A DNA stretch of 24,001 bases. Origin: a virus. Made by a program: the position numbers and the translations under genes. A model generated the notes under the pieces. It saw only the letters and a list, made by a program, of their open reading frames with translations. It ran no database searches and had not been told where the DNA came from. The DNA lies in the IMG/VR virus record IMGVR_UViG_3300046450_001838, positions 1-24,001 of that record, one strand, 5' to 3'. Shown here in pieces: positions 1 through 24,001 of the stretch (position 1 is the stretch's first letter; the number at the start of each line of letters is the position of its first letter).

Positions 1-371
1 TGCCAATTGCCCACAATTGCATCTGGACTTATTCCTTCAGGCTTCTCGTCATCTTTTCGATCCAAAAGAAATTCGTGGTATTGCCCAGTTGACGTTCCAA
101 CTGTGTCTGCGCGAGACATGACATCGCAAATATCCTTACGCTCATACCAAGGTTCGTGCCCAATGGGTGCATCCCCCATGAAACCATAATCACAGAAAAA
201 AGACCACATAATTAAACGGTGGTCTGGCCCTTTCAAGTCTAATACATCCGGATCTACTGCAGCGAGGTTAAGATGCTTAAACATCAGCATAGACTCTGTT
301 GCGAGCAACCGACGATAATGCAAAGTATTGTTAACAATGTCGTCTACAGTAATGCCTTCGATTGTTTTCAT
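1..371 (-). CDS. Partial protein, probable TauD/TfdA-like 2OG-Fe(II) dioxygenase N-terminus
   Basis: The frame is open from an ATG at 371 to the window edge, giving about 123 residues with the C-terminus missing. The start overlaps the stop of the upstream gene by one base (TAATG), which indicates translational coupling. The N-terminus (MKTIEGITVDDIV, then LLATESMLMFKHLNL) resembles the 'make X the last fire F' opening of TauD-like dioxygenases, and aligns by eye with the oxygenase at 22225 (FRESKLLIFPELHLS). The last complete residues are GNW and the next two bases are CA, so a metal-binding WHxD/E motif could begin exactly at the edge. That reading is inference; the rest of the gene is needed. 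It follows two other 2OG-Fe oxygenase genes in the same operon. If it is not a dioxygenase, it is an unrecognised phage protein. Confidence 0.6.
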   Translation of the reverse strand, partial: MKTIEGITVDDIVNNTLHYRRLLATESMLMFKHLNLAAVDPDVLDLKGPDHRLIMWSFFCDYGFMGDAPIGHEPWYERKDICDVMSRADTVGTSTGQYHEFLLDRKDDEKPEGISPDAIVGNW

Positions 372-1084
372 TACCCTGCAGAAGTAATCTGATTGCTTGT
401 CGCATCATTCAATACAGAATAGAATGTTGAAGTTGCTAGACTCTCAGGCCCCTTCCCATGCTGCTGATGATTCCTATCATTGTAATCATACATAGTTACA
501 GCAGAATACTTAGTTCCGCTTGTAACCGGCAAAGCCGCATGAGCGTATACGAAAGAAGAAGGATGAATGATAACATCACCCTTCTCTGGCATAAACTTTA
601 TATCCTGATAAGGAAGCAGGTACTCTCCCCCCTCGTAATCATCATTCAAATAACCAATAGCTGACACGACAGCAGAATAAGAGAATCCATGATCGGCATG
701 TACAGCGAAATGCTGGCCTTCGTTATATCTTACAAAGTTGGTAGCCTCTTCATAATCCAACTGTATATTATATAAACTCTGATAATGCACAACACACTCA
801 CGGATACCCGCAATTACTTCAAGATAGACATCTATAGCATCTTGGAATTCTTCTGGAACTTCTGCAGGAATGTACTTTTCAGCCATCTTAAAATCACTGC
901 AGTCCCGATAGTCATGCATGACTTCCATGTCGCCAACGAGAGCTTCCTTCCATTCAAAAATATCATGCTTGCTGTCACCAATGCAATTCTCTAGACGATT
1001 GGCAAAATTGGCATCAGCTGGCCATACTTCCTTGTAAAGTACAATTCCAGATGCGGGATGTCCACAATAACCAGTAACCTTCAT
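371..1084 (-). CDS. 2OG-Fe(II) oxygenase, prolyl 4-hydroxylase-like
   Basis: This 237-residue protein matches the P4Hc type of Fe(II)/2-oxoglutarate oxygenase. These enzymes couple decarboxylation of 2-oxoglutarate to hydroxylation of a protein or small substrate. The facial triad is visible: H129 and D131 in HADHG, and H182 in AHAALPVTSG. K192 ten residues later is the expected 2OG-binding basic residue. The core strands YLNDDYEGGEY and KGDVIIHPSS are typical of the double-stranded beta-helix. The ATG at 1084 is preceded by GGAAGGAGAAAA, a strong ribosome binding site, and a TGCTATACT extended -10 lies at 1109-1117. It is next to a second enzyme of the same class. The substrate is unknown; similar enzymes are common in marine phages near tail genes. 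Confidence 0.85.
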   Translation of the reverse strand: MKVTGYCGHPASGIVLYKEVWPADANFANRLENCIGDSKHDIFEWKEALVGDMEVMHDYRDCSDFKMAEKYIPAEVPEEFQDAIDVYLEVIAGIRECVVHYQSLYNIQLDYEEATNFVRYNEGQHFAVHADHGFSYSAVVSAIGYLNDDYEGGEYLLPYQDIKFMPEKGDVIIHPSSFVYAHAALPVTSGTKYSAVTMYDYNDRNHQQHGKGPESLATSTFYSVLNDATSNQITSAG

Positions 1085-1108
1085 TTTTCTCCTTCCCGTT
1101 CAAAACCA

Positions 1109-1117
1109 AGTATAGCA
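1109..1117 (-). promoter_or_regulatory. Extended -10 promoter element for the 1084 oxygenase
   Basis: Read on the minus strand this is TGCTATACT, an extended -10 (TGn plus TATACT). No good -35 is present at 16-18 bases. Transcription would begin near 1102, leaving a leader that contains the GGAAGGAG ribosome binding site. Confidence 0.45.
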
Positions 1118-1154
1118 TACAACCATCTAAGCCGTGTTGATGTTATTTGAAATT

Positions 1155-1775
1155 TTAACGTATATCTGTGATCGTATAAAAAGAGGGGGTAGTCCAACGT
1201 GTTCCAGATGTGATCGGCCTCACACCGTGAAGATAATTAATATCCCCGGGATGACAGACCGCCATACCAGCCTCAATCTCTAATTCAATTCCATGATCAG
1301 GATAATAAAACTGCCCGCCCTCAAAATCGCTATTCCAATAGAAGACAGAATTTATATCATAGGTAGGAAATGCATTAGGGGACCCATCATTTAATTGCTT
1401 ATCAGAGTGAGGTTGCTGCTCGAACCCGGGCAACCATCTCACAATAGTGGGGTCTCGGCCACCAACACTAAGATCAAACTTGTTTTCAATGACAAGACGC
1501 ATCTTTTCAACATACTTATTCAACATATCGTAAATAAAAGGATTGCTGCGTCTAAGTGTTTGCCCTTCGCAAACCCTATCCCACCAATAAGAAGCATCAT
1601 ATATGCAAACACCATGCTCATCGTATTCCGTTTCTTTAGGATTATCCCATACGTTATGATGTTGCAGATACACCGACATGTGCTCTAAATCAAGCTTCGA
1701 CACAAAGTCTTTGATAATAATAATATTATCAGTGGACGAACCAAAATGGCCCGGCTCTATCCTAGATTGCTCCAT
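1155..1775 (-). CDS. 2OG-Fe(II) oxygenase, prolyl 4-hydroxylase-like (second copy)
   Basis: This 206-residue protein is from the same broad family as its neighbour but clearly diverged. The iron ligands are H123 and D125 (QPHSD) and H183 (LHGVRPITSG), with R193 as the likely 2OG-binding residue. Between them lie FYWNSDFEGGQFYY and MAVCHPGD, typical beta-helix strands. The ATG at 1775 starts 7 bases after the stop of the upstream gene. There is no ribosome binding site; instead TGGTATAAT ends exactly six bases before the ATG, so a leaderless transcript is likely. Tandem oxygenase genes could act on related substrates, but nothing in the sequence names them. Confidence 0.85.
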   Translation of the reverse strand: MEQSRIEPGHFGSSTDNIIIIKDFVSKLDLEHMSVYLQHHNVWDNPKETEYDEHGVCIYDASYWWDRVCEGQTLRRSNPFIYDMLNKYVEKMRLVIENKFDLSVGGRDPTIVRWLPGFEQQPHSDKQLNDGSPNAFPTYDINSVFYWNSDFEGGQFYYPDHGIELEIEAGMAVCHPGDINYLHGVRPITSGTRWTTPSFYTITDIR

Positions 1776-1781
1776 GTGGAC

Positions 1782-1790
1782 ATTATACCA
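1782..1790 (-). promoter_or_regulatory. Extended -10 giving a leaderless start at 1775
   Basis: On the minus strand TGGTATAAT is followed by six bases (GTCCAC) and then the ATG, so initiation would fall on the A of the start codon. The -10 contains the TAA stop of the upstream gene. No convincing -35 was found. Confidence 0.5.
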
Positions 1791-2598
1791 CTTCTGCGAG
1801 AAATTTATCGATGTCTTCTGAAATCATATTCAAAGAAAGCTCAATGCCCGGTATCTGACCCGGTGAAGGCCAGCCACCTACAGGACCGATATCGTCAGGA
1901 TCCCAATTGTCCCACTCCGCACCAGTCTCATCACGCTGACCAAGGAGGAACCCATTCCCATACCGCCTAATACGGTTGCCTTGGCGATCAATCAAAAACT
2001 TGGTAAAGTTGCCTGTAAGAGGCGTAAATCCAGCCTTACTATGATCGATAGGTGTAGGCGGATCCGCCCAAGGGCTTTCCTCTAAATGATGAGGAATACC
2101 ATTATCTCCAATTTCAGCATTGTAAGCACCAGTTAAATGCTGCCACAACGGATGCATATCCTGCTCATGGACCGCTCCTGGTACCCACTTAGGGTCGTAT
2201 CTAGCTTTATCGTATCTACCATTCGTTATCTCAGTAAAACGATAAGGCGTCCCATAGGTATCCTTGCCATATTTTTCAGCCACCTGCCCCGGCGTCAAAT
2301 CAAGATCGTTCCTCTCAGCATAAGACTCGAGACCGCCCTTAAACTCTTCGTATCCATGACATTCAAAATCGTCCACCACCACTGCAATGATATCAAAATC
2401 TTCTTCATCTTCATACCTTTCCCATAGTTGTTTCAAAATAGAATGTTGTGGTACGTTACCGCAGCCGGCAGCAACATTGAACAGCAAGGTTACCTTACCT
2501 TGCCTATCCTCAAATACATGATCCACCGATTCATCTGCTGACTTTAATTCATAGTCATACACATTAACCGGCAGTTCAGTGATTGGTGTTATTGTCAT
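1783..2598 (-). CDS. Glutathione-peroxidase-like thioredoxin-fold protein
   Basis: This 271-residue protein has the glutathione peroxidase layout. Near the N-terminus is the strand and active-site loop (LLFNVAAGCGNVPQ, C46, encoded TGC, so not selenocysteine). A second strand follows (DIIAVVVDDF, 69-78), then a hallmark NFTKFLIDRQGN segment (197-208), which in the family reads WNFxKFLvdxxG. Of the usual catalytic tetrad, the Cys and Asn are kept. The Gln loop is replaced by DDFECHG and the Trp before Asn is Gly196. Residues about 110-190 form an insertion rich in Trp, Pro and His. Function as a peroxidase is therefore uncertain; a thiol oxidoreductase or structural role is possible. The start has a good site (AAGGAGAAAAA ATG). 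Confidence 0.65.
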   Translation of the reverse strand: MTITPITELPVNVYDYELKSADESVDHVFEDRQGKVTLLFNVAAGCGNVPQHSILKQLWERYEDEEDFDIIAVVVDDFECHGYEEFKGGLESYAERNDLDLTPGQVAEKYGKDTYGTPYRFTEITNGRYDKARYDPKWVPGAVHEQDMHPLWQHLTGAYNAEIGDNGIPHHLEESPWADPPTPIDHSKAGFTPLTGNFTKFLIDRQGNRIRRYGNGFLLGQRDETGAEWDNWDPDDIGPVGGWPSPGQIPGIELSLNMISEDIDKFLAEVV

Positions 2599-2607
2599 TT
2601 TTTCTCC

Positions 2608-3045
2608 TTATGAAAAGTGTGGCGGGAAGTATGGCGGGAAATGTGGTGGGAAGAATGGTGGGAAGAACGGTGGGAAGAACGGTGGGAAGAATGGGGGAAA
2701 GAACGGTGGGAAGAATGGGGGAAAGAATGGGGGAAAGAAAGGAGGGAAGAACGGTGGAAAGAACGGTGGAAAGAACGGAGGAAAGAATGGCGGGAAGAAC
2801 GGTGGGAAATATGGGCTATAGTAAACGTAGTCAACGTCTTCTTTGAGCGGATAAACCGTCCCCGCTGAGGGAGTCTGAGATACTACCTGATCTAAGACCT
2901 GCGAGCCAGTAGCGTTAGTGGCCGTTGCAGTTCCTACATCGAACCCAGCATTAGTGATATTTGTCTCAGCCGTACTTTTGGCCTGCCCAACTACGTTAGG
3001 AACATCGTCCTTACGAGGTCCAGTTCTGCCTTCTGACTCAGCCAC
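2608..3045 (-). CDS. PASTA-domain protein with C-terminal FFPP tandem repeat tail
   Basis: This 145-residue protein starts at GTG, two bases after the stop of the large fibre gene. Residues about 15-76 form one PASTA domain (VPNVVGQ, then SQTPSAGTVYPL), a fold that binds peptidoglycan stem peptides or muropeptides in bacterial kinases. Residues 79-144 are sixteen units of X-F-P-P type, thirteen of them exactly FFPP, ending in HFPP, YFPP and HF. Such an aromatic-proline tail is probably extended and polyproline-like. Its position directly after the fibre gene suggests a virion-associated, cell-wall-contacting adhesin or a fibre accessory protein; that is inference. The repeat is encoded by a 12-base tandem unit and could vary in length by slippage. 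Confidence 0.75.
   Translation of the reverse strand: MAESEGRTGPRKDDVPNVVGQAKSTAETNITNAGFDVGTATATNATGSQVLDQVVSQTPSAGTVYPLKEDVDYVYYSPYFPPFFPPFFPPFFPPFFPPFFPPFFPPFFPPFFPPFFPPFFPPFFPPFFPPFFPPHFPPYFPPHFS
2614..2811. repeat. 12-base tandem repeat encoding (FFPP)n
   Basis: About 16 imperfect 12-base units (plus strand close to GGTGGGAAGAAC or GGTGGGAAGAAT) encode the C-terminal tail of the PASTA protein. Variation is mostly at third positions (TTC/TTT, CCA/CCC/CCG), so the amino-acid repeat is better conserved than the DNA. This suggests selection on the protein rather than a recent expansion. Confidence 0.9.
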
Positions 3046-3047
3046 GC

Positions 3048-6000
3048 CTATGCCTCAAGGTCTCCGACAAGAATCCACTCATCTGTAGCTATCTTGATAC
3101 AAGTGCAAGACGAGTACTGCGCACGCAACTTCAAACCCGGTGTGTAGCGCAAGGTCACACCAGACCCAGCAACCATTGTGATTTCGCCAGCGCCCAAACC
3201 AATAACCTGAATCTGTGTACCAACAGCAAGGGCGACACCACTGTTTGGTGGAACTGTGACAGTCTGCGCCGACCCGTTGTTCATGGTCACATACTTGCCA
3301 CGGTCACCGGCCACAAAGGTGTAGGTGGTGCCTGTCTGCGTTTCACGGGCAAGATTGTAAATGATGTTACCCGTGACATCCACGGTAGAGCCATCCATAA
3401 CAGCAAACTCTGAACCTGCAACATCAAACCGGATCTTGTCCTCATCTGCGGACTCTTCAACCTGAATCTTCGTGTCGCTATCAGCATCTGAGATTGAGTC
3501 ACTACTAAGAGCACTCAGCTCTGTCTGGACGTAAGCCGTAGTGGCAATCTGTGTCGTGTTCGTATCTGCTGCTGCAGTTGGAGCAGCAGGAACACCAGTG
3601 AGAGTTGGTGAGGCAATCGGAGCGTAAGTGCTAGTTGCCGTACTGGTTGTTAGATAATCACCAATCTCTGTCATCACGAAGGCCGTTGTAGCCAACTGAG
3701 TCGTATTCGTATCTGCTGCCGCAGTCGGACCAGCAGGAACACCTGTGAGCGTTGGCGAGGCCAACGGAGCGTAAGTACTGCTCGCTGTGCTGGTTGTTAA
3801 ATAGTCTCCAACCTCCGTCATCACAAACGCTGTAGTCGCAACCTTGGTTGAACTGTCATTCGCTGCCTGAGTAGTAGCAATAACACCATCGGCCAAAACT
3901 ACGGTAGCCGCAAGAGCATTCTTAGACAACTGGAGGACGCCATCAATATAGACGCTCTTACCAGTAGCTAAAGCAACATGCTCTGAAGAGGTCCAGGCAT
4001 CAGTAGAATTAACCCAATTCCATGTCTTATCGGTAGCGCCCTTCAGAGTTAAACCACCGCCATCAGCGGTAGTGTCGGAAGGTGTAGCGACCGAACCAAT
4101 TTCTATGTTCTTATCGTCAACGGTGATTGTTGTAGAACTAATAGTTGTTTCTGTTCCATTAACTACCAAATCCCCGACAATAGTTACTGTGCCATCGGCA
4201 GCAATCGACATTCGTTCTGTGCCAGCAGTATCGAAACGAATGATGTTTTCGTCGGCTGATTCCTCAACCTGAATCTTCGTGTTTGCATCAGCATCAGTGA
4301 TCGAATCGCTACTCAGAGCACCCAACTCAGTCTGTACATAAGCGGTGGTGGCGATCTGGGTGGTATTGGTATCTGCCGCAGCCGTTGGGGCAGCAGGAGT
4401 ACCAGTCAAAGTTGGCGAGGCAATCGGGGCGTAAGTACTAGCCGCCGTACTGGTTGTTAGGTAATCACCGATCTCTGTCATTACGAACGCTGTGGTGGCG
4501 ACCTTTGCCGTGTTGTCGTTAGCCGCCTGCGTTGCTGCCGTAGTCCCATCGAAGAGTAGTTCGGCATTTCCTGTGGTTATAAGGGTTCCGCTCGCATTAG
4601 GGAAAAAGACAATCCTGTCAGCAGTAAGATCATTGTTGCCGTCATGCCCAAGTTCTACCCAATAACCGGTGTAGTGCCTCTCATTGGATAGCGCCCCGTA
4701 TCCTTGGGTAAAATCTGATCCGTTACCGATCCTTATGTCATGAGAGAACGATGTGTAGTAGTCGTCAATGACCATGTTCCGCTGAATATTGGCACTACCG
4801 GCATAACCGAGCCAGAACTCCATGTCACCGAATGCGTCGGCACCCTTTTCTTCGATGTTGACGCTGATCTGGCCATACGTTTGCTTCGTACTGTCTTCAT
4901 CATCGCCAGTGAACAGGATGCGTCCGATAGGGGAGTCATTCTCATGAGTGCCGTCACGACACAATTCTATAGTTGGTCCATAATTAGTAACGGTGGTGTC
5001 TGTGCTAGTTATATTTAGAAGCGCAGTAGCGGAAGAGGACAACGCAAGAGTCTTAGCGGTGATGTCTTCGGTAACTGCGAGATCGTTCCCAATAGTGACA
5101 TCGTTGGGGAGACCAACAGTTACGGCTGCTGTCTCTGAGCCAGAACCAGAAACCTCAATCTCGTTAGCGGTACCGGCAACAGTAGCAATGTAGTTACCAG
5201 AGGTATGAGTCCCAAGAGTCGCTGCAACCGTCAGGTCTACTGCGCCATCACCGGCATCATCATAGGCGGCTGTCAGACCAACGTGGGTGCCGTTCGTTGC
5301 AATCTGGGCACCCGTAATGTCTTGGACATTTTCCGTAACGAGAGCCAAATCGATAGCACCATCACCGGCATCATCGTAAGTAGCAGTGATGCCAGTGTGG
5401 GTGCCATCGGTAGCGAGTTGTGCGCCAGATACATCTTGTACAGCCTCAGTAAAGTCTGTGACTGCAGTAGAGGGAATGGCGATTGTTGTGTTAGCCGCAG
5501 TGGTCAGCCGGCCATAGGTGTCAACCGTATAACCAGGGACCTGGGTGGCACTGCCATAAGCAGCCGCAGAGACACCAGAGACAGTAAGTGTAAGATCTAC
5601 AGCACCATCTCCAGCATCGTCGTAGGTGGCCGCTATGCCCGTGTGAGAGCCATTGGTGGCCACCTGAGCACCAGCCACATCCTGAACTGCTTCAGTAAAA
5701 TCAGTAACAGCCGTAGAAGGAATAGCAATAGTGGTATTCGATACAGCCGTAAGATGGCCCTGGGCATCGGTCGTTAACGCTGCCACCTGTGTGGCGCTAC
5801 CATAAGATCCAGCAGAAGCTCCAGAGTCATCATGATTAATAGTATTACCAGAAATAGTTAAATACGTACCAGCAGTAAATGCCTGCGTACCAGTAAATTG
5901 GGTAAATGTAATATCATTTGTTCCAACAACATGAGGATCACTCGTTGTTGTGACTACAAACCCCTGTCCGACATTATTGGAACCAGCCAAAACATACGCC

Positions 6001-6620
6001 GATTCACCCTGCTTAATCTGACCTGTCGGAGCGCCATCAAAGTCAACGGCACGGGTCAATATCCACGCTGCCGAACCAGACGCACCCTGAGCGGTTACGT
6101 CATAAATACCATTCTGAAGAGCACTGGCTTGGTCCTGAACAAGAACCCGATCCCCTGTCGTGGCATTGGCGCCATCTACAACAAGGCGGGCTTGCGAACC
6201 AGCGGTGAGCGTTGCCCCTACACCAGCAGTCTCGTTGCTGTAAGTTGGTGAGTTAGGAAGTACAGCGGCAGTACCCAGCTTGACAGCCTCATGCCAATTT
6301 ACAATACTTTCATTTGTTACCCACTTGAGACCAGTACTGGCGCTCGAATCAGCAACTAAAACTTGACCATTAGAACCAACAGTCAGCTTACCAACAGTGT
6401 TATCAGCAGTACCGCCTACAAGATCACCCTTGGCATCTATAAGGGCAGTATCAATCGACCCCAACCCGCCATAAGCTAGAGAAGTCCAAGTAGTGCTGCC
6501 GTCACCAATCTTGTATTTTGTTGTATCTGACTCTAAAGCAAACTCGCCATCAGCCAATGTTGGACTATTTGAAGTCCAATTAGCCGCCGTATCTCTCCTG
6601 AACTGAATAATTGCTGCCAT
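3048..6620 (-). CDS. Large modular tail fibre protein
   Basis: This 1190-residue protein is Ala/Thr/Ser rich with almost no Cys. Residues 1-52 match the N-terminal module of many phage fibres (IIQFRRDTAANWTSN, then KIGDGSTTWTSLAYGG), which probably anchors it to the virion. Residues 110-245 form a domain also seen in the fibre at 7117 (TGDRVLVQ, then NGIYDV). Residues 313-465 hold three copies of a GAQxATxGxHxG...YDDAGDGAxDL unit. Residues 530-690 form a unique central domain. Residues 695-1070 contain repeated ATTAFVMTEIGDYLTTST...YAPIASPTLTG and ATTAYVQTEL modules, likely trimeric shaft. Residues 1090-1190 form a C-terminal tip domain. The start is ATG overlapping the upstream stop (TAATG). 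Role: host attachment, by family resemblance. Confidence 0.85.
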   Translation of the reverse strand: MAAIIQFRRDTAANWTSNSPTLADGEFALESDTTKYKIGDGSTTWTSLAYGGLGSIDTALIDAKGDLVGGTADNTVGKLTVGSNGQVLVADSSASTGLKWVTNESIVNWHEAVKLGTAAVLPNSPTYSNETAGVGATLTAGSQARLVVDGANATTGDRVLVQDQASALQNGIYDVTAQGASGSAAWILTRAVDFDGAPTGQIKQGESAYVLAGSNNVGQGFVVTTTSDPHVVGTNDITFTQFTGTQAFTAGTYLTISGNTINHDDSGASAGSYGSATQVAALTTDAQGHLTAVSNTTIAIPSTAVTDFTEAVQDVAGAQVATNGSHTGIAATYDDAGDGAVDLTLTVSGVSAAAYGSATQVPGYTVDTYGRLTTAANTTIAIPSTAVTDFTEAVQDVSGAQLATDGTHTGITATYDDAGDGAIDLALVTENVQDITGAQIATNGTHVGLTAAYDDAGDGAVDLTVAATLGTHTSGNYIATVAGTANEIEVSGSGSETAAVTVGLPNDVTIGNDLAVTEDITAKTLALSSSATALLNITSTDTTVTNYGPTIELCRDGTHENDSPIGRILFTGDDEDSTKQTYGQISVNIEEKGADAFGDMEFWLGYAGSANIQRNMVIDDYYTSFSHDIRIGNGSDFTQGYGALSNERHYTGYWVELGHDGNNDLTADRIVFFPNASGTLITTGNAELLFDGTTAATQAANDNTAKVATTAFVMTEIGDYLTTSTAASTYAPIASPTLTGTPAAPTAAADTNTTQIATTAYVQTELGALSSDSITDADANTKIQVEESADENIIRFDTAGTERMSIAADGTVTIVGDLVVNGTETTISSTTITVDDKNIEIGSVATPSDTTADGGGLTLKGATDKTWNWVNSTDAWTSSEHVALATGKSVYIDGVLQLSKNALAATVVLADGVIATTQAANDSSTKVATTAFVMTEVGDYLTTSTASSTYAPLASPTLTGVPAGPTAAADTNTTQLATTAFVMTEIGDYLTTSTATSTYAPIASPTLTGVPAAPTAAADTNTTQIATTAYVQTELSALSSDSISDADSDTKIQVEESADEDKIRFDVAGSEFAVMDGSTVDVTGNIIYNLARETQTGTTYTFVAGDRGKYVTMNNGSAQTVTVPPNSGVALAVGTQIQVIGLGAGEITMVAGSGVTLRYTPGLKLRAQYSSCTCIKIATDEWILVGDLEA
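3594..4538 (-). repeat. Repeated shaft modules in the large fibre gene
   Basis: Three copies encode the ATTAFVMTE(I/V)GDYLTTST...YAP(I/L)ASPTLTG module, at residues 695-740, 915-960 and 971-1009. Two copies encode the ATTAYVQTEL...SDADxxTKIQVEESADE module. They probably arose by internal duplication and are potential recombination sites. Confidence 0.8.
5226..5684 (-). repeat. Three-fold YDDAGDGA repeat in the large fibre gene
   Basis: Three copies encode QDVxGAQxATxGxHxG...YDDAGDGAxDL at residues about 313-345, 393-425 and 432-465. The first two are linked by a further shared segment (YGSATQV...NTTIAIPSTAVTDFTEA). Confidence 0.8.
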
Positions 6621-7054
6621 TACGCCGACGCTCCATTTGTTCCACCATCTGCATTTATAGCGTAACGAACATAGCTGACCGCGGTACCGCCATCAGCTTC
6701 TGATTCAGATGTTCCAATATTTCTCCAACCAGAAGATGAACGGAAATAAAATTTATTATTAGTGACATCAACAGCCGTTGCGCCATCGGGTGGCGTATCA
6801 GCAGGTGTGCTAGTGTAAGTCTTAGTTACAAGACCGCCAGCAGCTATAAAAGTATCATCTGTCTTCAAAGAATTTGCAGCAGTACGATACAAAGCGACAT
6901 CGCCACTGGCGCTGCCAGATCCCCAAGTCAACTTACCGCCAGCGTCAAAGATGAGACGAGATTCTGTATCTCCCGTTACCTTAATGCTTAGAGCTTCAGA
7001 TGCTGCAGAACCTGCACCATCAATTACTATAGATGTCTTAAAAGCTTTTGCCAC
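6620..7054 (-). CDS. Fibre-associated structural protein
   Basis: This 144-residue protein is rich in Ala, Gly, Ser and Thr with no enzymatic motif. The sequence (VTGDTESRLIFDAGGKLTWG, then ALYRTAANSLKTDDTF) resembles the head or repeat segments of phage tail fibres, with strands that would form a beta-structured shaft or collar. The start is GTG at 7054 with GAGG just upstream. Its stop overlaps the ATG of the 1190-residue fibre by one base, so the two are coupled and probably assembled together. It is best read as a short fibre or fibre connector; the family is recognised only in general terms. Confidence 0.65.
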   Translation of the reverse strand: MAKAFKTSIVIDGAGSAASEALSIKVTGDTESRLIFDAGGKLTWGSGSASGDVALYRTAANSLKTDDTFIAAGGLVTKTYTSTPADTPPDGATAVDVTNNKFYFRSSSGWRNIGTSESEADGGTAVSYVRYAINADGGTNGASA

Positions 7055-7077
7055 GACCTCAACCGTCCTATTATATT

Positions 7078-7086
7078 ATTATAGCA
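7078..7086 (-). promoter_or_regulatory. Extended -10 promoter upstream of the 7054 fibre gene
   Basis: On the minus strand TGCTATAAT, a consensus extended -10, is followed by a second TATAAT eight bases on. A 6-bp inverted repeat GATTTC/GAAATC lies just upstream (7087-7104) and could be an operator or a weak hairpin. The -35 is poor. It probably drives the two fibre genes downstream. Confidence 0.5.
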
Positions 7087-7104
7087 GATTTCCCTCAAGA
7101 AATC
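7087..7104. promoter_or_regulatory. Inverted repeat abutting the fibre promoter
   Basis: GATTTC and GAAATC form a perfect 6-bp inverted repeat with a 6-base loop, directly upstream of the extended -10 at 7078-7086. There is no T-run, so it is more likely a binding site or processing hairpin than a terminator. Confidence 0.35.
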
Positions 7105-7116
7105 CATCTATTATTT

Positions 7117-8649
7117 TTAACCAATCACCACGGCCCTATAGTCCGTGCCCGTAGCGGGTGCCGTACTAAAGGTAATGGTAACCGTATTCGTTGTAGCATG
7201 TGCAATGTCAACCTCAACTTCAGCATATGGAGAATCCGACTGATATACAGTCACATCCACATCCCTAGTTGCAAGATTATGTGTCACCGTAAAGGCAGCA
7301 GTAGAATCGTCACCAGTTAAAGTTGCAACACCCCTTGTGAGAAAACTCAAAGCAGTCTTTGCTGTTGCTACAGAAGTGTATCCACCACCATTCCCAATGG
7401 GAAGAGTGCCAGTTACGGCTCCTGTAGTTAAATCAATGGTATCTCGACTCAGCACACCAGAGGTGAGAGTAAGACCATCTCCGTCAATGTCACTAGCAAT
7501 CGTAATACCAGAAGCGCTAGTTGTAAGCCCTGAGTTGGTATCAAGATTGATAGAAATAGCATTACCAGCCTTAGTAATACCATCGCCGGCAGTGATGCCG
7601 GAAGCAGAAGCAAAGTGAGTCCACACAATTGATGTAGAACCCAACGTGATCGGATCATTTGTAGTGATTACATACTGATGATCCCCATTTACTGTACCTT
7701 CATTAACCCAAACAAACGCACCGCCAATCGCCTCACTGGAGACGTCCATGTCAGTTGACCGACTGGCCGCTCCTGAAGCAACTACAACATAAACACCATT
7801 CTCAGTAGCAGTAGTCTGATTCTTTAAGAGAACACGATCACCAGTTGCAAGAGTAACACCATCAATAGCATCGCCATTCTCAAGCGCAGTAGCAATTGCA
7901 ACGTTTGCAGTGCTCGCCGCCCTGACAGGATCTTTAACATTCAGCCCCTGCTTGGTGGCATCGACATAAGCTTTGGTTGCAGCATCGGTATCAGCAGTTG
8001 GAGTACCAACGCTTGCAATACGCTGAGAGTTGGCAGAGACCGTAGAGGTTGGTGCCGCCATCTCATCCAAACGATTAGTCTGAACCTGAGTATCGAAGTC
8101 AGAAACCGTACTTGCAGTCTGCGTTCCGGTATGGTTAGCTCTTGCTAGATGGTAAGACCCTTCTTGGCCGTCAAGCAAATCGGCATCAAGACTAGTGCCT
8201 GTGCCATCTACTGTTAGCAGAAGAGTGAGTATCTCAGCAGCGGTTAGATCTGCAGTAGATCCATCTTCAATATTGAGAATAGATCTAACTTCAGCCGCTG
8301 TCTTGTTTTCTGGAGTATTATCACTTGTTGCATACAAGAAACTTGTAGCGTTGTAATCCGTCTCCATAACCGCACCAGCGGCATTGACGTTTGTTGCATC
8401 TGTAACATCTGCTGCAGCTTCGATAGCGTCCAGCTTCGTTTCATCAGCCGCAGTAAACCTGTTAACAATCTCCCATGCCGAATTCGCCCGCAAGTAGAGT
8501 TTGTCAGAAACCGTGTCGTAGTAAACCTGACCGTCACTGGGGGACGATGGCGCAGTACTTAGATTCTGCACTACAGCATTTCTTAATTCATTTTTATTCA
8601 GGTCAATATATGACTCTATGTCAATAGGGACCAAAAACTTTTTAGCCAT
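7117..8649 (-). CDS. Tail fibre protein
   Basis: This 510-residue fibre-like protein opens with an N-terminal module (DLNKNELRNAVVQNL, then SSPSDGQVYYDT and KLYLRANSAWE, residues 18-60) that is very common in phage fibres. ADETKLDAIEAAADVTD (68-84) and PTADTDAATKAYVDAT (217-232) are standard shaft segments. Residues about 265-345 (ATGDRVLLKNQ, then NGVYVV and VWTHF) share a fold with residues 150-240 of the 1190-residue fibre. The C-terminus (HNLATRDVDVTVYQ...ITFSTAPATGTDYRAVVIG) is a compact beta domain like those at fibre tips. The ribosome binding site is strong (AGGAGGAAATAAA ATG). Confidence 0.8.
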   Translation of the reverse strand: MAKKFLVPIDIESYIDLNKNELRNAVVQNLSTAPSSPSDGQVYYDTVSDKLYLRANSAWEIVNRFTAADETKLDAIEAAADVTDATNVNAAGAVMETDYNATSFLYATSDNTPENKTAAEVRSILNIEDGSTADLTAAEILTLLLTVDGTGTSLDADLLDGQEGSYHLARANHTGTQTASTVSDFDTQVQTNRLDEMAAPTSTVSANSQRIASVGTPTADTDAATKAYVDATKQGLNVKDPVRAASTANVAIATALENGDAIDGVTLATGDRVLLKNQTTATENGVYVVVASGAASRSTDMDVSSEAIGGAFVWVNEGTVNGDHQYVITTNDPITLGSTSIVWTHFASASGITAGDGITKAGNAISINLDTNSGLTTSASGITIASDIDGDGLTLTSGVLSRDTIDLTTGAVTGTLPIGNGGGYTSVATAKTALSFLTRGVATLTGDDSTAAFTVTHNLATRDVDVTVYQSDSPYAEVEVDIAHATTNTVTITFSTAPATGTDYRAVVIG

Positions 8650-8660
8650 TTTATTTCCTC

Positions 8661-8981
8661 CTAGACTATAATTGCCTTACCGGCAAAAGCATTATCAAAT
8701 GTTGCTACCACTTGATTGATCGAATTGTGTTTAATATCTCCAATAACATGATTTCCAGCAGAATCGATAATATCTATTGAAGGATATCGACCTTGATTAT
8801 GGTTTATTGTCCACGTTGCGCTTGCTGAACTCTGATCATGAACTACCGTACTGGCTACACCGTCAGCACCGGTAGGCCCCTGAGGCCCCTGAGGCCCCGT
8901 AGCGGTACCAGTTAAAACTATAGTTGGTGTACCCTCTATAGTTAAAGTATTTAATGCATCCGTTTCAACGACATCCGACAT
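8661..8981 (-). CDS. Small collagen-like fibre protein
   Basis: This 106-residue protein has three parts. The first is an N-terminal strand region (TLTIEGTPTIVLTGTATG). The second is a short collagen-like stretch of Gly-X-Y triplets (GPQGPQGPTGADG, about residues 29-41). The third is a C-terminal beta domain (TWTINHNQGRYPSIDIID, then NQVVATFDNAFAGKAIIV) shared with phage fibre tips and receptor-binding domains. The short triple helix could trimerise the protein. The ATG overlaps the upstream stop (TAATG at 8979-8983), so translation is coupled. It is probably a minor tail or head fibre. Confidence 0.7.
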   Translation of the reverse strand: MSDVVETDALNTLTIEGTPTIVLTGTATGPQGPQGPTGADGVASTVVHDQSSASATWTINHNQGRYPSIDIIDSAGNHVIGDIKHNSINQVVATFDNAFAGKAIIV

Positions 8982-9325
8982 TACCTGGTAACCTCCGGTG
9001 TAATACTTACATTACCTTGTACCAGCCTTGTAACCGCCCCGGCTGACGTTACAATTTCTAAATCGTAAACACCAGTATCGGGAGCAGTTAAAGCAGAAGT
9101 TACACTTGACGCAATACCAATAACAATTTCGCCACTCGAATTCAAGGTTATATCGCCAGCAGCGCTAGTCAAATCGATCAAAGCAGAAGTAGCAGCATAA
9201 CTGTTACGAACTTGCATTCGAGCAGTATGAGTGCTTAAGTTGACGACAACGCCGCCAGCCTTATATGTAAACGTTCTTGAAAACGTCTCGCCCTGATTCA
9301 CAATCAAATTGTAATTAAATGCCAT
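8981..9325 (-). CDS. Conserved phage structural protein (baseplate/fibre-like beta domain)
   Basis: This 114-residue protein begins NLIVNQGETFSRTFTY and continues with VVNLSTHTARMQVR and TGVYDLEIVTSAGAVTRLVQG. This pattern of a short all-beta domain is widely seen in phage tail operons and resembles the N-terminal domain of baseplate proteins such as BppU. No enzymatic residues are seen. No ribosome binding site precedes the ATG. Instead a near-consensus promoter (TTGGTA, 17 bases, TATAAT) ends six bases before it, predicting a leaderless mRNA. It begins a run of fibre genes. Its role as a baseplate or fibre-attachment component is inferred. Confidence 0.7.
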   Translation of the reverse strand: MAFNYNLIVNQGETFSRTFTYKAGGVVVNLSTHTARMQVRNSYAATSALIDLTSAAGDITLNSSGEIVIGIASSVTSALTAPDTGVYDLEIVTSAGAVTRLVQGNVSITPEVTR

Positions 9326-9331
9326 GTACTG

Positions 9332-9360
9332 ATTATACCACCCTCGCAGTTTTTTACCAA
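9332..9360 (-). promoter_or_regulatory. Sigma70-type promoter with leaderless start at 9325
   Basis: On the minus strand TTGGTA (9360-9355), a 17-base spacer ending in TGG, and TATAAT (9337-9332) form a strong promoter with an extended -10. Six bases (CAGTAC) separate it from the ATG, so the mRNA should begin at the start codon. Confidence 0.7.
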
Positions 9361-9362
9361 AG

Positions 9363-9737
9363 CTAATCTAGAGTTACATCAAGATCATTTGCAGAAATAG
9401 TAAATGTATCTCCAGATGCAGAAACCACAGAAGCAGAAAGTGCTCCATGAATTAATAGATTACCACCAGTAGAAGCATCAAAAATTCCAATATGAGTTAC
9501 CGTAACAACCGGCATACTCGTAAACGAAATGCTGGAGGAATTAGATACCGCCCCACTCGCCGCTGCACCAAAGGTTGCGGCCTGTCTAGTGACAGCCACT
9601 TCAGTACCTCCAGAACCAGTATCAGTTGGACTACCCACATACAACGCCAAATACACCGTTGTGACCGGTGTATAGGACGTATTCCTCAATGTATGATCAA
9701 GGAGTTTATTTTCTAAATAATTAGACAACCCCGACAT
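9363..9737 (-). CDS. Conserved phage tail-fibre-like protein
   Basis: This 124-residue protein belongs to a family common in phage tail regions. It opens with a short N-terminal helix (SNYLENKLLDHTL). A stretch YLALYVGSPTDTGSGGTEV then precedes TRQAATFGAA, and the signature VTHIGIFDASTGGNLLIHGAL follows before a C-terminal strand. Members are usually annotated as tail fibre or structural proteins; the exact position in the virion is not known to me. A good ribosome binding site (TAGGAAAAC ATG) is present. A short gap (9326-9362) with its own promoter separates it from the next gene. Confidence 0.7.
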   Translation of the reverse strand: MSGLSNYLENKLLDHTLRNTSYTPVTTVYLALYVGSPTDTGSGGTEVAVTRQAATFGAAASGAVSNSSSISFTSMPVVTVTHIGIFDASTGGNLLIHGALSASVVSASGDTFTISANDLDVTLD

Positions 9738-9750
9738 GTTTTCCTACCGC

Positions 9751-10029
9751 CTACTCGCCGTAGTGTTCTTTAACCTGTGCTTGGGTAGCCGTTTCAAATT
9801 GGGTCGTTGCTAGAAGCCGTTTCGCTGTCTCAGCATCTACCAACTGGTAGGGGTGCGCCCTAGTGAAATCGACCTCTCCAACAGAGTACCCATATCCATG
9901 ACGCAAAAATAGCATCTGGTCACCCGACGGTGCCGCAACCTTCTTAGGGGCGGCCTTCGCAACAGGGGGTGCTTCGACTTCAGCATTCTTTAAATCTTCA
10001 GTTGTAACTACATCTTTTTTATCAGCCAT
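9751..10029 (-). CDS. Small basic-linker phage protein, unknown function
   Basis: The preferred start is the ATG at 10029 (MADKKDVVTTEDL), giving 92 residues. An in-frame ATG cluster at 10056 would add nine residues, but lies inside the promoter and has no ribosome binding site. The N-terminal third is Ala/Pro/Lys-rich (VAKAAPKKVAAP) and likely disordered. The C-terminal part (FLRHGYGYSVGEVDFTRAHPYQLV, then AKRLLATTQFETAT) may fold as a small domain. It is the first gene after the capsid protein, a slot often used for head-completion or connector proteins, but no family is recognised. The promoter at 10037-10065 would make its mRNA leaderless. Confidence 0.6.
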   Translation of the reverse strand: MADKKDVVTTEDLKNAEVEAPPVAKAAPKKVAAPSGDQMLFLRHGYGYSVGEVDFTRAHPYQLVDAETAKRLLATTQFETATQAQVKEHYGE

Positions 10030-10036
10030 AATGAAT

Positions 10037-10065
10037 ATCTTACCACACATCATCATCTAATGCAA
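10037..10065 (-). promoter_or_regulatory. Promoter of the tail-gene block, leaderless start at 10029
   Basis: On the minus strand TTGCAT (10065-10060), a 17-base spacer ending TGG, and TAAGAT (10042-10037) form a promoter. Seven bases follow before ATG at 10029. It lies directly after the terminator-like hairpin that closes the capsid unit. Confidence 0.6.
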
Positions 10066-10073
10066 TAACAGAA

Positions 10074-10108
10074 CACCCCCGAGTGGCATCGAAGCCAACC
10101 CGGGGGTG
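10074..10108 (-). terminator. GC-rich hairpin downstream of the capsid gene
   Basis: CACCCCCG (10074-10081) pairs with CGGGGGTG (10101-10108), with an inner TGGC/GCCA stem. On the minus strand it is followed by TTCTGTTATT, a U-rich but interrupted tail. It probably terminates, or protects, the capsid transcript. Confidence 0.7.
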
Positions 10109-10117
10109 CCTGGTGGT

Positions 10118-10134
10118 GGTTTAGGATCTAAACC
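10118..10134. terminator. Second hairpin between capsid gene and terminator
   Basis: GGTTTAG and CTAAACC form a perfect 7-bp stem with a GAT loop, 24 bases after the capsid stop. It has no T-run. With the GC-rich hairpin that follows it may stabilise the 3' end of the capsid mRNA. Confidence 0.5.
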
Positions 10135-10157
10135 ATATATTGTATCCGCAAACTTAA

Positions 10158-11180
10158 TTAGGCCCTGATTTTAACATCCTGGCTTATCACATAAGCTTCA
10201 GCGTTCTCGATGTTCTGAGCAACCCTGTTGAACTGCGTGTACTCAATTGTGTCCTTCTTCGGCTTGAACTCACGGTAAACCGTGATCTCACGCTGAATAC
10301 CAACAACATGATTGTTGGGGAACGTCAAAATAATGTAACCGTGATTTCCACTGGGGCTAGCATACGTTCCAGCGACGTCCTCTGGCATGAGGGGAACCTC
10401 AACCAAAGGAATACCGAATGGAGCAAGCCCCGTTGAACCGGGACCTCCGTTAGGACCACCCGGATTGCTGTAAAGCCTATCACCCATAGTAGAACCGGGC
10501 GAAGGCGCACCAGCGGTAGCCTCAGTTGCAGAATTTGGATTCTGCAATGTGTAGATAGTGTCCTGAACAATGCCAGGGCCACTAAAGTACCGCAACTCGT
10601 TACGACGCTGCAAGTACTTGTTCGGCATCTTACGCAAAACTGCATCATAAGACGCACGACTCACATTGGATCCAAGCCCGTCGTGAGTAACACCACTTGC
10701 CTTACCCAGCTTAACAAAGCCGTCCTGAGCTTTAAGTAGCCCATTGGCGCTTGTGGTATCACCATTAATCAGAAGATCATCCATATCGTTCGACGTCTGA
10801 CGCGCCATAACCTGAGCGATATGATCCTCCAAGGAGTCACCAGCAATGTTGTCCTCAAGGGACTCAGTGCTGACCTCCCAATCCAACCGGAGCTTAACTG
10901 TCGTTAAAGCGACCTTCGTAAAGGTCACGGCAGAATTAGCACCCGTATCGGAAGCCTCAGTTGCTTTTGCGAGCAACCGTGTTCCAACTGACAACTTATC
11001 GATTTCCATAGAAGGATTGCTCATACGAACAACCCTAGACTGCTGCATAAGAACAGACTGATCGATAACGAAGTCAAGGAAACGGTTAGCCTGAGCGGGC
11101 TTTAAAATACCGCCAGAAGCCGCATTTACAACAGAGGTAGTAACCTCATTTGCTTTTTGAAGTAATTCTTCGTTAGCCAT
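10158..11180 (-). CDS. Major capsid protein, HK97-fold type
   Basis: This 340-residue protein is the most likely major capsid protein. An N-terminal helix (MANEELLQKANEVTTSVVNA) is followed by FLDFVIDQSVLMQQSRVV and LRLDWEVSTESLEDNIAGDSLEDHIAQVMARQTSNDMDDLLING, the spine-helix and P-domain pattern of many phage capsid proteins. It ends in a segment (GIQREITVYREFKPKKDTIEYTQF) typical of the C-terminal strands. A Gly/Pro-rich insertion (about 222-253, including NPGGPNGGPGSTG) is probably a surface loop. It lies directly after the protease-scaffold gene, as usual in HK97-like modules. The ribosome binding site is strong (AGGAGGAAATTATAA ATG). Confidence 0.85.
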   Translation of the reverse strand: MANEELLQKANEVTTSVVNAASGGILKPAQANRFLDFVIDQSVLMQQSRVVRMSNPSMEIDKLSVGTRLLAKATEASDTGANSAVTFTKVALTTVKLRLDWEVSTESLEDNIAGDSLEDHIAQVMARQTSNDMDDLLINGDTTSANGLLKAQDGFVKLGKASGVTHDGLGSNVSRASYDAVLRKMPNKYLQRRNELRYFSGPGIVQDTIYTLQNPNSATEATAGAPSPGSTMGDRLYSNPGGPNGGPGSTGLAPFGIPLVEVPLMPEDVAGTYASPSGNHGYIILTFPNNHVVGIQREITVYREFKPKKDTIEYTQFNRVAQNIENAEAYVISQDVKIRA

Positions 11181-11193
11181 TTATAATTTCCTC

Positions 11194-12525
11194 CTAAGAC
11201 TCGTATCCAAGAGACTTAATCAAATCCTGAGGAAGGAACAGATTGCCCCAGAATGACTCTGGCGCCTTATCTTCAACCGCCTTGGCGATTACTTCCTCTT
11301 CTTCGTCTGTCTCATCAACACTCTTTTTAATTGCACCAGCATTCTCAACGGTTTCAACACGAGTGTTGATCACATCGAGACTATTAGTGACTGATTTTGT
11401 TGACTCATCAACCTTAGCTGTGAGTTCATCCTGCTTCTCGGTCATTGCATTAATGGCAGAGGCCAGTTTCTCTTCAATAAAAGTTTCTACCTTTGCGGCA
11501 GAAGCCTCAGAATGAGAAGCTAGCTTTTCATCAATGACGGTTCCTAGAGCTGCAGTGAGTTCATCGATATTCATATCAATATCATCTCCTTCATTGGTTT
11601 CGTCTGCCATCAGCGCAATCTCTTCCACTTCGACAGTATGTTTTTCTATATCGTCTTCATCAGAATCAACAACAACATCCGACTCCGCATTAGCGGGATC
11701 GGACATCCATGTCAAGAACCTCTGAAGAAGTGAGATCTTTTCTTCCAACTCAGCGCCCTCAAAAGCCCCGTCAAGTGGCGGGGTTTCATCAGACGTAGTT
11801 AGAACGTCCGTATCTTCCATGTATGTAACCATATCAGAATAATTCTTATTATGCAAGTCTTTCACAACATTGCAGCTACAACCATCGTCTTTCACAATAG
11901 TGCAGTGGCATTCACCACAATCACATGTCGATCCAGAACATTCGGTTTTTTCAATTACATCATTCTTAATACAAACAATTGTATCACCAATTTTATTACA
12001 TTCAATTTCATCAATTGCGAGAGCGTAAGACAAGCCCTCATCGTCGGACTTGATCAGTGTTATGTTGGCAACTGGATTTGCTGGATTATCCACCAAACTC
12101 AACTCACCAAGCTCATACTTGGTAACCACACTAACGGGTTGACCACGAAACTTTCTTGTCTCGTCTTCCTTGCGTTCGAGAATTCGACCACCGATAGAGA
12201 ACGCACCAAGAGTGCCATCCAAAACCTTCTGCCAAGTATCCTCTGCTCCCTTCGAAATATAAGCAGAAACTTCCACACCTCTATAGATGTTTCCATTTTC
12301 GTTAATCTCAACGGGACGATGACCTACAGCTTTACCTACAGCCAAAGGCTGGTGCATCTCGCGTATATTGCCCTGCCAATCTTTAAATGCCGTCATAGAC
12401 GCGTCAAAATCAACGACGTCTCCCGACTTATCTACATTGTCAGCAGTAGCTACCCCAACCACAACCCTCTCTTCATTTTTAACTAAAGAGATAGGAAAGA
12501 TTAGTTGTAAATTTTCGCCATGCAT
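11194..12525 (-). CDS. Prohead protease fused to scaffold-like domain, with Cys-rich linker
   Basis: This 443-residue protein has three parts. Residues 1-158 match phage prohead proteases: VVVGVATADNVDKSGDVVD, MHQPLAVGKAVG (H58), GAFSIGGRI (S110) and YELGELSLVDNPANP (E138 or E141), giving a candidate His-Ser-Glu triad. Residues 176-218 hold nine cysteines, including CDCGECHC and CSC, an unusual likely metal-binding insert. Residues about 255-400 are acidic and helical (IDEKLASHSEASAAKVETFIEEKLASAI, shown in part as IDEKLASHSEAS), like a delta-domain scaffold. By family logic it cleaves scaffold and capsid N-termini during head maturation. It has a strong ribosome binding site (AAGGAGGCAATAAT) and its own promoter at 12557-12585. 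Confidence 0.8.
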   Translation of the reverse strand: MHGENLQLIFPISLVKNEERVVVGVATADNVDKSGDVVDFDASMTAFKDWQGNIREMHQPLAVGKAVGHRPVEINENGNIYRGVEVSAYISKGAEDTWQKVLDGTLGAFSIGGRILERKEDETRKFRGQPVSVVTKYELGELSLVDNPANPVANITLIKSDDEGLSYALAIDEIECNKIGDTIVCIKNDVIEKTECSGSTCDCGECHCTIVKDDGCSCNVVKDLHNKNYSDMVTYMEDTDVLTTSDETPPLDGAFEGAELEEKISLLQRFLTWMSDPANAESDVVVDSDEDDIEKHTVEVEEIALMADETNEGDDIDMNIDELTAALGTVIDEKLASHSEASAAKVETFIEEKLASAINAMTEKQDELTAKVDESTKSVTNSLDVINTRVETVENAGAIKKSVDETDEEEEVIAKAVEDKAPESFWGNLFLPQDLIKSLGYES

Positions 12526-12556
12526 ATTATTGCCTCCTTATGAAGCTATGGGAACT

Positions 12557-12585
12557 ATTGTAACATATATCTGATTTAATTACAA
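12557..12585 (-). promoter_or_regulatory. Strong promoter of the protease-capsid unit
   Basis: On the minus strand TTGTAA (12585-12580), a 17-base spacer ending TGT, and TACAAT (12562-12557) form a near-consensus sigma70-type promoter with an extended -10. Transcription would start near 12550, leaving a leader with an AAGGAGG ribosome binding site before the protease gene. Confidence 0.75.
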
Positions 12586-12591
12586 TAAGTC

Positions 12592-12849
12592 TTAACCCAC
12601 AGCAAAAACAGCCAGAGTAACAGACGCGGTGATCACTTCAAATTGAGTGTAGTCACCAGGAATGCAAACGTACTCCGAACCGCCAGCAGGAATTGATACA
12701 GACATGTTGCCATTAAGCTTTACTGTGGCAGCAGTCGATGCATGAGTATTATGAAAATAAATGCCATCAGTATGATGACCCAAACTTACTGTTGAATCAG
12801 TACTAGATACACCGGTACTTGCATATGTTATACTACTATTTCCGTACAT
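12592..12849 (-). CDS. Small beta-rich phage protein, possible virion component
   Basis: This 85-residue protein is made mostly of short strands (TDSTVSLGHHTDGIYFHN, then STAATVKLNGNMSVSIPAGGSEYVCIPGDYTQFEVI), with the look of a single beta-sandwich. It lies between the portal and protease genes. It has a clear ribosome binding site (AGGAGGACGAA ATG) nine bases after the portal stop. A capsid decoration or head-fibre role is possible from position and fold type only; the family is not recognised. The capsid-unit promoter follows immediately after its stop. Confidence 0.6.
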   Translation of the reverse strand: MYGNSSITYASTGVSSTDSTVSLGHHTDGIYFHNTHASTAATVKLNGNMSVSIPAGGSEYVCIPGDYTQFEVITASVTLAVFAVG

Positions 12850-12858
12850 TTCGTCCTC

Positions 12859-14520
12859 CTATTTTTCTTGTTCACGAACCCCGTCCGTGTCTTGTGCAGA
12901 GCCTCTTTCATTGCTGGCCTCGGGGTTCGCAGAGTCGTCTCCATTAGCAGGGGTATCAGCATTGTCGTTACCCTCAGGAGCGCCCTCTGGCCTTTTTGGC
13001 TCTTCCTCTACCATGTCTTCACCAGTGAACGGATTGACACCCGTCTGCATAAGCAACTCCATCTTCCTAATATTGCTGGGGAATGGAAGTTCCTCATCAC
13101 CATCGTCACGGTCGGGGAGACCCAACATGTTACGCACTTCATTTGGTGAAACCACTTCAGTACGCAGATATCTATCTCTAATCTTAGACTGCACATCTTC
13201 GTCAACCAAATCAATCTGCTCAAATCTAAAATCAAGAAGATCAGTGAATTCTTTAACTATGTTGTTAATTTTCTTTTCTATGATCTTTTGATCCGGTCCC
13301 ACAACTTGAACCTTAAATGTCTTATCCGCATCTCTAGATACGGCTAGGTTGGCATTATCATATACGCCAACCTTTGGGGCCGGAACTCGGTTTGCAACTA
13401 GAATTTCATCACGATTAGACTTTCTATACTTATCGAATGAAGCATCTTGAATACTGGCTTCTAGTTTCTCAAATTTAATATCTACATCACCACCAAGTGA
13501 GGCTGGCAGAGGAACGATCAACGTTCCGTGATTTCTGCCCTTAACTTCCGTCCTGAAATAGTTCACCAATTCCTGCTTGGACTTATTACTAAGCTTAGCT
13601 CCCTTAAGAATAATTGCATATCTAGGAATCGCTTTATTTTCAAAATAATCGATATTGTAATTCTTGGCATACTTATCACCCAGGATGGCACCAATAGCAG
13701 TTACAGCCGATGGCACTCCGTAATAGTTGCTGGTGGGTGTATACGCCTTAAAATGAATAATCTCATTAGGGCGTCCGTCATTATTTATGGGATCCGACGT
13801 TTCTAAATCTTGGAAGTTTCTAAAGAAAACCGATTGAATCTTGTTATGTCGCGCTATCTGAACATATCCATCCCTCTGCCTTCTTACACGCATGTTAACG
13901 GAGGGGATGTGACCAATGTAACCAATCTTGCCGGAATTGGTTCTTCCGATCTCAAGATAAGCATTACCGACAGCGAGATAATCAATCCACAATTTAACCA
14001 TAGTCTCAACAAATGTATCTTCTAGATTTGATTCATCCAACAAAATGTGTAACTTCTTTTTTTCACGAACCAATTCTAGTCTAACTTTTTGTCTTTTATC
14101 AGCAGTATCCGCTCTCTCAATGCGTCGCTTAGTTTTTTCAGAATCTTGAAACATGTACCCTAAAGCTACAGTGTTTGCAACACGAGCATTAATGGCAGCA
14201 AAATGAGTAGTATTAACTTCATATAAGTCAGCTAGAATATTTAAATCATGCGGTGGCTCAATAACATCATACAGCGCATATCCATCAATAGAGTCTGGGC
14301 CAACGGAACGAGACGAGGCATCGCCTAGTCCCTTGTTTGCCTTAGCCGGACTAGCCTTTTCAAGCTTTTGATGTCGCCTCTTCATCTTGGGCGACTGCCT
14401 AGACAGATCTAGCTTTTTAAATGGATCATCGCTCTTATACTCAAGAGATACCTGAGTATAGCTAATGTCATCAATTTCAACGCCTAGACTATCTTCTTCT
14501 ACCAACGATGTTTCACCCAT
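12859..14520 (-). CDS. Portal protein, HK97/PBSX-like
   Basis: This 553-residue protein matches phage portal proteins, which form the dodecameric ring at one capsid vertex through which DNA is packaged. Typical elements in order are DLYEVNTTHFAAINARV (wing start), LWIDYLAVGNAYLEI, NEIIHFKAYTPTSNYYGVPS, DKYAKNYNIDYFENKAIPRY, and IKFEKLEASIQDASFDKYRK with the ANRVPAPKVGV segment. A C-terminal stem follows, then a long acidic, Pro/Asn-rich tail (about 495-553). The first 60 residues are a charged, probably disordered extension. The start has AAAGGATAACT ATG, two bases after the upstream stop. Its place before protease and capsid genes fits a standard head module. Confidence 0.88.
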   Translation of the reverse strand: MGETSLVEEDSLGVEIDDISYTQVSLEYKSDDPFKKLDLSRQSPKMKRRHQKLEKASPAKANKGLGDASSRSVGPDSIDGYALYDVIEPPHDLNILADLYEVNTTHFAAINARVANTVALGYMFQDSEKTKRRIERADTADKRQKVRLELVREKKKLHILLDESNLEDTFVETMVKLWIDYLAVGNAYLEIGRTNSGKIGYIGHIPSVNMRVRRQRDGYVQIARHNKIQSVFFRNFQDLETSDPINNDGRPNEIIHFKAYTPTSNYYGVPSAVTAIGAILGDKYAKNYNIDYFENKAIPRYAIILKGAKLSNKSKQELVNYFRTEVKGRNHGTLIVPLPASLGGDVDIKFEKLEASIQDASFDKYRKSNRDEILVANRVPAPKVGVYDNANLAVSRDADKTFKVQVVGPDQKIIEKKINNIVKEFTDLLDFRFEQIDLVDEDVQSKIRDRYLRTEVVSPNEVRNMLGLPDRDDGDEELPFPSNIRKMELLMQTGVNPFTGEDMVEEEPKRPEGAPEGNDNADTPANGDDSANPEASNERGSAQDTDGVREQEK

Positions 14521-14522
14521 AG

Positions 14523-14864
14523 TTATCCTTTATAGGGGGCCACTTCTATTAAAGCATCCTCTACCGGGTCGGGCATTTCCCCTTCACCCAGCCTTCCTTC
14601 TTGCTCTGCTCGCTCACTACCGGAGACCTTTCTTGCGCCATCAATCCAATGAGGCTTTCCCTCGTTGTCTTTTCCAGCCCAATACCTTGCAGCCTCAGCC
14701 ATCTGAGACTCTACCCTACGGTCACCGACCATGCCTTCAGCACACATATAGTTGCCGTCCCCATCAGAAATTAAACCACCGTCCGGCATTTTCCATAGGC
14801 AAACGCCAAAGGCAGACTGAGGTACGATTATACTCTTGCTCTTTTTTACAATCCCGTTACTCAT
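14523..14864 (-). CDS. Conserved phage protein upstream of portal, unknown function
   Basis: This 113-residue soluble protein contains SIIVPQSAFGVCLWKMPDGG, GDGNYMCAEGMVGDRRVESQM and AARYWAG...PHWIDGARKVSGSE, ending in EMPDPVEDALIE. Similar short proteins occur next to the portal gene in environmental phages, but I know no function. Two Cys are present without a metal-site pattern. There is no ribosome binding site. A -10 (TATTCT, in TGATATTCT) ends eight bases upstream and a TTGCTT lies 17 bases further, so a nearly leaderless mRNA is predicted. The portal gene follows two bases after the stop, indicating co-translation. Confidence 0.7.
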   Translation of the reverse strand: MSNGIVKKSKSIIVPQSAFGVCLWKMPDGGLISDGDGNYMCAEGMVGDRRVESQMAEAARYWAGKDNEGKPHWIDGARKVSGSERAEQEGRLGEGEMPDPVEDALIEVAPYKG

Positions 14865-14872
14865 CTATGTGT

Positions 14873-14901
14873 AGAATATCAGATTTTGTATCAAAAAGCA
14901 A
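14873..14901 (-). promoter_or_regulatory. Promoter of the head module, nearly leaderless start at 14864
   Basis: On the minus strand TTGCTT (14901-14896), a 17-base spacer ending TGA, and TATTCT (14878-14873) form a promoter with an extended -10. The ATG at 14864 begins nine bases after the -10, so the leader would be zero to two bases. Confidence 0.5.
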
Positions 14902-14902
14902 T

Positions 14903-15124
14903 TTAATCATCTAAAATTGGACTAGAATCATCGAAGCTATGCTCATTGTAGATGACATTATCGAAATGTTTCTCATATATCAATGAATACGATTCTACCA
15001 ATCCATTCGTAGTCGGAATATTTAATGTGGCAGGCGGAGCATCAGAAGCGTTGATTTCGAACTCTTCAACATCTCCATCTGAACTTTCATACCAATATGT
15101 TATATAACTGTCTGGTGCATTCAT
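14903..15124 (-). CDS. Small acidic protein, unknown function
   Basis: This 73-residue acidic protein (MNAPDSYITYWYESSDGDVEEFEINASD...) has alternating aromatic and acidic residues, and probably forms a small beta-sheet followed by a tail. It has no Cys, membrane helix or recognised domain. The ATG lies three bases after the RNR stop, so it is translated in the same operon. The stop overlaps the -35 region of the following promoter. Coding status is supported by length, tight spacing and a sensible composition, but no family is recognised. Confidence 0.6.
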   Translation of the reverse strand: MNAPDSYITYWYESSDGDVEEFEINASDAPPATLNIPTTNGLVESYSLIYEKHFDNVIYNEHSFDDSSPILDD

Positions 15125-15127
15125 ACC

Positions 15128-17179
15128 CTACAGGGCGCAAGTTGTACATTCAGGATCATCAATCCTGCAAGCTTCATCCTCTTCATCTAAATCAAGAGAC
15201 ATTTGATTAAGCACCTGCTCATTTCGAGAGTTGTCCCGATAGATGGTGATGCCCTTGCACCCTAGTTCATAAGCCAATCTGTACAGTTTGTCGGTGTCTT
15301 CCACTGAGAAGTCCGACGGACAGTTGGTTGTCTTGCTGATGGCAGAATCAACCCAACGCTGGATTGTCGCCTGAACCGCCACATGCTGCTCTGGCTTAAG
15401 ATCCATAGCTGTTACGCAGTATTCTGGTAAGTCTTTAATATTTAATCCAAGATCACCAATAACGGATATGGTTTCCACTTCTGTTCCAAGCCTAGACTTT
15501 CGAGTGTACTGCCAATTGAAATATGGCTCAATGCCGGTTGATGTTCCCATCATCGTTCCAGTAGTTCCAGTAGGAGCCACCGTAAGCAAACAGACGTTAC
15601 GAATGCCGTGATGCTTAACCTGTTCTCGAATTTCTTCCGGCATGCCCTTCATGTAGCCGGATCGCAAATAAGACTCTGCATCGAAATGCTTAAACTCGCC
15701 TTTAATCTTGGCAAGATTGATTGATGCTTGATATGACTCGAATGCTATGGTTTTAAACAACTCATCAATAAAGATAAGACTATCTTTTGATCCATATCGA
15801 AGCTTCATGCGAATCAGAAGCTCGCCAAGACCCATTACGCCTAGCCCTATTCGCCGGTTGTTGGTGTGATTCTTTCTAATAGAATCAAAATGATATTCAT
15901 TAATGTTAATTACATTATCTAAAAACCTAACAGAGTTCTCTACGACGTAACGCAGCTTAGCCCAATCGAACTCTGTACCGTCGTCAACAAACCTAGACAG
16001 GTCAATAGCCCCCAAAGTGCATACACCATATGCCTCAAGAGGCTGCTCGCCGCAAGGATTGGTGGCAACAAGGGGAGCAAAATAATGAGAGTTGCTCATC
16101 TTGTTAGATCTTTCCAAAAAATGGAGACCAGGTTCGGCAGAAGCGTGAGCGGAGGAAACAATCCGATTCCAGATATCCACCGCACGAACGGTTTTATAAA
16201 CATTTACTTTCTTGCCAAGAACATTATGCCAGTAATTAATGTTGCCATCCCAAAGCTCATCATATTCAGAGTCTTTGGTGTCTGGAAATAACAGGTCCCA
16301 TTCGCCATCTTTCTCCAAAGCCTCCATGAAAGCATCAGAGATACACACCGACATGTTTGCATTTTCAAACTCACCGGGCGTGTGTTTCGCATTAATGAAC
16401 TCTTCCACATCTGGATGCCAATCATTGATCATTAGCATCGTGGCGCCGCGTCGTGACCCCCCCTGCTCGATAAGCCCTGTAGACAGGTTGTACATCTTTC
16501 CCCAAGAGACAGCGCCGCTAGAAATCCCGTTAACACCAATAACAGGAGCATAGCGAGGGCGCAGAGAAGACAGGTTGATACCAACGCCCCCACCCCTCGA
16601 ATGGGTTTCTGCCATTTCCCTGACACTTTCAAAAATGCCTCCCCTTGAGTCTTTGGGGCAAGGTAGCACAAAACAGTTTTGAAGAGTCAGACCCTTCGTG
16701 CCAGCCCCAGCGATGATACGACCACCCGGAATAAAGTAATCAAAAAGAATATCTTTAAATTTTGCTTCAACCTCTGCGATATCTTCTCCCGATTCACACG
16801 CCGCTAAGGCAGATGCAACACGGGTCTTAACATCCTCGACCTGAAGCTCTAAGGGCTTAGAAACAAGATCCATTCCAACCGTAACAACATCGCCCTTATA
16901 AGTAGTAACCTTTACTAAACGGTTATCCTCATCAACATCATCAACAATAGAAATCTCTTTAACTGGCCACTTAGGATCAGGAGAAACTATTGCCAAAACT
17001 ATATCGCCAACCGCAAGCTTACCTTTCGGTGCTTTTAATGTATACCTATCTAAAAATATCTTATAACCTTGATATCCGCTTTTACGAAAAAACGATGGAA
17101 TTTCAATTCTTCCACCACTAGCCTTAGTCTCAACCTCATTCAATTCGGTTAGATCCATAGTCTTGCTTACAACAGTCAC
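15128..17179 (-). CDS. nrdJ: Adenosylcobalamin-dependent (class II) ribonucleotide reductase
   Basis: This 683-residue enzyme reduces ribonucleotides to deoxyribonucleotides, supplying dNTPs for phage DNA synthesis; class II members use adenosylcobalamin. The active site is clear. LQNCFVLP supplies C169, NPCGEQPLEAYG holds N374, the thiyl-radical C376 and E378, and C387 (VCTLG) is the second redox cysteine. C376 and C387 are 11 apart, as in Thermotoga NrdJ. APTGTTG (535-541) is the phosphate-binding loop. The C-terminal DPECTTCAL gives a C678/C681 redox shuttle for thioredoxin-like donors. Residues about 25-115 form an N-terminal beta domain. There is no NrdB partner, consistent with class II. 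The start is GTG at 17179 with AAAGGAGC upstream. Confidence 0.93.
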   Translation of the reverse strand: MTVVSKTMDLTELNEVETKASGGRIEIPSFFRKSGYQGYKIFLDRYTLKAPKGKLAVGDIVLAIVSPDPKWPVKEISIVDDVDEDNRLVKVTTYKGDVVTVGMDLVSKPLELQVEDVKTRVASALAACESGEDIAEVEAKFKDILFDYFIPGGRIIAGAGTKGLTLQNCFVLPCPKDSRGGIFESVREMAETHSRGGGVGINLSSLRPRYAPVIGVNGISSGAVSWGKMYNLSTGLIEQGGSRRGATMLMINDWHPDVEEFINAKHTPGEFENANMSVCISDAFMEALEKDGEWDLLFPDTKDSEYDELWDGNINYWHNVLGKKVNVYKTVRAVDIWNRIVSSAHASAEPGLHFLERSNKMSNSHYFAPLVATNPCGEQPLEAYGVCTLGAIDLSRFVDDGTEFDWAKLRYVVENSVRFLDNVININEYHFDSIRKNHTNNRRIGLGVMGLGELLIRMKLRYGSKDSLIFIDELFKTIAFESYQASINLAKIKGEFKHFDAESYLRSGYMKGMPEEIREQVKHHGIRNVCLLTVAPTGTTGTMMGTSTGIEPYFNWQYTRKSRLGTEVETISVIGDLGLNIKDLPEYCVTAMDLKPEQHVAVQATIQRWVDSAISKTTNCPSDFSVEDTDKLYRLAYELGCKGITIYRDNSRNEQVLNQMSLDLDEEDEACRIDDPECTTCAL

Positions 17180-17196
17180 ACTTGCTCCTTTAATAC

Positions 17197-17221
17197 AAAA
17201 AATCCCCCGCTTCTCAGGGGG
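17197..17221 (-). terminator. Rho-independent terminator between glycosyltransferase and RNR
   Basis: On the minus strand CCCCC, an 8-base loop (TGAGAAGC) and GGGGG are followed by ATTTTTT. This is a canonical intrinsic terminator for transcripts from the glycosyltransferase gene. It lies inside the leader of RNR, between the candidate -10 at 17234 and the RNR ribosome binding site. Confidence 0.8.
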
Positions 17222-17233
17222 TACGAGGATACC

Positions 17234-17242
17234 ATCATAGCA
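17234..17242 (-). promoter_or_regulatory. Extended -10 upstream of the RNR terminator hairpin
   Basis: On the minus strand TGCTATGAT matches an extended -10. Transcripts would start near 17227 and at once meet the hairpin at 17221-17204, so an attenuator or a very short RNA is possible. The -35 is weak. Confidence 0.4.
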
Positions 17243-17280
17243 CGATCCCGATCCCGAAGCGAGGACATATTGGCAGGTTA

Positions 17281-18294
17281 TTAAGAAATTTCTAGAAAAT
17301 CTAGAATTTCATCTGCAACGTGGTTCCATGTTTCGTATTTGTGGATAACGCGGGCCGAACGCATGGCTTTTGCCTTCTCGTTGTAGTATTCATCTACTAC
17401 CTTCTTCATCAACCTGCATAGATCCTCATAGTCCGGGATAGCATTTTGAGCGCCAGTTCCCACTAGATTATGATGCTCAATGTCTATCTCTGAGGGGTCG
17501 CCCCAAGAAGCCTTAAGAGGCATAGACATGTCAGCGAATTGGCTGCATCCAGAAAGCTCGGTACAAATAGTAGGCATACCTGTTGCTATCGCCTGATACG
17601 GAATCATCCCAAACCCCTCTCCCGCTGTGGGATAGACCATGCAGTGGCTGTTCTTATAAAGAGACACAAGCGCATCTTTCGATATGAAGCCGTTTAAAAT
17701 GGTTATTTGTGGATGCTTCTGTAAATCATGAAGAGAAGGATTCAAATCAATATGTTCAATTCCATTAGAGACTTTAAGAATCAACTGATAGTCTTCATCC
17801 CCCTCAAAGCACTCCAAGAACGCTGAGATAACCAACTGTACATTCTTGCGTGGTAGTTCTCCACCAACGTGTAGAAAATAAAACTTGCCACTGATCTCTC
17901 GTTCCTCTATGGCCCAGTCTTCAGAAATGCCATGCGCAAGAACTCTCACTGGAGGATCCAGATTGTACTTTTCAAAAACACCCTTGCACCACTCACTTGT
18001 AGTCCAGATCTGTTCGCATCGGTTCAACTGATCTAACCACGCTGGAGGAATAGCCGTAAACTCCCAAGGGGTGTAGCCAACTACTCTAGGACCCTCAAAC
18101 TGATAGTAGTAGGGTAAACAATAGTTTATATGCCATTTAGTGCCCGTAGCATTCCACAGCACTCGCTGTCCTCTATCCTTAAGAGACTCGAATACATTTA
18201 AAGATACTTCAGTATACCCAGCACTACGCCAAGAGGTACCTGTAGCATCTATAGCTTGTGGAGTAAACCATGATATGTCTGTTTTTAACACCAT
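17281..18294 (-). CDS. Glycosyltransferase, GT4-like (GT-B fold)
   Basis: This 337-residue protein has the layout of retaining GT-B glycosyltransferases, which move a sugar from a nucleotide donor to an acceptor. The C-terminal donor domain is clear: FLHVGGELPRKNVQLVISAF (140-159, with R149/K150), a middle strand YQLILKVSNG, SKDALVSLYKNSHCMVYPT and GEGFGMIPYQAIATGMPTICT (225-245). The family usually has E-x7-E here; E226 is present but the second Glu is Gln234. The N-terminal acceptor half contains GYTEVSLNVFESL and HGISEDW. It may glycosylate host surface, virion or DNA; no acceptor can be inferred. The start overlaps the upstream small gene by 10 bases, and a terminator follows. Confidence 0.85.
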   Translation of the reverse strand: MVLKTDISWFTPQAIDATGTSWRSAGYTEVSLNVFESLKDRGQRVLWNATGTKWHINYCLPYYYQFEGPRVVGYTPWEFTAIPPAWLDQLNRCEQIWTTSEWCKGVFEKYNLDPPVRVLAHGISEDWAIEEREISGKFYFLHVGGELPRKNVQLVISAFLECFEGDEDYQLILKVSNGIEHIDLNPSLHDLQKHPQITILNGFISKDALVSLYKNSHCMVYPTAGEGFGMIPYQAIATGMPTICTELSGCSQFADMSMPLKASWGDPSEIDIEHHNLVGTGAQNAIPDYEDLCRLMKKVVDEYYNEKAKAMRSARVIHKYETWNHVADEILDFLEIS

Positions 18295-18497
18295 GTCATT
18301 ATATTAATTCCCAACTCAGCAAATGCTTTAGCATCTTCTTCTGACATCCAATATTGAATTGGTCGCCTACAGTATTGACACCTAGTAATACCGATATATT
18401 CATCATCTATTTTACAGACAGAAAGATACTCCTCATCTATTACAGGTGTAGGAGGGCAGTCGTCGCATTCTGCTAAAGCTATATACTTCATACCCAT
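18285..18497 (-). CDS. Small zinc-ribbon-like protein
   Basis: This 70-residue protein has two CxxC knuckles, ECDDC (C11/C14) and RCQYC (C40/C43), plus C28 and a C-terminal Cys. This is compatible with a zinc ribbon (metal binding inferred). The sequence ends in SEEDAKAFAELGINIMTWC. An AAGGAA site lies upstream of the ATG at 18497; an in-frame ATG at 18491 is an alternative. It overlaps the glycosyltransferase start by 10 bases, so the two are coupled. Function unknown; tiny zinc-ribbon proteins are common in phages as transcription or replication modifiers. Confidence 0.65.
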   Translation of the reverse strand: MGMKYIALAECDDCPPTPVIDEEYLSVCKIDDEYIGITRCQYCRRPIQYWMSEEDAKAFAELGINIMTWC

Positions 18498-18514
18498 ATA
18501 TTATATTCCTTAAT

Positions 18515-18543
18515 AGTATAGAAAGCTAGCGACTAACTGGCAC
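18515..18543 (-). promoter_or_regulatory. Leftward promoter of the 18497 gene
   Basis: On the minus strand GTGCCA (18543-18538, four of six -35 consensus), a 17-base spacer and TATACT (18520-18515) form a promoter. It overlaps the first of two GCTAGCG repeats. Confidence 0.55.
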
Positions 18544-18554
18544 GCTTGCTAGCG
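18525..18554. promoter_or_regulatory. Paired GCTAGCG sites around the leftward promoter
   Basis: Two copies of GCTAGCG (18525-18531 and 18548-18554; GCTAGC is a palindrome) are 23 bases apart, about two helical turns. One sits in the promoter spacer and one just upstream of the -35. This placement suits a repressor or activator operator; the regulator is unknown. Confidence 0.4.
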
Positions 18555-18579
18555 CAGTAATGAGTTTAGCGCGTTTTTG

Positions 18580-18603
18580 AAAAAAGTGGTGGATCCCCCA
18601 CCA
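18580..18603 (-). terminator. Hairpin with T-run in the divergent region
   Basis: TGGTGG (18587-18592) pairs with CCACCA (18598-18603) around ATCCC. On the minus strand it is followed by C and six T, an intrinsic-terminator pattern for leftward transcripts. No leftward gene lies to its right, so it may insulate antisense transcription or act in both directions. Confidence 0.5.
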
Positions 18604-18652
18604 ATTTCTTTATTCACTCCCAAGCGAACCGATTTGTGCTAAGGTGAAACGT

Positions 18653-18814
18653 ATGAAAAATTTTATAATTCATGGTATTTGGACAATGGCCGTATCGCTA
18701 CCTGCATGGTTTGCTTTTAAGATAACAGACTATGTGGTAAACTACTGGAGTGTGGTACTTATTATATTTTCCATGCAACTAGCCATAGCGCCGGCATTGG
18801 TGCGTAAGGGGTAA
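18653..18814 (+). CDS. Small two-helix membrane protein
   Basis: This 53-residue protein (MKNFIIHGIWTMAVSLPAWF...) has two hydrophobic segments, about residues 4-22 and 32-49, joined by a short KITDYVVNYW turn, and ends in a basic VRKG tail. Such a hairpin could be a holin-like, antiholin or superinfection-exclusion protein, but nothing specific is recognised. AAGGTG lies six bases before the ATG; the same bases (TGCTAAGGT) could serve as an extended -10. It opens the rightward gene set, and the next gene starts six bases after its stop, with its ribosome binding site in this gene's last codons. Confidence 0.6.
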   Translation: MKNFIIHGIWTMAVSLPAWFAFKITDYVVNYWSVVLIIFSMQLAIAPALVRKG

Positions 18815-18819
18815 ATCAA

Positions 18820-19164
18820 ATGAAAATTGTACCTGCAACTGGTGAAGACGTAACAGAGATTGCGGAACTGTCTTTAACAGTAAAGCTATTACCAGATAAT
18901 CAGGGTAACCTCAATCCCGTCTTCTACATGGTATCACCCGGAGAAGACTATGATGTAACAATCATGCATCTTCGGCTGCTTGTCAACGGACTGGAACTTG
19001 GTATCAATAGTTTAGATACTATGGTATCATGCATGCTCAACATGATGAAATCTAACGCCATAGAATCCATGAAAGAAATGGGGTTTGGAGAAAACCCTGT
19101 GGAGTTAGAAAAGATTCTTGGTTTTATTGCGAGCTTGGAGAATGACGATGAGGACCAGAGTTAA
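18820..19164 (+). CDS. Phage protein of unknown function
   Basis: This 114-residue protein reads MKIVPATGEDVTEIAEL..., with a likely beta N-terminal half (LSLTVKLLPDNQGNLNPVFYMV) and helical C-terminal half rich in Met (MVSCMLNMMKSNAIESMKEMGFG). No domain, signal peptide or metal site is seen. The start has AAGGGG eight bases upstream. Its end overlaps the next gene by 17 bases. Reliable as a gene by spacing and ribosome binding site; function not recognised. Confidence 0.65.
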   Translation: MKIVPATGEDVTEIAELSLTVKLLPDNQGNLNPVFYMVSPGEDYDVTIMHLRLLVNGLELGINSLDTMVSCMLNMMKSNAIESMKEMGFGENPVELEKILGFIASLENDDEDQS

Positions 19165-19450
19165 CGGCCCTATCTTGGGGAGGGTAATAAAAGACTTTCC
19201 CTATCCAGGTAGAGAGTGCGCTTTGTGTAGTCGGCCCCTCCAGTTGGTCAACGCTATTCATTCCGATCAGGACATGCATCATTACAAGGCTATATACGTT
19301 TGCGGATATGAGTCATGTGAGGCATTCGATTACGAAGACAGAAAAGCTTACGTAAGATTATACTACTCATCGGAAGAAGCGTATATTGTATTTGAAGATG
19401 TACTACTTCCAGTTTATGGTAGAAAAGAGAAAACCGATGATGAAGATTGA
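19148..19450 (+). CDS. Zinc-ribbon-like small protein
   Basis: The preferred start is ATG at 19148 (MRTRVNGPILGRV), seven bases after a GGAG site, giving 100 residues. Earlier in-frame starts at 19118 and 19142 lack a good site. The protein has CALC (about residues 25-28) and, some 40 residues on, CGYESC, consistent with a metal-binding ribbon, followed by an EDRKAYVRLYYSSEEAYIVFED beta-rich part (given here in outline) and an acidic end. Overlap with the upstream gene suggests coupled translation. No function can be assigned. Confidence 0.65.
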   Translation: MRTRVNGPILGRVIKDFPYPGRECALCSRPLQLVNAIHSDQDMHHYKAIYVCGYESCEAFDYEDRKAYVRLYYSSEEAYIVFEDVLLPVYGRKEKTDDED

Positions 19451-19458
19451 AGAATAGC

Positions 19459-19599
19459 ATGGCGTGGACATGTTGGCATTGTGACTCAGAATTGATTTGG
19501 GGTGGCGACCACGACGTAGACGATGAGTTTAGCCCATTTATAATGGTTAGCAACTTTTCCTGTCCTGAATGCGAGGCATATGTCGAGATCTCAATATGA
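19459..19599 (+). CDS. 46-residue zinc-ribbon protein
   Basis: This is a complete small gene of 46 codons: MAWTCWHCDSELIWGGDHD, a linker, then SCPECEAYVEISI. The two CxxC pairs (CWHC and CPEC) about 30 residues apart make a classic zinc ribbon. Proteins of this pattern and size occur in many environmental phages. It lies nine bases after the previous gene, with a weak AAGAA upstream. Role unknown; binding to nucleic acid or RNA polymerase is possible. Confidence 0.7.
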   Translation: MAWTCWHCDSELIWGGDHDVDDEFSPFIMVSNFSCPECEAYVEISI

Positions 19600-19691
19600 G
19601 TCTACTGAAATTATTTTTGGATTATAATAAAAAAAGTAGTACACTTATGGAAGTGAAATCGGAAGACTTCTGTGGAAACACAGAAGAATAG
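19596..19691 (+). CDS. Possible 31-residue peptide overlapping a candidate small RNA
   Basis: An ATG overlapping the upstream stop (ATGA) opens 31 codons (MSLLKLFLDYNKKSSTLME...). It may be translated by coupling, but it spans a TATAAT promoter element and an RNA hairpin, so it may be chance. It has no known motif. Confidence 0.25.
   Translation: MSLLKLFLDYNKKSSTLMEVKSEDFCGNTEE
19623..19628 (+). promoter_or_regulatory. Consensus -10 before the candidate small RNA
   Basis: This is a perfect TATAAT; initiation would be near 19635. The -35 region is poor (no TTGACA-like hexamer at 16-18 bases), so strength is uncertain. Confidence 0.4.
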
Positions 19692-19715
19692 CATTAGCGG
19701 CATTTGCCGTTTTTT
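19635..19715 (+). ncRNA. Candidate small structured RNA
   Basis: From the TATAAT at 19623 an RNA of about 80 bases is predicted. It carries a perfect 8-bp stem, CTTCTGTG/CACAGAAG, closed by a GAAA (GNRA) tetraloop at 19667-19686. It ends in an intrinsic terminator (CGGC/GCCG then six T, 19698-19715). Two stems plus terminator look like a small RNA or a regulated leader of the membrane protein at 19736. No Rfam family is recognised. Confidence 0.4.
19698..19715 (+). terminator. Rho-independent terminator
   Basis: CGGC, ATTT loop, GCCG (or a CGGCA/TGCCG stem with two-base loop) is followed by six T. It lies 20 bases before the start of the 19736 gene and could end the upstream small-gene transcript, end the small RNA, or act as an attenuator. 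Confidence 0.6.
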
Positions 19716-19735
19716 GCATCTCCGGGGAGGTCACA

Positions 19736-19990
19736 ATGGACGCAGGTAATATTATCACGCTTATAAGCTTGACGATTACTAATGTTGTTGCTCTGTGCGT
19801 GGTATACATCCGCCAGAAGCGATACAATGATAGAAATTATGGAATTAAAAATGGTCGGGGAGATTTATTTTTACAGATAGGGAAGCTGCAGGACGAGATG
19901 CATAGAGAAACTCAGCTTCTAACTTCAGATGTTGCGGAGCTACGTGGTATGCTTCGGGTACATTTGAAAGAAACTTCAAGAGCGCATTAA
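19736..19990 (+). CDS. Membrane-anchored coiled-coil protein, holin/spanin-like in shape
   Basis: This 84-residue protein has one N-terminal transmembrane helix (IITLISLTITNVVALCVVYI, about residues 6-25), then a basic patch (RQKRYNDR) and a charged helical C-terminus (QIGKLQDEMHRETQLLTSDV and following, about 46-80) likely to form a coiled coil. Short single-span proteins of this kind often sit in phage lysis modules, but no lysin is present in the window, so a holin or spanin role is only a guess. The ribosome binding site is strong (GGGGAGGTCACA ATG). A terminator lies just upstream. Confidence 0.65.
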   Translation: MDAGNIITLISLTITNVVALCVVYIRQKRYNDRNYGIKNGRGDLFLQIGKLQDEMHRETQLLTSDVAELRGMLRVHLKETSRAH

Positions 19991-19991
19991 C

Positions 19992-20183
19992 ATGCGATTG
20001 AAAGACAAATGCTGCACTTGGAGCAATGGTCAAGTGCAGATTGTTAACCATAAATGGATTCCGACCTATCTGAAAACATCATTAAGTAACGGACAACACT
20101 TAAAGTGGTTGTGGTGTAGCGGCTGTCATCTGTACAAGATGGAATCAGTCAAAGAAAAAATAAAAAACATTATACCGGCTTGA
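19992..20183 (+). CDS. Small Cys/Trp-rich protein, unknown
   Basis: This 63-residue basic protein (MRLKDKCCTWSNGQVQIVNHKWIP...) contains CC near the start and WLWCSGCHLYKM, a CxxC, further on, so metal binding by C7/C8 and C42/C45 is possible. It starts two bases after the previous stop with no clear ribosome binding site, so it is probably coupled. Its last codon overlaps the -35 hexamer of the next promoter. Function not recognised. Confidence 0.5.
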   Translation: MRLKDKCCTWSNGQVQIVNHKWIPTYLKTSLSNGQHLKWLWCSGCHLYKMESVKEKIKNIIPA

Positions 20184-20208
20184 TTTATATCCCCACACAT
20201 GCTATACT
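20180..20208 (+). promoter_or_regulatory. Near-consensus sigma70 promoter
   Basis: TTGATT (20180-20185), a 17-base spacer and TATACT (20203-20208) give one of the best promoters in the window. Transcription would start near 20215, six bases before a long hairpin, so its product may be a short structured RNA. Confidence 0.75.
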
Positions 20209-20214
20209 AGATTT

Positions 20215-20274
20215 AGAAAGCCTCGTGCCTCTGATATTTTGCCTTCGGGTTCTATCAGATCGGTGCGGGGTTTT
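20215..20274 (+). ncRNA. Candidate hairpin small RNA with UUCG tetraloop
   Basis: Starting from the promoter at 20180-20208, the transcript folds at once into a long stem. CCTCGTGCC (20221-20229) pairs over nine positions, including G-U pairs, with GGTGCGGGG (20262-20270). TCTGATA pairs with TATCAGA inside, and a short C(UUCG)G loop caps the top. TTTT follows at 20271-20274. It could be a small RNA of about 60 bases, or a terminator or attenuator in front of the 20334 gene. The hairpin also has a T-rich end on the other strand. Confidence 0.5.
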
Positions 20275-20290
20275 CGCTGTGTCATGACCA

Positions 20291-20318
20291 CATGTCACAA
20301 TAAGTAACGCATGTCACA
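20291..20318. repeat. Paired CATGTCACA direct repeats, possible operator
   Basis: CATGTCACA occurs at 20291-20299 and 20310-20318, 19 bases apart, between the hairpin RNA and the ribosome binding site of the 20334 gene. A related GTCATGAC palindrome lies at 20281-20288. Spacing near two helical turns suits a regulator-binding site; no regulator is identified. Confidence 0.35.
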
Positions 20319-20333
20319 CCACAAGGAGATAGA

Positions 20334-20495
20334 ATGAAAAGAATTGTAAACTTACTAAGAAAGTTGCAGCCCCGAACCAGAGATCATTATTACCACAATC
20401 AAGTTATGACCGACTCACTAGAGCGGGAGCTAATGAGAGCGTACATGGGTACCGGCTTCAGAGGACCCTTCAGAGGACCACAGCAACGCCTCTAA
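20334..20495 (+). CDS. Small basic protein with FRGP repeat tail
   Basis: This 53-residue gene (MKRIVNLLRKLQPRTRDHYY...) is strongly basic and Arg-rich. It ends in FRGPFRGPQQRL, which repeats FRGP twice. An excellent ribosome binding site (AAGGAGATAGA ATG) precedes it and an intrinsic terminator follows seven bases after the stop, so it appears to be a single-gene unit. Such small basic phage proteins may bind nucleic acid or inhibit host enzymes, but no family is recognised. Confidence 0.65.
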   Translation: MKRIVNLLRKLQPRTRDHYYHNQVMTDSLERELMRAYMGTGFRGPFRGPQQRL

Positions 20496-20501
20496 CGAAA
20501 C

Positions 20502-20536
20502 GGGCGGTTCGGGCAAAAACCCGAATCGTCTTTTTT
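20502..20536 (+). terminator. Rho-independent terminator after the small basic gene
   Basis: GGTTCGGG pairs with CCCGAATC around CAAAAA, the stem extends into GGGC/GTCT by wobble pairs, and six T follow (20531-20536). A clear intrinsic terminator that isolates the small gene from the methyltransferase unit. Confidence 0.85.
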
Positions 20537-20565
20537 CTTCAGTTCCCCCATTTGAGCCATTCGTG

Positions 20566-20574
20566 TGATACAAT
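20566..20574 (+). promoter_or_regulatory. Extended -10 for the cytosine methyltransferase gene
   Basis: TGATACAAT is an extended -10. The next six bases (CACTTA) lead to GTGACATGG, so transcription is predicted to begin at or near G20581, five bases before the methyltransferase ATG and exactly on a GTG that opens the other long frame. No ribosome binding site is present. Confidence 0.5.
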
Positions 20575-20580
20575 CACTTA

Positions 20581-21618
20581 GTGACATGGCTATACACCCC
20601 CGACACTTATCACTCTGCTCTGGTATCGGAGCAATCGACCTTGGACTTCAAAGCGCACTCGGAATTAAGTCTGTGGGTTACGTCGAAAGGGATTCCTTCG
20701 CTGCGGCTATTCTCGTGGCGAGGATGGAAGAACAGGCAATGGATGTCGCACCTATTTGGGACGATATTGAATCCTTTAGAAGCACAGAGTGGAGTGGATG
20801 CGTGGACATCATATCTGCGGGCTTCCCCTGCCAGCCCTTTTCATATGCCGGTAAGCATGGAGGAACAGAAGACGAAAGATGGCTCTGGCCTTACGTTCGT
20901 AGAATTAGTCAGGACTGCGGGACGAGCCAGATCTTTATTGAAAATACACCGGGACTTGTCGAAAGAGGCCTTTATGAAATTCTCCACGATCTTGCCGAAA
21001 TGGGGTACTCTGCGGAATGGGGTCTGTTCAACGCAAGTGATGTTGAAGCGCCCCATAAAAGACAAAGGTTATTCCTTCTTGCCCACAGGGAGGCCATCGA
21101 CATCCAACCGTGGGTTAGCAGAGCTAATCTCTATACCCAGCTCAGAAAGCAAGGGATGGGCAACGCCTACAGCCAACATGTGGAAAGAGGTGGGACCGAA
21201 CATAGATTGGGAGAAGAGGAACACGAATCGGATTACCAACCTGACAGTGCAGGCTGTTTTGTGGCCGACACCGAATCCACAGGACAAGCCTCATGGACCC
21301 GAACCTCTAAAGGATGGAACAAAGAAGAACGGGCACAGTGGCAACAAAAACTTGGAGGGAGCAGCGTTGTGGCCAACACCGACAGCAAGGGACGCTGGGA
21401 ATTCAAGAAGGGCAACGGTCAAAAAGGATTCATGGACCTCAAACGATGGTACGACACTTACGGATGCTTCCCACCTTCACGAGAAAACGATGATGCGTGG
21501 AGACGATGGATTGAATCAGGTCTACCTGAACCCACGGTTCGTGGAATTACTGATGGGTCTGCCTATCGGGTGGACAGACTTCGGTCCCTTGGAAACTCAG
21601 TCGTACCACAGTGTATAA
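20581..21618 (+). CDS. Possible overlapping gene in the alternate frame of dcm
   Basis: A 345-residue frame (GTG start, +1 relative to dcm) stays open across almost the whole methyltransferase gene. It is Trp- and Pro-rich with recurring motifs: SYSFLPTGRP-like, GWATPTANMW, LWPTPNPQD, LWPTPTARD and, near the end, LNPRFVELLMGLPIGWTD. From memory, W/LPTP motifs and an NPxFVExLMGxPxGWT end occur together in phage proteins listed near or as C5-methyltransferases. The same DNA gives VVANTDSKGR in frame 0 and LWPTPTARD in +1. It may be a genuine dual-coded gene, or a shadow frame kept open by codon constraints of dcm, which would also explain the database family. Expression is unproven. Confidence 0.35.
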   Translation: MTWLYTPDTYHSALVSEQSTLDFKAHSELSLWVTSKGIPSLRLFSWRGWKNRQWMSHLFGTILNPLEAQSGVDAWTSYLRASPASPFHMPVSMEEQKTKDGSGLTFVELVRTAGRARSLLKIHRDLSKEAFMKFSTILPKWGTLRNGVCSTQVMLKRPIKDKGYSFLPTGRPSTSNRGLAELISIPSSESKGWATPTANMWKEVGPNIDWEKRNTNRITNLTVQAVLWPTPNPQDKPHGPEPLKDGTKKNGHSGNKNLEGAALWPTPTARDAGNSRRATVKKDSWTSNDGTTLTDASHLHEKTMMRGDDGLNQVYLNPRFVELLMGLPIGWTDFGPLETQSYHSV

Positions 21619-21677
21619 CAATGGCTTATAACGTTCTATTGAATAGATTAACAACAGAAACAAGGCCGGTAAGATGA
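20586..21677 (+). CDS. dcm: C5-cytosine DNA methyltransferase
   Basis: With the ATG at 20586 (a GTG at 20565 would add seven residues but lies inside the promoter) the protein has 363 residues, normal for the family. It transfers a methyl group from SAM to cytosine C5 in a specific DNA site. Motif I is LSLCSGIGAIDLGL (8-21), motif IV GFPCQPFS with catalytic C82, motif VI FIENTPG (118-123, ENT instead of the usual ENV), motif VIII HKRQRLFLLAH and motif X RLRSLGNSVVPQ (331-342). The target-recognition region (about 170-320) is divergent, with VADTES and VANTDSKGR stretches. It probably protects phage DNA from host restriction. Its stop overlaps the next start (ATGA). A second long frame lies within it. 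Confidence 0.93.
   Translation: MAIHPRHLSLCSGIGAIDLGLQSALGIKSVGYVERDSFAAAILVARMEEQAMDVAPIWDDIESFRSTEWSGCVDIISAGFPCQPFSYAGKHGGTEDERWLWPYVRRISQDCGTSQIFIENTPGLVERGLYEILHDLAEMGYSAEWGLFNASDVEAPHKRQRLFLLAHREAIDIQPWVSRANLYTQLRKQGMGNAYSQHVERGGTEHRLGEEEHESDYQPDSAGCFVADTESTGQASWTRTSKGWNKEERAQWQQKLGGSSVVANTDSKGRWEFKKGNGQKGFMDLKRWYDTYGCFPPSRENDDAWRRWIESGLPEPTVRGITDGSAYRVDRLRSLGNSVVPQCITMAYNVLLNRLTTETRPVR
21646..21677 (+). repeat. 32-base direct repeat, left copy
   Basis: This 32-base segment begins GATTAACAACAGAAAC and ends AGGCCGGTAAGATGA. It recurs at 23153-23184 with a single difference (A versus G). Here it encodes the last residues of the cytosine methyltransferase (LTTETRPVR) and the ATG of the next gene. 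Confidence 0.9.
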
Positions 21678-22228
21678 AATTGAACCTTGGTTGTGGAAAC
21701 CATTTCCCTGAGGGATGGATCAATGCCGACCTTGATCAACACTGGCACGAAGAAGGGAAAGATGTTTCTCTTGTGAGAGGCGAACCGCTGCCTTGGGAAA
21801 ACGACACCTTCGATCAAATAATATTATTTCTTGTATTGAATCATGTGCCGTTAGATGAGATGGATGGTTTCTTATCAGAAGTAGAACGAGTTCTATCTCC
21901 AAAAGGGCGCCTACTAGTTCTTGATGAAAATTATCCAGATGGTGTACCTGACCATAAAATAGATGGCGTTAGTGATGGTCCAGGCTACCGCAATATTGAA
22001 GCGTGGCATTGTTACACCGGGTCGTTAAACAAATTGCTACATCCTGTTTTTCCCAATATCGAAACATTGTGGGAAAATGCCAACGAAGATAAGGCCATAC
22101 TATTTACTGATCAGCAGTTCATTGAAGGCGGACTATTAGATTGGACTGATTCAGAGGGGCGGATATGGCCTATCAAGGGGCTTGGGCAAAATAGTTGTCT
22201 AATGATCTCTACAGGTCCGGCAATATGA
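21674..22228 (+). CDS. Class I SAM-dependent methyltransferase
   Basis: This 184-residue protein opens with the SAM-binding glycine motif LNLGCGNHFPEGWINADL (residues 3-20). Next come EPLPWENDTFDQIILFLVL, where the acidic post-I and motif II strands lie, and EVERVLSPKGRLLVLDEN. This is the layout of small-molecule or glycan/lipid methyltransferases of the Methyltransf_11 type. The acceptor is unknown. Translation is coupled to dcm (ATGA) and to the dioxygenase that follows (ATGA at 22225). The gene and its neighbour are bracketed by the 32-base repeats. Confidence 0.85.
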   Translation: MKLNLGCGNHFPEGWINADLDQHWHEEGKDVSLVRGEPLPWENDTFDQIILFLVLNHVPLDEMDGFLSEVERVLSPKGRLLVLDENYPDGVPDHKIDGVSDGPGYRNIEAWHCYTGSLNKLLHPVFPNIETLWENANEDKAILFTDQQFIEGGLLDWTDSEGRIWPIKGLGQNSCLMISTGPAI

Positions 22229-23154
22229 CTTGCCACCTACTCATAGAAGATGCTTCCTTTGAAGACCTCATGGATGATCCTGACCATTTTGTAAAGATAT
22301 TCAGAGAATCAAAACTTCTCATCTTTCCCGAACTGCATCTTTCGGAAGTGCAGAACGCTCAAGTACGGGAAGCTTTCGGATACGGCTTCTATGGTCACCA
22401 TGACGAAACTCACAAATTTTCTATAGATCGATATGTCGATAAGGCTGGACCTGAAGATCTGTTAGTTAAATGGCATTTGGAAAATCTATACGATCAATAC
22501 CCGCCAGATGCTGTTGGGTGGAACATGACAAAATTCGACTGTCCCAAAGGTAGTGGGAACACCGGATATGTCAACATGATAAACATATATTCTAAATTAG
22601 ATCAGGAGCATCAAGACTTTTATAACGACCTTTCCTTTATGCATTTTCTCAATATAGAAGATTCCGATGGCGTTACAGAGGTTTATAAGAAAATGGCTGC
22701 AGGAGAAACAATGATTTCACAACAGTCAATCCAGGCATCCAGCGCGAAGTCAGACAGTGTAACCCCGGTTAGAAAAGCAGTTGTTCCACACCCACTCACC
22801 GATGAATTAACACTCAGGTATGTGCCGGAGCCAAGTTTTTTGGTATTACCAGAGTTCCATGAACAAAGAGAAGTTGCTGACGCCGCAGTTAGAGAACTAA
22901 TAAACGATCCAGACAATCAGGTGTGGTGGGAATGGACTAAGGGTGACTATGTTTTTGCGGACTTGGTTGTCACAGCCCATTCAGTCAAAGGTGGATTTGC
23001 GGACGGAGAAAGAGTGGTCGATGTGGCTTTTGGTCTGATAGGGGAATACCCCAAACATCTTAGAGAGGAATGGTACCCCGGCGATCCCCGTTTCCTTCCC
23101 GAAAACTCTGGTGGATCCGGCGTTTCTCGGGGAGTAGGAGGCATTGCGATATGA
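22225..23154 (+). CDS. TauD/TfdA-like 2OG-Fe(II) dioxygenase
   Basis: The best start is ATG at 22225, overlapping the previous stop (ATGA), giving 309 residues; an upstream in-frame start at 22195 would overlap more. KLLIFPELHL near the N-terminus is the TauD-like opening. The iron ligands are H84 and E86 (KWHLENLY, HxE as in clavaminate synthase, rather than HxD) and H252 (VVTAHSVKGG). R263 (GERVVDV) is the 2OG carboxylate anchor. VVPHPLTDELTLRYVPEPS is the family's mid-region. It likely hydroxylates a small molecule. The C-terminal Gly/Ser-rich tail (about 295-309) is unusual. Substrate unknown; pairing with a methyltransferase hints at a joint modification path. Confidence 0.85.
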   Translation: MTCHLLIEDASFEDLMDDPDHFVKIFRESKLLIFPELHLSEVQNAQVREAFGYGFYGHHDETHKFSIDRYVDKAGPEDLLVKWHLENLYDQYPPDAVGWNMTKFDCPKGSGNTGYVNMINIYSKLDQEHQDFYNDLSFMHFLNIEDSDGVTEVYKKMAAGETMISQQSIQASSAKSDSVTPVRKAVVPHPLTDELTLRYVPEPSFLVLPEFHEQREVADAAVRELINDPDNQVWWEWTKGDYVFADLVVTAHSVKGGFADGERVVDVAFGLIGEYPKHLREEWYPGDPRFLPENSGGSGVSRGVGGIAI

Positions 23155-23184
23155 TTAACAACAGAAACGAGGCCGGTAAGATGA
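23153..23184 (+). repeat. 32-base direct repeat, right copy
   Basis: Matches 21646-21677 in 31 of 32 bases. It begins at the dioxygenase stop and ends with the ATG of the HNH gene. The copies lie 1507 bases apart (start to start) and are read in different frames, so coding constraint does not explain the identity. Confidence 0.9.
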
Positions 23185-23864
23185 CAGACAGAAGCGAAGA
23201 ATATCGCACAATTGTAGACGGATACAGCGCTCGTAAAAAACTAAAACGACCATCTTTTATTTCAGGTGATCTAGTTTATATACCGCTTCAAAATGGAAAT
23301 GTCGCTTTCACAGAAGCAGAGAACTATGAATTGGTAATCGGATGTTCATGGTCAGAAATGGCTGAAGGATACGTGCAAGGGCACTACAAATACTCTCCGA
23401 GACGAAAACTACATAAGTGGCTCTGGTACCATGTCAATGGCGAAATACCGAAGGACATGTGTATGGATCACATCAACAGAAACCGTTTAGACAACCGTTT
23501 AGCAAACCTACGTGTCGTCACATACAGCGACAATGCACGCAATGCAAAAAAGAGTGGCGGCACTTCAAAATATCCCGGCGTGTCTTTCTGCTCCAGAGAA
23601 AAAAAATGGCGCGCCTTTATACAAAAAGAATTAAAACAGTACTCGCTGGGAATGCATAAAACGGAAGAAAAAGCTTTTGCTGCCTACTACGCAAAAGCAG
23701 TTGAGCTTGGAGTAGAGCACAGCATCCCCATGGAATTTAAGCGGGTTACGCTACCAACCGACGGAAACAAAATCACCCCCAAAATGTTGGATTCCAAAGC
23801 CGACCTTGAAGCCCTAATCGATGGTGCTGAAATCTTTAGATTGAAAAAAGAAATGGGAGCATGA
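23181..23864 (+). CDS. HNH homing-type endonuclease with AP2 domain
   Basis: The preferred start is ATG at 23181 (MTDRSEEYRTIVDGYSARKK), inside the repeat and equivalent to the start at 21674; an ATG at 23151 would add ten residues. That gives 227 residues. The N-terminal half holds HKWLWYHVNGEIP, MDHINRNRLDNRLANLR and YSDNARN, the HNH_3 pattern with the conserved His-Asn residues. The middle is an AP2-type DNA-binding domain (SKYPGVSFCSREKKWRAFI, then SLGMHKTEEKAFAAYYAKA). A C-terminal helix follows. Such proteins are often free-standing homing endonucleases, which spread by cutting allelic DNA. The stop overlaps the next ATG (ATGA). It may relate to the repeat-bracketed cassette. Confidence 0.85.
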   Translation: MTDRSEEYRTIVDGYSARKKLKRPSFISGDLVYIPLQNGNVAFTEAENYELVIGCSWSEMAEGYVQGHYKYSPRRKLHKWLWYHVNGEIPKDMCMDHINRNRLDNRLANLRVVTYSDNARNAKKSGGTSKYPGVSFCSREKKWRAFIQKELKQYSLGMHKTEEKAFAAYYAKAVELGVEHSIPMEFKRVTLPTDGNKITPKMLDSKADLEALIDGAEIFRLKKEMGA

Positions 23865-24001
23865 ATACGCTAATGGATGAAGAAATAAGAGCGCCCTTAC
23901 GAGGGGTCATACGCTGTAAAGAATGTTTGTGGTATATTGGTAACAACATCCTAAGGGACAGAGAAAGGATCTGCCCCATATGCGAGAGTAAACTGGAGGA
24001 A
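23861..24001 (+). CDS. Partial zinc-ribbon protein
   Basis: The frame opens at ATG 23861, overlapping the HNH gene stop (ATGA), and runs off the right edge after 47 codons. RCKEC and ICPIC give two CxxC pairs about 22 residues apart, a likely zinc ribbon. The C-terminus is unknown. It is one of several tiny Cys-pair proteins in the rightward genes. Confidence 0.65.
   Translation, partial: MNTLMDEEIRAPLRGVIRCKECLWYIGNNILRDRERICPICESKLEE

Follow-up and report, generated by a model that had tools for sequence, protein, structure and literature searches.

The C5-cytosine DNA methyltransferase gene analyzed here very probably encodes two polypeptides of a single enzyme, one in each of two overlapping frames; ribosomes starting at a pair of twin start codons would read both frames, and the two products would assemble into an active enzyme. 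This reading draws on two conserved open frames, the complementary motifs that they carry, selection that swaps from one frame to the other along the gene, a depletion of stop codons, and the twin starts. Judged by these features, we call it a nested two-polypeptide m5C methyltransferase, which appears to be a widespread and new form within a type of enzyme already known.

Results

Methyltransferase motifs are divided between two frames

The stretch examined (the window, 24,001 nucleotides of a virus record) encodes portal, protease, tail-fibre and ribonucleotide reductase proteins and, on the + strand, a frame 0 ORF of 370 aa (20565-21677) that is a C5-cytosine methyltransferase. The initial annotation had reported an open frame of 345 codons lying wholly within this ORF. 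We confirmed it as a +1 ORF (20581-21618, + strand, GTG start, 345 aa), fully nested within the methyltransferase ORF, and the pairs of peptides that had been quoted from both frames of the same bases were correct. The frame 0 product is called alpha and the +1 product beta. We place the start of alpha at the ATG at 20586, although the upstream GTG at 20565 is also possible. The features of the locus are as follows.

20502..20531, + strand: terminator-like hairpin upstream of the alpha/beta pair (consensus match only)
20581..20588, + strand: twin start codons GTGACATG, beta GTG at 20581 and alpha ATG at 20586 (paired starts across loci)
20581..21618, + strand: beta polypeptide, comprising motif IX and a VIII-IX segment that contains W-A/P-T-P repeats (phrog_1008, 4e-27)
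20586..21677, + strand: alpha polypeptide, motifs I-VIII plus X (PF00145, 2e-33; TIGR00675, 5e-29; phrog_363, 1e-56)
20607..20639, + strand: motif I, LSLCSGIGAID, alpha
20820..20843, + strand: motif IV, catalytic GFPCQPFS, alpha
20934..20954, + strand: motif VI, FIENTPG, alpha
20992..21021, + strand: conserved LPKWGTLRNG block, beta (frame-0 four-fold divergence dips)
21063..21083, + strand: motif VIII, QRLFLLA, alpha
21084..21525, + strand: spacer in alpha, facing the VIII-IX segment of beta (open in frame 0, unconstrained as protein)
21157..21171, + strand: WATPT repeat, beta
21262..21276, + strand: WPTPN repeat, beta
21370..21384, + strand: WPTPT repeat, beta
21526..21579, + strand: motif IX, LNPRFVELLMGLPIGWTD, beta (motif-IX HMM hit in the +1 frame but not in frame 0, iE 1.3e-5)
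21576..21611, + strand: motif X, RLRSLGNSVVPQ, alpha (motif-X HMM hit in frame 0 but not in the +1 frame, iE 0.0023)

Motifs I, IV (PC), VI (ENV), VIII and X of the C5-cytosine methyltransferases (PF00145) occur in order in frame 0, and the match of the alpha-frame profile to M.HhaI was limited to I-VIII. The earlier statement that frame 0 holds all canonical motifs proved incorrect, because motif IX is missing there and is encoded in the +1 frame; the full motif set is therefore that of the pair and not of alpha alone. Beta by itself had no Pfam or NCBIfam match, and the +1 profile, run against the PDB sequences, gave nothing but a chance hit. All 77 aligned beta sequences, the window protein included, matched phrog_1008.

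The distribution of the last two motifs holds across relatives. In 17 actinophage enzymes motif IX is in frame with I-VIII, and the model made from these matched the beta frame in 149 of 164 loci and alpha in one, whereas the motif-X model matched alpha in 129 and beta in five of 164. The profile of the actinophage enzymes aligned, weakly, with M.HhaI so that the motif IX block was colinear with residues 271-307 (KLHPRECARVMGYPDSYK). In the single-chain actinophage enzymes McProf (452 aa) and Phinally (518 aa), a single frame runs through I-VIII, the PTP repeats, IX and X, and the beta profile matched McProf exactly between VIII and X (4e-14). Intermediate forms, split with partial overlap, are found in Firecracker gp6/gp5, ArV1 067a/b, Juno112 41/42, Nyxis, L068 and L116; in these, alpha stops after VIII and a downstream ORF (beta) carries IX and X. 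The presence of motif IX in beta, together with the in-frame module between VIII and X of the single-chain enzymes, identifies beta as a piece of the same enzyme. By this comparison beta appears to be the VIII-IX segment plus motif IX of the methyltransferase, and the pair one split enzyme.

The split is not uniform, since many actinophage loci have the PTP repeats in +1 and motif IX in frame 0. In loci of this type (L273, L275-L278, L281, L282, L286, L288, L290 and L293), a nested +1 ORF some 120-270 codons long holds the repeats, and motif X, as well as motif IX where detected, is in frame 0. This arrangement reads as a third way in which the parts of the same enzyme are shared out between two frames.

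The openness of the +1 frame exceeds that of shuffled genes

When the synonymous codons of the methyltransferase were shuffled, none of 1000 and none of 5000 trials reached the observed +1 run (maximum 323). The +1 frames of ten other genes in the window contain 10-52 stops, and their longest runs are 36-111 codons. For some individual relatives, 19-35 of 1000 shuffles equaled their +1 openness; openness alone is thus sometimes weaker in single relatives, and the case rests on comparisons across loci.

Constraint changes frame along the gene

Differences at the three codon positions of frame 0 were determined in 39 independent pairs. In I-VIII they were.117/.074/.254 (neighboring genes used as a control,.110/.085/.273), whereas in VIII-X they were.348/.201/.254, and.223/.056/.049 in near pairs. 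In the alpha spacer (21084..21525) the ratio of divergence at position 3 to that at position 1 was 0.73, and 0.22 in near pairs. The reversal of the pattern coincides exactly with the region in which beta would be expected to serve as the coding frame. In the single pair of the window and L008 the signal is weak because the two have diverged. From these values the constrained frame appears to change along the gene, being frame 0 in I-VIII and X and +1 between them, and alpha and beta appear not to be equally constrained throughout.

Four-fold-site divergence (11 pairs) was.13 in I-VIII and.06 in the spacer, as compared with.31 in neighboring genes; frame-0 synonymous variation is thus reduced, the check that the initial annotation had proposed for dual coding. 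Local dips were seen at alpha residues 121-160, opposite the KWGxxRNG block of beta, and 321-340, opposite motif IX. The block itself (20992..21021) looks constrained on both frames.

Stop codons were counted by scoring each frame in loci retrieved through the other frame, with expected counts that rest on a codon-shuffle null and the third frame as calibration. In I-VIII the beta frame had one stop against 95 expected (alpha-retrieved loci). In VIII-IX the alpha frame had 25 against 122 expected (beta-retrieved loci), and all 25 were in L043 and L068. Third-frame stops were as expected in both tests. Beta is therefore kept readable where the alpha sequence dominates, and alpha where beta dominates, a pattern that would fit two full-length products and not a single frameshifted product.

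Candidate twin start codons of the two frames

In 67 of 97 loci, beta has an ATG or GTG that is no more than 5 nt away from one of alpha, as compared with 3 of 97 for the third-frame control. The paired codons are 2-5 nt apart, and the typical forms are ATGAATGAG (+4), ATGTGG (-2) and RTGNNATGG (-5); the twin start of the window, GTGACATGG, is of the last form. The pairs are mostly preceded by a Shine-Dalgarno-like motif across loci, and none was found before the twin starts of the window. The initial annotation had put the beginning of the predicted transcript at the beta GTG of the window; a consensus promoter scan returned nothing at this position other than the terminator-like hairpin just upstream, and an extended -10-like TGATACAAT was noted by eye at 20566-20574. 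The paired starts point to two products from one putative initiation site. It has been reported that AUGUG starts can give translation of both frames in E. coli (PMC9841429).

The nested arrangement recurs in phages, prophages and bacteria

Among the matches listed, beta was at the exact offset +1 in all 80 viral loci retrieved through the methyltransferase frame, which had been picked without reference to beta; the third frame of these loci contains 3-28 stops. The outcome named earlier as contrary to dual coding, an intact methyltransferase with frequent +1 stops, was absent from these 80 closest methyltransferase-retrieved loci. Retrieval through beta gave bacterial loci, mostly of alphaproteobacteria, with offset +1 in 80 of 80 (again among the matches listed), and viral contigs in which beta was always at +1 of the methyltransferase frame, a few having a broken or odd alpha (for example, L043, L056 and L068). 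No stand-alone beta, that is, a +1 relative lacking the methyltransferase frame, as the initial annotation had suggested seeking, was found among the viral and bacterial loci listed. The nested layout is present in isolated phages of Acinetobacter, Salmonella, Paenibacillus, Vibrio, Microcystis, Synechococcus and Pseudomonas, on a Leptospira plasmid, and in a second subfamily of methyltransferases that is divergent from the first (Escherichia phage ESSI2_ev129 and Pseudomonas phage Haboob). Loci fetched and annotated phage records together amount to hundreds of phages and prophages, among the matches listed.

Several loci depart from the common form. In L043 (2437-4027; same contig as L111) and L214 (3988-5319), which are from different sources, alpha is broken between VIII and X, motif X is an ORF of its own, and beta is intact (509 and 435 aa, respectively); these are possibly three-piece enzymes or cases of a decayed alpha. 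In L147, a third-frame ORF (2361-2930) with an HNH-like cysteine/histidine pattern occurs where the C-terminal part of beta is disrupted, looking like a homing-endonuclease insertion in the nested gene. Annotation also varies: in Acidovorax phage Alfacinha3 (L004, 2468-3671) the "cytosine-specific methyltransferase" gp46 is the beta frame and the true methyltransferase frame is unannotated, and in Paenibacillus phage Rani (L002) beta is annotated as "g50 Internal gene".

Discussion

We propose that alpha is the catalytic large domain, with motifs I-VIII and X, and that beta would supply motif IX and the VIII-IX segment, the site of target recognition in single-chain enzymes. Ribosomes would initiate at one or the other of a pair of start codons separated by 2-5 nt, so that the same mRNA is read in two frames, and the alpha and beta products would assemble into one active enzyme. 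Since each product begins at the 5' end and has to extend as far as the block at its own C terminus, both frames have to be open across the region of the other: beta would stay open through alpha I-VIII, and alpha through the VIII-IX segment of beta. Translation of both frames, their assembly and DNA methylation by the complex are what we infer from the sequences. AlphaFold modeling of beta alone (77 sequences) gave a pLDDT of 52 and no fold match, and in the single-chain model the VIII-IX segment was unfolded too (pLDDT <50 at 219-356). Because this segment lacks a resolved fold, it is from its position that we suggest it may be the target-recognition domain. There is no adjacent gene for a cognate restriction enzyme; downstream are genes for a class I methyltransferase, a TauD-type dioxygenase and an HNH/AP2 protein. 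Plausibly, the enzyme would act as an orphan phage methyltransferase against host restriction. We also lean toward a broader view, in which two-frame decoding from a single ambiguous twin start (AUGUGG, AUGNAUGAG or RUGNNAUGG) would be obligatory throughout the phage/prophage methyltransferase clade.

The initial annotation had posed a choice between dual coding and a database family that is a shadow of methyltransferase genes, in which case frame 0 alone would be real and the +1 frame a by-product of its conserved codons. Synonymous-shuffled methyltransferases do score against the leave-self-out beta profile (mean 37 bits, n=200), so part of the resemblance is shadow, but the real gene scored 117 bits and the best shuffle 75. 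Furthermore, +1 is the constrained frame between VIII and X, single-chain enzymes carry the same module in frame, and 10-29 stops interrupt the +1 frame of four ordinary plasmid C5 methyltransferases, none of them a close relative. The location of motif IX in +1, with none in frame 0, refutes a pure shadow unless motif IX is dispensable. We consider that explanation scarcely credible; dual coding stands, with a shadow component, and the second frame is real, yet it appears to hold a part of the same enzyme rather than an unrelated second gene.

Another possible hypothesis is that there is one fused product, in which I-VIII of frame 0 would be linked to the +1 segment through a ribosomal frameshift, a hop or an intron. 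Single-chain relatives exist, and the authors who described the cluster O mycobacteriophages considered a frameshift, a hop and splicing for Corndog gp6/gp7, leaving the choice between these and two products open (PMC4351075). RT-PCR of Corndog, however, revealed no splicing (PMC4351075). Since motif X is back in frame 0, two shifts would be required, and the openness of +1 through I-VIII (one stop against 95 expected), that of frame 0 through the spacer, and the twin starts would all be left unexplained. We think that a fused product is unlikely. Alternatively, both frames might be real and beta a separate regulator or anti-restriction protein; it has, when searched alone, no Pfam, NCBIfam or PDB match. 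This seems very improbable given that beta has the motif IX that alpha lacks in nearly all loci and corresponds to the position between VIII and X in single-chain enzymes. The two-polypeptide enzyme is the reading that we retain.

M.EcoHK31I and, named beside it, M.EaeI are the closest known enzymes; M.EcoHK31I has its beta encoded inside the alpha gene in a different frame, as the second polypeptide of the window lies in another frame, at offset +1. M.EcoHK31I is a two-polypeptide m5C methyltransferase with I-VIII and X in the large subunit and only motif IX in the small one (PMC3404938). The window is similar in having I-VIII and X in the large chain and IX in the second polypeptide. In M.EcoHK31I, however, the target-recognition domain is predicted in the large subunit, whereas in the window the VIII-IX constraint is in the frame of beta; moreover, the second ORF of the window spans nearly the whole gene and shares the twin start. 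E. coli and Enterobacter plasmid methyltransferases considered as EcoHK31I relatives were ordinary single-frame enzymes. M.AquI, a natural two-polypeptide m5C methyltransferase, is split after motif VIII (PMC3404938), and its beta has IX and X, unlike the window, where X is in alpha. Among the relatives of the window, AquI-like splits occur in L068, L116, Firecracker and ArV1, and an AquI-like motif X in the small subunit in L068, L116, L089 and L090. Corndog gp6/gp7 and its cluster O relatives have overlapping C5 methyltransferase ORFs with coding potential in both frames (PMC4351075), but the overlap is partial and motif X is in the downstream ORF. Thermus rnpA-rpmH and the AUGUG starts of E. 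coli share with the window an ambiguous twin start, one site serving two frames (PMC9841429); rnpA and rpmH are, however, unrelated genes and not halves of one enzyme. The family phrog_1008 is annotated just as "DNA methyltransferase", with no mention of a nested partner in the other frame. In the part of the literature covered, no published description of a widespread nested phage family was found beyond the cluster O paper.

The nested pair would explain a family filed as "DNA methyltransferase" or "hypothetical" as the missing half of an overlapping enzyme; annotation often retains one frame, and the second half is usually missed or mislabeled. It also bears on the cluster O question of two products, frameshift, hop or intron. 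The single-chain, split and nested forms constitute a natural series for the evolution of long overlaps, and the twin-start loci a conserved collection on which ambiguous initiation of translation could be tested. If the clade is indeed obligately decoded in two frames, few same-strand gene overlaps of bacteria and phages would be as long or as widespread as this one, with products that are halves of one enzyme and a constrained frame that switches along the gene.

Other genes of the window

The alpha stop overlaps (ATGA) the ATG at 21674 of the next gene, a second, class I methyltransferase-like gene (21674-22228), which suggests translational coupling. A TauD-type dioxygenase gene (22195-23154) shares the contig with two adjacent 2OG-Fe(II) oxygenase genes (371-1084 and 1155-1775, the second just under the Pfam cut-off). 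Three genes downstream of the methyltransferase is a homing-type HNH endonuclease with an AP2 domain (23070-23864). A weak glutathione peroxidase-like match (PF00255), just over the cut-off, was found at 1783-2598, and open frames of 190 and 211 codons (5205-5777 and 11851-12486) lie antisense to the tail-fibre and protease genes, respectively.
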